Part shown: positions 1-64,000 of the stretch, piece by piece
Position numbering within the stretch: the stretch's first letter is position 1
Layout: every line of letters begins with the position of its first letter
NCBI GenBank assembly: GCA_008638415.1
Contig: VWVT01000021.1
Span: 38,213-102,212 of the forward strand
Direction of reading: 5' to 3'
From: Nocardiopsis sinuspersici
Lineage (GTDB): Bacteria; Actinomycetota; Actinomycetes; Streptosporangiales; Streptosporangiaceae
Length of the DNA stretch: 64,000 nt
Notes under the pieces: generated by a model
What the model saw: the letters and a program-made list of their open reading frames with translations, nothing else
What the model was told of the DNA's origin: nothing
The model's database searches: none
Program-made: the position numbers and the translations under genes

Positions 1-1484
1 TCGCGGACGGCGTTGATCTGCTCGGGCGTGATGAGGTCGGTCGGGCCGGTCGCCAGTGTCACCGAGTAATGGGTGGTGTTGCCGCCCGGTTGCGCGGCCT
101 GGGTCTTGTACAGCCCCCGACCTTCCATGACATATCCATGCGCGCAGGACATGAACGAGTTGCCGGTGAAATACACCGTGCCTTCGCGCCTGGCCAGCCA
201 GGTGTTGTTCGGTGTGCGCACACACCAGACCCGCCCTTCGTGGGGCTCGCGCAGGATGGTGAACTTCGCCTTCCTGGTTGCCGCGGCCTTGGGCGCGACG
301 TGGGTCTTACGGCGCAGTTCGACCTTCCACATGGGATACGGCGTCGAGGAGGTGGGCGGTCGGCGCCGTAGGGAGGTCGAGTATCCGGCGAGAGTCGCAG
401 CGAACTGGAACGCCTCGGCGGCGGCGCGGCTCTTCTGGCTGAGTGCCTGGGCGTTGTTCGTGCGGTTGCCGTGACCGTCTCCCAGTAGTGACGCCTCGAT
501 GAACAGGGAGAGTTGCTCCGCGGTCAACGATCGCAAGAACGCATGGGTGGGAATCCGTCCAGGGGCGTGTTCGATCAGAACACGGCCAGCGTCGGAGGAC
601 AGATGAAACTCGGCCAGGCTGCGGTTGCGGGCCTCGCGCCATCGCGGGATGCCGTCGGTGTTCGCACTTCTCCGGGGGAACCGTTCGCAGGGTGGTCCGA
701 AGGCGCCGTGCAGCGCGTTTCGAATCCTGGCCACACGGTCGGGATTCCTCGTCTCCGACTGATAGATGGCCACGCTGGTACCGGCCTTACGGCTTTTACC
801 CTGGAGTTTGATGTGCCCCTCAGTCCAGAACCAGGCCACCAGTTCCACGAGTGCGTTGGACCACTTGGGTTCGGTGGGCAGGTGAGCGCAGGGAGCCGAC
901 AAGGGAATTCGATCCCAGTAGCCAAGCGTGTCCGTGGTCGCCCACACCCGCTCATGTCCTTTGACACTGCGTGCCGTGCGGCCGGTTCGGGCCCATGTCC
1001 CGTCCTCGTTTTTTCGCCTTTCGGTTCCCGTGCGCCTGTAGTAGCGCTCTACGGGCCAGCGGTGGCCCGGGGTGGTCAGCGACGAGTGTTCGCGTCCCTC
1101 CATCCGCACCAGCTCCCGAGGCATGGCGGGAAAGACGTAGACGTGCTGGAGGGGCTGCCACTCCGACATCCCTGTCTCGTGGTTGAGGGTGAGAACGATG
1201 TCACCGGGGGAGATTTGGTCGAACGTCCGCCAACCGTCCTCGGTGAGGATCTCGGTTGCTTCGTCCACGCAGTATCCGATGCATGTCCATCCACGGGAGG
1301 GGCCCATGTGGAACGCGCGGGTGTTGCGCCAGTAGGTGAGGCAGGCCGAGTGGCTCTTCCCGGCGAGCCCCTGGTCACTGCCGTCGTAGTGGATGACCAG
1401 TCCTGACCTGGGGTCGGCGTAGGAAGCCTGGCACACGGGCCATCCGAGTTCGGACCGGGACACGTACTTGCTCGGTCGAGGCAT
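1..1484 (-). CDS. PGRP-type N-acetylmuramoyl-L-alanine amidase interrupted by an intein (3' end off window)
   Basis: I translated this minus-strand frame from the ATG at 1484-1482; an in-frame stop lies five codons upstream (1497-1499), and the frame stays open to the window edge. Residues 1-71 and the last 52 residues read as one peptidoglycan-recognition/amidase domain split by an insertion. The N-part has VIHYDGS (His32, likely first zinc ligand), KSHSAC and GWTCIGY. The C-part resumes with SFMSCAHGYVMEGRG and GGNTTHYSV. Rejoined, the junction reads IGYSFMSC, which matches the usual PGRP core (IGYsFlV...EGRG). The family cleaves the MurNAc-L-alanine bond of peptidoglycan; endolysin, autolysin or secreted lysin roles are all possible. 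No signal peptide is visible. The remaining zinc ligand and any cell-wall domain would lie beyond base 1. The intein must be removed for the fold to form. Confidence 0.85.
   Translation of the reverse strand, partial: MPRPSKYVSRSELGWPVCQASYADPRSGLVIHYDGSDQGLAGKSHSACLTYWRNTRAFHMGPSRGWTCIGYCVDEATEILTEDGWRTFDQISPGDIVLTLNHETGMSEWQPLQHVYVFPAMPRELVRMEGREHSSLTTPGHRWPVERYYRRTGTERRKNEDGTWARTGRTARSVKGHERVWATTDTLGYWDRIPLSAPCAHLPTEPKWSNALVELVAWFWTEGHIKLQGKSRKAGTSVAIYQSETRNPDRVARIRNALHGAFGPPCERFPRRSANTDGIPRWREARNRSLAEFHLSSDAGRVLIEHAPGRIPTHAFLRSLTAEQLSLFIEASLLGDGHGNRTNNAQALSQKSRAAAEAFQFAATLAGYSTSLRRRPPTSSTPYPMWKVELRRKTHVAPKAAATRKAKFTILREPHEGRVWCVRTPNNTWLARREGTVYFTGNSFMSCAHGYVMEGRGLYKTQAAQPGGNTTHYSVTLATGPTDLITPEQINAVR
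159..1271 (-). other. Intein (371 aa) with LAGLIDADG-type homing endonuclease
   Basis: The in-frame insertion begins at Cys1 (CVDEATEILTEDGWRTFDQI) and ends ...VYFTGN before Ser+1. Block A is at 1-13. Block B contains TPGH (Thr67, His70) followed by Trp72. Two endonuclease-like motifs follow: VAWFWTEGHIK (acidic Glu151) and EASLLGDGHG (Asp265). Block F is VWCVRTPNNTWLARR with Cys350, and block G is FTGN with terminal Asn371. The penultimate residue is Gly370 instead of the usual His, a known variant. Length and block order are typical of a full-size intein with endonuclease. Insertion is at a conserved core position of the host domain, as expected for inteins. GC over 1201-1260 is 37/60, visibly lower than in the genes that follow, which is consistent with transfer. 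Confidence 0.88.
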
Positions 1485-1638
1485 GAATCCATTGTGTCAA
1501 GGAAGCACTCCGCAGAGTGGCGAATCAATACTATTCGGTGGAAATTCCTTGCCCTGGTCCCCATGGTGTGGCGAATTCACCCTGCCCGGCTCCGACTGCG
1601 GCACGATGGGGGCCGATCCACCTCCGGGAGGTAAACCG

Positions 1639-3132
1639 GTGCTCTCCGCACACACCGTCAGCGTCGTCCGCGAAGCCGAGTCCGCGCTCATGGCGCGCGT
1701 CCCCGACGGAACCCTCATGCGCAGGGCCGCGACCGGGCTCGCCGCGGAGTGCGCCCGGCTCCTGCCCCGTGTGTACGGCGCGCGGGTCGTCCTCCTGGTC
1801 GGCGGCGGCGACAACGGCGGCGACGCCCTGTACGCGGGTGCGAACCTCGCCGCACGGGGAGCCTCCGTACACGCCCTGCTCGCGGGAAGGGGCCTCCACC
1901 AGGACGGCGCCATCGCCCTGCGTGCGGCGGGCGGCCGGACCCGGTGGTTCACCGACGCGATGGCCGACGAGACCGACCTGTTCGACGCCGACCTCATCGT
2001 CGACGGACTCCTCGGTATCGGCGGGCGCGGGGGGCTGCGCGAGCCGCACGCCACCCTGGCCCTGCTCGCCGCGAACGCACCCGCTCCCGTGGTCGCGGTC
2101 GACCTGCCCAGCGGGGTGGACGCCGACACCGGCGAGGTCTCCGGACACGCCGTCCGCGCCGACGTCACCGTCACCTTCGGCACCCACAAGCCGGGCCTGT
2201 TCGTCGACCCGGGAGCCGACCGCGCGGGCCGGATCCACCTCGTGGACATCGGGCTGGCCCCCGAGCTGCCCGGGCCCGCCCTGGTCCGTCCACAGCCTGT
2301 GGACATCGCCTCGCTCCTGCCGGTCCACGGCGCCGAGACCGACAAGTACCGCCGGGGTGTGCTCGAGATCCGCGCGGGCTCCGACCGGTACCGGGGCGCC
2401 GCCGTCCTGTGCGTCGGGGGAGCGCTGCGCACCGGGGTCGGGATGGTCCGCTACGGGGGCGGACTGCGCGTCGTCGACCAGGTGCTCTCCCAGTGGCCGG
2501 AGACCGTCGCCAGACTCCTCGACCCGCAGAGCAGCACCGACCTGTCACCCGGTCGGGCCTCCGCCGTCGTCATCGGCTCCGGACGCGGTACGCACCCGGC
2601 CAACTCCGACGAGCTCTACTCGGTCCTGGAGAGCGACCTGCCGGTACTCGTCGACGCCGACGGGCTCACCCTGCTCACGGGGGACGGGGGCGCCGCGCTG
2701 GCCGAACTGCTCTGCGAGCGGACGGCGCACACGCTGCTGACCCCGCACGCCGGGGAACTGGCCCGGTTGATGGAGGCCGACCGGGGCGACGTGGAGGCGC
2801 GCCGCCTGGAGCACGCGGCCCGTGCCCGCGACCGCTTCGGGTGCACGGTCCTGCTCAAGGGGTCGACCACGGTGATCGCGCACCCGGGCGCGCCCGTGGT
2901 GGTCAACCCGACGGGTACGCCGCTGCTGGCCACGGCCGGGACCGGTGACGTGCTGTCGGGGGCGGTCGGCGCGTTCCTGGCCTCCGGGCTGCCCGCTCGT
3001 GAGGCCGCGATGTGCGGCGCCTACGTACACGGACGCGCCGCCACGCTCGCCCGGGGCGGCGCGCCGATCAGCGCGTCCGACCTGTTGGACGCGCTGCCCC
3101 TCGCGATCCAGGAGGCCCACCGGGCCGTCTGA
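1639..3132 (+). CDS. nnr: Bifunctional NAD(P)HX epimerase / ADP-dependent NAD(P)HX dehydratase
   Basis: Repairs hydrated nicotinamide cofactors: the N-domain epimerises R/S-NAD(P)HX and the C-domain dehydrates S-NAD(P)HX using ADP. The 497-residue product has the usual two-domain length. The YjeF_N motif GGGDNGGDALYAGANL starts near residue 55. The carbohydrate-kinase-like C-domain carries DADGLTLLT, LLTPHAGELARL and, near 423-440, NPTGTPLLATAGTGDVLSG, the ribokinase-type anion-hole region. I chose the GTG at 1639 because GGGAGGT lies seven bases upstream; an upstream in-frame ATG at 1606 lacks such a site. The gene faces the amidase gene divergently and converges on the PIN toxin gene 14 bases downstream. 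Soluble and cytoplasmic. Confidence 0.93.
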   Translation: MLSAHTVSVVREAESALMARVPDGTLMRRAATGLAAECARLLPRVYGARVVLLVGGGDNGGDALYAGANLAARGASVHALLAGRGLHQDGAIALRAAGGRTRWFTDAMADETDLFDADLIVDGLLGIGGRGGLREPHATLALLAANAPAPVVAVDLPSGVDADTGEVSGHAVRADVTVTFGTHKPGLFVDPGADRAGRIHLVDIGLAPELPGPALVRPQPVDIASLLPVHGAETDKYRRGVLEIRAGSDRYRGAAVLCVGGALRTGVGMVRYGGGLRVVDQVLSQWPETVARLLDPQSSTDLSPGRASAVVIGSGRGTHPANSDELYSVLESDLPVLVDADGLTLLTGDGGAALAELLCERTAHTLLTPHAGELARLMEADRGDVEARRLEHAARARDRFGCTVLLKGSTTVIAHPGAPVVVNPTGTPLLATAGTGDVLSGAVGAFLASGLPAREAAMCGAYVHGRAATLARGGAPISASDLLDALPLAIQEAHRAV

Positions 3133-3146
3133 GATCCGTACCGGCC

Positions 3147-3632
3147 CTATACGGGAGCCACGTGGACGCCGTCGGTGCCGATGGCACGGAGGTAAGCGCT
3201 GATGTCCTCGGGATCGCTGGTGAAGACTACGGCTTCGAGGTGCTTTGCCGCATTCCACGCGACTAGTGCGTCCACGGCGTCGGGACGCTTCTTCGGCGGT
3301 AGATCCGCTGTTTCCAGGAGGACGCCGATACGCCGCCAGTCGGTGGTGTCCGGCGGGGTGGAGCACAGGATGCAGGTGACCTGACCGACGCGGGTGGGCC
3401 GCAGCGCGGGGGCTGAGGACCTGGCCTGGGGAACTGTGCACTCCTTGAGCACGCGGCTCAGGGCATACACGGTGGCCGGGTCGGAACGCCATGCCTGGGC
3501 CAGGACCGGGCCTGGAACGATCGGGCGGTGCGGAGTCCTTCCGAGACCTCGGTGTATCTGTATTGCCTTGGTCTTGCCCGAGGCCAGGGCGATGAGCATG
3601 CCGGTGTCGTACACCGGGACCAGAGTGGTCAT
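3147..3632 (-). CDS. PIN-domain toxin (VapC-like)
   Basis: This 161-residue protein has PIN features: VYDTGMLIAL with Asp9 near the N-terminus, a central acidic helix (RPDAVDALVAWNAA) and a C-terminal VVFTSDPEDI, giving the set of acidic residues that bind metal in these ribonucleases. VapC-type toxins cleave RNA, often tRNA, and are held inactive by their antitoxin. Its ATG overlaps the stop of the upstream antitoxin gene by four bases (ATGA at 3629-3632), so the two are translationally coupled. The protein is longer than the commonest VapC (about 130 residues). RNA target unknown. Confidence 0.8.
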   Translation of the reverse strand: MTTLVPVYDTGMLIALASGKTKAIQIHRGLGRTPHRPIVPGPVLAQAWRSDPATVYALSRVLKECTVPQARSSAPALRPTRVGQVTCILCSTPPDTTDWRRIGVLLETADLPPKKRPDAVDALVAWNAAKHLEAVVFTSDPEDISAYLRAIGTDGVHVAPV

Positions 3633-3946
3633 GCGACCTGACCTGGGTTCTGCTCGGCTTCGTCGCCGTAGACCAGGCGCATGGCGTCGGCAACCTCACG
3701 GCGCTCGCCTTCGGACAGTTCCGTCGCGTCGTCGGCCGGTGTGTACCCGGTGGCCCGGGTCTCCGCCTTGGCGATGAGGGCATCGATCCCGGAGAAGACC
3801 TCGTCAGCGGCCTCGGCCTCGGCCATCTGGCGGGTCGCGGCGTTCACCATGTACGAGGAGACGTCCATGCCCGCCCGTTCCGCGTGCGCTCTGACACGCT
3901 CCGCGTGTTCGGGGGCGAGGCTGATGCTGATGCGTACCTTGCTCAT
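3629..3946 (-). CDS. Ribbon-helix-helix antitoxin
   Basis: A 105-residue protein starting MSKVRISISLAPEHAERVRAHA, a typical RHH beta-strand then helix, followed by MDVSSYMVNAAT for the second helix. The acidic C-terminal half (DEVFSGIDALIAKAE...) would be the toxin-binding tail. First gene of the two-gene operon with the PIN toxin. No Shine-Dalgarno sequence precedes the ATG. The operator palindrome ends only 10 bases upstream of the start, so the mRNA may be leaderless and the pair autoregulated. The family assignment is by pattern; the pairing is supported by the four-base overlap. Confidence 0.8.
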   Translation of the reverse strand: MSKVRISISLAPEHAERVRAHAERAGMDVSSYMVNAATRQMAEAEAADEVFSGIDALIAKAETRATGYTPADDATELSEGERREVADAMRLVYGDEAEQNPGQVA

Positions 3947-3955
3947 ACAGTGATG

Positions 3956-3971
3956 GTAATACTCGTATTAC
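3956..3971. promoter_or_regulatory. Palindromic operator of the toxin-antitoxin operon
   Basis: Perfect inverted repeat GTAATAC-TC-GTATTAC with 7-base arms, directly upstream of the antitoxin ATG. It overlaps the only -10-like sequence on that strand (TATTAC). Position and symmetry fit binding by an RHH dimer pair. Confidence 0.65.
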
Positions 3972-4019
3972 GCTGTGTCCATGATACTCCTCGATCCGGC
4001 CGGTCGCGGGAAGCGCCGC

Positions 4020-4508
4020 TCAGCGGAGGCGGGCGGCGTCGATGCCGCGCTGCACGATGTCGGTAATGAAGTAGTCGCCGGGGTCGCGCTCGTCGCGCAG
4101 CCGGTGCACCAGGGAGTCGTCCACCCACATGAACTCGGTGTGCTTGCCCGGCTCCAGCCGCGGCGCGTCCAGGTCGCCCTCCACCCGCACCAGGTAGTCC
4201 ACCTCGTGCCGGGTCACGCCGTCTCCGGGGTCCCAGTCCAGCCGGAACAGCTCGGCCAGCACCTCGGTCAGCCTCCAGCCGGTCTCCTCCTCCACCTCGC
4301 GCGCCAGTCCTTCGAGCATGCCCTCACCGCGTTCGACATGCCCGCCGACGATGTCCCAGCAGTCCGGGAACACCCTCCGGGTGGGGGACCGCCGCTGCGC
4401 GAAGACCCTGCCCCGGTCGTCGGCGATGACCGCGCCCGCCACGTGGGTCCGCCCGTCGGAGGTGTCCGGGAAACCGATCCCCGGAGCCACCGTGATACCG
4501 CTGCTCAT
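4020..4508 (-). CDS. Nudix hydrolase
   Basis: 162 residues. The Nudix box is intact: GGHVERGEGMLEGLAREVEE followed by ETGW, matching GX5EX7REUXEEXGU. The family hydrolyses nucleoside diphosphates linked to another group; the substrate cannot be told from the sequence. I start at ATG 4508 because it overlaps the TetR stop by four bases, giving a coupled TetR-Nudix operon. A larger open frame upstream is the shadow of the TetR gene. Preceding HVAGAVIADDRGRVFAQRR is the usual N-terminal strand of the fold. Confidence 0.9.
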   Translation of the reverse strand: MSSGITVAPGIGFPDTSDGRTHVAGAVIADDRGRVFAQRRSPTRRVFPDCWDIVGGHVERGEGMLEGLAREVEEETGWRLTEVLAELFRLDWDPGDGVTRHEVDYLVRVEGDLDAPRLEPGKHTEFMWVDDSLVHRLRDERDPGDYFITDIVQRGIDAARLR

Positions 4509-5170
4509 GCGCCCTCCTCCTCGTCCGGGGGCCAGCCTACGTTCCCGCCCCGGCGGGGCAGGCGCAGGGTGAGCAGCTTCGCCCGGGGAGCCAGTCCCGC
4601 GGCCAGCCCGAAGACCGCCTCGGTGCGCGAGTGGTCCTCGTCGAGCACCGAGAACAGGTTCACGCCCAGGTAGAACGTGATCGCCCCGTAGGCCACCTCG
4701 CGGGCGGGCAGCAGCCTGCCCAGGGCGGATCCGCCCAGCACCCGGTTCCACTCGTGCTCGATGAAGGCGATCCACGGTTCGGAGCGGGCCCGGATCTCCT
4801 CGCGCAGCTCCGGCTTGGTGACGGCGGCGGCCACCAGCTCGGAGAACTCGGTGACGTAGCCGCGCTCCAGGTCGGTCCGGTAGATCCGCATGGCCGCCTC
4901 CACCAGCTCCTCCAGGGTGCCCGCCCGTGCGGTGACCTCCCGGTACATGGCCATGCGCTCGGCGCTGGAGCGGTCCAACGCGGCCAGCAGCAGCTGGTCG
5001 ACCCCGCCGAAGTGGTAGAAGACCAGCGCCGAGTTGGCCTCCGCGCGTGTGGCGATGGCCCGCGCCGACGCCCCGGCGTACCCCTCCTCGCGCAGCACCT
5101 CGCCGGCGGCGGCGAGCAGCCGCTCCTTGGTCTCCTCGCTCGTGCGCCGTCCTCCGCCGCTTCTGGCCAT
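4505..5170 (-). CDS. TetR-family transcriptional regulator
   Basis: 221 residues. The N-terminal helix-turn-helix spans about 12-58 (ERLLAAAGEVLREEG, then [21 protein letters not shown]). The rest is a helical ligand-binding domain. It faces the membrane-protein operon starting at 5261, with an 18-base palindrome in the shared 90-base gap, so it probably represses itself and that operon. It is the first gene of an operon with the Nudix hydrolase. The YHFGGVDQLLLAALD motif after the recognition helix is characteristic. Ligand unknown. Confidence 0.92.
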   Translation of the reverse strand: MARSGGGRRTSEETKERLLAAAGEVLREEGYAGASARAIATRAEANSALVFYHFGGVDQLLLAALDRSSAERMAMYREVTARAGTLEELVEAAMRIYRTDLERGYVTEFSELVAAAVTKPELREEIRARSEPWIAFIEHEWNRVLGGSALGRLLPAREVAYGAITFYLGVNLFSVLDEDHSRTEAVFGLAAGLAPRAKLLTLRLPRRGGNVGWPPDEEEGA

Positions 5171-5207
5171 GACCCTCCTTGCTCTCGGTCAGGTTTTCAT
5201 CATACGG

Positions 5208-5225
5208 TTTAATCAAGTGATTAAA
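5208..5225. promoter_or_regulatory. TetR operator palindrome
   Basis: Perfect inverted repeat TTTAATCA-AG-TGATTAAA in the divergent gap between the TetR gene and the membrane-protein operon. This AT-rich site stands out in a GC-rich region and sits where both promoters should lie. Confidence 0.7.
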
Positions 5226-5260
5226 TCAATCGTTTTAATCGCATGTCGAAGGAGTCCCCC

Positions 5261-6205
5261 GTGCCCCGAAGCGATGTCCCCTCCTCCTCAAGGGCGCGCT
5301 GGCTGCTCGCCGGGCTGGTCCTGGCCGCCTTCGCAGCCCTGTTGGCCCTGCGGATCCACCATTGGGGCGGCCTGGACCAGACCGCCCTGTTCTACGTCGG
5401 CCTGCCCGCGACGATCGCCCTGCTCGTGGTGTTCACCGTGCGGGCCCGGAGCGCCGTCGGCATCGCCATGGCCGGCACCACCGTCGGCCTGGCCCTGGCC
5501 GGGCCCCTGCTCGGAGAGGGGCTGGTGTGCCTGCTCGTCGCCGCGCCCCTGATCTACGGGGTCGTCGCCCTGGTCGCCTGGGTGGCGACGCTGGTCCTGG
5601 GCGGGGGCGACCGCTCCCAGCACGCCCTGCTCTCGGTACCGCTGCTGTTCGTGCTCGCCCTGGAGGGCGTCGCCGGGACCTCCCTGCTGCCCAGGGCCGG
5701 CACGGGGGAGGGCCACACCGTGGTCTCCGCCCCGGCTGAGAACGTCGCGGCGGCCCTGGCCGCCCCGCCCGAGTACGGTGCCCCCGACGCGCTCTTCCTG
5801 CGCGCGGTCCCCTTCCCGCGCCCCGTCTCGGCGGTCGGCGAGGGCCTGGAGGTCGGCGACACCCGGCTCGTCCGCTTCACCCCGCGCCGCACGCTGCGGT
5901 CGGGCGCCGAACCCACCCCGCGCCACATGGAGCTGAGGATCGTGGAGAGCGAGATCCGCGGGGACGGCGGCCGGGTGGTGTTCGAGGTGGTCGAGGACAC
6001 CGCCTTCGCGAACTGGATGGACATGCGCCGCGCCGAGGCCGTGTGGCGGGCCGAGGACGCGGGGACACGGCTGACCTGGTCCATCGACTACGAACGCACC
6101 TACGAGCCGTCCTGGTACTTCGGCCCGATCCAGTCCTACGCCACCGGTCTGGCCGCCGAGTACCTCGCCGCGACCTTCGGGTCCGCCGCGCTCGGGGACT
6201 CCTGA
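5261..6205 (+). CDS. Membrane protein with C-terminal START/SRPBCC-like domain
   Basis: 314 residues. The first 130 or so contain four to five hydrophobic segments (WLLAGLVLAAFAALLAL, TIALLVVFTV, LICG-like stretches, LLSVPLLFVLALEGVAG). The C-terminal half is soluble and resembles a polyketide-cyclase/START fold (HMELRIVESEIRGDGGRVVF, then RLTWSIDYERTYEPSWYFGP). I prefer the GTG at 5261, which has GAAGGAG six bases upstream; an in-frame ATG at 5243 has no ribosome site. It overlaps the next gene by one base (TGATG), forming an operon, and is likely controlled by the divergent TetR. Function not recognised. Confidence 0.75.
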   Translation: MPRSDVPSSSRARWLLAGLVLAAFAALLALRIHHWGGLDQTALFYVGLPATIALLVVFTVRARSAVGIAMAGTTVGLALAGPLLGEGLVCLLVAAPLIYGVVALVAWVATLVLGGGDRSQHALLSVPLLFVLALEGVAGTSLLPRAGTGEGHTVVSAPAENVAAALAAPPEYGAPDALFLRAVPFPRPVSAVGEGLEVGDTRLVRFTPRRTLRSGAEPTPRHMELRIVESEIRGDGGRVVFEVVEDTAFANWMDMRRAEAVWRAEDAGTRLTWSIDYERTYEPSWYFGPIQSYATGLAAEYLAATFGSAALGDS

Positions 6206-7500
6206 TGGGTCCGGAGACCCCCGCGGTCCTGGTCCGCGGCGTCGGACTGTTCGCCCCGCTGCTGCCCGTGATCGGGCTGTGCCTGTGGCGTGCGCCCCGG
6301 CAGCGCGAGATCGCGGCGATGATCGTGGCGGGGGCGTGGTCCCTGCTCACACTCGTCCCGCTCAACCTGTACGCACTGCACGCGGGCTGGTGGTCCTTCC
6401 ACGCCGAGGGCGCCGTGTGGCTCGGGATCCCCGTCGACCTGCTGCTCGCATGGGCGGTGCTGTGGGGCGTCCTGCCCGCGCTGCTGCTGCGCCTCCTGCC
6501 GGTTCCGCTGCTCACCGGCCTGCTCGTGTGGGTGGACGTCATCGTCATGCCGCTCGCCGAACCCGTCGTGGTGCTGGGTTCCCGGTGGCTGCTCGGCGAG
6601 TTCGCCGGTTCCGCGCTGTGCCTGATCCCCGCGCTGCTGCTGGCCTACTGGACCCGTACCGGCCAACTGGTCCACGCCCGGACGTGGGCCCAGGCGGTGC
6701 TCGCGTTCGGCCTCATGGTCGCCGCGCCGCTGGCCGCACTGGGGGCACTGCCCGAGCCCGGCACGGCCTTCGCCGCCGCCCAGGTCCTCGCGCTGGTGTG
6801 CCTGCCGGGCCTGGCGGCGGCCCGCGAGTTCGCCCTGGTGGGCGGCGGTACCCCGCTGCCCTTCGATCCGCCGTCCCGGCTGGTCACCAGCGGCCCCTAC
6901 GCCTACCTGCGCAACCCGATGCAGACCGCGGTCGTCGCCCTCTACCTGGTCCTGTCCCCGGTCACGGGCGACCCGTGGCCGCTGGCCGGCGCGCTGGCCG
7001 CGTTCGTCTACGGCGCCGGGTTCGCCCAATGGCACGAGGGGGGCCGGTTGCGCGAGGCGTTCGGGCGGGACTGGGAGGCCTACCGGTCGGGCGTGCGCTC
7101 CTGGCTGCCCCTGTGGCGCCCGTGGCAGGGCCGGACGCCGGGCACCCTGTACGTGGCGTCGGACTGCGACATGTGCCGGGGCCTGGGCGGCTGGCTCGCC
7201 GCCCGCGCGCCCGTGGCGCTGGAGCCGAGGCCGGCGGCGGAGCACACCGAGGTGCTGTACCGGCTGACCTACGAGACCCCCGACGGGCTCCGCTGGAGCG
7301 GGGTCCGCGCGCTGGCCCGGGCGCTCGAACACCTCCACCTGGGGTGGGCGCTCGTCGGCTGGGCGATCGACCTGCCCGGACCGCGCCACGTCGCGCAGTT
7401 GTGCGCCGACGCCTTCGGCGCCGGACCCCGTCCGTCCCGGGAACCCCTCGGTGAACCGGAGAGGGAGGGGGAGGCGCCCACGCGCGGCACCGGGGTGTGA
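6205..7500 (+). CDS. Isoprenylcysteine methyltransferase-like membrane protein fused to a DCC/thioredoxin-like domain
   Basis: 431 residues. The N-terminal 220 or so hold about seven membrane segments. Next comes an ICMT/phospholipid-methyltransferase signature: GPYAYLRNPMQTAVVALY then FGRDWEAYRSGVRSWLP (about 230-300), the SAM-binding region of this integral-membrane family. The tail begins TLYVASDCDMCRGLGGWLAA, like the DCC (YuxK) thiol-oxidoreductase family, with a C-x-x-C spacing (CDMC). The start is the ATG overlapping the previous stop, so the two are coupled. The substrate is unknown; no prenylated-protein partner is visible. The fusion is unusual. Confidence 0.7.
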   Translation: MGPETPAVLVRGVGLFAPLLPVIGLCLWRAPRQREIAAMIVAGAWSLLTLVPLNLYALHAGWWSFHAEGAVWLGIPVDLLLAWAVLWGVLPALLLRLLPVPLLTGLLVWVDVIVMPLAEPVVVLGSRWLLGEFAGSALCLIPALLLAYWTRTGQLVHARTWAQAVLAFGLMVAAPLAALGALPEPGTAFAAAQVLALVCLPGLAAAREFALVGGGTPLPFDPPSRLVTSGPYAYLRNPMQTAVVALYLVLSPVTGDPWPLAGALAAFVYGAGFAQWHEGGRLREAFGRDWEAYRSGVRSWLPLWRPWQGRTPGTLYVASDCDMCRGLGGWLAARAPVALEPRPAAEHTEVLYRLTYETPDGLRWSGVRALARALEHLHLGWALVGWAIDLPGPRHVAQLCADAFGAGPRPSREPLGEPEREGEAPTRGTGV

Positions 7501-7557
7501 GGTCGGGCGCCGGACGCACCAGGAACCGGCGGAGCGCCCGGCCGCGTTAGCGTGTCC

Positions 7558-8184
7558 ATGGACACGACCACGAAGACGACCTCCCCTCTGGTACCCCTGG
7601 CCACCGCCGCCCTCGGCGGCCTGGCGGTCGGTGCGCTGACGTCGTTCGCCCAGGGGTGGCTCCCGTTCGCGCTGCAGTCGCTGGCCAACTCCAGCGGGTC
7701 CTGGAGCGCCGCGGCGTTCCTGCCGGCCCTCCTGGCGACGCGGCGGTGGGTCGGCGTGGCCGCCGGGGTCCTGGCACTGGCGGCCATGGTGCTCGGCTAC
7801 GACCTCGCCTCCGTCCTGCGCGGCTACTCCGCCTCGGTCGGCATGACGCTCTTCTGGCTGACGGCCGCCGTCACCGTGGGTCCCGTCCTGGGACTGGGCG
7901 CCGAGTCCCTCCGGCGCCGGGGCGCGTTCGCACCCTGGGGCGTGGGCGTGCTGTGCGGTGTGCTCATCGGCGAGGGCGTGTACGGGTTCCTGTACGTCCT
8001 GGAGACGACCTCGCCCGTCTACTGGGCGCTCTCGATCACCGGAGGGGGCGCCCTCCTGGTATGGGCCTGCCTACTGCGCTTTCCCGGGGTCCGCCCGGTC
8101 CTGACGGCGGTGGCCGTCACCGCGGTGACGGCCACCGCCTTCGTCTTCGTCTACTCCGGGAACCCGTTGAGGTGGTGGTTCTGA
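7558..8184 (+). CDS. DUF6518-like integral membrane protein
   Basis: 208 residues with six or so hydrophobic helices and little loop. The N-terminal pattern ALGGLAVGALTSFAQGWLPF followed by LANSSGSWSAAAFLPA resembles proteins catalogued as DUF6518. Function unknown. I use ATG 7558; a GTG two codons earlier is equally possible, and neither has a ribosome site. It lies 57 bases after the previous gene on the same strand and could be co-transcribed. Confidence 0.65.
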   Translation: MDTTTKTTSPLVPLATAALGGLAVGALTSFAQGWLPFALQSLANSSGSWSAAAFLPALLATRRWVGVAAGVLALAAMVLGYDLASVLRGYSASVGMTLFWLTAAVTVGPVLGLGAESLRRRGAFAPWGVGVLCGVLIGEGVYGFLYVLETTSPVYWALSITGGGALLVWACLLRFPGVRPVLTAVAVTAVTATAFVFVYSGNPLRWWF

Positions 8185-8387
8185 CACCGCGCCGACCCGT
8201 CCCCGCGACCCCCGTGCGCGTCCTCTGCCGGTGAACGCGCCGCCGGGCCGGGCTCCGGGGCCCGGGCTCCATGGCGCCCTCCCCGTCCGGACGCCCCACC
8301 GTTATGCTCGGTCGGGGCCGACTCGTCCGAAAAGGGCGACAGGACGGGCCCCACGTCTTCGCCCCCCCGTAAGGCACGAGGAAGTCC

Positions 8388-10580
8388 ATGGAAGAACAGG
8401 CCATGCTCGCGCGGGACCTCGTGCTGCGCGTCTGTGCCGGAGCGACCGAGCTCGACCCCCAGTGGGTCAGGGCCGACGGCAAGGTCACCACACCCTTCCT
8501 CGTGCCGCGGGACCGCAACCTCGTCCGCGCGGTCGTCGCCGCGGGACGGGCCATGGGCGTCGACCGGCTCCTGGTCTGCCGCACCCGGCCCGAGTTCTCC
8601 TACGACCCCGTCACCGAGGTCCCCCTCGACACCGACACCCTCATCGACCTCGTCCGCGGCTGGGGCCCCGTGCCCACCGACTTCCTCGTCTGCGTCGAGG
8701 ACTTCTCCGCCGCCGTCCTGGTCACCGCGGACGAACTCACCGTCGCCGCCGGGCCCGCCGACTTCGTCCGCGAACTCGTCGGCGCGGACATCCCCCAGGC
8801 CCGGGCGCACTTCGGCGCGCGCGCCCGCGCCGAGGGCGGTCCCGTCCTCACCCGGGCGGCCCAGCTCTACCACTGCGCCGAGGCCGGTGCCCGCCACGCC
8901 CGCGGCCCCCGGGGGCCGGGCCCGGACCTGGCCGAGCGCCTGGCCCGGGGCCTCGACCGCGCCCGCCGGAGCTCTCCGCGCGCGGTCCGCTCCCTACGCG
9001 CTCTGCGCGGCGCCTGGGGATGGCTCATGGTGGTGGCCCTGCTCGTGGCACCCCTGGTCGTCCCCGGCCTGGAGGCCGTGCTGCCCGCCCTGGCCGCCGC
9101 CTTCGTCCTGATCCTCCAGTTGGCCTGGCCGGCGCGCTCTCGCACCGTTTCCTTCGCCGCCCTGCTGCGGGTGGCCGCCTTCGGCGCGCTCCTGCTGTGG
9201 CCCCTCGCCCTCGCCGAGGCCGCCCTGGTCCGGCTGCTGGGCGCCGACCCCTACGGTGTCCTCGGCTACACCTACGTCGCCGTGTCCGTGGAGGAAGTCG
9301 GCAAGCTCCTCCCGCTGCTGTTCCTGGCACTGGCGGCCCGCCGACGGCTGCGCCGCCTGGCCGCCGTCGACTTCCTGCTGCTGGCCGCCGCCTCCGGGGC
9401 CGGGTTCCAGCTCGCCGAACGCCTGCTCACCGAGGTGTCGCTGGGCGGCCGGAACCTCTCCATGGACGTCGGCCCGTTCCTGCCCGGCGGCAGTACCGTC
9501 ACCGATCCGGCGGGTACCGTGCTGGCGGTCTTCTCCGGGCACGCCGTCACCACCGGCCTGGTCGGGGCCGCGCTCGGCCTGGCGGTCGTGGGCCGCCGCT
9601 ACGGGGCATGGGTGTGGTTTCTGCCCCCGGTCGCGATGACCCTGGCGTTCCTCGAACACCTGAACCTCAACGCGCGGCTGGCCAACGCCGCGCTCCACCC
9701 GGCCTCGGACTTCGCGCACGGCCTCCTGGGCGGCGGAGTCCTCACCCCGTGGCTGCTGGTGCTGCTGCTGGCGTGCGCGGTCGCCATGGACTACCGGATG
9801 ATCGCGACCGCGGCCGAGTCCACGCCGCCGCTGCCCGGCCAGCCTCCGCTGGCGCGCCTGCGCCGCTGGGCCCGGGGCCGCTCCGTGGCCATGCGCGTGC
9901 GCGTGCCCGCCGACATCGCGCCGCTGTTTCGCCGGATGGCGCTGTCCTGGGTGGACCTGCCGGTCACCCTGGCCACCACGCTGTCCACGATCGTCCACGA
10001 ACTCGCCGTCGCGGCCATCGCCGCGCGGCGCGGGCCCGGGGTGCTCTGCGACACCTGGCGGTTCCTGCGCCGGCGGCGGGGGAACGCCATGGGCGAGGCC
10101 CGGTCCGCGGGGAGGCCCTGGCGCCACCACCCCTCGCAGGAGGAGCTCACCCGGCAGGCGCGCGAACTGGCCCGGCGGCTGGGGCTGGCGGCCACCGGCG
10201 GGGTCACCGGGGCGATGGCGGCGATGTACGCCGCCGGGATGTACGTCATCGTCACCGCGCCGGTCGCTCCGGGCCCGGACGGGGACGGGCGGGCCGCCTA
10301 CGCGTTCGTGGCGCTGGACCGGATCCAGGGGTGGTTGGGCGGGCTGACCGCCGTCGAGTCGGCCTGGGCCGCCGTGGCCCTGGTCGCGGTGCTGACCCTG
10401 CTGCTGTCCGGCAACGGTGTGCCGCACGCCCACCCGCGCATGCGCGAGTTCCTGCGGGCGCCCACCGCGAACACCGGCGCGATCCTGGGGATGCTCGCCC
10501 CCGGCCAGGCGGGGTACGCGGCCCTCGGCCTGGTGGGGCTGCTGCTGCCCCGGCGCGTGGACCGGTTCCTCGTACGGTGA
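8388..10580 (+). CDS. PrsW-like intramembrane metalloprotease
   Basis: 730 residues. A soluble N-terminal region of about 200 residues is followed by a membrane core with the PrsW family motifs in order: VSVEEVGKLLPLL (EExxK), SGAGFQLAERLL (GxxxE-type), then SGHAVTTGLVG and a later DFAHGLLGG as His-bearing helices. PrsW proteases cut anti-sigma factors or other membrane proteins within the membrane. A long C-terminal extension (about 470-730) has two more hydrophobic pairs (GVTGAMAAMYAAGMYVIV, AAVALVAVLTLLL) not typical of the core family. Start ATG 8388 with GAGGAAG upstream. Two terminator-like hairpins follow. Substrate unknown. Confidence 0.78.
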   Translation: MEEQAMLARDLVLRVCAGATELDPQWVRADGKVTTPFLVPRDRNLVRAVVAAGRAMGVDRLLVCRTRPEFSYDPVTEVPLDTDTLIDLVRGWGPVPTDFLVCVEDFSAAVLVTADELTVAAGPADFVRELVGADIPQARAHFGARARAEGGPVLTRAAQLYHCAEAGARHARGPRGPGPDLAERLARGLDRARRSSPRAVRSLRALRGAWGWLMVVALLVAPLVVPGLEAVLPALAAAFVLILQLAWPARSRTVSFAALLRVAAFGALLLWPLALAEAALVRLLGADPYGVLGYTYVAVSVEEVGKLLPLLFLALAARRRLRRLAAVDFLLLAAASGAGFQLAERLLTEVSLGGRNLSMDVGPFLPGGSTVTDPAGTVLAVFSGHAVTTGLVGAALGLAVVGRRYGAWVWFLPPVAMTLAFLEHLNLNARLANAALHPASDFAHGLLGGGVLTPWLLVLLLACAVAMDYRMIATAAESTPPLPGQPPLARLRRWARGRSVAMRVRVPADIAPLFRRMALSWVDLPVTLATTLSTIVHELAVAAIAARRGPGVLCDTWRFLRRRRGNAMGEARSAGRPWRHHPSQEELTRQARELARRLGLAATGGVTGAMAAMYAAGMYVIVTAPVAPGPDGDGRAAYAFVALDRIQGWLGGLTAVESAWAAVALVAVLTLLLSGNGVPHAHPRMREFLRAPTANTGAILGMLAPGQAGYAALGLVGLLLPRRVDRFLVR

Positions 10581-10586
10581 CGGGCG

Positions 10587-10619
10587 CGGCCCCGGGGTGC
10601 TTGTTCCACTCCGGGGCCG
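10587..10619 (+). terminator. Terminator hairpin after the PrsW-like gene
   Basis: CGGCCCCGGgGTG, loop CTTGTTC, CACtCCGGGGCCG: a 12-13 bp GC-rich stem seven bases past the stop, without a T-run, as is common in actinobacteria. Confidence 0.7.
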
Positions 10620-10691
10620 TTTCCCCGGCCGGGCCGGTCACGTCCGCTCGCTGCCCCGGGGCCGGGGAGCGCCGTCCCAGCAGATCCGGGC

Positions 10692-10725
10692 GTGTGGGGC
10701 GTCGAAGGCGGCGCCGGCCCCACAC
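10692..10725 (-). terminator. Hairpin between convergent genes
   Basis: GTGTGGGGC...GCCCCACAC, a 9 bp perfect stem with a 16-base loop, 74 bases past the stop of the minus-strand oxidoreductase gene. Could terminate either direction. Confidence 0.5.
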
Positions 10726-10798
10726 GGGGATGCCGCCGGGTCGGCCCCGGGTTCACGGATGTCGCGCGGCGGCCGGGGGGAGAGCGTGGCAGCCGGTC

Positions 10799-13141
10799 TC
10801 AGCCCGCGGTGACGCCCCTCGGCGGCTCGAAGGCGCGCACCGGCGGCACCTCACCGGCGAACGGCTCCACGCGCACCCGCGTCAACTGGCCCGTGCACCC
10901 CTGGCTCAGTGCCGACGTGCCCACGTCCTCCGTCAGCGCGTTCGGGTTCCCGTGCGCGCACGTCACCCCCGGCTCCGACGGGTCGTACCAGGCGCCCGTC
11001 GACAGCTGCACCACACCCGGCCGCAGCGCCTCGCTCACCACCACGCCCGCCAGGCACGAGCCCCGGGAGCTCGACACCCGCACCACGTCCCCGTCGGCCA
11101 CGCCACACGCTCGCGCGTCCTCCGGGCGCATCCGCACCGGCGAACGTCCTCGTACCTTCTGCGACATGCTGTGCGCGCCCATGTCCTGCTGGCTGTGCAG
11201 CCGTCCGCTCGGCTGGTTCGCCACCAGCACCAGCGGGAAGTCCCCGGCCTCCCCGTCCGTGCCGCCGGTCACCGCCGGGCCCGGCAGCCACACCGGATGT
11301 CCGGGGCAGTCCTCGTAGCCGAACGACGCGATGGTCTCCGAGAACAGCTCGATCCGCCCGCTCGGCGTCCGCAGGGGATTCCCCTCCGGGTCCTCGCGGA
11401 ACTCGCCGAGCAGGGCCTCGTCCTCCACCCGGCCGGGCATGTCCACCCGTCCGCGCTCCCAGAACTCCTCGAACGGGGGCACCTCCAGGCCGCGCCGCGC
11501 CACCAGCGAGCGCCAGCGCTCGTAGACGACCCGGGTCCACTCGCCGCTGGTCCGGCCCTCGGTGAACTCCTCCCGCACGCCCAGCCGCTCGGCCAGGTCG
11601 GCGTAGGTGTCGTACTCGTCGCGCGCCTGCCCGTGCGGCGACACCGCGCGCGGCATCGCCCGCACGCTCAGGTCGCCCTGGCTCGCGGCCATGTCGTCGC
11701 GTTCCAGCACCGTCGTGGACGGGATGACGATGTCGGCGTGCCGCGCCGTCGCCGTCCAGTGCGTCTCGTGCACCACCACGGTCTCCGGCCGGCCGAAGGC
11801 CCTGGTCAGGCGGGCCAGGTCCTGGTGGTGGTGGAACGGGTTGCCGCCCGCCCAGTACACCAGCCGGATGTCCGGGTAGCGGCGCTCCTCGCCGTCGTGG
11901 TCGTAGCGGCCACCCGGGTCCAGCAGCATGTCGGCCACCCGTGCCACCGGGATGAACGAGTCCACCGGGTTGCCGCCCTGCGGCATCCTCGGCAGCCCCA
12001 GGGGCGTCGCCCCGCCGCCGTAGTTGCCCATGGACCCGTACCCGGACGCGAAACCGCCCCCCGGCAGTCCCACCTGTCCCAGGCAGCACGCCAGGGCCAG
12101 CCCCGCCCACAGCGGCTGCTCGCCGTACCGGGCCCGCTGCACCGACCAGCCCACGTTGACCAGGGTGCGCCGCCCCGCCATCCGACGGGCCAGCGACCGC
12201 AGCTCGTCGGCCGGGACCCCGCTGATTCGCTCGGCCCACTCCGGGGAGCGCTCGGTCCCCTCCGTGCCGCCCCTCTCGTCGCGCTCGCCCATCACGTACG
12301 CGCGCAGCACGTCCGCGCCCACCGTGTACCGGTCCAGGAACTCCGTGTCGGCCAGGCCCTCGGTGAACAGCACGTGCGTCAGCGCCAGCATCACCGCCGT
12401 GTCGGTGCCCGGGGCGATGGAGACCCACTCGGCCCTCACGTCGTCGGGGGTGTCGTCCAGCAGCGGCGACACCGACACGAACTCCACCCCGGACCCGGAG
12501 GCCTCGCGCATCGCCGGGCCGGCGGTGTGGGCCGCCCGGCCCCCCGACGACGTCCACGTGTTGGACACGCGCAGCCCGCCGAAGGTGACCAGGAGGTCGG
12601 TGTGCTCGCGGATCTGCGTCCATGCCGGGGCCCGGTGCAGCAGCCGGTTCGCCGCCGGGGTGCCGATGATCCTGGGGAAGAGCACCTCCACGGCGCCGTG
12701 GCTGTAGGTCGCCCGGGACCGGGTGTACCCGCCGATCGTGTTGAGGAACCGGTGCAGCTGGCTCTGCGCGTGGTGGATCCGGCCCGCGCTGCCCCACCCG
12801 TAGGAGCCGCCGTAGACCGCCGCGTTCCCGTGGGTGCGGCGCACCCGGTCGAGCTCTCCGGCGAGCAGGTCCAAGGCCGTGGACCACTCCACCTCGACGT
12901 AGGCGTCCTCGGGGTCGCCCCGGCTCGGATCCGGGCCCGGGCCGTGCTCCAGCCAGCGCCGACGCACGGACGGACGCGCCACCCGCGAGGCGTGGTGCTG
13001 GGCGGCGGGGGTGTTGGCGATCACCGGGGAGGGCGCCGGGTCGTCCGGGTCCGGGTTCACCCCCACCACGCGGTCGTCCCTGACGAGCACCTGGTAGCTG
13101 CCCCAGTGGGCGCTGGTCGGATGCGACGACGTGGCGGACAT
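10799..13141 (-). CDS. Cytoplasmic molybdopterin oxidoreductase (biotin/DMSO/TMAO reductase family)
   Basis: 780 residues, the size of BisC/TorA-type S- or N-oxide reductases. No N-terminal Fe-S cysteine motif and no Tat signal are present, so a soluble BisC-like enzyme is likely. TYSHGAVEVLFPRIIG supplies the Ser that ligates Mo in this family. Other family regions are SNTWTSSGG, GWSVQRARYGEQPLWAG, VYWAGGNPFHHHQD, and a C-terminal dinucleotide-binding domain (LVLVANQPSGRLHSQQD; RVSSSRGSCLAGVVV; GNPNALTEDVG). The start ATG has AGGAGGT nine bases upstream. It diverges from the CitE-like gene. Natural substrate (methionine sulfoxide, biotin sulfoxide or other) cannot be decided. Confidence 0.9.
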   Translation of the reverse strand: MSATSSHPTSAHWGSYQVLVRDDRVVGVNPDPDDPAPSPVIANTPAAQHHASRVARPSVRRRWLEHGPGPDPSRGDPEDAYVEVEWSTALDLLAGELDRVRRTHGNAAVYGGSYGWGSAGRIHHAQSQLHRFLNTIGGYTRSRATYSHGAVEVLFPRIIGTPAANRLLHRAPAWTQIREHTDLLVTFGGLRVSNTWTSSGGRAAHTAGPAMREASGSGVEFVSVSPLLDDTPDDVRAEWVSIAPGTDTAVMLALTHVLFTEGLADTEFLDRYTVGADVLRAYVMGERDERGGTEGTERSPEWAERISGVPADELRSLARRMAGRRTLVNVGWSVQRARYGEQPLWAGLALACCLGQVGLPGGGFASGYGSMGNYGGGATPLGLPRMPQGGNPVDSFIPVARVADMLLDPGGRYDHDGEERRYPDIRLVYWAGGNPFHHHQDLARLTRAFGRPETVVVHETHWTATARHADIVIPSTTVLERDDMAASQGDLSVRAMPRAVSPHGQARDEYDTYADLAERLGVREEFTEGRTSGEWTRVVYERWRSLVARRGLEVPPFEEFWERGRVDMPGRVEDEALLGEFREDPEGNPLRTPSGRIELFSETIASFGYEDCPGHPVWLPGPAVTGGTDGEAGDFPLVLVANQPSGRLHSQQDMGAHSMSQKVRGRSPVRMRPEDARACGVADGDVVRVSSSRGSCLAGVVVSEALRPGVVQLSTGAWYDPSEPGVTCAHGNPNALTEDVGTSALSQGCTGQLTRVRVEPFAGEVPPVRAFEPPRGVTAG

Positions 13142-13198
13142 GCTCGTGTACCTCCTGGGATTCCTCGGACCCCATCGGGGACCCTGGGGCCACTTTAT

Positions 13199-13212
13199 GC
13201 ACCACACGGTGC
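13199..13212. promoter_or_regulatory. Inverted repeat in the divergent oxidoreductase/CitE promoter region
   Basis: GCACC-ACAC-GGTGC lies directly upstream of a minus-strand -10-like TAAAGT (13191-13196) that would drive the oxidoreductase gene. Possible operator; no dedicated regulator is adjacent. Confidence 0.35.
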
Positions 13213-13321
13213 GATGATGGTCCGCGCGGCGGCGGCCGGCCGTGGCCCGGCGGCAGCCGCACAACCACAGTCATCCAGGCACAACCACACACGTGGTCGA
13301 GCGGAGCGGGGGACAACGGCG

Positions 13322-14269
13322 ATGGGCGAGCTCAGGTCGCGGCGGTCGGTACTCGCGGTACCGGGGTCCAACCCCCGGTTCGTGGACAAGGCGCGGGGAC
13401 TGGACGTGGACGCCTTCTTCCTCGACCTGGAGGACGCGGTCGCGCCCCTGGAGAAGGAGTCCGCGCGCAGGACCGTGGTCCAGGCCCTCAACGACGGCGG
13501 CTGGGACGGCAGGGTCCGCACGGTCCGGGTGAACGACGTCACCACGGAGTGGGCCTACCGTGACGTCATCGCCGTCGTCGAGGGCGCGGGGGCCGAGCTC
13601 GACGCCCTGGTCCTGCCCAAGGTCACCGGGGCCCGCGACGTGCAGTGGCTCGACACCCTCCTCACCCAGATCGAGCGGGCCGCCGGGCTGCGGGTCGGCC
13701 GGATCGGCATCGAGGCGCAGATCGAGGACGCCCGCGGCCTGGTCGCCGTCGACGAGATCGCCGCCGCGTCGCCCCGTCTGGAGAGCCTCGTCTACGGGCC
13801 TGCCGACTTCATGGCCTCCCTCAACATGAAGAGCCTGGTCGTCGGCGAGCAGCCGCCCGGCTACGACACCGGCGACGCCTACCACTACGTGCTCATGCGC
13901 ATCCTCACGGCCGCCCGCGCCAACGGCCTTCAGGCCGTCGACGGCCCCTACCTCCAGATCCGTGACGTGGACGCCTTCCGCCGGTCGGCCGCGCGCACCG
14001 CCGCCCTCGGCTTCGACGGCAAGTGGGTCCTGCACCCGCTCCAGGTGGAGGCCGCCAACGAGGTGTTCGCGCCCACCCAGGAGGACTACGACCACGCCGA
14101 GCTGATCCTGGACGCCTACGCGCACGCCACCACCGTGGACCGGCGCGGCGCCGTCATGCTCGGCGGGGAGATGCTCGACGAGGCCTCCCGCAAGATGGCG
14201 CTCGTGGTCGCGGGCAAGGGGCGCGCGGCCGGGCTCGGACGCACACGCGAGTTCGATCCGAACGCCTGA
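13322..14269 (+). CDS. HpcH/HpaI aldolase / CitE-like acyl-CoA lyase
   Basis: 315 residues. The CitE fold is clear: RSVLAVPGSNPRFVDKA at the N-terminus, DAFFLDLEDAV (acidic residues for Mg), VRVNDVTTEWAYRDV, LPKVTGARDVQWL, IEAQIEDARGLV, LVYGPADFMAS and GKWVLHPLQVEAANEVF. Stand-alone CitE-like proteins act as malyl-CoA, citramalyl-CoA or beta-methylmalyl-CoA lyases or thioesterases, not true citrate lyase. No citrate lyase alpha or gamma subunits are nearby, which supports that reading. The ATG follows a G-rich stretch (GCGGGGGACA). Confidence 0.88.
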   Translation: MGELRSRRSVLAVPGSNPRFVDKARGLDVDAFFLDLEDAVAPLEKESARRTVVQALNDGGWDGRVRTVRVNDVTTEWAYRDVIAVVEGAGAELDALVLPKVTGARDVQWLDTLLTQIERAAGLRVGRIGIEAQIEDARGLVAVDEIAAASPRLESLVYGPADFMASLNMKSLVVGEQPPGYDTGDAYHYVLMRILTAARANGLQAVDGPYLQIRDVDAFRRSAARTAALGFDGKWVLHPLQVEAANEVFAPTQEDYDHAELILDAYAHATTVDRRGAVMLGGEMLDEASRKMALVVAGKGRAAGLGRTREFDPNA

Positions 14270-14332
14270 CCGGCGCAGACCCGGCTCGTACGCCACTCGC
14301 CTCTTACCGCTTTCTCACCCTGATACGGAACC

Positions 14333-15040
14333 ATGGGCGCCATGGAAGCCACCGCCACGGTCCTGGTCGCCGACGACGACCGCGCGATCAGGGACTCACT
14401 GCAACGCGCACTCCAGTTGGAGGGCTACGAGGTGCGGACGGCGGCGGACGGGGTCCAGGCCCTGGCCGCCGTGCACGCCGAACCCGTCGACCTGCTCGTC
14501 CTCGACGTGATGATGCCGGGAGTGGACGGGCTCGGCGTGGCCCGGGTGCTGCGGGCCGAGCACGACCGCACGCCCATCCTCATGCTCACCGCGCGCGTGG
14601 AGACGCCCGACCGGGTGGCCGGCCTCGACGCCGGGGCCGACGACTACCTCGCCAAGCCCTTCGAGCTCGACGAACTCCTCGCCCGGCTGCGCGCCCTGCT
14701 GCGTCGCGTGGCACCCGCCTCCGAGGACGCCGAGGACGAGGGGCCGCTGCGGGTCGGTGAACTGCGCCTGGATCCGCGCGCCCGCCGGGTCTGGCGCGGC
14801 GAGCGCGAGGTCGAGCTGTCCAAGACCGAGTTCGACCTCCTCGAACTCCTGGTCCGCAACACCGGGATCGTGCTGGACCACTCCACCATCTACGACCGCA
14901 TCTGGGGTTACGACTTCGGCCCCGAGTCCAAGAACCTCGCCGTCTACATCAGCTACCTGCGCCGGAAGCTGGAGGACGGGGGGCCGCCGCTCATCCAGAC
15001 CGTGCGCGGAGTCGGCTACACGCTCCGTCCGCAGAGGTGA
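14333..15040 (+). CDS. OmpR-family response regulator
   Basis: 235 residues. Receiver domain with DDD near residue 14-16, phospho-acceptor Asp58 in LLVLDVMMPG, and KPF switch lysine (DDYLAKPFELDE). A winged-helix DNA-binding domain follows (LSKTEFDLLELLVRNTGIVL to TVRGVGYTLRP). The stop overlaps the kinase start (GTGA), so it is coupled to its cognate sensor. Similar to MprA-type regulators of actinobacterial envelope stress. ATG 14333 or 14342 could both serve; no good ribosome site precedes either. Confidence 0.93.
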   Translation: MGAMEATATVLVADDDRAIRDSLQRALQLEGYEVRTAADGVQALAAVHAEPVDLLVLDVMMPGVDGLGVARVLRAEHDRTPILMLTARVETPDRVAGLDAGADDYLAKPFELDELLARLRALLRRVAPASEDAEDEGPLRVGELRLDPRARRVWRGEREVELSKTEFDLLELLVRNTGIVLDHSTIYDRIWGYDFGPESKNLAVYISYLRRKLEDGGPPLIQTVRGVGYTLRPQR

Positions 15041-16560
15041 CCCCCGTGTATCCCGGCCACACCGGCCCGTCCGGTCCCGCCGATCCGTCCGGTCGCGGCA
15101 CCGGTCCGTGGTGGCGGCGCACGCTGGTGCGTCCGAGCGACTGGCGGCTGGGCACCCGTTTCGCGGCGATCTTCGCGCTGGTCGCCGCCGTCGTCATCAC
15201 CCTGGTCGGCACCCTCGCCTACACCACCGCCGCCGCGCTCATCCGCGCCGACGGCGAGAGCGAGTTCGAGAACACCGTCGCCGACCTGTCCGACGAACTC
15301 GTCAGCCTCCACGACCAGGGAGGCGCCCCCTCCGGGTCCGGGCCGCTCCTGTCCGGCTACAACCTCCAACTACAGTTCCTCGGCCCCGACGGCAGCAGGA
15401 CGGTCACCGTCACCGACCCGTCCGAGGTCATCCTCTTCGAGCCCTCGGAACGGGACCTGGAGATCGCGGCGGAGGACGAGCCCGGGGTCGTCGAGATGCG
15501 CGAGCAGACCATCGACGGCCAGCAGTACCGGCTGGCCACGGTCTCGATCGGCGACGGGGCCGGGGCCCTCCAGCTCCTACAGGCGCTCTCACCCACCGAA
15601 CTGATGCTGGACCGGCTCGCCACCCAGATCCTGTGGGTGGGCCTGTTCGTCGCCCTGTGCGCGGCCGCCGTGGGCTGGCTGGTGGGACACCGCACCACCG
15701 GCCGTCTGGTGCGCCTCACCGAAGCCGCCGAGTACGTCAGCTCCACCGGCCGGCTCGATCCGGTCGACCCCGGCCGCAGCAGGGAGGGCAGGGAAGGCCT
15801 GGAGGAGGCCGGGCGGGACGAGGTCGGCCGCCTCAGCAGCGCGTTCAACGCCATGCTCGCCCGCCTGGCCCGTTCCAAGGACGATCAGCGCCGCCTCGTC
15901 CAGGACGCGGCACACGAGCTCCGCACCCCGTTGACCAGCCTGTACACCAACGTGCAGGTGCTCGGCAGGGTGGACCGGCTCAACCCGGAGGCGCGCGAAA
16001 GCCTCATCGAGGACCTGCGCGGCGAGACCCGCGAGCTGACCGCCCTCGTCAACGAGCTGGTCGGCCTGGCCACCGGTGACCACGAGGACGAGCCGATGAG
16101 CGCCGTCCCCCTGGCCGAGGTCGCGGAGAGGGTCGCCAAGCGCACCCGCCGCCGCACCGGCCGGGACATCGTCGTGGACGCCGACGACAGCGTCGTGTGG
16201 GGCCGTCCCGGATCCCTGGAGCGCGCGGTCGCCAACCCGGTCGAGAACTCCGCCAAGTTCGACCCCGAGGGCACCGCGCCCATCGAGATCCGGGTGCGCG
16301 GCGGGGCCGTGGAGGTCATGGACCGGGGACCCGGCATCGACCCGGCCGAGCTCGACCACGTCTTCGAACGCTTCTACCGCGCCACCGTCGCCCGCGGCCT
16401 GCCCGGCTCCGGGCTCGGGCTGTCCATGGTCAAGGAGATCGCGCAGACCCACGGCGGCCGGGTCTTCGCCCGCAACCGTGAGGGCGGCGGCGCCGTCATC
16501 GGCTTCCAGCTGCCCCTGTTCGCGCCAAGGGGCGAGGAGGGGCCGACGGGCACGGGGTGA
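15037..16560 (+). CDS. Membrane sensor histidine kinase
   Basis: 507 residues. TM1 about 42-66, an extracytoplasmic domain of about 130 residues, TM2 about 197-219, HAMP, then the H-box DAAHELRTPLTSLYTNVQVL (His293). ATP-binding boxes follow: ANPVENSAKF (N), EVMDRGPGIDPAEL (G1), FYRATVARGLPGSGLGLSMV (F/G2). The N-box has Pro-Val where Leu-Leu is usual. Classical HK coupled to the OmpR-type regulator just upstream (four-base overlap). A second GTG at 15046 is a possible start. The signal sensed is unknown. Confidence 0.93.
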   Translation: MTPVYPGHTGPSGPADPSGRGTGPWWRRTLVRPSDWRLGTRFAAIFALVAAVVITLVGTLAYTTAAALIRADGESEFENTVADLSDELVSLHDQGGAPSGSGPLLSGYNLQLQFLGPDGSRTVTVTDPSEVILFEPSERDLEIAAEDEPGVVEMREQTIDGQQYRLATVSIGDGAGALQLLQALSPTELMLDRLATQILWVGLFVALCAAAVGWLVGHRTTGRLVRLTEAAEYVSSTGRLDPVDPGRSREGREGLEEAGRDEVGRLSSAFNAMLARLARSKDDQRRLVQDAAHELRTPLTSLYTNVQVLGRVDRLNPEARESLIEDLRGETRELTALVNELVGLATGDHEDEPMSAVPLAEVAERVAKRTRRRTGRDIVVDADDSVVWGRPGSLERAVANPVENSAKFDPEGTAPIEIRVRGGAVEVMDRGPGIDPAELDHVFERFYRATVARGLPGSGLGLSMVKEIAQTHGGRVFARNREGGGAVIGFQLPLFAPRGEEGPTGTG

Positions 16561-16592
16561 GCCCCGGGCGGCGACGGTACACGGAGGAAGAA

Positions 16593-16628
16593 GGGGCGGC
16601 CCCGGACCCGAAGGTCCGGAGCCGCCCC
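16593..16628 (+). terminator. Terminator after the two-component operon
   Basis: GGGGCGGCcccGGACC, loop CGAA, GGTCCggaGCCGCCCC: two stacked GC stems with an internal bulge, 32 bases past the kinase stop. Confidence 0.7.
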
Positions 16629-16657
16629 GGGGGAGAGAGGACCGGCTGTCCGGCCCC

Positions 16658-16878
16658 CTAGGGCATGTATGGCGGATACTCACCCTGCTGCGCGACGCCC
16701 CAGCGGCACCCTCGCCGCGTTCTCATCAGTCAACAGCCAAACCAGGATGCTTCCTTCTTCGGCCTTGCGAGGCCACCACCGGATACGCCCGCCCGTCTCC
16801 CTCCCACCGCCCTCAATGGTCGCGCTTCGCGCGCAGCGCTCTCCAAATGACGGGCGGCACCCACCACACACGCCCTAG
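16658..16878. mobile_element. MITE-like element or IS-end remnant with about 20-bp terminal inverted repeats
   Basis: The 221-base segment starts CTAGGGCATGTATGGCGGAT and its reversed other end reads CTAGGGCGTGTGTGGTGGGT, identical at 16 of 20 positions with all differences being transitions. It encodes no transposase. The CTAG at each outer edge may include the target site. The right end covers the last codon of the HtrA gene: its TAG stop (16875-16877) lies inside the CCCTAG of the repeat. The ends resemble those of actinobacterial IS5-group elements, from memory only. Apart from this element and the terminator, the 314-base gap holds nothing else I can identify. Confidence 0.6.
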
Positions 16879-18581
16879 TTCCCGGTCTCGTTCTGGGCCG
16901 CCTCGGTGCTCTGCTGCCCGAGCGTCACGGTGACCTCCTCCTCGGAACCGCTGCCGCCGGGCAGGACCCCGAGCGTGATCTCCTCGCCGGGCTGGCGGGT
17001 CCGGATCTGCGCGATCAGCTCGTCCGGCGTGGACACCTTCTCGCCGTCCACGGACACCACCACGTCACCGGCCTTGACGCCGGCCTCGTCGGCGGCGCCG
17101 CCGCTGGTCACGTCCACGATCTCGGCGCCGCCCACACGCGAGTTGGTGATGGTCGCCTCGATGGCCGGGTAGCTCGCGGTGCCGTCCTCGATGAGCTGCT
17201 CCGCGATCGGGCGCACCTGGTTGATCGGGATGGCGAAGCCCAGGCCCACCGAGCCGCTCTCCTGCGAGATGCTCGCGATCGCGGTGTTGATGCCGATCAC
17301 CTCGCCGCTCATGTTCACCAGCGGGCCGCCCGAGTTGCCGGGGTTGATCGCCGCGTCCGTCTGGATCGCGCTGATCACCGTGGAGGTCTGCCCGTTGGCG
17401 CTCTCGATCGTTCCGGTGTTCACCGGCCGGTTCAGCGCGCTGACGATACCCGTGGTCACCGTGCCCGACAGGCCCAGCGGGGAGCCGATCGCGACCACCT
17501 TGGCGCCCACCCCGACCTTCTCGGAGTCGCCGAGCTCGGCCTGCTGGAGGTCGTTGCGGCCCTTCGCCTTGATCACCGCGATGTCGGAGACGGGGTCCGA
17601 ACCCACGATCTCGGCGGTCGCGGAGGTCCCGTCGTTGAACCGCACCTCCATCGGACCGTCCTGGGCGGCCTCCGCCACGTGCGCGTTGGTCAGGATCTGG
17701 CCGTCGGAGGAGATGACCACACCGCTGCCGCCGCCGCTGGGCGTCTGGATGGACACCACGCTCGGCAGGACGGCGTCGGCGACCTCGCCGACGGCACCCT
17801 CGGTCTGTGTGCCCTCGGGCTCCTCGCTGAGCGAGCTGGTCGGCCCGCCCAGGCCGCCGGGGAACAGGTAGGCGGTGCCCAGGGCCGTCGCCGGTCCCAC
17901 GATCAGGCTCGTGATCAGGGCGGTGATCGCGGCGATGGCGATGATGCCGAGGGGGCCGCGCTTCTTCTTGGGCCTGTCCGCCTCGCCGTGCGGCGGACCG
18001 CCGAACGGCGGCTGGCCGCCGTACCCGCCGTGGCCGCCCGTCCCGAACGCGCCGCCGCCGTAGGGGGGCTGCCCCTGGTAGTGCTCGCCGGGAGCGCCCG
18101 GTCCGTGGGGGCCGCTCTGCCCCGGAGGCGTGTGGCCGCCGTGCTGCGCCGCGAACTGGCCGGTCTGGCCGGCCTGACCGTACTGGCCGTGCTGACCGTA
18201 CTGGCCGCCGGGCCCGTGCGGCGGGAAGGTGTAGGAGGCCCGCTCGGGGTCGTTGGGGCCGGTGGCCCACCGTGGCGGGTGCTCGGGAGGCGAGAAGCCG
18301 GGGCCGGCTCCCGAGGCGGTCTCCTCCGGGCGAAGGCCCCGCTGCTCCCCGGACCGCTGGAAGTCCTGCTGTTCCTCGGACCGCGGGGACTCGGGCTCGC
18401 CCACGGGCTGCTCGGCTCCCGCGTCCTCGGGTTCCCCGCCGGGGGCCGGGGCCCCACCGCCGGTGGAGGTGTACTCCTCATGCGGGTTGGAGGCCACCGG
18501 CTGGTCGGCGGGCCCGGCGGGATGCTGGCTCCCGGCCGCCGTCCCGGGCTCGGTACCTGCACTCGGTTCGTTGGCGTTCAA
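16875..18581 (-). CDS. htrA: HtrA/DegP-type membrane-anchored serine protease with PDZ domain
   Basis: 568 residues. A long low-complexity cytoplasmic N-terminus (about 1-210; rich in Gly, Pro, Gln, His; repeats such as GQYGQ) leads to KKKRGPLGIIAIAAITALIT and one TM. The extracellular trypsin-like domain follows, with catalytic triad in LTNAHV (His), SDIAVIK (Asp) and NPGNSGGPLV (Ser). A C-terminal PDZ (GGAEIVDVTSGGAADEAGV) ends the protein. It degrades or refolds damaged exported proteins. The start is a TTG with GGAGGA four to five bases upstream; the nearby ATG is out of frame. Its stop codon lies within the terminal repeat of a MITE-like element, so the original C-terminus may have been altered. 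Confidence 0.92.
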   Translation of the reverse strand: MNANEPSAGTEPGTAAGSQHPAGPADQPVASNPHEEYTSTGGGAPAPGGEPEDAGAEQPVGEPESPRSEEQQDFQRSGEQRGLRPEETASGAGPGFSPPEHPPRWATGPNDPERASYTFPPHGPGGQYGQHGQYGQAGQTGQFAAQHGGHTPPGQSGPHGPGAPGEHYQGQPPYGGGAFGTGGHGGYGGQPPFGGPPHGEADRPKKKRGPLGIIAIAAITALITSLIVGPATALGTAYLFPGGLGGPTSSLSEEPEGTQTEGAVGEVADAVLPSVVSIQTPSGGGSGVVISSDGQILTNAHVAEAAQDGPMEVRFNDGTSATAEIVGSDPVSDIAVIKAKGRNDLQQAELGDSEKVGVGAKVVAIGSPLGLSGTVTTGIVSALNRPVNTGTIESANGQTSTVISAIQTDAAINPGNSGGPLVNMSGEVIGINTAIASISQESGSVGLGFAIPINQVRPIAEQLIEDGTASYPAIEATITNSRVGGAEIVDVTSGGAADEAGVKAGDVVVSVDGEKVSTPDELIAQIRTRQPGEEITLGVLPGGSGSEEEVTVTLGQQSTEAAQNETGN

Positions 18582-18820
18582 CGCATCCTCCGACTGGCGG
18601 GATGATGTTCAGTGACGGGATCCATCATGTGGCGCATGGGTTAGAACAGGGTGAGAGCCCGATATACCAGGGTTTCGAGTTCTCTTTGCGCAGTATTGGC
18701 CGAGCCCGGGCGCCATCGGTCCGTTCCGTCGGCGCGGGCTGCCGTAAGCACTGTATGCACTGCAATGTCCGAAACGATACCGTGCTGAATCCCGAGCGAG
18801 ACACCGGAGAAGAGCCGACC

Positions 18821-19426
18821 TTGATCAAGATCGTCCTGGCTGATGACGAACACCTGGTCCGAGGTGCCATAGCCGCCCTCCTCGGCTTGGAGGAGGACCT
18901 GGAGATCGTCGCCGAGGTCGGGCGTGGCGACGAGGTGGTCGACGCCGTCCTGCGGCACGGTGCCGCCGTCGCGGTCCTGGACATCGAGATGCCCGGCGCC
19001 ACCGGCCTGGAGGTCGCGGCCCGGCTCAGGAGGAGCGCTCCCGACTGCGGCGTGGTCATTCTCACCAGCTTCGGCCGTCCCGGCTACCTGCGGCGCGCCC
19101 TCTCCGCCGGCGCTCGCGGCTTCCTGGCCAAGGACGCCCCCGTCGACCAGCTCGCCGGTGCCGTCCGCCGCGTCCACGAGGGAGGCCGCTACATCGACAC
19201 CGACCTCGCCGCCGCGGCCATGGCCGGCGGCGAGAGCCCTCTCACCGACCGTGAGACCGAGGTGCTGCGCGCCGCCTCCGACGGCGCCACCGTGGCCCGG
19301 ATCGCGGCCACCCTCCACCTGACCGAGGGCACCGTGCGCAACTACCTCTCCAACGCCATCGGCAAGACCGGATCCGACAACCGCATGTCCGCCATCCGCA
19401 CGGCCCAGGACATGGGCTGGCTCTGA
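18821..19426 (+). CDS. NarL/LuxR-family response regulator without adjacent kinase
   Basis: 201 residues. Receiver with ADDEHLVRGAIAALL, Asp54 in VLDIEMPGATGLE, and Lys in FLAKDAPVDQL. A LuxR-type HTH follows (LTDRETEVLRAASDGATVAR to LHLTEGTVRNYLSNAIGK). It resembles the DesR group. The TTG start has GGAGAAG about eight bases upstream; the frame extends further 5' but without a better start. No cognate kinase lies next to it. It is divergent from the HtrA gene across 239 bases. Confidence 0.88.
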   Translation: MIKIVLADDEHLVRGAIAALLGLEEDLEIVAEVGRGDEVVDAVLRHGAAVAVLDIEMPGATGLEVAARLRRSAPDCGVVILTSFGRPGYLRRALSAGARGFLAKDAPVDQLAGAVRRVHEGGRYIDTDLAAAAMAGGESPLTDRETEVLRAASDGATVARIAATLHLTEGTVRNYLSNAIGKTGSDNRMSAIRTAQDMGWL

Positions 19427-19469
19427 GCCGACCGCGGAGGTCCCGAGCAGGGAGGGTCCGGGCGCCGGG

Positions 19470-19520
19470 GGTTCCCGCCTCACAGGCACCCGGACACGGG
19501 ACGAGGCGGAGCGGAGCCCC
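19470..19520. repeat. Intergenic repeat, copy 1
   Basis: 51 bases sharing 43 identical positions with 27341-27391; both begin GGTTCCCGCCT and end GCGGAGCGGAGCCCC, with CGGACACGGG in between. Lies between the convergent 3' ends of the NarL-type regulator and the SpoIIE-phosphatase gene. Role unknown; possibly a transcription terminator or small repeat family. Confidence 0.65.
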
Positions 19521-19535
19521 GGAGGCGAGCACCGC

Positions 19536-21743
19536 CTAGAGGAAGCGCAGCACCAGCATCGCGGTGTCGTCGCTGCGCCCGCCCGGAGCGTACTCCTCCA
19601 GCTCCCGGTCGATACGGCTGATCACCGCCTGGGCGGTCAGCCCGGCGCAGCCCGAGAAGATCTCCGTCAGTCCCTCGTCGCCGAGCATGTCGCTGTTGTT
19701 GCGCCGCTCGGTCACGCCGTCGGTCACCGCCAGCATCACCTCGCCCGGGCGGATGTCCACGTTCTCGGTCGTGAACCCCACGTCCTCGAACGCGCCCAGC
19801 AGCGGCTGTGACGCCCCGAACGACTTCACCTCGCCCTTCTGGTTCAGCCGCATCGGCAGCGGGTGACCGGCGGAGACCATCCGCAGCCGCATCCCGCCAC
19901 CGCCGTCCGTGGCCGGGGTCATCTCCCCGTACAGCATCGTCAGGAACCGGGTGGAGGTGTTCTCGTCCAGGATCGCCATGTTCAGCCGCTGCATGATGTG
20001 CGAGGGAGTGAACCCCTCCTTGGCCAGCGCCCGCAGCGTGTGCCGTGCCAGACCGGTCACGGCCGCCGCCTCCGGGCCCGTCCCGCACACGTCGCCGATC
20101 GCGAAGCACCACCGCCCGCTCGCCGCGAACACGTCGTAGAAGTCCCCGCCGACCACGTTCCGCTCGTCCGCCGGACGGTAGAACACCGCGTGGTCCACGT
20201 TCGGGATCACCGGCTCCTTCTCCTTCGCGGGAAGGAGGCTGCGCTGTAGGGCGTCGCTCATCGCGGACTGCTTCTCGTGCAGCCGCGCGTTCTCCATCGC
20301 CGAGGCCACCCGGCGGCTCAGGTCGTCGGCGACGTCGACCTCGTCGCGGGTGAAGTCGTCGGACTCGTTCTTGCCGACCGTCATCCGGCCCAGCGCGCGC
20401 CCGTGGGCCACCAGCGGGATGCTGATCGCCGGACCGCTCGCCAGCTCCCGGATCAGCTGTTCGTCCAGGCCCTCCTTGGCCAGCTCGGCCGGGGACCACA
20501 GCGGCTGCGGCTCCCGCTGCTCGTGCGGCGGCAGCCCCGTCAGCAGCGCCCGCAGGATGTCGTTGTAGTTCTCGTCGCTGTGCACCACGTGCATCAGCTG
20601 GGACGCGCCCATCTCGTTGATGGTCTCGATGGCGCACCACCGCCCCAGCCGGGAGGTGATCAGCTGCGCCGCCAGGGCACCGGTCATCCGCTCGTCCAGG
20701 GTGCCCGCCAACAGGTCGCTGGCCTCGGCCAGGAAGCTCAGCGACGCGCGCCTGCTCAGCTCCACCTCCGCCAGGCGTGCGCGCTCCACCGGCAGCGCGA
20801 TCAGGTCCGCGCCCTCCTGGAGCCGCCTGGCCGCCGCCGGCCCGAAGTGCCGGGCCCGCTTGGAGGCCACCCCCAGCAGGCCGGTGACCCGTCCGTCCAC
20901 GATCAGCGGCGCCGTCACCAGCGAGCGCATCCCCGCACGCAGCAGTCGCCCTCGACCGGTGCGGGCGATCATCAGGTCGTCGTTGATCACCGCGTTCGGC
21001 TCCGGCGCCGCGGACGGGAAGATCTCCTCGGTGCGCACCCGCAGCGACCGCCACGGGGCACCGCCCGGGGTCAGCCCGACCGCGGAGCGCACCTCCCACA
21101 TGGTCTCGTCGGACGTGGCCAGGGTGATGTAGGCCGCGTCCCCGCCCAGCACCGTGGTCGCGTACTCCACGGTGCGCTCCAGCAGTTGCGGCAGCCTCAG
21201 CCGCGAGCCCAGGGCGGAGTCCAGCGCCGACCACGGCGCGGGACGCGTGGGGCGGGCGGGGCTCTTACGCACCGGAGGTGACTCCAGTGACGGGTGCTCC
21301 TCGGTGGTGTCCTCGATCCGGAACCACACGGCCTTGTCGTTGCGCCCGTAGCTCACGCCCCAACTGGACGCGATCGCCGACGCCAGGGCCAGCCCCAGAC
21401 CGCCGCCGCGTCCGTTGTCCCGGGACGCCGAGGCCTCCACCGACAGCGGCCCCGCCTGCGGTACGGCCCGCTCGGGCACGGAGTCGGTCACCATCACCTC
21501 CGTCGACCCCTCGCCCCGGCGCACGGTCACGTCCAGGGGCGACCTCGCGTGGATGACGGCGTTGGTCACCAGTTCGCTGACCAGCAGGATCACATCGTCG
21601 GAGGGGTCGGGCACACCCCACGACAGGAGGGTGTCGTGAACGAACTCGCGGGCCGCCGCCGCGGTCTCCGGGGCGGGAGGGAACTCTCGTCGAGCGACCT
21701 TCAACGCGTCTTGTGCTGGCAAGCCGTCGGTGTCCTTCGTCAC
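19536..21743 (-). CDS. osaC: OsaC-like multidomain regulator: HATPase, two GAF domains, SpoIIE/PP2C phosphatase
   Basis: 735 residues. Residues 1-150 form an RsbW-type HATPase ([11 protein letters not shown]-box, [11 protein letters not shown]). Two GAF-like domains follow (about 190-340 and 345-510). The SpoIIE phosphatase is C-terminal: [48 protein letters not shown]. Domain order and divergent placement beside an OsaA/OsaB-like pair match Streptomyces coelicolor OsaC, known to dampen sigma-B activity after osmotic stress by kinase and phosphatase actions on anti-sigma partners. GTG start. The symbol rests on synteny and domain order, not an alignment. Soluble. Confidence 0.8.
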
Positions 21744-22176
21744 TGGGTGCGTACGTGGGGGTGGTGGTCAGTGCCACGATACGCGTGCCGTGGCGAGCGG
21801 TGCCGCCCGAAGCCTCATCCGCAAATCCGGGCGGCCGGGAGCGGCGACGGAGGGACGGCGGGGGAACGGCGGTCGGAGCGCACGGTCCGGAGCGCCCGGA
21901 TCGGGGCCGCCGCGGGGAGACAACCTCGGGAACCCACCTGTGCAGGTCGGCTCGGCCGGTTAGTGTAAGTCACCGACACATCCGCTTCTTTCGGGTGGTA
22001 CCTCGCACGGGTAGCGTGACGGGGTGTCACCAGGGTACGCGGTGCTGCCGCGTGCCCCCTGTCCTGTGCGCGCCGTCCACGGGTCCGCCCGCCGCCCCCA
22101 GCGGCGGCCGACCCGGCCCGGACGGGTGGCCGGAGGGGAATGTCGAGGTGGCAGATCAGGCTGAGGAGGGGGTTCG
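21744..22176. other. 433-bp divergent regulatory region osaC/osaA
   Basis: No gene of credible codon use. It must hold both promoters of the divergent osaC-like and osaA-like genes. A -10-like TACACT on the minus strand lies at 21961-21966 (read in reverse), and GTGAC-GGGGT-GTCAC is an inverted repeat near 22016-22030. No sigma-B-type promoter is convincing by eye. Confidence 0.4.
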
Positions 22177-26601
<4,425 letters not shown>

Positions 26602-26607
26602 CCCGAA

Positions 26608-27246
26608 GTGACCCAGAAGGCCAACATCCTTCTTGTCGACGACCGCGACGAGAACCTGATAGCGCTGGAGGCCGCACTCACCTCCCTGGACCAGAACCTG
26701 GTCAGGGCCAACTCGGGTGAGGAGGCGCTCAAGCACCTTCTGGGCACGGACTTCGCGGTCATCCTGCTCGACGTGGTCATGCCGGGAATGGACGGCTTCG
26801 AGACCGCCGCCCACATCAAGCAGCGCGAGAAGACCAAGGACGTGCCGATCATCTTCCTGACGGCCCAGGAGATCGACCGGCACGAGGTCTTCCGCGGCTA
26901 CGCCTCGCGCGCGGTGGACTTCCTGCTCAAGCCGTTCGACCCCTGGGTGCTGCGCTCCAAGGTCGAGGTGTTCGTGGAGCTGCACCAGCTCAAGGCGCAG
27001 ATGCGCGAGCAGGCCCGCACCCTCCAGCGGGACCTGGGGCAGGAGACCGGGGAGCCCGGCAAGGCCCTGGCCGAGCAGCTTTCGCAGCGCGCCCGCCAGG
27101 TGCAGGCCGACCTGACCCGGCTGCGTGAGCACATCGTGACCAACTACCAGGACGTGGACCAGCCGCTGGTGGACGGCGTGCGCCGCATGGACGGCTCGGT
27201 GTCCCGGCTGACCACCCTGGTGGACACCCTGCACGGCCCCCAGTAA
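26608..27246 (+). CDS. osaB: OsaB-like response regulator with coiled-coil output
   Basis: 212 residues. Receiver domain with Asp11-Asp12, phospho-acceptor Asp55 (VILLDVVMPGMDGFE) and Lys in FLLKPFDPWVL. No DNA-binding domain; the C-terminal 90 residues are a charged coiled coil (LHQLKAQMREQARTLQRDL onward). This is the layout of S. coelicolor OsaB, partner of OsaA, required for osmoadaptation. GTG start six bases after the kinase stop, so co-transcribed. Output is probably through protein contacts. Confidence 0.85.
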   Translation: MTQKANILLVDDRDENLIALEAALTSLDQNLVRANSGEEALKHLLGTDFAVILLDVVMPGMDGFETAAHIKQREKTKDVPIIFLTAQEIDRHEVFRGYASRAVDFLLKPFDPWVLRSKVEVFVELHQLKAQMREQARTLQRDLGQETGEPGKALAEQLSQRARQVQADLTRLREHIVTNYQDVDQPLVDGVRRMDGSVSRLTTLVDTLHGPQ

Positions 27247-27340
27247 CAGCTCGGGGGGCTGTGGCTCGTGCGTCGGCGGGGTTCTGGAGGTGCCGGACGT
27301 GTGGTCGCGAGGAACGAGCCATCGCACGGGAGGTGCCGAA

Positions 27341-27391
27341 GGTTCCCGCCTGTAGGGCGCACGGACACGGGGCGAAGCGGAGCGGAGCCCC
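27341..27391. repeat. Intergenic repeat, copy 2
   Basis: Partner of 19470-19520 (43 of 51 identical). Again between two convergent genes (OsaB-like regulator and the PAS/GAF protein). The GGGGC...GCCCC ends of its last 23 bases could form a short stem. Confidence 0.65.
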
Positions 27392-27405
27392 AAAGAAGAC
27401 ACTGC

Positions 27406-28575
27406 TCAGGCCGACGGGCGGGGCGGCAGCGCCAGGCCGATGTGCTCGCCGATCTCCTCGATCAGGCCCAGGTCGGCCAGGCGGAAGCTCCCCCGGTTGC
27501 TGCGGCGGATCAGGGTGAGCGCGCCGCGCACGCCCCGGCTGCCGAGCAGGGGGACCGACAGCAGCGAGCCAGCGCCGAGCATCGCGAGCAGCGGAGCCCC
27601 CGACGCGGTGTGGCCCAGCACGGCGTCGTCCTCGATCAGGGGGAACAGCAGCGACTGGCCGCGGTCCAGCACCTCGCCGGGGATGTCGGAGGCACCGGGC
27701 GCCGCCGCGGCCACCGCCTCCCTGTGCTCCGCGGGAGCGTCGGCGGGGCCGGCGACCACGGCGCGCCGGGCCGCGTCGGGGCCGGTGGGCAGGTCGCACA
27801 CGTCCACGACCACCCAGTCGGCGTAGGAGTCGGCCAGGAGGTCGGCGGCGTCGGCCAGCGCGAGCGGCTTCCCGGCACCCCCCGGCCCGGCCGAGCGCAG
27901 CAGCAGCCGCGTCATCCGGGTCAGCACGTCCAGCCTGCGGGCGGCGAGCACCACCACCTGGTCCTCCACCTCCGGCTCCAGCGGGGCGGGCCCCTCCTCC
28001 TCGGCGCCGTTCATCGGCGGGGACATCGCCACGAGCACCAGCGGGTTGGGCTCGGTGGGCAGCTCCAGGCGGGTCAGGGTCAGGTGCACGTCCTCGGCCC
28101 AGCCGCGCTGTGCCAGCCGCGACTCCAGCGCGGCGCTCCCGTCGCCGCGCAGCACCGCCGCCAGCCAGGACTGCATCGCCGCGCGCTTGCGCAGGTCCAC
28201 GAAGTGGGCGAAGGGCTTGCCGGTGAGGTAGCCCGGCGCGCTGCCCAGCCGGGCGGCCCCGGCGTTGTTGATCCGCCGGATGTAGCCCTCGTGGTCCAGC
28301 AGCACGACGGGGACGCTCAGCTCCTGGAACATCGCACGCAGCAGGGTCCGGTCGCCGTCGTCGCCCCGGCGGCGCGGTTCCGGACCGGCGTGGGCCCGCG
28401 CCAGCTGGCCCCCGGCGTCGCCCAGCAGGCGCTCGGCGTACTCCAGTTCGGCCAGGGCGGCCTCCGCGGTGCTCCTGGAGTCGTCGGGATACATGGTGTG
28501 CGTGTTGCGCAGGGCGGCGACGCGCTCTCTCAGTGCGTTGGTCTCGCGCTGCAACCCCGCGAGGTTCTCCGACAC
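27406..28575 (-). CDS. PAS and GAF domain sensor protein
   Basis: 389 residues. An N-terminal coiled coil (LQRETNALRERVAALRN) precedes a PAS domain (about 85-190: VPVVLLDHEGYIRRINNAGA, APGYLTGKPFAHFVD) and a C-terminal GAF-like domain (about 250-385: DAVLGHTASGAPLLAMLGAG, SLLSVPLLGSRGVRGALTLI). No kinase, phosphatase or HTH output is visible, so it may modulate a partner. I start at GTG 28575, with GGGAGAC seven bases upstream; the longer open frame beyond is antisense to the ANTAR and STAS genes. It diverges from the GAF/ANTAR gene by 111 bases. Confidence 0.75.
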   Translation of the reverse strand: MSENLAGLQRETNALRERVAALRNTHTMYPDDSRSTAEAALAELEYAERLLGDAGGQLARAHAGPEPRRRGDDGDRTLLRAMFQELSVPVVLLDHEGYIRRINNAGAARLGSAPGYLTGKPFAHFVDLRKRAAMQSWLAAVLRGDGSAALESRLAQRGWAEDVHLTLTRLELPTEPNPLVLVAMSPPMNGAEEEGPAPLEPEVEDQVVVLAARRLDVLTRMTRLLLRSAGPGGAGKPLALADAADLLADSYADWVVVDVCDLPTGPDAARRAVVAGPADAPAEHREAVAAAAPGASDIPGEVLDRGQSLLFPLIEDDAVLGHTASGAPLLAMLGAGSLLSVPLLGSRGVRGALTLIRRSNRGSFRLADLGLIEEIGEHIGLALPPRPSA

Positions 28576-28686
28576 GCGCAGGTCTCCCGTCGTGGATGGC
28601 GTTCCTCCCGAAGCTAGCGGATGTCCGCCGCCGGGGTCTCCCAAGGTTACGGTTAGTGGAGTCCGGACGCGGAAGGAGGCCGAATC

Positions 28687-29457
28687 ATGTGGTTCGAACG
28701 CCTGGCCCGCGACATCGGCGCGCTGGGGCAGGAGGACGGCACCACCCTGGAGCGCGCCCTCGACCAGATGAGCAGGGCCGCGGCCCTGGACGTGCCCGGA
28801 TGCTCGGCCGCGCTCGTCGTGGTCTGGCGCGAGGTCGGGGCGCCCGACGGGTCCGCCCGCCACGTCGTCACCGACTACGGCGCCTCCCACGCCGACCTGT
28901 CCGCCGCCTTCGAGCACCAGTACACCAGTGACCAGGGCCCCACTGTGGAGGCCGTCCGCGAGATGCGCCAGGTGCGGGTGGGCGACATCCTGCGCGAATC
29001 CCACCGGTGGCCCCGCTACACCAGCATGGCGGTCCAGTGCGGGGACCGGTCCTCCGTCACCCTGCCCAGCCCGATGCCCGGTGAGGACGACGACCGGGTG
29101 ATCACCTTCGGGGTGCACTCCGGCCGCGCGGACGCCTTCGGCGAGGACGTCGTCGCGCCCCTGACGGTCCTGCTCGCCGAGCACGCCGCCGTGTCGCTCC
29201 GCAGCGCCGGGCGCCAGGCCGACGCGGCCAGGGAGACCGCCCACATGCGCCGGGCCATGTCGGCGCGTACGGTGATCGACCAGGCGAAGGGCATCATCAT
29301 GCACGCCCGTGGCTGTGACGCGGACACCGCCTTCACCGCGCTGCGCGAGGTCGCCCAGCGCAACCGCAAGAGGGTGGTCGACGTGGCCCGCGACCTCGTG
29401 GAGGAGAACACCGGACCGCAGCCGCGGACGCGCCGGGCCGGTACGGACGGCCGGTGA
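28687..29457 (+). CDS. GAF-ANTAR regulatory protein
   Basis: 256 residues. GAF domain (about 30-170, with YTSDQGPTVEAVREMRQVRV) then an ANTAR RNA-binding domain (about 180-245: ARETAHMRRAMSARTVIDQA, KGIIMHARGCDADTAFTALR). ANTAR proteins act by antitermination at paired hairpins in target mRNAs. AAGGAGG precedes the ATG. No obvious tandem-hairpin ANTAR target was identified next to it. The same arrangement (GAF-ANTAR beside STAS genes) is frequent in actinobacteria. Confidence 0.88.
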   Translation: MWFERLARDIGALGQEDGTTLERALDQMSRAAALDVPGCSAALVVVWREVGAPDGSARHVVTDYGASHADLSAAFEHQYTSDQGPTVEAVREMRQVRVGDILRESHRWPRYTSMAVQCGDRSSVTLPSPMPGEDDDRVITFGVHSGRADAFGEDVVAPLTVLLAEHAAVSLRSAGRQADAARETAHMRRAMSARTVIDQAKGIIMHARGCDADTAFTALREVAQRNRKRVVDVARDLVEENTGPQPRTRRAGTDGR

Positions 29458-29553
29458 ACGACCGGGCGGCACCGGGCGGCGAGTCCCGAGCGTGACCGGG
29501 AAGCGCCATGATGAGGGTTCGGGCCCGTCCCGGAACGACAAGGAGAAGTGACC

Positions 29554-29901
29554 GTGACGTCAGACATCTCGATCCTTCGCGAGGATGGTGTCGTCGTCGT
29601 CGCCCCCGTGGGGGAGATGGACGCGGTGACCTCTCCCGCGCTGGCCGACGTACTCGACGGTGTTCTGGCCGCCGACCCGCCCCAGGGCGTGGTGGTCGAC
29701 CTCGCCAAGGTCGGCTTCTGCGACTCCCGTTGCATCGGGGTGCTCGTCGCCGCCTACCGGCAGGCCCGCGACATGGGCGTGGGCCTGGTGGTCGCCGAAC
29801 CCCAGCCGCAGGTCAACCGTCTGCTGGTGATCGCCGGGATCGACCAGGTCATCCCGATCACGAAGAGCACCGGCGCCGCGGTGGACTCCCTCAGGGCCTG
29901 A
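29554..29901 (+). CDS. STAS-domain anti-sigma factor antagonist
   Basis: 115 residues spanning a whole STAS domain: ISILREDGVVVVAPVGEMDA, VVVDLAKVGFCDSRCIGVLV (phospho-acceptor Ser in CDSRC) and a C-terminal helix. It would free a sigma factor by binding an RsbW-like kinase when unphosphorylated. AGGAG (29541-29545) is eight bases from GTG 29554 but only two from the GTG at 29548, so the former is preferred. Its 3' end overlaps the convergent MEDS/HATPase gene by 11 bases. Confidence 0.88.
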   Translation: MTSDISILREDGVVVVAPVGEMDAVTSPALADVLDGVLAADPPQGVVVDLAKVGFCDSRCIGVLVAAYRQARDMGVGLVVAEPQPQVNRLLVIAGIDQVIPITKSTGAAVDSLRA

Positions 29902-30865
29902 GCGGGGCCCGTGTCCCCGCCTCCTCCGCGAAACCGGCCTCGCGGGCCCGGTCCACGAAGTGCAGCCGTACCAGCGACCCCTCGCCGGTCCCGCTGATCT
30001 CCAGGAAGTCGCAGGTCTGCCGGGTGATCCACAGTCCGTACCCGCGCGGGCGCACGCCGTCGGCCGGACGGTATCCGGCCAGCGGGTCGTAGAGCCCCCC
30101 GCGTTCGTCGAACACGTCGCACACCCAGCGCCCGGGCCCGCGCCAGACCTGCACGGTGCCCTTGCCCGCGCCGTGCTCCAGCACGTTGGCGGCCAGTTCG
30201 TTCACCGCCACCACCAGGCTGTCGATCCGCTCGGGAGGAAACCCCACGTCCGCGCCGAGCGCCACCAGCTCGCCGCGCAGCCGCGGCAGGGACAGCCCGA
30301 TCTCCAACCGGTGGACGGGCCCGGTGACCGGAAGCGGGTCCGGGGCGACCGGCCTGGCACCGAACGCCGCCGTACCCAGGTAGGCGGGGTTGGACCGGGT
30401 TCCCCACGGCTCGGTGAGCACCGGGTGGGTGGCGAGCACCGCGGACCGGGTCCGCGGTGCCAGGGTCCGGACGTCGTGGGCGCACAGCAGCCGTATCCGC
30501 TGCGGGGCCAGCGCCGTGCACAGCACCGACTCCAGGCGGTGCCACTCGCGCAGCTCCGTCCCCGAGGCCGAGGGCAGCGGGGGCTCGGCCACGACGACCA
30601 CGGGCACGGGGTCGTGGGTGAGTGCCAGGCGGTGCAGGGCCGCCAGGGTACGCCCGGGAGCGTCGTAGAGCCCGTCCCGGTCGAGGACGTGCACCCGCTC
30701 TCGTTCGGTCGGCGACAGCGCGCTGGTGAGCGCCTCGGCCCGTTCTCCGGTGACCGCGAGCACCGCACGGGCGTTTTCGCGTACGGCCGACCGGAGCCGC
30801 TCCCGGGCCACCTCGTGGAACTGCTGCTCGCGGCGGAAGAGCAGGCCCTGGTGTTCGAAGGTCAT
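29891..30865 (-). CDS. MEDS-domain protein with C-terminal RsbW-like HATPase (anti-sigma type)
   Basis: 324 residues. The N-terminal 190 resemble the MEDS/DcmR sensory domain (HQGLLFRREQQFHEVARERL, YDAPGRTLAALHRLA). The C-terminal 125 form a serine-kinase-type HATPase: VVAVNELAANVLEHG (N-box), VCDVFDERGGLYDPL, GYGLWITRQTCDFLEI. Such fusions are widespread in actinobacteria and are thought to act in sigma-factor partner switching. It is convergent with, and overlaps, a STAS antagonist gene, an obvious candidate partner. ATG 30865 lacks a clear ribosome site. Confidence 0.82.
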   Translation of the reverse strand: MTFEHQGLLFRREQQFHEVARERLRSAVRENARAVLAVTGERAEALTSALSPTERERVHVLDRDGLYDAPGRTLAALHRLALTHDPVPVVVVAEPPLPSASGTELREWHRLESVLCTALAPQRIRLLCAHDVRTLAPRTRSAVLATHPVLTEPWGTRSNPAYLGTAAFGARPVAPDPLPVTGPVHRLEIGLSLPRLRGELVALGADVGFPPERIDSLVVAVNELAANVLEHGAGKGTVQVWRGPGRWVCDVFDERGGLYDPLAGYRPADGVRPRGYGLWITRQTCDFLEISGTGEGSLVRLHFVDRAREAGFAEEAGTRAPLRP

Positions 30866-30996
30866 CGGTTCGTGGTGTCCGCGCTCGGGGTCGGCCGTAC
30901 GGCGCCCGAGCGCCGCGGTCTGTGTACCCGGGCCGGTCCCCCGGAAGGGACTCCGGGGGACCGGCGGTACGGGTGCGGGGTGGGTGCGGGCACGGG

Positions 30997-32274
30997 TCAG
31001 CGGAAGGTCCCGGACAGCAGCAGGCCGTCCACCTCGTCCTCCTCCACGTCCTCGCGCTCGTTCTGCTGCGGGTGGGACCGCTTGTAGGCGAGCTCCGTCT
31101 CGATGGCGATCCTCTGCCACGTGAACCGGGAACGGGCCCGGTCCACCGCGGCGATGCCGTAGGCGGTGCTCATGGTGGGCGTGCCGAGGACCGCGCGCAC
31201 CGAGCGCGCGACCTCGTCGGGGCGTCCGAAGCGCATCAGCACACCGCTGGTGCGGTGCAGGACGGCCCCGGGGATCGCGCCGGTGGCGGTGGCCACCACG
31301 GGCAGGCCGCAGGCCATGGCCTCCAGCACGGCCCCTCCGTAGGGGTCGTAGGAGGCGGCGGACACGTACACGTCCGCCGACCGCAGCAGGCGGGGAAGCT
31401 CCTTGCGCTCGATCGGGCCGGTCAGGTGGACGCGGTCGTTCACCCCGGCCTCCTTGGTCAGGAGCTCGATCCGGCGGGCGTTCTCGTCGAGGGCCACGTC
31501 CAGGCCCTCGGTGGTGGAGACGAGCAGCAGCTCGGCCTCGGGCAGGCGGGTCATGGCCTCCACGAGGCGGTCGGCGCCGCCGGACCCGGTCAGGGAGGTG
31601 ACCGCGACCAGGCGTGCGCGCTCCTCGCGCCGGGAGTTCCAGTGCTCGGTGGAGGCGCTGCCCTCCACGCTGAAGTGCTCGGGGTCCACGCCGAAGGGCA
31701 CCACGCTCACGTGCCGGCGGGGCACGCCCAGGCGTGCCAGCTCGCCCTGCTGGTCGGTGGAGTTGACCAGGACGTGGTCGGCGCGGGAGGCCAGGACCGT
31801 CTCCATGCGGGCGCGCTCGGGCTGGTGGGCGAGGCCGCTGCGCTGCTCGCTGGCGTTGAGGGAGTGGAAGGTCTGGACGATGGGTGTGCTGCTCTGGTCG
31901 CTTCCGCCGTGCGCCTGGGCGTGCATGGCGGCCAGGCCGCTGGTCCACCCGATGGCGTGCAGGACGTCGGGCGCGTCCTCGTTCAGGGCGGAGGCGAGCG
32001 CGGTGCCGAAGGCGCCGGTGTGCTCGGCGTGCCTGTCGTCGGGCATCGGCCGGGCCGGGCCGGCGTCCAGGTGGATGACGGAGACGCCGCGCGCCATGCG
32101 GGTGCGGCCGTCGGGCTGGTCGGGGTCGCTGCGGCGGACGTAGACCGTCACGCGGTGCCCGCGCTTGGCGAGCTGCCGGGACAGGGCGCACGCGTGCAGG
32201 CTCGCGGGGCAGGCTGGCTCACCCCTGTGGGCGGGGAGGGGGTTGGCGTGTTCGGCGACCATGGCGATCTTCAC
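30997..32274 (-). CDS. GT4-type glycosyltransferase
   Basis: 425 residues. VKIAMVAEHANPL at the start and the C-domain EAMACGLPVVATATGAIPGA, with VYVSAASYDPYGGAVLEAM (the E-x7-E of GT4 retaining enzymes), identify a GT-B glycosyltransferase of the mannosyl/trehalose-type group. The sugar and acceptor are unknown. The GTG start has AAGGAG eight bases upstream. An Asp/Glu-rich tail (EREDVEEDEVDG) is unusual. It stands alone, with 824 bases upstream before the next gene. Confidence 0.88.
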   Translation of the reverse strand: MKIAMVAEHANPLPAHRGEPACPASLHACALSRQLAKRGHRVTVYVRRSDPDQPDGRTRMARGVSVIHLDAGPARPMPDDRHAEHTGAFGTALASALNEDAPDVLHAIGWTSGLAAMHAQAHGGSDQSSTPIVQTFHSLNASEQRSGLAHQPERARMETVLASRADHVLVNSTDQQGELARLGVPRRHVSVVPFGVDPEHFSVEGSASTEHWNSRREERARLVAVTSLTGSGGADRLVEAMTRLPEAELLLVSTTEGLDVALDENARRIELLTKEAGVNDRVHLTGPIERKELPRLLRSADVYVSAASYDPYGGAVLEAMACGLPVVATATGAIPGAVLHRTSGVLMRFGRPDEVARSVRAVLGTPTMSTAYGIAAVDRARSRFTWQRIAIETELAYKRSHPQQNEREDVEEDEVDGLLLSGTFR

Positions 32275-32659
32275 TGGGCTGCACTCCTTGGACACGGTTT
32301 CGTCTGGTGTCCGTCCGTGGGCGGGCCCGAGGTGACTCCGGAGCGGGGAATCGGAATCTCCCCCGGGCGGGGCTGGGGTCGGTGCGCCGGTCCTCGGAGT
32401 CCTGGGAGCGGCGCACGACACGTGGCGCTTGAGAGGGGAGGCGTGGTCAGGGGGAGGGGGCACGGGGTGCCGTGGATCGACCCGCCGGTGGAGGCCGCTC
32501 GGCAGCACTGGAAACCGTAGGCGCGTAGCGGATACGGAGGCTGTGGAGCGAGGGGGAGGGAGAGAAGGGCAGACGCACGGAGATCACACCAAACGACCGG
32601 TCGAGGAAGACGTGGGCCACCGTGGACAGCCGGAGGGCGGCGCACGGGGCGGGTCGTGT

Positions 32660-32678
32660 GTGTCTGCGTCTTAGACAC
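32660..32678. repeat. Inverted repeat GTGTCT-N7-AGACAC
   Basis: Six-base arms around GCGTCTT, about 390 bases upstream of the glycosyltransferase start. Possible regulator site; low certainty. Confidence 0.3.
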
Positions 32679-32975
32679 CCAACGGACTCCATTCTGCCAG
32701 ACGGTCCCGTCCTCGACAACGCGCGGACGATCCCGCGCCACGGCGAAAGGGGGGTTTCGGGGTGGTCCGTAACCCTGTTCCGCCCTCTCTGGGCTGCGAC
32801 TTCGTCCTGTCGGCGCACGGCCCCTGTCGGGGCCGCGCCGCCGCCGCTACTGTCGGACCGGAACACCAGGCGGCACAACGTGCACCGAGGGCCCGTACGC
32901 CACGACACTTTTGGCGGTGGGAACCGGGGAGGGAACTGCATATCCGGGTGTTTTCCGCCATGATGTACGCGGATT

Positions 32976-33006
32976 TTGACCCAGTCCGGCGGTGGCTCGG
33001 TACGGT
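32976..33006 (+). promoter_or_regulatory. Predicted promoter of the PP2C gene
   Basis: TTGACC, 19-base spacer, TACGGT, ending about 93 bases before the start codon. Close to the actinobacterial primary-sigma consensus, with a slightly long spacer. Confidence 0.5.
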
Positions 33007-33098
33007 GACAGAATCCAGACGTTGAACGGGACTCGACCAAGGTCTGGCGCTGTGCGCCGGGCAACCGGCCACGGCCGATGAAACGGGAGGAAGGGCGT

Positions 33099-33860
33099 AT
33101 GGGTGTCGCTGGTGGGGAAGTCATTGTCACGGCCCTCACGCACCGGGGCGCTATCCGTCCCGCCAACGAGGACGCCGTCGTCATGGGTGCCCTGACCGTC
33201 GCCAGTGCGAACATGACCTCGCCTGTGCGCTGTGTGCTCCCGGTGAGCGAGCCCGTCATCCTGGCGGTCGCCGACGGGATCGGCGGTCAGGCCGCGGGAG
33301 AGATCGCCTCGGAGCACGCCGTGCACCGCATGGCCGAGATGGGGCCGCGCCTGGACGGCGTGGAGGAGATCGCGCAGTTGCTGAGCAACATCGACGAGGA
33401 GATCAAGGACCACGCCACGCAGCACACCGAGTTCTCCGGGATGGGGACCACCGTTGCGGGAGTCCTGCTCAACAACGACGGCAACTTCTGGTTCAACGTC
33501 GGGGACTCCCGGACCTACCGCCTGGAGGGACGCCGCCTGAGGCAGCTCTCCGAGGACGACTCACCGGCCCTGCCGCCGTCCGAGGACGGCCGTCCGGTCA
33601 CCACGAACTTCATCACCCAGTCCCTGGGCGGCAGTTCGGGCGGCACGATGGTCCCGCACGTGGGCCGGGACGACGCGGCCGACCCCAGCGCCTGGCTCAT
33701 GTGCAGCGACGGCCTGTCCGACCTGGTCCTGACCGAGGAGATGGAGCGGATGATCGCCGAGGCGGGCAGCGACGAGGCCGCCGTGCACGCCCTGTGGCAG
33801 GCCGCCATGGAGGCGGGCGGCAAGGACAACATCAGCATCCTGCTGGCCCGGCGCGTCTGA
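33099..33860 (+). CDS. PP2C-family serine/threonine protein phosphatase
   Basis: 253 residues, soluble. Motifs in order: GAIRPANEDAVV, LAVADGIGGQAAGEIAS (metal-binding Asp-Gly), GMGTTVAGVLLN, NVGDSRTYRLEG, LMCSDGLSDLVL and GGKDNISILLARR. Removes phosphate from Ser/Thr-phosphorylated proteins; the partner kinase is not in the window. No transmembrane tail, unlike PstP. ATG 33099 has GGGAGGA nearby; an in-frame ATG seven codons upstream is less well placed. Confidence 0.92.
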   Translation: MGVAGGEVIVTALTHRGAIRPANEDAVVMGALTVASANMTSPVRCVLPVSEPVILAVADGIGGQAAGEIASEHAVHRMAEMGPRLDGVEEIAQLLSNIDEEIKDHATQHTEFSGMGTTVAGVLLNNDGNFWFNVGDSRTYRLEGRRLRQLSEDDSPALPPSEDGRPVTTNFITQSLGGSSGGTMVPHVGRDDAADPSAWLMCSDGLSDLVLTEEMERMIAEAGSDEAAVHALWQAAMEAGGKDNISILLARRV

Positions 33861-34062
33861 TCCCGCACCCGACCCCGACCCCGACGAACACGCCCCCCGT
33901 CCATCCCCGTCCGCGCTTCCCGCCGTTTCCACGGCTTCCGCCACCTCCGGAGCTCCCACACCCCCGCCCCCCACACGGCTTCCACCGTTCCCGCGCTTCT
34001 CCACCGGCCACCGCGGCCTGTCCGTGACTCCTGCCCTCCGCCGCCGGGGCGCCGGACACGGA

Positions 34063-34110
34063 AGGGGCCCGTCCACCGTCTCCGAGTCCGGGAACGGTGT
34101 ACGGGCCCCT
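34063..34110. terminator. Bidirectional terminator between PP2C gene and copC
   Basis: AGGGGCCCGTcCACCGT ... ACGGTGtACGGGCCCCT: a 16 bp stem with one symmetrical mismatch and a 15-base loop, between convergent genes. Confidence 0.8.
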
Positions 34111-34139
34111 CGTCCGTCGCCGGCCGCAGGCGGCTTCGC

Positions 34140-34823
34140 CTACTCCCGGCCCGCGCCGGAGCGCTTGCGCATGCGCACGGCCACGAGTACGACCGCGGCG
34201 ACACCGCCGACGGCGACGACGGCCAGTACCGCCAGGGCGACGGGCGAGACCTCCTCCGCGGCCGCGGCCTCGTCGGCGGGCGCCTCCCCGGCCGGTTCCC
34301 CGGCGGTCTCCTCCTCCGCGGCCCCGGTCGCCGCCTCCTCCTCGGGAGCGGTCTCCTCGGGCGCGGACTCCGGAGCCGCCGCGGCGACGGCCTCCTCGGT
34401 CACCGAGAACGTCAGGGTGTCCTGGATCGGGTGTCCGTCGGAGGAGACCACGCGGAAGCCGATCGTGTACTCGCCGGCCTGGTCCAGCGTGCGCAGCCCC
34501 ACGGACACGTCCGTGCCGTCGAAGGTGGGCTCGCCCTCCTCGTAGGTGGTCTCCTCGTCCGGGCCCGTGACGACGACGGCACTGCCGCTGCCGCCCTCCA
34601 TCGGGGCGTTGCTGAAGGTCAGCACGACCTCCTCGGGGACGCTGTCCAGGGTCTGGCCGTCCTCGGGGTCGGAACCGGTCAGGGCGTCGTGGGCCAGGGC
34701 GGGAGAGGGGGCCAGCGCCAGGGCGGCGGCCGCGAGCGGGGTCAGCAGGGCGGCGGCCGCACGCGGCAGCAGGCGGGAGGGTCTTGTGCCGCCGCGGGTG
34801 GGGATGCTGTGGTCAGTGGTCAT
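34140..34823 (-). CDS. copC: CopC-domain copper-binding exported protein
   Basis: 227 residues. A signal peptide (LTPLAAAALALAPSPALA) precedes the mature N-terminus HDALTGSDPEDGQTL, whose first His is the typical CopC copper ligand; a second His lies in SSDGHPIQDTL. The CopC domain (about 55-150) is followed by an acidic Ala/Glu-rich linker, a C-terminal TM (VALAVLAVVAVGGVAAVVLV) and a basic tail, so it is anchored outside the cell. It carries copper for supply or resistance. It is the second gene after a membrane-protein gene 29 bases upstream. No CopD fusion is seen. Confidence 0.88.
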   Translation of the reverse strand: MTTDHSIPTRGGTRPSRLLPRAAAALLTPLAAAALALAPSPALAHDALTGSDPEDGQTLDSVPEEVVLTFSNAPMEGGSGSAVVVTGPDEETTYEEGEPTFDGTDVSVGLRTLDQAGEYTIGFRVVSSDGHPIQDTLTFSVTEEAVAAAAPESAPEETAPEEEAATGAAEEETAGEPAGEAPADEAAAAEEVSPVALAVLAVVAVGGVAAVVLVAVRMRKRSGAGRE

Positions 34824-34852
34824 GTCTTCTCTCAGCGTTCGGTTCGGTCGGT

Positions 34853-35431
34853 CTACGCGAAGGCGCCCCGGGGCCGGGGAGGTCCGCGGGGACCGTTCGC
34901 CGAGAGCACGACGGGGGAGGGCGCCGTCGGGACGGCGGCACACGGGATCCGTACGGGGGTGGTGAACGCGAGGTCGGGCACGCGCAGCGACGGCAGCGCG
35001 CGGCAGAGCAGGGCGGCCAGGAACCACAGGGCCGCCTCGCCGTGGGCGAGCAGCGCGGAGGCCAGCAGGGCGGCCCACAGGTGTGCGAACAGCATGCCCG
35101 GCGCTAGGCCGAGAGCGTGGGCGGACAGGCCGTGTCCGGCGTGGTCCGCGCCGGCGCCGGGTATCCCCGGGAGCGGCTGGGCCGATCCCAGGAGGATCAG
35201 GTGCAGGAGGACCTGGACGGAGGCCATGACGGCGAAGATGTCGCCGAAGCCGCGCATCGTGCGGGTGAAGTACCACAGCAGGGGGAACAGGACCGCGGCC
35301 GCGGCCGCGAACCCGCCGGCGGAGGCCGGGGACGCGGCCCACACGTTGTGGCCGCTCCAGGCAAGCCCCGTGCACGCAGCGGCGAGGAGTGCCGTGCGCA
35401 GGAGGCGGAGTGTGCCGTGGGCGGGTCGCAC
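34853..35431 (-). CDS. Polytopic membrane protein upstream of copC, probably copper-related
   Basis: 192 residues with about five hydrophobic segments and a His-containing loop (ADHAGHGLSAHALG). The pattern MLFAHLWAALLASALLAHGE occurs in unnamed integral proteins beside CopC in other actinobacteria (from memory). A role in copper homeostasis is inferred from position only. I start at GTG 35431 because a -10 TAGGTT (35439-35444) lies seven bases upstream and TTGCGG (35462-35467) sits 17 bases before it, giving a probable leaderless mRNA. The in-frame TTG farther upstream is itself the -35 element. Confidence 0.68.
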   Translation of the reverse strand: MRPAHGTLRLLRTALLAAACTGLAWSGHNVWAASPASAGGFAAAAAVLFPLLWYFTRTMRGFGDIFAVMASVQVLLHLILLGSAQPLPGIPGAGADHAGHGLSAHALGLAPGMLFAHLWAALLASALLAHGEAALWFLAALLCRALPSLRVPDLAFTTPVRIPCAAVPTAPSPVVLSANGPRGPPRPRGAFA

Positions 35432-35438
35432 GAGAAAG

Positions 35439-35467
35439 AACCTAGGCCGTGCCCCACGGGGCCGCAA
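35439..35467 (-). promoter_or_regulatory. Predicted leaderless promoter of the membrane protein-copC operon
   Basis: On the minus strand TTGCGG, 17-base spacer, TAGGTT, then seven bases to the GTG start. Confidence 0.6.
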
Positions 35468-35619
35468 GGTGCCGCGGGGTCACCGGTCGCGCACCGCGTG
35501 GACCGGCCCGGCGGGCCGGGGCGGCGCTCGTCCGCGTCATGGTGTCTCCCTCGGAACGGGGTCGGGCGGGGAGCGGGAAGGCGGGGGGCCACCGGGCGCG
35601 GCCCCCCGGGCGCTCCCGA

Positions 35620-35889
35620 TCAGCTCCTGCCGGCCGGAACCAGCTCGCGCCGCATGTAGCGGCGCTGCTCGGGGGTGGTGCCACCCCAGACCCCGTGGGC
35701 CTCTCCGGCCCGCAGGGCCCACCGCAGGCACTCCTGGCGAACAGTACAACTGCGGCAGACGGCGACGGCCTGCTCGGTGTCGGCGCGCCCGATCCCGGTG
35801 GTGCTCACCGGGAAGAAGATCTCCGGGTCGTACGAGCGGCAGTTGCCCTGCTCGACCCAGTCCTCGCTCTCGTGGTACAGGCGGTTCAC
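35620..35889 (-). CDS. WhiB-family Fe-S transcriptional regulator
   Basis: 89 residues. Four cysteines that bind a [4Fe-4S] cluster: GNCRSYDPEIFFP, then VCRSCTVRQEC. The GVWGG turn and basic tail (TPEQRRYMRREL) follow. WhiB proteins bind the primary sigma factor and respond to redox or nitric oxide. The GTG start with GGAGG six bases upstream gives the standard size; a longer frame to 35946 lacks a site. Which Wbl subfamily it belongs to is not certain. Repeats lie about 135-160 bases upstream. Confidence 0.92.
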   Translation of the reverse strand: MNRLYHESEDWVEQGNCRSYDPEIFFPVSTTGIGRADTEQAVAVCRSCTVRQECLRWALRAGEAHGVWGGTTPEQRRYMRRELVPAGRS

Positions 35890-36608
35890 GGGCGCCTCCG
35901 ATCCGTGGCTGTGATCCGTGGTCAGTGGCCCGCACCGTGCTCTCACGGCGGGGTCAGGAATCCTCCGCCCCGCCGTTCACGGGCGGTCGGCCCGGAGAAT
36001 CGCGGCGCAGCGATGCGACCAAGTGTAGTACGACCTTGTGTAGTACTACGCGAAGTCTGCTAGAAAATCCGTGATTTCTCAAGGACGTTCCGGGTAGCGG
36101 GCCACTGTGTCCCGCAGTGGACGCGGGCGAGGAGGTCGGCGGTGCCCCGTCGCGGCGGCTCCCGGGCCGCGCCGGACCGCCGGATCCTCGCGCCCACCGG
36201 CGCTTCGGCGATCCTTCCGGTGCCCCGGAACGTACCGTGTGGCGTGAAACGCGGCCCGGGCCCCGTTATGTCGCGAGGTTTCCACCGAATCAATGTGACT
36301 TAACGCACGCTTAATATTGCCTGTTGAGGGCCTATGTTTGGCCCTGAGGGTTGTTGACCTCATCAGGTGGCCGCCGCGCGGTGCGCGCCCGCGCCCCGGG
36401 TGATCCGCCCGTGGCCGTGACGCGAAATCCCCTGATGGGCAAGGCGTGAGCGCGTCGGCGGACCGCCTCGGAGCTTCGGACGAAGGCCCTGTTCAGGGCG
36501 TCGAAGCACTGTTAAATGAACAAGTCCTACCCGATGAGAGCGTGTCGAAACATCTACACGGAGCCTCCCTGAAATCTCGTTGGTATTCGTTCGCTAAGTT
36601 CGATCGAC
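35890..36608. other. 719-bp divergent region between whiB-like gene and ectA
   Basis: No gene seen. Holds the TGTAGTAC repeats (36024-36049), a hairpin GGGCC-tatgttt-GGCCC near 36328-36344, and AT-richer DNA at 36280-36350 and 36500-36608, the probable ectABC control region. TAAGTT at 36595-36600 is a -10-like hexamer eight bases before ectA. Confidence 0.45.
36024..36049. promoter_or_regulatory. Direct repeat/palindrome upstream of the whiB-like gene
   Basis: TGTAGTAC occurs at 36024-36031 and 36039-36046, 15 bases apart; the second extends to the palindrome GTAGTACTAC (36040-36049). On the minus strand this reads as repeated TACTACAC boxes, likely regulator sites or promoter elements. Confidence 0.5.
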
Positions 36609-37202
36609 GTGCCACATCAACGAACGAACCTCCAAGCACGCGACCGCACTGACGCCGGGGCCCCGAGCACCGAGACACCAGGAGCCGCGGGCCGTGGAGG
36701 CGTGCGCCTGTCGCACCCGTCCCTGGAGGACGGACCGCACATGTGGCGGCTGGCGGGGGAGACGGGCATGGACGTCAACTCCCCGTACGCCTACGCGCTC
36801 TGGTGCCGGGACTTCGCCGAGACCAGCGTCGTCGCCCGCGATGACGAGGGCCGTGTCGCGGCCTACGTCACCGGCTTCGTGCGGCCCGACAGCCCCGACA
36901 CGTACTTCCTCTGGCAGGTGGCCGTGGACTCCGCGTTCCGCGGACAGCGGCTGGCCCGCCGGATGCTCGACTTCATCGGTGACCGGATCACCGAGCGTGG
37001 CCTGCGCTACCTCGAAGCGACCGTCACCGCCGACAACACCGCATCCCGAGCCCTGTTCGCCTCGTTTGCCCGGGACAGGGGGGCCGAAGCCGTGTGGAGT
37101 CCGCTCTTCGGCGGGGAACACTTCCCTGCGGACGACGACACACCGCACGATCCCGAAGACCTCGTACGCATCGGTCCCCTCAATCCCGAGCCGGAAGTGT
37201 GA
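36609..37202 (+). CDS. ectA: L-2,4-diaminobutyrate acetyltransferase (EctA)
   Basis: Transfers acetyl from acetyl-CoA to the gamma-amino group of diaminobutyrate, the second step of ectoine synthesis. GNAT fold: SPYAYALWCRDFAETSVVAR, YFLWQVAVDSAFRGQRLARR (acetyl-CoA loop QxxGxx-type, here RGQRLA), LEATVTADNTASRALF. 197 residues from GTG 36609, a little longer than usual; homology begins near residue 31, so the first 25-30 residues may not be translated. No ribosome site precedes the GTG; a -10-like TAAGTT is eight bases upstream. First gene of ectABC. Confidence 0.9.
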   Translation: MPHQRTNLQARDRTDAGAPSTETPGAAGRGGVRLSHPSLEDGPHMWRLAGETGMDVNSPYAYALWCRDFAETSVVARDDEGRVAAYVTGFVRPDSPDTYFLWQVAVDSAFRGQRLARRMLDFIGDRITERGLRYLEATVTADNTASRALFASFARDRGAEAVWSPLFGGEHFPADDDTPHDPEDLVRIGPLNPEPEV

Positions 37203-37289
37203 CCGACCATCCGCACCGGATCCACCAACCCACCCCATCGTCCAAGCCATGAGCCCACGAACCTGGGGAAAGGAACCAAGGAACACACC

Positions 37290-38555
37290 ATGGATACCTT
37301 CCAGCGCCTGGAGTCCGAAGTCCGCGGATACTGCCGGAACTGGCCGGTCGTGTTCGACAGGGCCGTCGGAAGCCATGTCTACGACGAGACCGGCAAGCCC
37401 TTCCTGGACTTCTTCGCAGGAGCGGGTTCGCTCAACTACGGGCACAACAACCCGGAGCTGAAGACCTCGCTCATCGAGTACCTGACCGACGACAAGATCG
37501 TCCACAGCCTCGACGCCTACAGCGTGGCCAAACGCGAGTTCCTGAAAACCTTCGAGGAGATCATCCTCAAACCGCGGAACCTGGACTACAAGATCCAGTT
37601 CCCGGGCCCCGCGGGCAACAACGCGGTCGAGGCCGCGCTGAAGCTGGCCCGCAAGTACACCGGTCGCGAGACCATCGTCAACTTCACCAACGGCTTCCAC
37701 GGCATGACCCTGGGCGCCCTGGCCGTCACCGGCAACTCGATGAAGCGCGGTGGCGCGGGCGTGCCCCTGGGCCACGTCGCCACGATGCCGTTCGACAACT
37801 ACATGGACGGCAAGACGCCGGACTTCCTGTGGCTGCGCAGCCTGCTGGACGACAGCGGCAGTGGCCTGGACAAGCCCGCCGCCGTCATCGTCGAGACGGT
37901 CCAGGGCGAGGGCGGCATCAACGCCGCCAGCGCCCAGTGGCTGCGCGACCTCTCGGAGCTGTGCCGCGAGTACGAGATCCTGCTGATCGTCGACGACATC
38001 CAGATGGGCTGCGGCCGTACCGGGGACTTCTTCAGCTTCGAGGAAGCCGGGATCGTCCCGGACATCGTCACCCTGTCCAAGTCCATCAGCGGCTACGGCC
38101 TGCCCATGGCCCTCACCCTGTTCAAGCGCGAGCTGGACGTGTGGGAGCCGGGTGAGCACAACGGCACCTTCCGCGGGTTCAACCCGGCCATGGTCACCGG
38201 CTCGGAGGCGCTGCGCCGCTACTGGAGCGACTCCTCGTTCGCCGACTCGGTCAAGGCCAAGGGCGACATGGTCGCCGCGCGCCTGGCCGAGATGGCCGCC
38301 GAGCACGCCGAGTTCGGCGCGCACGTGCGCGGCCGCGGCCTGGCCCGCGGCCTGGCCTTCGAGCAGGACGGCATCGCCAAGAAGGTCGCCGCCGAGTCCT
38401 TCGACCGCGGCCTGCTCCTGGAGACCTCCGGTCCCGAGGACGAGGTCGCCAAACTCCTGCCGCCGCTGACGGCGAGCGAGGAGGAGCTCACGGCGGGACT
38501 TGACATCATGGCTGACGCGGTCCGTGCCGCGGTCAAGGTGGCACAGCCCGCCTAG
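37290..38555 (+). CDS. ectB: Diaminobutyrate-2-oxoglutarate transaminase (EctB)
   Basis: 421 residues, class III PLP-dependent aminotransferase. Makes L-2,4-diaminobutyrate from aspartate semialdehyde with glutamate as donor, the first committed step to ectoine. FPGPAGNNAVEAALKLARKY binds the PLP phosphate, LLIVDDIQMGCGRTG supplies the Asp, and TLSKSISGYGLPMAL contains the Schiff-base Lys264. ATG with AAGGAA upstream, 87 bases after ectA. Confidence 0.96.
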   Translation: MDTFQRLESEVRGYCRNWPVVFDRAVGSHVYDETGKPFLDFFAGAGSLNYGHNNPELKTSLIEYLTDDKIVHSLDAYSVAKREFLKTFEEIILKPRNLDYKIQFPGPAGNNAVEAALKLARKYTGRETIVNFTNGFHGMTLGALAVTGNSMKRGGAGVPLGHVATMPFDNYMDGKTPDFLWLRSLLDDSGSGLDKPAAVIVETVQGEGGINAASAQWLRDLSELCREYEILLIVDDIQMGCGRTGDFFSFEEAGIVPDIVTLSKSISGYGLPMALTLFKRELDVWEPGEHNGTFRGFNPAMVTGSEALRRYWSDSSFADSVKAKGDMVAARLAEMAAEHAEFGAHVRGRGLARGLAFEQDGIAKKVAAESFDRGLLLETSGPEDEVAKLLPPLTASEEELTAGLDIMADAVRAAVKVAQPA

Positions 38556-38684
38556 GAACTTCCTCTGCGGAGTTCCACACCACGCGGTGCGGGGCCGGCG
38601 GCGACCTTCGGGACGCCGTCCGGCCCCGCCCCCGTGTCGCACCACCATCGAAAGGCGCCGCAGAGCGCGTAAAGGAGACAACCA

Positions 38685-39074
38685 GTGATCGTTCGCAGCC
38701 TGGACGAGGTCAACGACACCGACGCCGACATCAAGACGGAGACCTGGCGCAGCCGCCGGATCGTCCTCGCGAAGGACAAGGTCGGCTTCTCCTTCCACGA
38801 GACCGTCCTGTACGCGGGTACGGAGACCAGCATGTGGTACGCCAACCACATCGAACTCGTGCACTGCATCGAGGGCGAGGCCGAGGTGACCAACGACGAG
38901 ACGGGGGAGAAGCACATCATCACCCCGGGCACCCTCTACCTGCTCAACGGTCACGAGAAGCACACCGTCCGCCCCAAGACGGACTTCCGCGTGCTGTGCG
39001 TGTTCAACCCGCCCGTCACCGGGCGCGAGGTCCACGACGAGAACGGCGTCTACCCGCTCATCGTCGAGGACTGA
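38685..39074 (+). CDS. ectC: Ectoine synthase (EctC)
   Basis: 129 residues, cupin fold. Cyclises N-gamma-acetyl-diaminobutyrate to ectoine. Starts [20 protein letters not shown]; metal-site residues in [20 protein letters not shown] and [18 protein letters not shown] with AAAGGAG eight bases upstream. Last gene of the operon; no ectD hydroxylase follows, so hydroxyectoine is not made from this locus. Confidence 0.96.
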
Positions 39075-39270
39075 CGACAGCACCGGAGAGCCCGGTCCGG
39101 GCCCGGGACCCGAGGTCGGGGTCCTGGGGCACGAGGCCCGGGCCCGGTCCCGCACCGGGAACCGCCGGGGGGTGGGTTCCCGTCCTGGAGGCGTCCGGAC
39201 GGCAGGGGCACGCCACGGGCGTCTCCTTCCGGGACCCTCCGAGGAGCGGGCGAGACGAGCAGGACGAACA

Positions 39271-39310
39271 CACTGTGGGCGGGGTCGCGAGACCCCGCCC
39301 ACAGTGCTTT
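39271..39310 (+). terminator. Strong terminator after ectC
   Basis: CACTGTGGGCGGGGTC, loop GCGA, GACCCCGCCCACAGTG, then CTTT: a 16 bp perfect stem separating ectABC from the uptake operon. Confidence 0.9.
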
Positions 39311-39416
39311 CACGGGGGAGGCGCCCCAGGGTGACGGAGCCTCGGACTCAGCGTCACAAAGCACAGGTGACCCGCCCTGAGCAGGGCGAAGATGCGATCA
39401 CCCGGGGGCCGCGCAC

Positions 39417-39488
39417 GCATAACCAGTGCATAACGGACTAATCGGGTCTCGTTACTGTCGAGCATGCTTGGGGGAGGCTGAGCATGCT
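39417..39488 (+). promoter_or_regulatory. Candidate ehu control region with paired repeats
   Basis: Direct repeat GCATAAC at 39417-39423 and 39428-39434 (one helical turn apart), then the palindrome AGCATGCT at 39461-39468 and 39481-39488 (20 bases, about two turns). Spacing favours a regulator bound on one DNA face. Lies 170-240 bases before ehuB. Confidence 0.5.
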
Positions 39489-39659
39489 CGGGACAGAACC
39501 CCGTACCAGGCCGTCGTGCCCTGCACCGGACGGCGGCCGCAGCCGCGGTACAGCGGGCCGCGACCCGCCCACACCGGGCGTCCCACCGATCCGCATGTGC
39601 GGCGTAGCCGTCCCCCCGGACGAGTGCGCCGCTCCCCCCAAGTCTTTCGAGGAGCAGTC

Positions 39660-40580
39660 GTGAAGAAGCAGGTACCAGCTGTCAGCCGAGGAGCCTGGGG
39701 CCGCCGAGACGCACTTCGCCTGGGTGGAGTGGGGCTGGCCACCCTCGGTCTCGCCGCCTGCAGCCGGGTCGACGGCGGAGGGGGAGAGGGGGAGGAGGGC
39801 ACATCGACCCTGGACCGCCTCCGCGAGCAGGGCTTCGTGGCGGTCGGCCTCGCCAACGAGATCCCCTTCGGCTTCGTCGACGACTCCGGCAACCCCGCCG
39901 GGCAGTCCCCCGCCGTGGCCAAGGCCGTCTTCGAGGAGCTGGGCGTCCCCGAGATCCAGGCCTCCTCCGTGAACTGGGACGGACTGATCCCGGGCCTGAA
40001 GTCAAACCGCTTCGACGTCATCGCCGCCGGCATGTTCATCACCCCCGAGCGCTGCGGGCAGGTCGCCTTCACCGAGCCCACCGCCACCTCCCCCGAGGCC
40101 TTCATGGTCAAGGAGGGCAACCCGGAGGGCATCAAGCACTTCAAGGACTTCGCCGAGAACCCCGACCTCAAGCTCGCGGTCCTCAACGGCTCGGTCGAGC
40201 AGACCTACGCCAACTACTTCGAGGTGCCCGAGGACCAGCAGGAGCTCATCCCCAACCAGACCGCCGGCTACGAGCTGCTGGAGGCGGGGCGCGTCGACGC
40301 GATGTCCATGCTGAGCGTGTCCCACGAGTACCTCCTCCAGGACCGGGGCGGCCCCTTCGAGGTCACCGAGCCGTTCTTCCCCGTGATCGACGGCCAGGAG
40401 GAGAAGGGCTGGGGCGGCCTGTGCGTCCGGCAGGAGGACACCACGCTGCTGGAGGAGATGAACCGGGTGATCGCCGAGTTCAAGGAGAGCGGACGCCTCC
40501 TGGAGCTGGGCCAGGACTGGGGCTTCACCGAGGCCGACCTGCCCGACGACATGACCACCGCCGAACTCTGCAAGGAATGA
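39660..40580 (+). CDS. ehuB: Ectoine/hydroxyectoine ABC transporter solute-binding lipoprotein (EhuB-like)
   Basis: 306 residues. The N-terminus RRDALRLGGVGLATLGLAAC combines a Tat-like twin Arg with a lipobox (LAAC), so it is a lipid-anchored extracellular binding protein. The family-3 solute-binding fold follows (GLANEIPFGFVDDSGNPAGQ, FDVIAAGMFITPERC). Assignment to ectoine uptake rests on EhuB-like sequence and the ehuBCDA order next to ectABC; polar amino acids remain possible. GTG with GAGGAG five bases upstream. Confidence 0.88.
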   Translation: MKKQVPAVSRGAWGRRDALRLGGVGLATLGLAACSRVDGGGGEGEEGTSTLDRLREQGFVAVGLANEIPFGFVDDSGNPAGQSPAVAKAVFEELGVPEIQASSVNWDGLIPGLKSNRFDVIAAGMFITPERCGQVAFTEPTATSPEAFMVKEGNPEGIKHFKDFAENPDLKLAVLNGSVEQTYANYFEVPEDQQELIPNQTAGYELLEAGRVDAMSMLSVSHEYLLQDRGGPFEVTEPFFPVIDGQEEKGWGGLCVRQEDTTLLEEMNRVIAEFKESGRLLELGQDWGFTEADLPDDMTTAELCKE

Positions 40581-40587
40581 ACCCGCA

Positions 40588-41313
40588 GTGGACTTCCTGA
40601 TCCAGCGACTACCGCTCTATATCGACGGCGCGTGGATCACCATCCAGCTCACCTTCGGCGGCTGTGCCCTGGCCTTCGTCCTGGCCATGGTCTTCGGGAT
40701 CATGGGGACGATCAGGCACTGGCTGCCCCGGGCCATCTCCACGGTCTACGTGGAGGTGTTCCGGGGCATCGCCGCCCTGGTGCTGATGTTCTGGATGGCG
40801 TTCGCCCTGCCGCAGCTGAGCGGGTTCCGACTGGACGACATGTTCGCCGCGATCCTCGCCCTGGGCCTCAACGTGGGGGCCTACGGAGCCGAGGTCGTGC
40901 GGTCGTCCATCAACGCCGTGCCCAAGGCGCAGGTCGAGGCCACGGTCGCGCTGAACCTCTCCTGGTTCCAGCGGACGCGCCTCGTCGTGCTGCCCCAGGC
41001 GTGGGCCCAGATGCTGCCCACGTTCGGCAACCTCGTCATCGAGCTGATGAAGGCCACCGCGGTGGTCTACCTCATCGGTGTGGCCGACCTGACGGCCGTC
41101 GCGCAGAACATGCGCGAGTCCACGGGTGAGACGGTGGTCGCCTTCATCGGCGCCTTCATCCTCTACTACCTGATCGCGCAGGTCCTCATCTTCGGCATGC
41201 GAATGCTCGAACGCCGCGCCAACCGGAAGCTGGGCCGTACCCCGCCGCGCGGCAAGAGCCTGAAGTCCCTCGCCCAGTCCACACCGGTCGGTAGCGCGGG
41301 AGGGACCTTCTGA
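40588..41313 (+). CDS. ehuC: Ectoine ABC transporter permease (EhuC-like)
   Basis: 241 residues, His/Glu/Gln-type permease with about five membrane helices. The cytoplasmic coupling motif is NLSWFQRTRLVVLPQAWAQM. AYGAEVVRSSINAVPKAQVE is typical of this family. GTG start seven bases after ehuB; the stop overlaps the ehuD ATG by one base. Confidence 0.9.
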   Translation: MDFLIQRLPLYIDGAWITIQLTFGGCALAFVLAMVFGIMGTIRHWLPRAISTVYVEVFRGIAALVLMFWMAFALPQLSGFRLDDMFAAILALGLNVGAYGAEVVRSSINAVPKAQVEATVALNLSWFQRTRLVVLPQAWAQMLPTFGNLVIELMKATAVVYLIGVADLTAVAQNMRESTGETVVAFIGAFILYYLIAQVLIFGMRMLERRANRKLGRTPPRGKSLKSLAQSTPVGSAGGTF

Positions 41314-41934
41314 TGTGGGACTTCCAATGGACCCTCCAGATCCTGCCCGACCTGTTGGGCGCCCTGGGGACGACCGTCCAGATCACCTTCCTCAGCTACC
41401 TGATCGCTCTGGTCCTGGGGCTGCTGATCGCCATCGCCCGCCGGACGCCGTTCTTCGGCGCCGTCCTGCACGCGGCCACGGAGTTCATCCGTACGACACC
41501 GCTGGTCATCCAACTGGTGTTCGTCTTCCTCCTGACCCCGGCCCACATCACCCCGATGACCGTGGGCGTCGTCGTCCTCGGCGTGCACTACGCGGCCTAC
41601 ACGGCCGAGGTCTACCGCTCGGGCATCGAGGGCGTGGCCAAGGGGCAGTGGGAGGCGGCCCGGGCACTGAGCCTGCCCGCCCGCCGCACCTGGGGTGCCA
41701 TCGTGCTGCCGCAGGCCATCCGCAAGGTCATCCCCGCGCTGGGCAACTACCTCATCGCGACGTTCAAGGACACGCCGCTGCTCATCGCGATCGGTGTGGC
41801 CGAGCTGCTCACCGAGGCCCAGCGGATCGGCAGCGCGAGCTTCCGCGTCGTCGAGGTCTACACCGTGGTCGGATTCCTGTTCCTCCTCGTGAGCATCCCG
41901 TCCGCCATCCTCCTCCGACGATTGGAGCGACGCT

Positions 41935-41948
<14 letters not shown>
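41313..41948 (+). CDS. ehuD: Ectoine ABC transporter permease (EhuD-like)
   Basis: 211 residues, second permease subunit. [40 protein letters not shown] and [20 protein letters not shown] are the usual elements, the last being the ATPase-coupling loop. Forms the channel with EhuC. Overlaps ehuA by 14 bases. Confidence 0.9.
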
Positions 41949-42759
<811 letters not shown>

Positions 42760-42783
42760 GGGCCGGCGCGTACGCCGACCGAC

Positions 42784-42817
42784 GCGGGGCCGCTTCCGGA
42801 GCCGGGAGCGGCCCCGC
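42784..42817 (+). terminator. Terminator of the ehu operon
   Basis: GCGGGGCCGCTtCCGG / CCGGgAGCGGCCCCGC, an almost perfect 16 bp stem with a two-base loop. Confidence 0.85.
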
Positions 42818-42927
42818 GCCACGTCCTGACCTGGTATGCCGAGACGAGTGACGACATACCGTAGTCATTAAGTAGCTTTTAGTTTCCCCTTGGGCAGAAT
42901 GAGAGTTCTGCGACAGGAGGGACTCTT

Positions 42928-43866
42928 GTGACCATGGTGCGAAGATGGGGACTCGCCTGGGGGGCGTTGCTCGCCGTCCTGCTCATCGCGGTACCGATGC
43001 TCTCGCACCCCGCGTTGCGCTCCGACGTCCTGGGCGACTCCATGGTCCTCCTCATGGTCTCCTGGTCCCCGATGCTCATCGGCGGGATCCTGGCCTGGGC
43101 CCTGGTCAGGGGTTTCGGCGCACGCGACCGGCTGGACCTCAGGATCGTCCGGGCGATGGAGGGCCACCCCGTCGGGCGCGAGGTGGCCTGGCTGGGGCTG
43201 CTCCTCGTCTGCTTCGTGCTGTCCATGGTGGCGCTGTCCCTGCTCTTTCGCGCCTACGGGGCGCAGATCGGCGCGGACCTGGCCATGTCCGCCTCGCTGG
43301 TGTCCAGGCTTCTGTTCCTGTTCACCCTGCCGCTGCTGCTCATGGACCGCTCAGGGGTCACCGTGGACGGCAAGGGCACCGACATGCCCGCGATCGCGCT
43401 GAGGGTGTCCGAGCCCTGGCGCTGGCTCGGGCTGATCCCGGTCGGGGTCGCGCTGACCCTCCTCGGCTACCTGCTCATCCCCTACATCGGGCTGCCGGGG
43501 CCGTCCCTCCCCCTGCTGGGTTTCCTGCTCGCCTTCACCGTGATCGCCGTGTGCGAGGAGATCTTCTTCCGCGGGATGATGCAGAGCCGACTGGAGCTCC
43601 AGATGGGCCGCTGGGGCGGGATCGTGGCGACCTCGGTGGTCTTCGCGGTCACCTACGCGGTCATCCAGCCCTACGACGCGGTCTCCCAGCTTCCGGGGAC
43701 CGACCTGGTGTACAACACCGGCCTCGCCCTGCTGACCTACGCCACGGCCAGCCTCCTCTACGGCTACCTGTGGACGTGCTTTCGCAACACCTGGCTCCAG
43801 GTGATCATGCGCGTCGGCATGTTCCTGATGATCATGCCGCCCGACCTGCAGATCGGTCTCAACTGA
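42928..43866 (+). CDS. CPBP (CAAX-protease-like) membrane protein, possibly catalytically altered
   Basis: 312 residues, about eight membrane helices. [17 protein letters not shown] carries the EExxxR motif of the CPBP/Abi family. The second motif, usually FxxxH, reads FAVTYAV with Tyr in place of His, and I see no later His in an equivalent helix, so protease activity is doubtful. The GTG has AGGAGG seven bases upstream. Stand-alone; no bacteriocin genes nearby. Confidence 0.78.
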
Positions 43867-44089
43867 GGGCCGCGCCGACACCGGCCACGGCCCCACCGTT
43901 ACCGGCCGACGACTCCGCCGGCGCCGGTCCTCCCCGGAACCGGCCCGCCCCGCACGCCGGGTACACGCGGCGAAGACCCCGGCGTCCCCGGCGCGTCGGC
44001 GGAAGAGGTCCACAGCGGTCGCGTGGCGGTCACCTCGCCCTCACGGAGGTGTCACCGGGAGGTCATGGAAAAGAGGGAGTCTGCTCACT

Positions 44090-46201
44090 GTGAGCACGGA
44101 AACAGCGCCAACGCCATCGGGTGACGCCACCAGGCCCACCGGGCTGCCCGCCGACAGGTTCATGGACCGCGAGGAGGGATGGCTCCGCTTCAACCAACGG
44201 GTCCTCGAACTCGCCGAGGACGAGGACGTCCCCCTCCTGGAGCGGGCGCGGTTCCTGGCGATCTTCTCCAGCAACCTGGACGAGTTCTTCATGGTCCGCG
44301 TCGCCGGGCTCAAACGGCGCCTGGCCACCGGCCTGCACGTCGCCTCCTCCAGCGGGCACCACCCCCGCGCGCTGCTCGAACGCATCTCCCGGTTCACCCA
44401 CGAGCTCATGCTCCGCCAGACCGCCTGCTTCCAGGACAGCGTCGCGCCCGCCCTGCGCGGGGTCGGGATCCGCATCGTGCGCTGGAGCGATCTGGAGACC
44501 GCCGAGCGCGAGGACCTGCACGGCTACTTCCGGCGCTCGGTCTACCCGCTGGTGACCCCCTTCGCGGTCGACTCCGCGCACCCCTTCCCCTACGTCTCCG
44601 GCCGCTCGCTCAACCTCGCGGTCGCCGTCCAGGACCCGCGCGACGACCGCAGCATGTTCGCCCGCGTCAAGATACCCAGCTCCCTGCCCCGCTTCATCGA
44701 GTCCGGAGGCGGGGGCAGCGGCCGGTTCGTCCCCGTCGAGGACATCGTCGCCGCCCACCTGCCCCAGCTCTTCGAGGGCATGCGGATCCTGGAGCACCAC
44801 GCGTTCCGCGTCACCCGCAACGCCGACCTGGAGGTCGACGAGGACGAGACCGACGACCTCGTCACCTCCCTGGAGGACGAACTGCTGCGCCGCCGCTTCG
44901 GCCCGCTCGTGCGCCTGGAGGTCGAACAGGACATCAGCGACGGGGCGCTCGCCATCCTCACCCGGGCGCTCGGCGCCGAGGAGGGGGAGACCTACCGCGT
45001 CCCCGGGCCGCTCAACCTCGCCGGACTGTCCCAGATCGCCGACGCCGAGCGGCCCGAGCTGCGCTACCCGCCCATGGTCCCCGCCGAGCCGCACGCCCTG
45101 GCACCCGGAGACCTGTTCGCCGCCGTCCGCGAGCGCGAGGTCCTCGTCCACCACCCCTACGAGTCCTTCGCCACGACCACCGAGCGCTTCCTGGCCCTGG
45201 CCGCCACCGATCCCAAGGTCGTGGCGATCAAACAGACCCTGTACCGCACCAGCGGGGACTCGCCCATCGTGGAGTCCCTCGTCGAAGCCGCCAGGGAGGG
45301 CAAGGAGGTCGTGGTCCTGGTCGAGATCAAGGCCCGTTTCGACGAGCAGAACAACATCCAGTGGGCGCGCAAGCTGGAGGAGGCGGGCTGCCACGTCGTC
45401 TACGGCGTCGTCGGCCTCAAGACCCACTGCAAGCTCTCCATGGTCATCCGCCAGGACGACGACGGGCTGCTGCGCCGCTACTGCCACGTGGGCACCGGCA
45501 ACTACAACCCGAGCACCGCCCGCATGTACGAGGACCTCGGCCTGTTCAGCGCCGACCCCGAGGTGGGCGAGGACGTCAACGACCTGTTCAACAGCCTCAC
45601 CGGGTTCTCCCGCAGGAAGCACTACCGGCGCCTGCTCGTCGCCCCCGCCGCCCTGCGCGAGGGCCTGCTCGAACAGATCGCCGCGGAGATCGACAACAGC
45701 CTCAAGGGCGAGCCCGCGCGCATCCGCATCAAGGTCAACTCCCTGGTCGACGAGGAGATCATCGACGCCCTCTACCGGGCCTCGCAGGCCGGGGTGAACG
45801 TCGACCTGTGGGTGCGCGGCAGCTGTGTCCTGCGCGCAGGGGTGCCCGGGCTCTCCGAGAACATCCGGGTCCGCAGCATCCTCGGCCGTTTCCTGGAACA
45901 CTCCCGTATCTTCGTCTTCTCGGGTGGCTGGCGGCCCCGGGTGTGGATCGGCAGCGCGGACCTGATGCCCCGCAACCTGGACCGACGGGTCGAGGCGCTG
46001 GTGCGCGTGGCCGACTCCGAGCAGTGCCACCGCCTGGTCCGCCTCATGGACCTGGCGATGGCCGACACCACCTCGTCCTGGCGGCTGGAACCCGACGGGA
46101 CCTGGAGCCGCGCCACCCACGGCTCCGACGGTCGGCCACTCGTCGACCTGCAGGAGAGCCTGCGCGGAGACCGACACCTGCGAGTAGTGGAGAGCGGATG
46201 A
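44090..46201 (+). CDS. ppk: Polyphosphate kinase 1
   Basis: 703 residues, full length. Makes polyphosphate from ATP reversibly. [20 protein letters not shown] and the catalytic region [20 protein letters not shown] (phospho-His) with [20 protein letters not shown] are diagnostic. [20 protein letters not shown] is another conserved block. GTG start; the stop overlaps the MutT1-like gene, so they are coupled. Confidence 0.97.
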
Positions 46202-47214
46202 ACATGACGGGAACCGAGGGAGACGTCGAGGGCTCCGTCGAGGGCGTGGGCGGCGGCGTCCCGCGCCGGACGGCGGTCGGGGGCTACCTCGAACCCATCC
46301 GCGCGGGTGGCGCCCTGCTGTGGCGCGAGGGGGCGGGAGGAACCGAGGTCGTCCTCATCCGCAGGCCCGACCGGGGGGACTGGACCCTGCCCAAGGGCAA
46401 GCTCAAGAACCGCGAGCACACCATCGTCGGCGCGGTCCGCGAGGTCCGGGAGGAGACCGGCCTGACCCCTCTGCTGGGCCGCAGGCTCCCGCCGCAGCGC
46501 TACCTCAAGGACGGATGGCCCAAGCAGGTGGAGTGGTGGGCGGCCACGCCCGCCGACCCCGGCGGGGGGATCGACTACCCGCCCAACGAGGAGGTCGAGC
46601 TGGTCGAGTGGGTGCGCGCGGAGGAGGCCCGCGACCGGCTCACCTACGACCACGACGTGCAGGTGGTCGACAACTTCCTGGCCGGGCCCGCCACCACCTT
46701 CCCCGTCATCCTGCTGCGGCACCTCTCGGCGGGGGAGAAGCGCACCTGGAACGGTGAGGACCTGCTGCGTCCGCTGGACGGGGCCGGCCGCGCCGACGCC
46801 CTGGCCCTGTCCCGGCTGCTGGGCGCCTACGGGCGGCCCCGGGTGGTGACGTCGGCGGCGGCGCGGTGCACCGAGTCGGTGCTGCCGTACACGGTGGAGT
46901 TCGACGCGCCGACGCACACCGAGCGGGCGTTCACGGTCCACCAGCCCTCCGCCGGCTCCTCCGCGGCGGGGGGACCCTCCCACAGCGTGGAGGAGGCCAG
47001 GAAGGCGTTCGCGCAGATCCTGGCCGAGGGGCGGCCGACGGTGGTGTGCACGCACGGCGAGCTGGTGCCGCACCTGATGGCCGAGGCGCTCACCCAGTTG
47101 GACGCGCCGTTCACCCAGCAGCTCGGGCTGCGCAAGGGCTCCTTCTGGGTGGTGCACGTGGCCTCGCGGGGCGGTGGGCTGGCGGCGGTGGAGCGGCACG
47201 CGGTCCGCGCCTGA
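46198..47214 (+). CDS. MutT1-like Nudix hydrolase with C-terminal histidine-phosphatase domain
   Basis: 338 residues. Residues 30-165 are a Nudix domain preceded by [20 protein letters not shown] and continuing [11 protein letters not shown]. Residues 175-335 resemble the RHG phosphatase fold ([51 protein letters not shown]). The same two-domain layout is found in mycobacterial MutT1, which degrades 8-oxo-dGTP and diadenosine polyphosphates. ATG overlaps the ppk stop (ATGA), suggesting linked nucleotide/polyphosphate metabolism. Confidence 0.88.
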
Positions 47215-47268
47215 GGGACGGGCCGGGGCGCCCGGGGCGTGCCCCGCGTCCGGTGACATGATGCGGTC

Positions 47269-47712
47269 ATGGTCAGACACAAGGTTGCGCGGAGCGTCGT
47301 GGTGGACGCTCCCGCCAAGCGGATCTTCGACATCATCGCGGCACCGGCGCGGCACTCCGAGTTCGACGGGTCGGGGACCGTGCGTGCCAACCTCTTCGGC
47401 CCCGACCGGCTGGAGCGGGGCAGCGAGTTCGGCATGGACATGAAGCTGTTCGGCGTCGGCTACCGGATCACCAACCGGGTGGTGGAGTACGAGGAGGACC
47501 GCCTCATCGCCTGGCGGCACTTCGGCTCGCACCGCTGGCGGTACGAGCTGCGGGAGCTGTCCGGGGGAGGCACCAGGGTCACCGAGACCTTCGACTACTC
47601 CCGGGGCCTTCCGGCGTTCTACGTCCTGATGGGGATGCCGGCCAGGAACGGACGGAGCATCGAGCTGACCCTGGAGCGGCTCAAGGCCGCGGCGGAGTCC
47701 GAGGGGAGCTGA
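47269..47712 (+). CDS. SRPBCC-family (polyketide cyclase/START-like) protein
   Basis: 147 residues forming one helix-grip domain: SVVVDAPAKRIFDIIAAPAR at the N-terminus, ITNRVVEYEEDRLIAWRHF centrally, and a long C-terminal helix (GRSIELTLERLKAAAESEG). Binds an unknown hydrophobic ligand. 54 bases after the MutT1-like gene; may be in the same transcript. Followed by a convergent terminator. Confidence 0.85.
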   Translation: MVRHKVARSVVVDAPAKRIFDIIAAPARHSEFDGSGTVRANLFGPDRLERGSEFGMDMKLFGVGYRITNRVVEYEEDRLIAWRHFGSHRWRYELRELSGGGTRVTETFDYSRGLPAFYVLMGMPARNGRSIELTLERLKAAAESEGS

Positions 47713-47741
47713 CCGCTCCCCGAAGGCATGCGCGGACACGG

Positions 47742-47774
47742 GCGCCGCCCTCGGCCGGGGGCCGTGGGCGGCGC
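47742..47774. terminator. Terminator between convergent genes
   Basis: GCGCCGCCC ... GGGCGGCGC, 9 bp perfect stem, 15-base loop, 30 bases after the SRPBCC stop. Confidence 0.7.
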
Positions 47775-47952
47775 TTCGCGACAGGAGCGGGTTCGCGTCA
47801 CCGGGGGGTGCCGCACGCCTCCTCGCGCGGAAGGCGTGTGCCGTCTGTGCGGGACGGCGGGAACGCGTCGTTCCGCGGGCGGCGCCCCCAGTGCCTCCCG
47901 GACCGGGTCCCCGGCTCAGCCGGACACGTGGACCGGGAGGCGTCGACCAGCG

Positions 47953-48366
47953 TCAGGCGTGGTCCTTGTCGTGGTCGTGGTCGTGGTCGTAGTAGCCGTC
48001 CCAGTGGTCCTTGTCGTCGTCGTGGCCGTGGTCCTTGTCGCCGTGGTCCCAGCCGTTCTTCCCACCGTGGTCGTCGCCGTGGCGGTGGCCGTCGTCATCG
48101 TCCCCGTGGCCGTGGTTCCAGCCGTTGTCCCCGTCCTTGTCCTTGTCGCAGTCGTCCTCGTCGTCCTCGTGGCCGTACTCGTCCCAGTGGCCCTCTTCCC
48201 CGCTGTGGCTCTTGCGCTCGCCCTCATCGGAGTCGTGCCAGCCGCAGCTGTGGCCGTGGTGGCCGTGGTAGCCGTCGTGCTCGTCGTCCGCGACGGCGGG
48301 GGAGGCGGCACCGATGACGGCACCGGCGGCCATGGTCATGAGGGCGAGTCCAGCGATACGTTTCAC
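47953..48366 (-). CDS. Secreted Asp/His-rich low-complexity protein
   Basis: 137 residues. Signal peptide VKRIAGLALMTMAAGAVIGAA then SPAVA, cleaving before DDEHDGYHGHHGH. The mature part is almost wholly Asp, His, Gly, Lys and Glu, with Trp-containing mini-repeats (GHWDEYGHEDDEDD, NGWNHGHGDDDDGHRHGDD, NGWDHGDKDHGHDDDKDHWDG) and two Cys. I chose the GTG with AAGGA upstream. The composition suggests metal or cation binding outside the cell; function unknown. The opposite strand is also open but reads as valine/serine-rich nonsense. Confidence 0.72.
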   Translation of the reverse strand: MKRIAGLALMTMAAGAVIGAASPAVADDEHDGYHGHHGHSCGWHDSDEGERKSHSGEEGHWDEYGHEDDEDDCDKDKDGDNGWNHGHGDDDDGHRHGDDHGGKNGWDHGDKDHGHDDDKDHWDGYYDHDHDHDKDHA

Positions 48367-48623
48367 GACAATCCTTGCTCTCGGTAGCAGGAAAATAACT
48401 GACAGTGACGAATGTAGGTCGGCGCATCCCGTTTGGCCAGTCCATCGACGCGGGAAGGCCAGATTGGTGTCGGAGCCCGGTTCCCGCCCGGACGGAAAAC
48501 ACGGTGCTCGCCCAAATGCCCTAAAGTTCGGCAAGGGCCCCTGTTCTGCGCGTCTCCCGGCAACCGCGGCGCGAACCGGTGGGGCCCGCACGGATCCGGT
48601 CGAACCAGGAGTCGGGGGCAGCG

Positions 48624-49331
48624 GTGGGAACAACCTTGGGTGAGGTCTGGCGGGAAGTACTGTCCGTCCAACCCGAACCGGAGCGGTGGATCATCATCGC
48701 CGCGGCCGTCCTGGCCCTGGCCTCGGTGCTGCTGGGTCCGCCCTGGCGGATCGGACGCAACGTCGTCACCATCGCCCATGAGGGCGGGCACGCCCTCGTC
48801 GCCCTGCTCAGCGGCCGCCAGCTCACCGGTATCCGGCTGCACTCGGACACCTCGGGGGTCACCGTCTCCAAGGGCAGGCCGACCGGTGTCGGCATGGTCC
48901 TGACCGTCTTCGCCGGCTACGTCGCTCCGTCGGTCATCGGCCTCCTGGGCATCCTCATGCTGATGTCGGACCGCATCACCGCCCTGCTGTGGCTGAGCAT
49001 CGTCGTGCTCGCCGCCATGCTGCTGATGATCCGCAACGTCTACGGCGTGCTGTCGGTGGTGGGAACCGGCGCGGTGGTGTTCGGGATCAGCTGGTTCACC
49101 CCCGCGGAGGTCCAGGCGGCCTTCGCCTACCTGTTCATCTGGTTCCTGCTCTTCGCGGGCGTGCGGCCGGTCTTCGAGCTCCAGGCGCAGCGGAGGCGCA
49201 ACCCGTCGCCGCACTCCGACGCCGACCAGTTGGCGCGGCTCACCGGCCTGCCCGGCGCCCTGTGGGTGGCGGTCTTCCTCCTGGTGAACGTCGCGGTGAC
49301 CGCGCTGGGCGTGTGGCTGCTGCTCTTCTGA
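48624..49331 (+). CDS. M50B-like membrane metallopeptidase
   Basis: 235 residues with six or so membrane helices. VVTIAHEGGHALVALLSGRQ holds the HExxH-like zinc motif (HEGGH), as in the M50B family. LHSDTSGVTVSKGRPTGVGM and FAGYVAPSVIGLLG follow the family pattern. Substrate unknown. GTG start preceded by a GGGGGCAG stretch. A longer in-frame ATG at 48579 is less likely. Confidence 0.85.
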   Translation: MGTTLGEVWREVLSVQPEPERWIIIAAAVLALASVLLGPPWRIGRNVVTIAHEGGHALVALLSGRQLTGIRLHSDTSGVTVSKGRPTGVGMVLTVFAGYVAPSVIGLLGILMLMSDRITALLWLSIVVLAAMLLMIRNVYGVLSVVGTGAVVFGISWFTPAEVQAAFAYLFIWFLLFAGVRPVFELQAQRRRNPSPHSDADQLARLTGLPGALWVAVFLLVNVAVTALGVWLLLF

Positions 49332-49363
49332 GCGCCACGGGGCGGCCCCGGCACACGAGGCGG

Positions 49364-49386
49364 CCCGGGGGTGCACGGTCCCCGGG
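49364..49386. terminator. Hairpin between convergent genes
   Basis: CCCGGGG-gtgcacggt-CCCCGGG, 7 bp perfect stem downstream of the M50-like gene. Confidence 0.5.
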
Positions 49387-49484
49387 CACACGAAGAGGGG
49401 CGCGGCCGCAGGGGCGCGCCCCGAAGGTGTGTCGTGGCCTGCCGTGTCGCGGTCGCGGAGGCGCCGCGGGCGCGGGCGCCGGTG

Positions 49485-49838
49485 TCAGCCGGAGTGCGAC
49501 GCGGCGAGGGCCTCGGAGACCGTCGTGAAGACGGGGATGCGCGTGTCGAGCGAGGTGACCCGCAGGGTCTGCAGAATCCTCGGGATGGGCGAGGCGATCG
49601 CCAGGAGCGCCTTCTGCTCCCTGGCCGCCTTGTGCGCGCGGATCAGGACGCGCAGGCCGCTGGAGTCGATGAACCGGAGGTCGGAGCAGTCCAGGACCAC
49701 GCGGCCGGAGGGCTGGGTGACGATGGCCTCGGTCACCGCCTCCTGGAAGTGGTGTTCGGTGGCCATGTCGATCTCCCCGTCCAACACCAGAACCCGTCCG
49801 GTGTCGTGCAGGGTGGAGGAGATGGTCAGGTCGGGCAT
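49485..49838 (-). CDS. STAS-domain anti-anti-sigma factor
   Basis: 117 residues: LTISSTLHDTGRVLVLDGEI, GRVVLDCSDLRFIDSSGLRV (phospho-acceptor Ser in DSSG), AIASPIPRILQTLRVTSLDT. Closest in style to RsbV/BldG-type antagonists. ATG 49838 has GGAG five bases upstream; the frame stays open to 49964 but codes nonconserved sequence there. No anti-sigma kinase is adjacent. Confidence 0.88.
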   Translation of the reverse strand: MPDLTISSTLHDTGRVLVLDGEIDMATEHHFQEAVTEAIVTQPSGRVVLDCSDLRFIDSSGLRVLIRAHKAAREQKALLAIASPIPRILQTLRVTSLDTRIPVFTTVSEALAASHSG

Positions 49839-50379
49839 GGCGACTCCGGCGTATTCGGGACGTGCCCGACAGGTCGGCGCGGCCGGTCGCACGCCGCTCC
49901 ACGAGCGGGTGCCGACCGGCGCGTTCTTCGCGTTACCGCGGTGGCCAAGCTGATGGTTCATCAATTTCCTTGCGTGGTGCCCCGGTCCGGGGATGGAACG
50001 CCCCTCTCACCCGGGTCCGTTGGAGTTCGCAACGAGGACGACTGTCCAGAGAACGTACGGATCCGGCTCGGGAGTTCCTGGGTGTGCCCCGCCCTGCCGT
50101 GAGGACGGCGGAGACGGCGGTGTGCCGGTGGGTGCTGCGTCGGGCCACTCCCTGCCCTCTGCAACTGACCAAACCCGCCCGCGGGGGCGGGCATTCCCCG
50201 CCTGTGGCTCGGGGCGGTGGCCGGAGCGGTGGTACCGGGGCCGCTCCAGTGTGCCGGGCTTCCTCTACGAGGGTCGCCCGACCACGGACTTTACCATAGG
50301 GCCGTGGCCGTTTCGTGACGTGAGAGACGCAAGGTCGTGCTCGTGTGTTTTGCTCCCCCTGTGCTTGGTGAGGCCCACA
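49839..50379. other. 541-bp intergenic region upstream of the STAS gene
   Basis: Holds CCCGCCC-gcg-GGGGCGGG (50174-50191), which read on the minus strand is followed by TTT and may terminate the large membrane-protein gene. Otherwise no gene or RNA recognised; it should contain the STAS promoter. Confidence 0.4.
50174..50191 (-). terminator. Possible terminator of the large membrane-protein gene
   Basis: Seven-base GC stem with a three- to four-base loop, followed by GGTTTGG on the minus strand, about 190 bases past the stop. Confidence 0.45.
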
Positions 50380-52800
50380 TCACATCCGCTGGGCGTTCTC
50401 GGCCGGTTCGGGATCCGGGGTTCGGTCCCCGTTCTGCTGCTGGAGGGCCCACACACACGCCGACAGAGTCAACGGCACCGCCACCGTCAGCGCGATCGCC
50501 GGGATCGCGACCCCCGAGTCGTTGACCGCGAAACCCACCAGGGCGGTCAGCAGGGAACCGGTCAGACCCGCCCGGAGTGTCGGCGCGTACTCGTAGGCGC
50601 CCTGCAGGGCGCCGAACCTCCAGTGGATCGGCCGCTGGAGCACCACGAACAGGAACACCAGCGCACACGCCGCCAACAGGGTCAACTGCCAGTTGCCCAG
50701 CGTCCCCAGCATCGCGCTGAGCTTGCGGGACACCACCGCCGCCGCCTCGCCGTTGACCACCTGGCCCGCGAACGCCCCGAAGTGGCTGCGCGCCTGTGGA
50801 GGCCTCAGGTAGTCCAGCCACGCCAGCAGCGCGATCGCGGACACCGCGGCCGCGCTCACCACGGCCAGGCGGGGCAGGGTGACGCGTATCCCGGCGATCA
50901 TCATCGTCGTCACCGCCAGGCCGGGGAACAGCGCGATCACCCCGCCGAAGTCGGTGCCCAGCCCCGGCCAGCCGACGATCAGCACCGTCGCCGACCCGAT
51001 GACCAGGGTCGTCACCACGGCGGCGCCGCGCCGTCCCCGGGAGATCAGCTCGTGGGAGATCCCCGCCACCGCCATCAGCATGCCGGTCGCGAACGTGGCG
51101 AAGGCGATGTTGCCGATCCCGTAGAACCGGCCCGCCACGATCGGGGAGTAGCCCGTGGGCGAGTTCATCTGCAGGTCCGCGCCGAAGCACAGGTCGAGGA
51201 AGAGCACCCCGGTGGTCGCTCCCGCCACCACCGTCATCGGCCCGAGGACCGTGCGCCGCCACGGTCCCGCCATGGCCAGCGCCACCACCAGGGCGTCCGC
51301 GGACAGGACACAGGCCAGCAGGGCCAGCGGCGGTATGGACGAGGTCCACCACGGGACGAGGTTGGCCAGGTAGCTGGCCACCGGGAAGGCGGCGCCGGCC
51401 AGCGCCACGATCCGGGTCAGGGACAGCACGCGCGCGCGTTTGCCGCGCTGCCGGTTCGAGTACCGGTGCAGGGCGCAGGCCGCCGCCGCGTAGATGAGCA
51501 GTTGGAAGGCGACCAGCCCGCTGAAGAAGCCCGGGATGGCGGCGCCCACCACGATCGCGGCGGTGTTGAACTCCACCAGCCGCCCCACCGCCTTGTCGGT
51601 CGTCGGCGGCCGTCCGGCCAGGTGCCAGGGCCGACCGCTGGTCGGCTCGGTCGCCCGCATCCCCAGGGAGGTCAGCAGGGTCGGCGTGATGTCGGTGAGC
51701 ACCACCAGCCCGGCGCGCCGGGTCGACTCCGAGGCCAGGAACGACTCCGCCCCGGTGAACCCCTCCTCGGTGATCTCGCCGGACAGGGCCACCGTGAGCT
51801 GGGAGGGGCCGGTGTCCATGGACACTCCGACGACCATCAGGGACGAGCCCGGCGGCAGCACGTTCTCCAGGGCCCGCAGCCGGCCGTCCAGGGTGGACAG
51901 CGCCTTGTCGCGCTCCCACTCCGGGACGTCGTCGGGGTCGGGCTCGGGCGGCTCCTCGTCCTCCTCCCCGTCCTTCTCCCCGTCCACCGGCGCCTCCGCG
52001 CCGTCCTTCTCCCCATCGTCCTCCCGGCCGGGCGTCAGCGGGTCCGGGTAGACGGGGTAGAGCCGGGTGAGCTCGGCCAGTTCCACCGCGGCCAGGGAGA
52101 CCCCCTCCAGGCGCTCGGTGGTCAGGCCGTGTACCCCGTCGACGTAGTGGTCCACCCGGCCGGAGCGGTCGGCCACGCCCAGGGCGGCACCGTGGCCCAC
52201 GGCGAGCGTGGTCCCGCCCGCGTCGCGCACCGTCTGCCCGAGCAGGCCCACGGGCGCGCCGAAGGGGGACCGCGCGTTCTGCCGGACGTAGGAGCCGAAC
52301 CCGGGGACGACCGCGCCCGAGCCGTCGCGTTCGGGCTCCGGCGCGGCCTCGCACACCGTGAAGCGCTCCCGTATGGACAGGGCGCGCTGCCCGGCCGACA
52401 CCGACAGCCAGCCGTCGGTGGGACAGGTGCGGGAGGTGGCGGTGCGGATCGACACGTTGCCGATGGAGCCCTCCTCGGCCATCCTCCACAGGGTCGGGGT
52501 GTTCTCGGAGGTGACGTCCTCCCACAGCAGGCCCGGCACCCCCACGAGCACCACGGGTCCGCTACGCCGGCCGATGGCCCCGGGGCCGGGCTGGTCGGGG
52601 CGGACGACGTCGAGTCCGCTGCCGCCCGGAGCGGTCGTGGACGCACCGACCGGGCCGCCGGTGGAGGGGCCGACGGTGGCGGGCACACCGGCCGCGGAGG
52701 GAGCGGCGAGCGCGGCGCACGAGAGCACCGCCGCGGACAGCAGCAGGGCACACAGGCGTGCGCCCCAGCGCGCCCCCGGTGTGACGAGCCGTCGTGGCAT
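50380..52800 (-). CDS. Large membrane protein with alkaline-phosphatase-like extracytoplasmic domain
   Basis: 806 residues. Signal-like N-terminus (LCALLLSAAVLSCAALAAPS), then an exported domain of about 370 residues with VVLVGVPGLLWEDVTSENTP (start of an AlkP-like fold) and VVLTDITPTLLTSLGMRATE near its end. The second half has at least ten membrane helices, ending before DGDRTPDPEPAENAQRM-like polar tail. An acidic insert (EKDGEEDEEPPEPDPDD) lies in the exported domain. Conserved but uncharacterised in actinobacteria; cell-envelope modification is an inference. ATG with GGGAG upstream. Confidence 0.75.
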   Translation of the reverse strand: MPRRLVTPGARWGARLCALLLSAAVLSCAALAAPSAAGVPATVGPSTGGPVGASTTAPGGSGLDVVRPDQPGPGAIGRRSGPVVLVGVPGLLWEDVTSENTPTLWRMAEEGSIGNVSIRTATSRTCPTDGWLSVSAGQRALSIRERFTVCEAAPEPERDGSGAVVPGFGSYVRQNARSPFGAPVGLLGQTVRDAGGTTLAVGHGAALGVADRSGRVDHYVDGVHGLTTERLEGVSLAAVELAELTRLYPVYPDPLTPGREDDGEKDGAEAPVDGEKDGEEDEEPPEPDPDDVPEWERDKALSTLDGRLRALENVLPPGSSLMVVGVSMDTGPSQLTVALSGEITEEGFTGAESFLASESTRRAGLVVLTDITPTLLTSLGMRATEPTSGRPWHLAGRPPTTDKAVGRLVEFNTAAIVVGAAIPGFFSGLVAFQLLIYAAAACALHRYSNRQRGKRARVLSLTRIVALAGAAFPVASYLANLVPWWTSSIPPLALLACVLSADALVVALAMAGPWRRTVLGPMTVVAGATTGVLFLDLCFGADLQMNSPTGYSPIVAGRFYGIGNIAFATFATGMLMAVAGISHELISRGRRGAAVVTTLVIGSATVLIVGWPGLGTDFGGVIALFPGLAVTTMMIAGIRVTLPRLAVVSAAAVSAIALLAWLDYLRPPQARSHFGAFAGQVVNGEAAAVVSRKLSAMLGTLGNWQLTLLAACALVFLFVVLQRPIHWRFGALQGAYEYAPTLRAGLTGSLLTALVGFAVNDSGVAIPAIALTVAVPLTLSACVWALQQQNGDRTPDPEPAENAQRM

Positions 52801-52941
52801 GGCGGACTCCCCCCGTCGCGCGCTCAGCCTCGGGCGTGGTCCGCGGACCCACGCCCCGGTCGCTCACCCTAGCCATTCTCCGCTCCGGACAGGGGGATTC
52901 GCACGTCCGGGCGCGTACCGTCCCGGGACGGTACGCGCCGG

Positions 52942-54036
52942 TCAGCGGTCCACACCCCACTCCCGGAGGGTCGCGTCGGCGTCGGGCAGCCTCCGGCCCC
53001 GGGTCACGCCGCCCGGAGTGCGGTCGAAGCGGGGCGCCGGGCCGGGAACCACCCGGTCACCGTCGCGCACGAGCGAGCCGCGGGCGCGCACGTGCGGGTG
53101 GTCGGGAGCCTCATCCAGGGACAGGACCGGCGCCACACACGCGTCGACGCCGTCGAACACCTCGCCCCACTCGTCGCGGGTCCGGGTGCGCAGGACCTCG
53201 GCGAAGCGCTCGCGCAGCCGCGGCCAGCCCGACCGGTCCCACTGGTCGGGCAGGTCCTCCCCGGCCAGGCCGATGCCCTCCAGGAAGGCGGCGTAGAACT
53301 GGGGCTCGATGCAGCCGACCGACACGTGGCGGCCGTCCGCGCACTCGTACACGTCGTACCAGGGAGCGCCGGTGTCCAGGTAGTTCGTGCCGCGCTCGTC
53401 GTTCCAGGAGCCGCGCGAGCGGTCCTCGTGCACCATCGACATCAGCAGGGCGCTGCCGTCCACCATCGCGGCGTCCACGACCTGGCCCCGGTCGGAGGAC
53501 TGCCGCTCGACCAGGGCGCTGAGGACGCCGGTGACCGCGAACATGGTGCCCCCGGCGAAGTCGCCGAGGAGGTTGATCGGGGGAACCGGAGGGCCGCCCG
53601 CCCGCCCGATGGCGTGCAGGGCGCCGTTGACGGAGATGTAGTTCATGTCGTGCCCGGCGGCGCGGGCCAGCGGGCCGTCCTGGCCCCAGCCGGTGACACG
53701 CGCGTAGACCAGGCGCGGGTTGAGTTCGAGACAGGTTTCGGGGCCCAGCCCGAGGCGTTCCATGACCCCGGGGCGGAAGCCCTCCAGGAGCACGTCGGCG
53801 CGTGAGACCAGGTCGCGGGCGAACGCGCGGCCCTCGTCGGACTTGAGGTCGGCGGGCAGGACGGTGCGCCCCTCGCTCATGTGCGGGCCGCCGGCACCGG
53901 CGTTCATCGCCTCGGCGGCCGCCGGCCGGTCGAGGCGGATGACGCTGGCACCCAGGTCGGCGAGGAGCATCCCGGCCATCGGCGCCGGGCCGATCCCGGT
54001 GAACTCGATGACGCGGATTCCGTTGAGGGGTCCCAT
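52942..54036 (-). CDS. CaiB/BaiF family CoA-transferase (alpha-methylacyl-CoA racemase-like)
   Basis: 364 residues. [49 protein letters not shown] and [20 protein letters not shown] are family hallmarks; the GDFAGG segment with its Asp is typical of racemases (AMACR/MCR). Would interconvert R/S 2-methylacyl-CoA esters in branched-chain lipid breakdown; CoA transfer cannot be excluded. ATG 54036 has GGAG eight bases upstream. Divergent from rsmA. Confidence 0.88.
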
Positions 54037-54131
54037 GGGCGGTCTCCAAGGAGGCGGTGGACGTGTACGGACCACAGACTAGAACGACGTTCGGTTCATT
54101 GCGCGGTCCGGTGGGCGGAAGCTGGCAAGAT

Positions 54132-55019
54132 ATGGGGGTGACACAGACACCCGCTCCCGACGACCGCTCCCGCCTGCTGACCCCCGCCGACGTGCGGGCC
54201 CTCGCCGAGCGGTTCGGAATCCGGCCCACCAAGAGCCTGGGCCAGAACTTCGTCATCGACCACGGCACCGTGCGCCGCATCGTCCGGGTCGCGGGGGTCA
54301 CCGACGCCGACGTCGTGGTCGAGGTCGGCCCCGGGCTCGGCTCGCTCACCCTGGCACTGCTTCCGCACGTGCGCCACGTGACCGCGATCGAACTCGATCC
54401 GGCGCTGGCCGCGGCGCTCCCGGGCACCGTGGCCGACCACGCGCCCGACCTCGCCGACCGCCTCACCGTCGTCCCCGGCGACGCCATGCGCATCACCGGG
54501 GTACCCGGGCCCGAGCCCACGGCGCTGGTGGCCAACCTGCCCTACAACGTGTCCGTTCCGGTCCTTCTGCACCTGCTCGAACTGCTGCCCGGCCTGCGGC
54601 GGGTGCTGGTCATGGTGCAGGCCGAGGTCGCGGACCGGATCACCGCCACCCCGGGCGGGCGCATCTACGGCGTGCCCTCGGCCAAGGTCGCCTGGTACGC
54701 CCACGCGCGCCGTGCGGGCTCGGTCGGCCGGAGCGTGTTCTGGCCCGCCCCCAACGTCGACTCCGGCCTGGTCGAACTCGTCCGCCGCCCGCAGCCCGAC
54801 ACGAAGGCCGACCGGAAGGAGGTCTTCGGGGTGATCGACGCGGCCTTCGCCCAGCGCCGCAAGACCCTGCGCGCCGCCCTGGCCGGATGGGCCGGTTCCG
54901 CGCCCGCGGCCGAGGCCGCCCTGCGCGCGGCCGGTGTCGACCCCTCCGCACGCGGGGAGTCGCTGGACGTGACGGCGTTCGCGGCCATCGCCGAGCACCG
55001 CCCGCGGCCGAAGGAGTGA
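54132..55019 (+). CDS. rsmA: 16S rRNA dimethyladenosine transferase (KsgA)
   Basis: Dimethylates two adjacent adenosines in the 3' hairpin of 16S rRNA. 295 residues: [22 protein letters not shown] motif [17 protein letters not shown], catalytic [33 protein letters not shown]. Start ATG 54132 (MGVTQTPAP); GTG 54138 is also possible. Ends three bases before the convergent small membrane-protein gene. Confidence 0.95.
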
Positions 55020-55022
55020 CCG

Positions 55023-55262
55023 TCACTCCCCGGGGGCCGACGCCTCGGGGCCGGACACGCGTTCCGGCGGCGGCCGCCTCCTCCGGGACCGGGTGAGGGC
55101 GCGGGCCACCCCGGCCGCGCCCAGCCCCAGGGCCAGCACCGGCAGCACCCACACGACGTTGAACTCCCAGTCACCCGTGCCGCGCACGACGAACGCGACC
55201 GCCAGACCGAGGAACAACAGGCCCGCGACCAGCGAGCCCCAGTCAGTCCTACGCTTCGCCAT
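55023..55262 (-). CDS. Small two-helix membrane protein
   Basis: 79 residues: WGSLVAGLLFLGLAVAFVVR and VVWVLPVLALGLGAAGVARA are the two membrane helices; the tail is Arg-rich then Pro/Glu-rich. ATG with GGAGGT five bases upstream, overlapping the end of the PspC-domain gene by 14 bases, so co-translated with it. Function unknown; probably part of the PspC-type envelope module. Confidence 0.7.
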   Translation of the reverse strand: MAKRRTDWGSLVAGLLFLGLAVAFVVRGTGDWEFNVVWVLPVLALGLGAAGVARALTRSRRRRPPPERVSGPEASAPGE

Positions 55263-56670
55263 GCTCCACCTCCACGACACCGAACAGTGAGTCGGTGCGT
55301 ACGTTGATCAGCGGCGGTCCGGCCCCGTCGCCGCCCTCCGGCCGCTTTCCCTCCACCGCGGAGTCCGCCGCGGGCTCGTGGACCTCCTCGTAGGTCAGGG
55401 AGTACCCGGCCATGCCGCCGCCCCGTTCCTCCCCGCCGGGATTCACCACACCCAGTCCGACCCGGGAGGTCACGGCGACGCGTGCGTCCTCGGGCAGGAC
55501 CAGCCTCGTGTGTCCCACGTCCACCCGCAGGGAGACGTCGACGGTCTCGCCCGGGGAGAGGTCCGCCAGCCCGGTCAGGTCCAGCACCCCCGAACCGAGG
55601 GTGAACCGGTGGTCCCCGCCCTCGGCCTCGGCCACCGTGGCCGGCCGCCAGACCTCGCCCCCGATCCGCACCCGGGTCAGGTCGGTCACCGACGCCAGCG
55701 ACAGTGCCAGCGCGACCACCAGCCCCAGGAACACCAGTCCCCGCGGGTTGCCCGCCCAGGTGCCCACCAGCGCGTACACGCCGATCACCGCGAGGGCTCC
55801 GGCGAGGAAGAACACCCCCGTCTCCGGCCCGAACAGCAGCTCGACCGTCCGCGCGCTCCACAGCGAGGACGACCAGCCGAACACGAGGAGGGGGACCAGG
55901 ACGCCCCCGGCCACGATCGTCCACAGGGCGAGCGAGGACAGCGGCGCGCCCTTCCGGCAGGCCTGTTCCGACTCCTCGGGGCCGTGCCCGGAGAGCCCTC
56001 CGCCCCCGTCGCCGCCGGACCGGTCCGCGCCGTCCTCCCCGTCGTCGTCCCCGGGGGAGCCGGCCGTGGAGCGCTCCGCGACCACGGCCAGGTCCACCGG
56101 TCCTTGCGGCGCGGACGCCCACGGCTGGGCCGGGTTGTAGTAGGTCGGCGTCGGCCCGGGGGACGGCGCCGTCGGCGGGGGCCGCCTCGACCCCAGGTCC
56201 TCGCGCAGCCCCGCGAACGCGGCCCGCAGGTCCACACCCCGGCCGCGCGCGGCCAACAGCCCCAGCACGAGCGGTACCGCCAGCACCAGCGTCGACCAGC
56301 CGAACCCGCCGACCAGGCTGAGCGCCGTCGCGACCGCCAGCCCCACCGCGAGCAGCTTGGGCACCGCCCGGGGCGGGATGCCCCGGTCCAGCATCTGCTC
56401 GAACGTCGCCGGGCCGCCCTGGGCGTCGCGCATCAGCATCCACGCGGCGACGTAGAGCAGCAGGCCCGTCGCCCCGGCGAACGCGGTCAGCACGAAGGCC
56501 GTCCGCCACACCACGGGGTCGGTCCCCGTGTACCGGCCCAGGCCGGCGCACACACCGGCGAGGACCCGGTCGTCGTCCTCCTTGCGCAGTTCGCGCCCGG
56601 GGGCACCGGCCTCCGGCGCACCGGACACGGAGGAGGCTCCGCCGGGATCGGGTGCCGGGTCGTCAGTCAT
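55249..56670 (-). CDS. PspC-domain membrane protein with C-terminal toastrack-like domain
   Basis: 473 residues. An N-terminal PspC domain (RVLAGVCAGLGRYTGTDPVV, then LLLYVAAWMLM) is followed by more membrane helices (about 105-150 and 245-330), an acidic linker, and a C-terminal beta-rich region (VDVSLRVDVGHTRLVLPEDA, RVAVTSRVGLGVV) like the toastrack (DUF2154/LiaF-type) fold. Envelope-stress role inferred. ATG 56670 with GGTGAG upstream; a GTG two codons earlier is possible. Divergent from a PspC-HK gene, a common actinobacterial arrangement. Confidence 0.82.
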   Translation of the reverse strand: MTDDPAPDPGGASSVSGAPEAGAPGRELRKEDDDRVLAGVCAGLGRYTGTDPVVWRTAFVLTAFAGATGLLLYVAAWMLMRDAQGGPATFEQMLDRGIPPRAVPKLLAVGLAVATALSLVGGFGWSTLVLAVPLVLGLLAARGRGVDLRAAFAGLREDLGSRRPPPTAPSPGPTPTYYNPAQPWASAPQGPVDLAVVAERSTAGSPGDDDGEDGADRSGGDGGGGLSGHGPEESEQACRKGAPLSSLALWTIVAGGVLVPLLVFGWSSSLWSARTVELLFGPETGVFFLAGALAVIGVYALVGTWAGNPRGLVFLGLVVALALSLASVTDLTRVRIGGEVWRPATVAEAEGGDHRFTLGSGVLDLTGLADLSPGETVDVSLRVDVGHTRLVLPEDARVAVTSRVGLGVVNPGGEERGGGMAGYSLTYEEVHEPAADSAVEGKRPEGGDGAGPPLINVRTDSLFGVVEVEHGEA

Positions 56671-56899
56671 GGTCACTCACCGCACTTTCCTCACACGCCC
56701 ATCGTCACCCGTAACCGCCCGCCAGGACATCCGGGACGACCCTGAAGCCACCCTGACCGGAACCGGGGCAGGACCAGGGACGCGTCCCCGATGCCCGCAC
56801 GCACCCGGGGAGGGCATCCTGGACACCACAGGACCTGTGGGCGCGGCGCGGTGTGTTCCCCGCCGCGCGAACGTAACGAACGGAAGCGGTGATCGGGCG

Positions 56900-58105
56900 G
56901 TGGCAGCACCAGCCACGGACACCCCGCGGCTCACCCGCGCGGTGGAGGGCAGACTCCTCGGCGGTGTCGGCGCCGGGCTGGCCCGGCACCTGCGACTCGA
57001 CCCCGTGGTCGTCCGCCTCGCACTCATGGCGCTGTCCGTGGGCGGCATCGGCGTCGCCGTCTACGTCGCCCTGTACTTCTTCGTCCCCGTCGACCCCGAG
57101 GAGAGGGAGAAGGGGGCCGACGGACCGGACGGCCGCCGCAGGGGCCGCGACCTGTCCCAGCTCGTCGCCTACGTCGGCCTCGCCGTGGGGCTCGGCGTCC
57201 TGTTCCTGCTCTTCGGCGGCGTCTTCGACCCGCTGCTGTGGTTCGTGGTCTTCGGCACCCTCGGCGGCGTCATCCTCTGGCAGCACGCCAACCCCTCCCA
57301 GCGCGACGAGTGGATGACCTCCACGGTCGGCGGGGCGGGGGGCAAGGGCATCATGCGCGCCATCGCGGGCGTCCTGCTCGTCGTCGTCGGCGTCATCGGC
57401 TTCCTCGTCTTCCAGGAGCAGCTCCAGAACGCCCGCGCGGGACTGACCTTCGCCTTCACCGTGCTCGCGGGCATCGCGCTCATCGTCGCCCCGTGGATCA
57501 TCGGCCTGATACGCGAACGCGACCAGGAGCGCCGCGAGCGCATCCGCAACGCCGAGCGCGCCGAGCTGGCCGCCCACATCCACGACTCCGTCCTGCACAC
57601 CCTGACCCTCATCCAGCGCCGGGCGGAGGACCCCCGCGAGGTGCAGCGCCTCGCCCGCGTCCAGGAGCGCGCCCTGCGAAGCTGGCTCTACCAGCGTCCG
57701 GCCGACGCCGACACCACCGTCTCGCCCGCGCTCGAACGCGTCGCCGCCGAGGTCGAGGAGGAGCACGGCGTCCCCGTCGAGGTGGTGTGCGTGGGCGACT
57801 GCCCCATGGACGACGGACTGGCCGCGATGCTGCGCGCCGCGCGCGAGGCCATGGTCAACGCCTCCAAGTACGCGGGCACCAAGAACATCTCCGTGTTCGG
57901 CGAGGTCGACCAGGAGGAGGTGCTGGTGTTCGTCCGCGACCGCGGCGCGGGATTCGACATGGACGACATCCCCGAGGACCGCATGGGCGTGCGCGGCTCC
58001 ATCCTGGGCCGTATGGACCGGCACGGCGGCTCGGCGCGCATCCGCACCGGTCCGGGAGAGGGCACCGAGGTGCAGTTGCGCATGCCCCGCATCCCCGAGG
58101 CCTAG
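56900..58105 (+). CDS. PspC-domain sensor histidine kinase
   Basis: 401 residues. PspC domain (RLLGGVGAGLARHLRLDPVV, YVALYFFVPVD), four membrane helices to about 205, then AELAAHIHDSVLHTLTLIQR (phospho-His about 228) and an HATPase (REAMVNASKYAGTKNISVFG; VRDRGAGFDMDDI). Belongs to the NarL-type kinase group. Its likely partner is the LuxR-type regulator at 59205, 1.1 kb downstream; the IS481 scrap and the DUF2975/XRE pair lie between. GTG 56900 is the best in-frame start but has no strong ribosome site. Confidence 0.85.
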   Translation: MAAPATDTPRLTRAVEGRLLGGVGAGLARHLRLDPVVVRLALMALSVGGIGVAVYVALYFFVPVDPEEREKGADGPDGRRRGRDLSQLVAYVGLAVGLGVLFLLFGGVFDPLLWFVVFGTLGGVILWQHANPSQRDEWMTSTVGGAGGKGIMRAIAGVLLVVVGVIGFLVFQEQLQNARAGLTFAFTVLAGIALIVAPWIIGLIRERDQERRERIRNAERAELAAHIHDSVLHTLTLIQRRAEDPREVQRLARVQERALRSWLYQRPADADTTVSPALERVAAEVEEEHGVPVEVVCVGDCPMDDGLAAMLRAAREAMVNASKYAGTKNISVFGEVDQEEVLVFVRDRGAGFDMDDIPEDRMGVRGSILGRMDRHGGSARIRTGPGEGTEVQLRMPRIPEA

Positions 58106-58127
58106 ATGTGCCGTCCCGATCGGGCAA

Positions 58128-58272
58128 CAGGTGGTGCGCCTGCGCACCGAGCACCGGATCGGACCGGTACGCCTGGCCGCCCGCACCGGCCTGCCACCGC
58201 ATCCTGCGCCGTCACGGCCTGCCGCCCCCGACCGCCCCGGACCGGGCCACCGGTGAGGTGGTGCGCCGCTGA
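58128..58272 (+). pseudogene. IS481-family transposase remnant
   Basis: Frame one reads QVVRLRTEHRIGPVRLAART then GLP; the next frame continues HRILRRHGLPPPTAPDRATG then EVVRR and a stop. Joined, these match the N-terminal HTH region of IS481-type transposases (LR..HRIGPvRlA.RtG..HRILRRHGL....DRATGE.VRRYE). A short deletion causes the frameshift, and everything after VRR is missing. No terminal repeats seen. Confidence 0.65.
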
Positions 58273-58274
58273 CG

Positions 58275-58508
58275 TCACGCGTCCGCGGCGTCCTTCGCGG
58301 TGTCCTCGGCCTCCCAGCGCAGCAGGTCTCCCGGCTGGCAGCCGAGCGCCTCGCAGAGCGCGGCGAGCGTCGTGAAGCGCACCGCCTTGGCGCGGCCGTT
58401 CTTGAGCACCGCCAGGTTGGCGGGCGTGATCCCGACCCGGTCCGCGAGCTCGCCCACGGACATCTTCCGCCTGGCCAACATCACGTCGATGTCGACGCGG
58501 ATCGGCAT
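58275..58508 (-). CDS. Small XRE-family HTH regulator
   Basis: 77 residues, single Cro/C1-type HTH: VDIDVMLARRKMSVGELADR, VGITPANLAVLKNGRAKAVR, FTTLAALCEALGCQPGDLLR. Overlaps the DUF2975 stop by one base (TGATG) with GAGGTGATC before its ATG. This DUF2975-XRE pair recurs in many bacteria. Probably represses the palindromic promoter at 58994-59032. Confidence 0.9.
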   Translation of the reverse strand: MPIRVDIDVMLARRKMSVGELADRVGITPANLAVLKNGRAKAVRFTTLAALCEALGCQPGDLLRWEAEDTAKDAADA

Positions 58509-58984
58509 CAGATCACCTCTTTCAGCTCGGCCCGCATCCGTACCGCCTGGGCGAGCAGCATCCGCAGCACGAGCACGACGAGCGCGACCCCCAGGATGGC
58601 CACGACGACCCCGCACAGCAAGAGGACGATGCCCGGGGGCACGGCCTCGCCCGGCGCCAGCACGACCGCGAGCGCGAACACCAGGAGGGCGGCCGCCACG
58701 AACGCGCCGATCACGGTGTGCACGTACCGGAAGGCGGCGTGGGAGAACACGGTTTCACGCCGCACCATCGTCACCAGACGCCACACGCAGACCAGGACGA
58801 CCTGGGCCGTCACGATGCCCAGGACCACGATCACGAGGACCGGTGCGCGCGGGAACGCGAGGTCCGGGTCGATCTCGCCGAGGTCGACGGCCAGCAGCGG
58901 CACCATCACCGCCTGCAGGAACACCGAACCGGCGAACAGCATCACGAGCACGACGCGCAGCGCGAGCACCGTTAGTTTCCCCAT
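58508..58984 (-). CDS. DUF2975 membrane protein
   Basis: 158 residues, four membrane helices (VLALRVVLVMLFAGSVFLQA; VLVIVVLGIVTAQVVLVCVW; VIGAFVAAALLVFALAVVLA; LLLCGVVVAILGVALVVLVL). Starts MGKLTV with AAGGAGAG upstream. Function unknown; coupled with the XRE regulator. Confidence 0.85.
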   Translation of the reverse strand: MGKLTVLALRVVLVMLFAGSVFLQAVMVPLLAVDLGEIDPDLAFPRAPVLVIVVLGIVTAQVVLVCVWRLVTMVRRETVFSHAAFRYVHTVIGAFVAAALLVFALAVVLAPGEAVPPGIVLLLCGVVVAILGVALVVLVLRMLLAQAVRMRAELKEVI

Positions 58985-58993
58985 GGTCTCTCC

Positions 58994-59032
58994 TTCGATC
59001 GAATCACGATGGGAATCTATCGACTTTCGATA
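58994..59032. promoter_or_regulatory. Operator palindromes before the DUF2975-XRE operon
   Basis: TTCGATCGAA (58994-59003) overlaps the ribosome site region, and TATCGA-CTT-TCGATA (59018-59032) lies 34 bases upstream of the ATG. Both share a TCGA core, suggesting two sites for the XRE protein. Confidence 0.55.
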
Positions 59033-59204
59033 CATATGGCAAGAGATCGGATCAGCCGCAGGGAAGGACTCCGGTACGGAACGCGGGACCGAGCGCACCG
59101 TCCCCGAGAGGACCGGGCGGCAACGGCACCGGAGGCCCGGCCGGATGCGGACACCTGGACGTGCGGGTGTCCCGGCCGCCGCGGACATGGGTAGAGTCCA
59201 CGGT

Positions 59205-59876
59205 GTGGCAGACCAGAGCACGAGCTTCAGTGACGGTGGCGCGCTTCCCCGCGTCGTGATCGTGGACGACCACCGGCTGTTCCGCAGCGGTGTGCGCGGT
59301 GAGCTGGGAGAGGCCGTGGACGTCGTCGGCGAGGCCGGGGACGTCGACAGCGCCGTGCACGTCATCGGGGAGAAGCAGCCCGACCTCGTCCTCCTGGACG
59401 TCCACCTGCCCGGCGGCGGGGGCGTGGAGGTGCTGCGCCGCGTCCTGGCCCAGCACCCGCAGATCCGCTTCCTGGCCCTGTCGGTCTCCGACGCCGCCGA
59501 GGACGTCATCGGCGTGGTGCGCGGCGGCGCCCGCGGCTACGTCACCAAGACCATCTCCGGCAGGGAACTGGCCGACGCCATCGTGCGGGTGGCCGACGGC
59601 GACGCGGTGTTCTCCCCGCGACTGGCCGGGTTCGTGCTGGACGCGTTCTCCGCCACCGACGCCCCGCCGGTGGACCCCGAGCTCGACCGGCTCACCCAGC
59701 GCGAGCGCGAGGTCCTGCGGCACATCGCGCGCGGCTACGCGTACAAGGAGGTGGCCAAGGAGCTGTTCATCTCCGTCAAGACCGTGGAGACCCACGTGTC
59801 GTCGGTGCTGCGCAAGCTCCAGCTGTCGAACCGCCACGAGCTGAGCCGCTGGGCCACCGCCCGCAGACTCGTCTGA
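59205..59876 (+). CDS. LuxR/NarL-family response regulator
   Basis: 223 residues. Receiver with DDHRLFRSGV, Asp65 in LVLLDVHLPGGGGVE and Lys in GYVTKTISGREL; HTH in LTQREREVLRHIARGYAYKE, then VAKELFISVKTVETHVSSVL. Probable partner of the PspC-domain kinase. A -10-like TAGAGT (59192-59197) lies seven bases before the GTG, suggesting a leaderless mRNA. Confidence 0.92.
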   Translation: MADQSTSFSDGGALPRVVIVDDHRLFRSGVRGELGEAVDVVGEAGDVDSAVHVIGEKQPDLVLLDVHLPGGGGVEVLRRVLAQHPQIRFLALSVSDAAEDVIGVVRGGARGYVTKTISGRELADAIVRVADGDAVFSPRLAGFVLDAFSATDAPPVDPELDRLTQREREVLRHIARGYAYKEVAKELFISVKTVETHVSSVLRKLQLSNRHELSRWATARRLV

Positions 59877-60048
59877 CCCGCCGGGCGCCCCGGTGCGCGG
59901 ATCCGGGCACGGCGAGGCCGGGAAGGCCCTGGGAACCCCCGTATACATGGGACCACCGGACCAGGGAGGGCCGCCGGCCCCCACCGGGACCCGTGGACGA
60001 CCTCGACGCGGTCACCCGGCCCCGGCCCGGTCAGCGCGTCCAAGCCGA

Positions 60049-60978
60049 TCAGCGCAGCGAGTCGAGCATCCGCCCGAGGAACTCGGCCTCGACCACCTCC
60101 GTGACCACGCGCGCGGGACGCCGGTCGTCGCCCCTCGGACGGGGGCGCAGGTCGGCCACGGTCATCCCCCGGGTGAGCGTGCCGGCCAGCTCCACCCGCA
60201 GCGGCGCCTCGAACGCCTCCGTCACCAGGTCCGGGTCCACCAGCACCGCCGCCGCCAGCGGGTCGTGCATCGCGCACTGGCGGACCCCGAAGAGCCCCGC
60301 GTAGAAGTCCGCGTAGAAGTCCAGGAACGCCGACGTGCGCTCGGCGCGCTCGCCCGGGACCGTCTTCAGCTCCTCCAGCCACTCCGTGGTGGCCACCGTC
60401 TTCATGGTGATGTCCAACGCCACCAGGTCCAGGTCGAACCCGGCCGCGAGCACGGCCTCCGCCGCCTCGGGGTCGTTGGCGATGTTGGCCTCGGCGTGCG
60501 AGGACACGTTGCCCGGGACGCGCACGGCTCCGCCCATCACCACCAGGCGCCGCACCAGCCGGGGCAGCTCCGGCTCCAGGCCCAGGGCGATCGCCAGGTT
60601 CGTCAGCGGGCCCACCGCCAGCACGTCGACCTCACCCGGGTTCTCGCGGACCAGGCGCACCAGCAGCTCGGCCGCGGTCTCCCCGACCGGCTTGCCCGTG
60701 GGCTCGGGCAGCTCCACGTCCCCCAGGCCGTTGCCGCCGTGCACGTGGGCGGCCAGGCGCGGCGGCTGCACCAGCGGACGCGCGGCGCCCACCGCCACCG
60801 GCGTGTCCGGGCGGCCGTACAGCTCCAGCAGCCGCAGCGCGTTGTCCGCCGTGACGTCCACGCTGTTGTTGCCGAACACCGTGCCGACGCCGATGATCTC
60901 CACCTCGGGTCGCGCGGCCAGATAGGCGAGCGCGACGGCGTCGTCGATCCCCGGGTCGCAGTCGACGAACACACGCAT
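60049..60978 (-). CDS. Inosine-uridine preferring nucleoside hydrolase family protein
   Basis: 309 residues. The calcium-binding N-terminus VFVDCDPGIDDAVALAYLAA (DxDxGxDD), GVGTVFGNNSVDVTADNAL, AVGPLTNLAIAL, VMGGAVRVPGNVSSHAEANI and HDPLAAAVLVDPDLV are all present. Hydrolyses the N-glycosidic bond of nucleosides for salvage. ATG 60978 chosen over an in-frame TTG two codons earlier. Convergent with the LuxR-type regulator. Confidence 0.93.
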   Translation of the reverse strand: MRVFVDCDPGIDDAVALAYLAARPEVEIIGVGTVFGNNSVDVTADNALRLLELYGRPDTPVAVGAARPLVQPPRLAAHVHGGNGLGDVELPEPTGKPVGETAAELLVRLVRENPGEVDVLAVGPLTNLAIALGLEPELPRLVRRLVVMGGAVRVPGNVSSHAEANIANDPEAAEAVLAAGFDLDLVALDITMKTVATTEWLEELKTVPGERAERTSAFLDFYADFYAGLFGVRQCAMHDPLAAAVLVDPDLVTEAFEAPLRVELAGTLTRGMTVADLRPRPRGDDRRPARVVTEVVEAEFLGRMLDSLR

Positions 60979-61156
60979 GGTCAAGGAAACTCCCAGAGAG
61001 ACACGAGACGGTCCCCTGGTGGGGACCCGTACCGAAACAGCGTAATTCGCCGATCAGGGCGTTTTCGACCAGAGGGTCGGGCCGATCCGGGCCGACCCGG
61101 CGAACCGTCCTGTGGACGGGACGGTGCCGTCACCGGGCGGCCGTAACCTGGATGGC

Positions 61157-63502
61157 GTGTCCTCCCAAGAACAGCTCCTCGAAGGTCTGAACGGTCCCCA
61201 GCGCGACGCCGTCACCCACAGCGGTGTTCCGCTCCTGATCGTGGCGGGTGCCGGGTCCGGGAAGACCCGTGTCCTCACCCACCGCATCGCCCACCTCATG
61301 GCCGAACGCGGCGTGCGCCCCGGTGAGATCCTCGCGATCACCTTCACCAACAAGGCCGCCGCGGAGATGCGCGAGCGCATCCAGGCACTGCTGGGCGTGC
61401 GCGCCGCCAACAGCATGTGGACCATGACCTTCCACTCGGCGTGCGTGCGCATCCTGCGCAGGGAGGCGTCCCGGCTCGGCTACCCGAGCAGCTTCACCAT
61501 CTACGACTCCTCCGACGCCGCGCGCCTGATGCAGCTGGTGTGCAAGGAGATGGACCTGGACCCCAAGCGGTTCCCGCCCAAGTCCTTCTCCGCCCAGGTG
61601 TCCAACCTCAAGAACGAGCTGGTCGACTACGACACGTTCGCCGGGCAGGCCCAGAGCGAGCAGGAGAAGAAGCTCGCCGAGGCGTACCAGCTCTACCAGC
61701 GCCGCCTGCACGAGGCGGGCGCCATGGACTTCGACGACCTCATCATGCTCACCGTCAACCTGTTCCAGATGTTCCCCGACGTCGCCGAGTACTACCGGCG
61801 CCGCTTCCGGCACGTCATGGTCGACGAGTACCAGGACACCAACCACGCCCAGTACGCGTTCATCCGCGAACTGGTGGGCGCGGCCGAGGACTCCGACACC
61901 AGCGTGGTGCCGCCCGCGGAGCTGTGCGTGGTCGGCGACGCGGACCAGTCCATCTACGCGTTCCGCGGCGCCACCATCCGCAACATCCTGGAGTTCGAGC
62001 GCGACTTCCCCAAGGCGCGCACGATCCTGCTGGAGCAGAACTACCGCTCCACCCAGACCATCCTCTCCGCGGCCAACGCGGTCATCGACCGCAACGAGGG
62101 CCGCCCGGCCAAGAGCCTGTGGTCGGAGCAGGGCGAGGGGCCGGCCATCACCGGCTACGTGGCCGACAACGAGCACGACGAGGCCGCGTTCGTGGCCGGG
62201 GAGATCGACAAGCTCACCGACGACGGGACGCTCACCCCCAGCCAGGTGGCGGTGTTCTACCGGACCAACGCCCAGTCCCGCGTCTTCGAGGACGTGTTCA
62301 TCAGGACCGGGCTGCCGTACAAGATCGTCGGCGGCGTGCGCTTCTACGAGCGCAAGGAGATCCGCGACGTCCTCGCCTACCTGCGCGTCCTGGCCAACCC
62401 CGAGGACACCGTCAGCCTGCGGCGCATCCTCAACGTGCCCAAGCGCGGGATCGGTGCGCGCGCGGAGGAGGCGGTGGAGCTGTTCGCCGCCCGCGAGCGC
62501 ATCTCCTTCGCCCGGGCGCTGCGGCGCGTGGACGAGGTCCCGGGGATGGCGACCCGGTCGGTCAAGGCGGTGCGCAACTTCAACGCGCTGATGGACGAGC
62601 TCGCGGAGACGGTTCCCGGGGGCACGCCGGCGGAGATCGTCGAGGCGGTGCTGGGCAAGACCGGCTACCTGTCCGAGCTGGCCGAGTCCAAGGACCTCCA
62701 GGACGAGAGCCGGGTGGAGAACCTGGAGGAGTTCGTCGACGTCGCCCGCGAGTTCGAGCACACCTTCGCCGCCCTCCTGGAGGAGGAGCCCCCGGACGAG
62801 GACCAGGACGGGGACGCCGCCGCGGGAGCGGTCGACCCGGGCGCGCCCACACTGGTCGACTTCCTGGAGCGGATCTCCCTGGTCGCGGACACCGACCAGA
62901 TCCCCGACGCGGACGACGAGGGCGGAGTGGTCACGCTGATGACCCTGCACGCCGCCAAGGGACTGGAGTTCCCCGCGGTGTTCCTCACCGGCATGGAGGA
63001 CGGGATATTCCCGCACACCCGCACGCTCGGCGACAAGACGCAGTTGGAAGAGGAGCGCCGCCTGGCCTACGTGGGCCTGACCCGGGCCCAGCGGCTGCTG
63101 TACGTCAGCCGCGCCGCGGTGCGCAGCGCCTGGGGGACCCCGACCTACAACCCCGCCTCCCGCTTCCTGGACGAGGTCCCCTCGTCCCTGGTGGACTGGC
63201 GCCGGGCCGAGTCCACGCTGGGAGCTCCGCCCAGCCGCAGTATCGGCGGAGGCCGGGGAGGTTTCGGCGGAGGCGGCTTCGGCAGCACCTTCGGCGGTGG
63301 CAAAGGCCCGCGTTCGCGCGGCGGGGCCAAGGAGGCTCCGACGCTGAGTGTGGGCGACCTGGTCAACCACGACTCCTTCGGCATGGGCCGCGTGGAGCTG
63401 GTGGAGGGCGCCGGCGACAAGACCAAGGCCCGGATCGACTTCGGCGCGGACATCGGGGAGAAGGACTTCCTCGTCAAGTACGCCCCGATCGAAAAGCTCT
63501 GA
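61157..63502 (+). CDS. pcrA: ATP-dependent DNA helicase PcrA/UvrD
   Basis: 781 residues, superfamily 1A 3'-5' helicase in repair and replication. Q-motif LNGPQRDAVTH, Walker A VAGAGSGKTRVLTHRIA, DEYQDTN (motif II), GDADQSIYAFRGA (III), LLEQNYRS (IV), VTLMTLHAAKGLEFPAVFLT (V), RRLAYVGLTRAQRLLYVS (VI). C-terminal Gly-rich linker and a Tudor-like end (LSVGDLVNHDSFGMGRVELV). GTG 61157 sits seven bases after a -10-like TAACCT, so likely leaderless; the upstream frame (from 61112) is an alternative. Confidence 0.96.
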   Translation: MSSQEQLLEGLNGPQRDAVTHSGVPLLIVAGAGSGKTRVLTHRIAHLMAERGVRPGEILAITFTNKAAAEMRERIQALLGVRAANSMWTMTFHSACVRILRREASRLGYPSSFTIYDSSDAARLMQLVCKEMDLDPKRFPPKSFSAQVSNLKNELVDYDTFAGQAQSEQEKKLAEAYQLYQRRLHEAGAMDFDDLIMLTVNLFQMFPDVAEYYRRRFRHVMVDEYQDTNHAQYAFIRELVGAAEDSDTSVVPPAELCVVGDADQSIYAFRGATIRNILEFERDFPKARTILLEQNYRSTQTILSAANAVIDRNEGRPAKSLWSEQGEGPAITGYVADNEHDEAAFVAGEIDKLTDDGTLTPSQVAVFYRTNAQSRVFEDVFIRTGLPYKIVGGVRFYERKEIRDVLAYLRVLANPEDTVSLRRILNVPKRGIGARAEEAVELFAARERISFARALRRVDEVPGMATRSVKAVRNFNALMDELAETVPGGTPAEIVEAVLGKTGYLSELAESKDLQDESRVENLEEFVDVAREFEHTFAALLEEEPPDEDQDGDAAAGAVDPGAPTLVDFLERISLVADTDQIPDADDEGGVVTLMTLHAAKGLEFPAVFLTGMEDGIFPHTRTLGDKTQLEEERRLAYVGLTRAQRLLYVSRAAVRSAWGTPTYNPASRFLDEVPSSLVDWRRAESTLGAPPSRSIGGGRGGFGGGGFGSTFGGGKGPRSRGGAKEAPTLSVGDLVNHDSFGMGRVELVEGAGDKTKARIDFGADIGEKDFLVKYAPIEKL

Positions 63503-63526
63503 CCCGTTCCACTGCCGGTTGTGCGG

Positions 63527-63552
63527 CGGTCCGTCCCGTTAGGGGCGGACCG
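63527..63552 (+). terminator. Terminator after pcrA
   Basis: CGGTCCGtCCC, loop GTTA, GGGgCGGACCG: 10 bp stem with one mismatch, 24 bases past the stop. Confidence 0.75.
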
Positions 63553-63689
63553 TGTAAGGCACGACACCGGCAAGGTTCGGCAAAGGTGTCCCAAGCACTT
63601 CCCCGCGGGGGTAGAGTTGGGGCAGACCGAGCGAGACGGACGCGGATTCCCGCGGACGGGCCGGTTCACTTCTTCCTCTGACTGACTGG

Positions 63690-63718
63690 TTCGAGCACTG
63701 CTTTCGGGCCGGTAAGCT
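63690..63718 (+). promoter_or_regulatory. rRNA promoter 1 (upstream)
   Basis: TTCGAG, 17-base spacer, TAAGCT. Confidence 0.5.
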
Positions 63719-63790
63719 CGGAGGGCGCCTCCACGGAAACGCGGAAGCGAAACGGGCTTTACCCCGATCAGGAACACACAAACCGCCGGT

Positions 63791-63819
63791 TTGGCGGAAT
63801 GCGGAACACCTGATAAAGT
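63791..63819 (+). promoter_or_regulatory. rRNA promoter 2 (downstream)
   Basis: TTGGCG, 17-base spacer, TAAAGT; the better match to the primary-sigma consensus, about 100 bases downstream of promoter 1. Confidence 0.65.
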
Positions 63820-64000
63820 GAAGACACAACAAAGCGGAAACGCACAACAGCGCCTTCCACGGAAAAGCGACAGACCCGCAGGGGTCGGGCTTGTACGGGA
63901 TGAGCGGTTGTTTCTTGAGAACTCAACAGCGCGTGTTTGATTTTCTTTAAGCCATGTTTGTTTTGGCCCCACCACACTTCGGTGTGGAGGGTTCCTTTGA

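Follow-up and report, generated by a model that had tools for sequence, protein, structure and literature searches.

Inteins are known mostly from nucleic-acid enzymes. In the literature on inteins together with endolysins, amidases and Nocardiopsis, as far as our partial coverage of it extends, we found no report that places an intein within a lysin or an amidase, and PMC3314691 gives 0 of 224 mycobacteriophage endolysins with an intein. Class 3 inteins are defined by the absence of a nucleophile at position 1 (PMC5050341, PMC7891396, PMC5222942) and are marked by a Trp-Cys-Thr triplet at B:12, F:4 and G:5 (PMC5050341, PMC3196547, PMC5222942); in Msm DnaB-1 the Trp lies two residues after the His, and Cys118 lies 21 residues ahead of the last Asn, Asn139 (PMC5222942). 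On the side of the host protein, the zinc site of T7 lysozyme consists of His17, Tyr46, His122 and Cys130, and exchange of the Tyr for Phe in the endolysin studied in the same paper left about 10% of its activity (PMC4573324).

The window analysed here is a stretch of 64,000 nucleotides from Nocardiopsis sinuspersici, the contig of which extends beyond the window (in G000). At its left end lies an amidase gene with an insert that, with good confidence, we take for a cis-splicing Cys1 intein with a two-motif LAGLIDADG domain, residing in a chromosomal lysin-like PGRP amidase and persisting there as a mobile element. Such a host protein is unusual, as an earlier note on this DNA had suggested. 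Close relatives among these soil actinobacteria have the gene in an intein-free form, so that the insert resembles a genetic parasite in an uncommon host more than an established on-off switch. Coordinates are given in Table 1, with block numbering as in PMC5222942 and PMC3196547; the GHRD and CPG ligand motifs and the PG_binding_1 region of the precursor are located beyond the window. To what the earlier note described, the analysis adds the strand and truncation of the gene, its place in the chromosome and not in a prophage, the triplet resembling that of class 3, the apparent decay of the endonuclease in most relatives and the free-standing derivatives.

Table 1 Features of the amidase locus in the window
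Feature	Position	Strand	Remarks
Amidase precursor, residues 1-494 of 647	3..1484	-	Single open frame; gene runs on beyond the left edge of the window
N-extein, residues 1-71	1272..1484	-	Expected zinc ligand His32 at 1389-1391; -1 residue Tyr71 at 1272-1274
Intein, residues 72-442 (371 aa), Cys1 to Asn371	159..1271	-	
Block B, intein 60-75	1047..1094	-	TxxH with Thr67 and His70, then Trp72 (B:12)
LAGLIDADG-like motif 1, intein 139-154	810..857	-	Acid Glu151 at 819-821
LAGLIDADG-like motif 2, intein 254-268	468..512	-	Acid Asp265 at 477-479
Blocks F and G, intein 346-371	159..236	-	Cys350 (F:4, 222-224), Thr369 (G:5), Gly370, Asn371 (159-161)
C-extein start, residues 443-494	3..158	-	+1 residue Ser443
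nnr (YjeF_N and Carb_kinase), divergent neighbour	1579..3132	+	Marker of the syntenic locus; match start C20:39791; domains assigned via orthologue

To compare the junction among relatives, 80 loci were parsed from the stronger amidase matches and two further searches (weaker amidase matches were left out); 45 of them carry an intein and 35 lack one. Removal of nine duplicates (five with an intein, four empty) yielded 40 intein-bearing and 31 empty loci, 71 altogether, with three odd ones retained: L093 (frameshift, part of the N-extein out of frame), L046 (shortened) and L043 (Asn at +1). The insertion bond is identical in all 40 inteins, being preceded by Tyr in 40/40 and followed by Ser in 35/40 or Thr in 5/40, and the 31 empty loci read cleanly through it, with Ser after the bond in 30 and Asn in L043. 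Residues C1, T67, H70, W72, C350, T369, G370 and N371 are conserved in 40/40 amidase inteins; the block B His, the terminal Asn and a +1 Cys, Ser or Thr are thus present in every one. The insert is a real intein and its boundaries at Tyr71 and Ser443 are exact, as the earlier note had read them together with blocks A, B, F and G and two LAGLIDADG-like motifs, both acids of which (Glu151 and Asp265) are present in the window intein. The expected domain matches were obtained in part: Pfam scores for Hint and LAGLIDADG stayed under the cut-off, whereas fold comparison identified a HINT fold (matching the inteins TliVMA, PI-SceI and PI-PfuI) and a two-motif LAGLIDADG fold (matching I-DmoI, PI-SceI, PI-PfuI and TliVMA). 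Sequence searches of the intein against the PDB, by single sequence or profile, gave nothing significant (best profile match 6riz, E 1.1).

It might be argued that the insert no longer splices, which would leave either a pseudogene or an intein confined to cleavage. The spliced product is a sequence prediction, one relative (L093) has an upstream frameshift, and free-standing derivatives that are dead for splicing exist. Nevertheless, given that the splicing residues and the +1 Ser or Thr are kept in 40/40 and that the extein substitution ratio is at most 0.33 in all 16 pairs (hand-chosen and overlapping), we judge this explanation to be highly improbable.

Domain matches identify the N-extein and C-extein together as an N-acetylmuramoyl-L-alanine amidase that carries a PG_binding_1 region in its C-terminal part. 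With the whole precursor as query, Amidase_2 (PF01510) reaches 26.1 bits, its cut-off being 26. The PG_binding_1 score is below its own cut-off in the full precursor and above it in the C-part alone, and residues 416-494 match the endolysin family phrog_1493 of PHROGs (E 4.3e-18). A profile of seven intein-free homologues, used in place of the joined N- and C-extein sequence, matches animal PGRPs (4zxm, E 8.5e-18) as well as T7 lysozyme (1lba, E 3e-6). The predicted amidase model was poor (pLDDT 49.7) and was left out of the fold searches. In a profile of empty loci the -1 Tyr aligns to residue 47 of the T7 lysozyme reading frame, which would correspond to Tyr46 once the start Met is dropped. 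Motifs for all four zinc-site residues (His, Tyr, His, Cys) are found in 39/40 intein loci and 30/31 empty loci, the exceptions being L093 (upstream frameshift) and L046 (shortened sequence). In L093, from genome G008, the N-part of the amidase is split over two frames (matches 1-56 and 51-218), which reflects either a frameshift or an assembly error. Among phage enzymes, the amidase of Thermobifida phage P1312 is 60.7% identical to that of the empty sister locus L081, and the bond is uninterrupted in the 40 listed of 43 phage records matching the L081 protein, whereas it is interrupted in the window amidase. A Cys at position -4 of the N-extein (Cys68, about 1281-1283, in CIGY/C) occurs among the 71 loci only in the window and in L081; it is a possible redox partner of Cys1.

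The amidase sits at a chromosomal site that can be followed through the genus. The nnr gene was found in 40/40 genomes and, judged by coordinates, the amidase adjoins it in 27 of these, 20 with an intein and seven empty. The nearest relative of the window, L081 (exteins 87% identical), is empty at this site, with flanking genes that are 76-97% identical. At another site, next to genes of the cobalamin type, both states occur as well (L066 and L071 with an intein, L115 and L119 without). Clusters of head or tail genes, named by PHROGs in a profile scan covering part of the neighbours, lie within six called ORFs of 10/31 empty loci against 0/40 intein loci; given this and the adjoining nnr gene, a prophage lysin was rejected for the window. 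Directly before the amidase start, positions 1485-1560 of the window are strongly conserved, with an exact ACAATGG in 22 of the 26 loci listed, occupied and empty alike. A scan for sigma-70 promoters and terminators upstream of the amidase gave no match; possibly the conserved DNA is the promoter of a leaderless gene.

According to the favoured reading, that of a splicing mobile element, the insertion lies directly after the catalytic-site Tyr (the presumed equivalent of Tyr46 in T7 lysozyme) of the chromosomal lysin-like amidase. The whole precursor would be translated, after which the intein would excise itself and ligate Ser443 onto Tyr71; the predicted amidase that results has 276 residues. 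Before splicing, His32 and Tyr71 would be parted by the insert from the other two residues of the zinc site, and consequently the unspliced precursor should be inactive. A lysin that depends on splicing in this way would offer a simple lysis read-out of the reaction.

The same separation of zinc-site residues can be taken to favour the proposal of the earlier note that splicing acts as a post-translational switch, the intein being kept since conditional splicing would hold a cytoplasmic cell-wall-cutting enzyme inactive until it is needed. Its retention beside nnr in 20/27 genomes, and in many lineages that have lost both acids of the endonuclease (20/40), points the same way, and conditional splicing is known from other inteins (PMC5790916, PMC6195587). 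However, 7/27 genomes do without the intein at the same site, including the nearest relative of the window, and retention of inteins with a dead endonuclease is also expected simply from the rarity of exact removal. Neither a trigger nor a regulatory partner was found, and the intein is spread in the manner of a mobile element; positive evidence did not emerge. The idea is possible but unsupported, and we consider it very unlikely.

The splicing chemistry is less clear-cut. The class 1 signature (Cys, Ser or Thr at position 1 together with a block B TxxH) is present as C1, T67 and H70 in 40/40 amidase inteins; the class 3 triplet (Trp at B:12, Cys at F:4, Thr at G:5) is likewise complete in 40/40, and in 22/22 inteins of a separate alignment (11 from amidases, 11 from phage or viral-contig proteins), where C1, H70, W72, C350, T369, G370 and N371 are invariant. 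Because class 3 inteins by definition have no nucleophile at position 1, and Cys1 is present in 40/40, the window intein would, as judged from its residues, formally be assigned to class 1, albeit one that has a triplet of the class 3 kind. Alternatively, Cys350 in block F might start splicing instead of, or besides, Cys1. This class 3 or two-way chemistry would agree with the triplet and with its spacing (as in Msm DnaB-1, the Trp stands at His +2 and the Cys 21 residues ahead of the terminal Asn), with the +1 Ser or Thr usual for class 3 (PMC5222942), and with the finding that a class 3 intein is the best short-intein match in fold comparison. The invariant Cys1 argues against it, as do Thr67 in block B, a class 1 pattern (PMC6195587), and the occurrence of an F:4 Cys in class 1 inteins too (PMC3196547). 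On balance we regard it as rather unlikely, though of some weight. A further variant combines this chemistry with control: both Cys1 and Cys350 would be able to start splicing, oxidation would pair the active-site cysteines and stall it, and the amidase would be released only in a given cell state, the clade then being a natural class 1/class 3 intermediate. That a cell-wall lysin should have such a safety catch, gated by redox state, seems to us a long shot.

Comparison with described inteins gives the same mixed picture. Class 3 inteins (MP-Be DnaB, Msm DnaB-1, AceL NrdHF) share with the window intein the triplet, the +1 Ser or Thr and the splicing fold, but differ from it in the invariant Cys1 and the block B Thr found here. 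VMA-type class 1 inteins with a LAGLIDADG endonuclease (TliVMA, PI-SceI) reside in another host protein and are 15% identical to the window intein, which has Gly instead of His at the penultimate position and Cys instead of Asp at F:4. Full-length homologues, 34-40% identical, are found in actinophages (Gordonia phages Hail2Pitt and GordDuk1, Mycobacterium phage Pinkcreek gp135, GX15bay; portal, TerL and others). These share Cys1, His70, Trp72, Cys350, Thr369, Gly370 and Asn371 with the window intein, although their hosts are annotated as portal, TerL or hypothetical proteins whereas the window intein occupies a cell-wall amidase. A clade that combines Cys1 with the complete triplet offers a means of testing how class 3 inteins, whose origin is disputed, arose.

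Across the 40 amidase inteins both endonuclease acids are present in 10, one in 10 and neither in 20. In 14 of the 16 pairs mentioned above, substitution ratios show the middle of the intein, which takes no part in splicing, to be looser than the extein; it is also looser than the splicing parts in 14 of the 16. These patterns suggest that the endonuclease has decayed in most relatives, while the splicing parts would be kept because the amidase is kept. Now and then the endonuclease may carry the intein between divergent amidase genes; after transfer the intein would be inherited with its host gene and the endonuclease would decay.

The distribution over the trees is consistent with such a course. 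To account for which loci have the intein, 17 changes are required on the extein tree, at least nine of them forced by well-supported branches (with the bootstrap unsettled, and gain not separable from loss). Inteins from G017, G003 and G024 cluster with the one in the window (support 100/99). Between the window and the Nonomuraea locus L041 the exteins are 35% and the inteins 63% identical, the reverse of what is seen among near relatives, and the intein is more alike than the extein in 254/780 pairs. In closely related pairs synonymous divergence is similar for intein and extein, which indicates mostly vertical descent and leaves present-day mobility uncertain. We read the pattern as that of a mobile element, with probably rare jumps followed by joint descent with the host gene.

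Profile scans, in which five or six candidates were scored per genome, matched the intein in 17/394 genomes of the class, 17/17 of them in the family of the window and in amidases, and in 68/341 genomes of the family (15/68 genera). The exteins of the 68 family matches are amidases in 66 cases, another protein in one (G561) and absent in one free-standing ORF (G755). In G498, a Streptomyces-side genome, the intein likewise lies in an amidase. Overall, we are dealing with an intein specialised on a cell-wall amidase in the cellular genomes of one actinobacterial family, and with a natural experiment in which active-looking, decayed and absent forms occur at one chromosomal site among sister species. 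The experiment extends to free-standing derivatives with lost splicing residues and retained endonuclease acids. In Streptomyces tateyamensis (L043:9827-11158) a free-standing ORF with 43% identity to the window intein no longer has the Cys at position 1, the block F Cys or the last Asn, but has kept both acids; the stop codon of this ORF shares bases with a TTG, a possible start codon for a PGRP amidase without an intein. In the ORF of G755 (L180:1444-2697), 62% identical to the window intein and without extein, position 1 is Ser, the last Asn is replaced by Ala, and both acids remain (motif read by eye); that genome gave no amidase match. Judging from these two sequences, both look like inteins turned into plain endonuclease genes. 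The non-amidase host of G561 (L190) carries an intein of the same clade; this counts against the favoured reading, as do the weak Pfam scores and the similar synonymous divergence in near pairs. Finally, G014 (L068/L090) and G006 (L070/L088) each have two intein-bearing amidases at different sites, in which one intein measures 371 aa and the other 268 or 280 aa.
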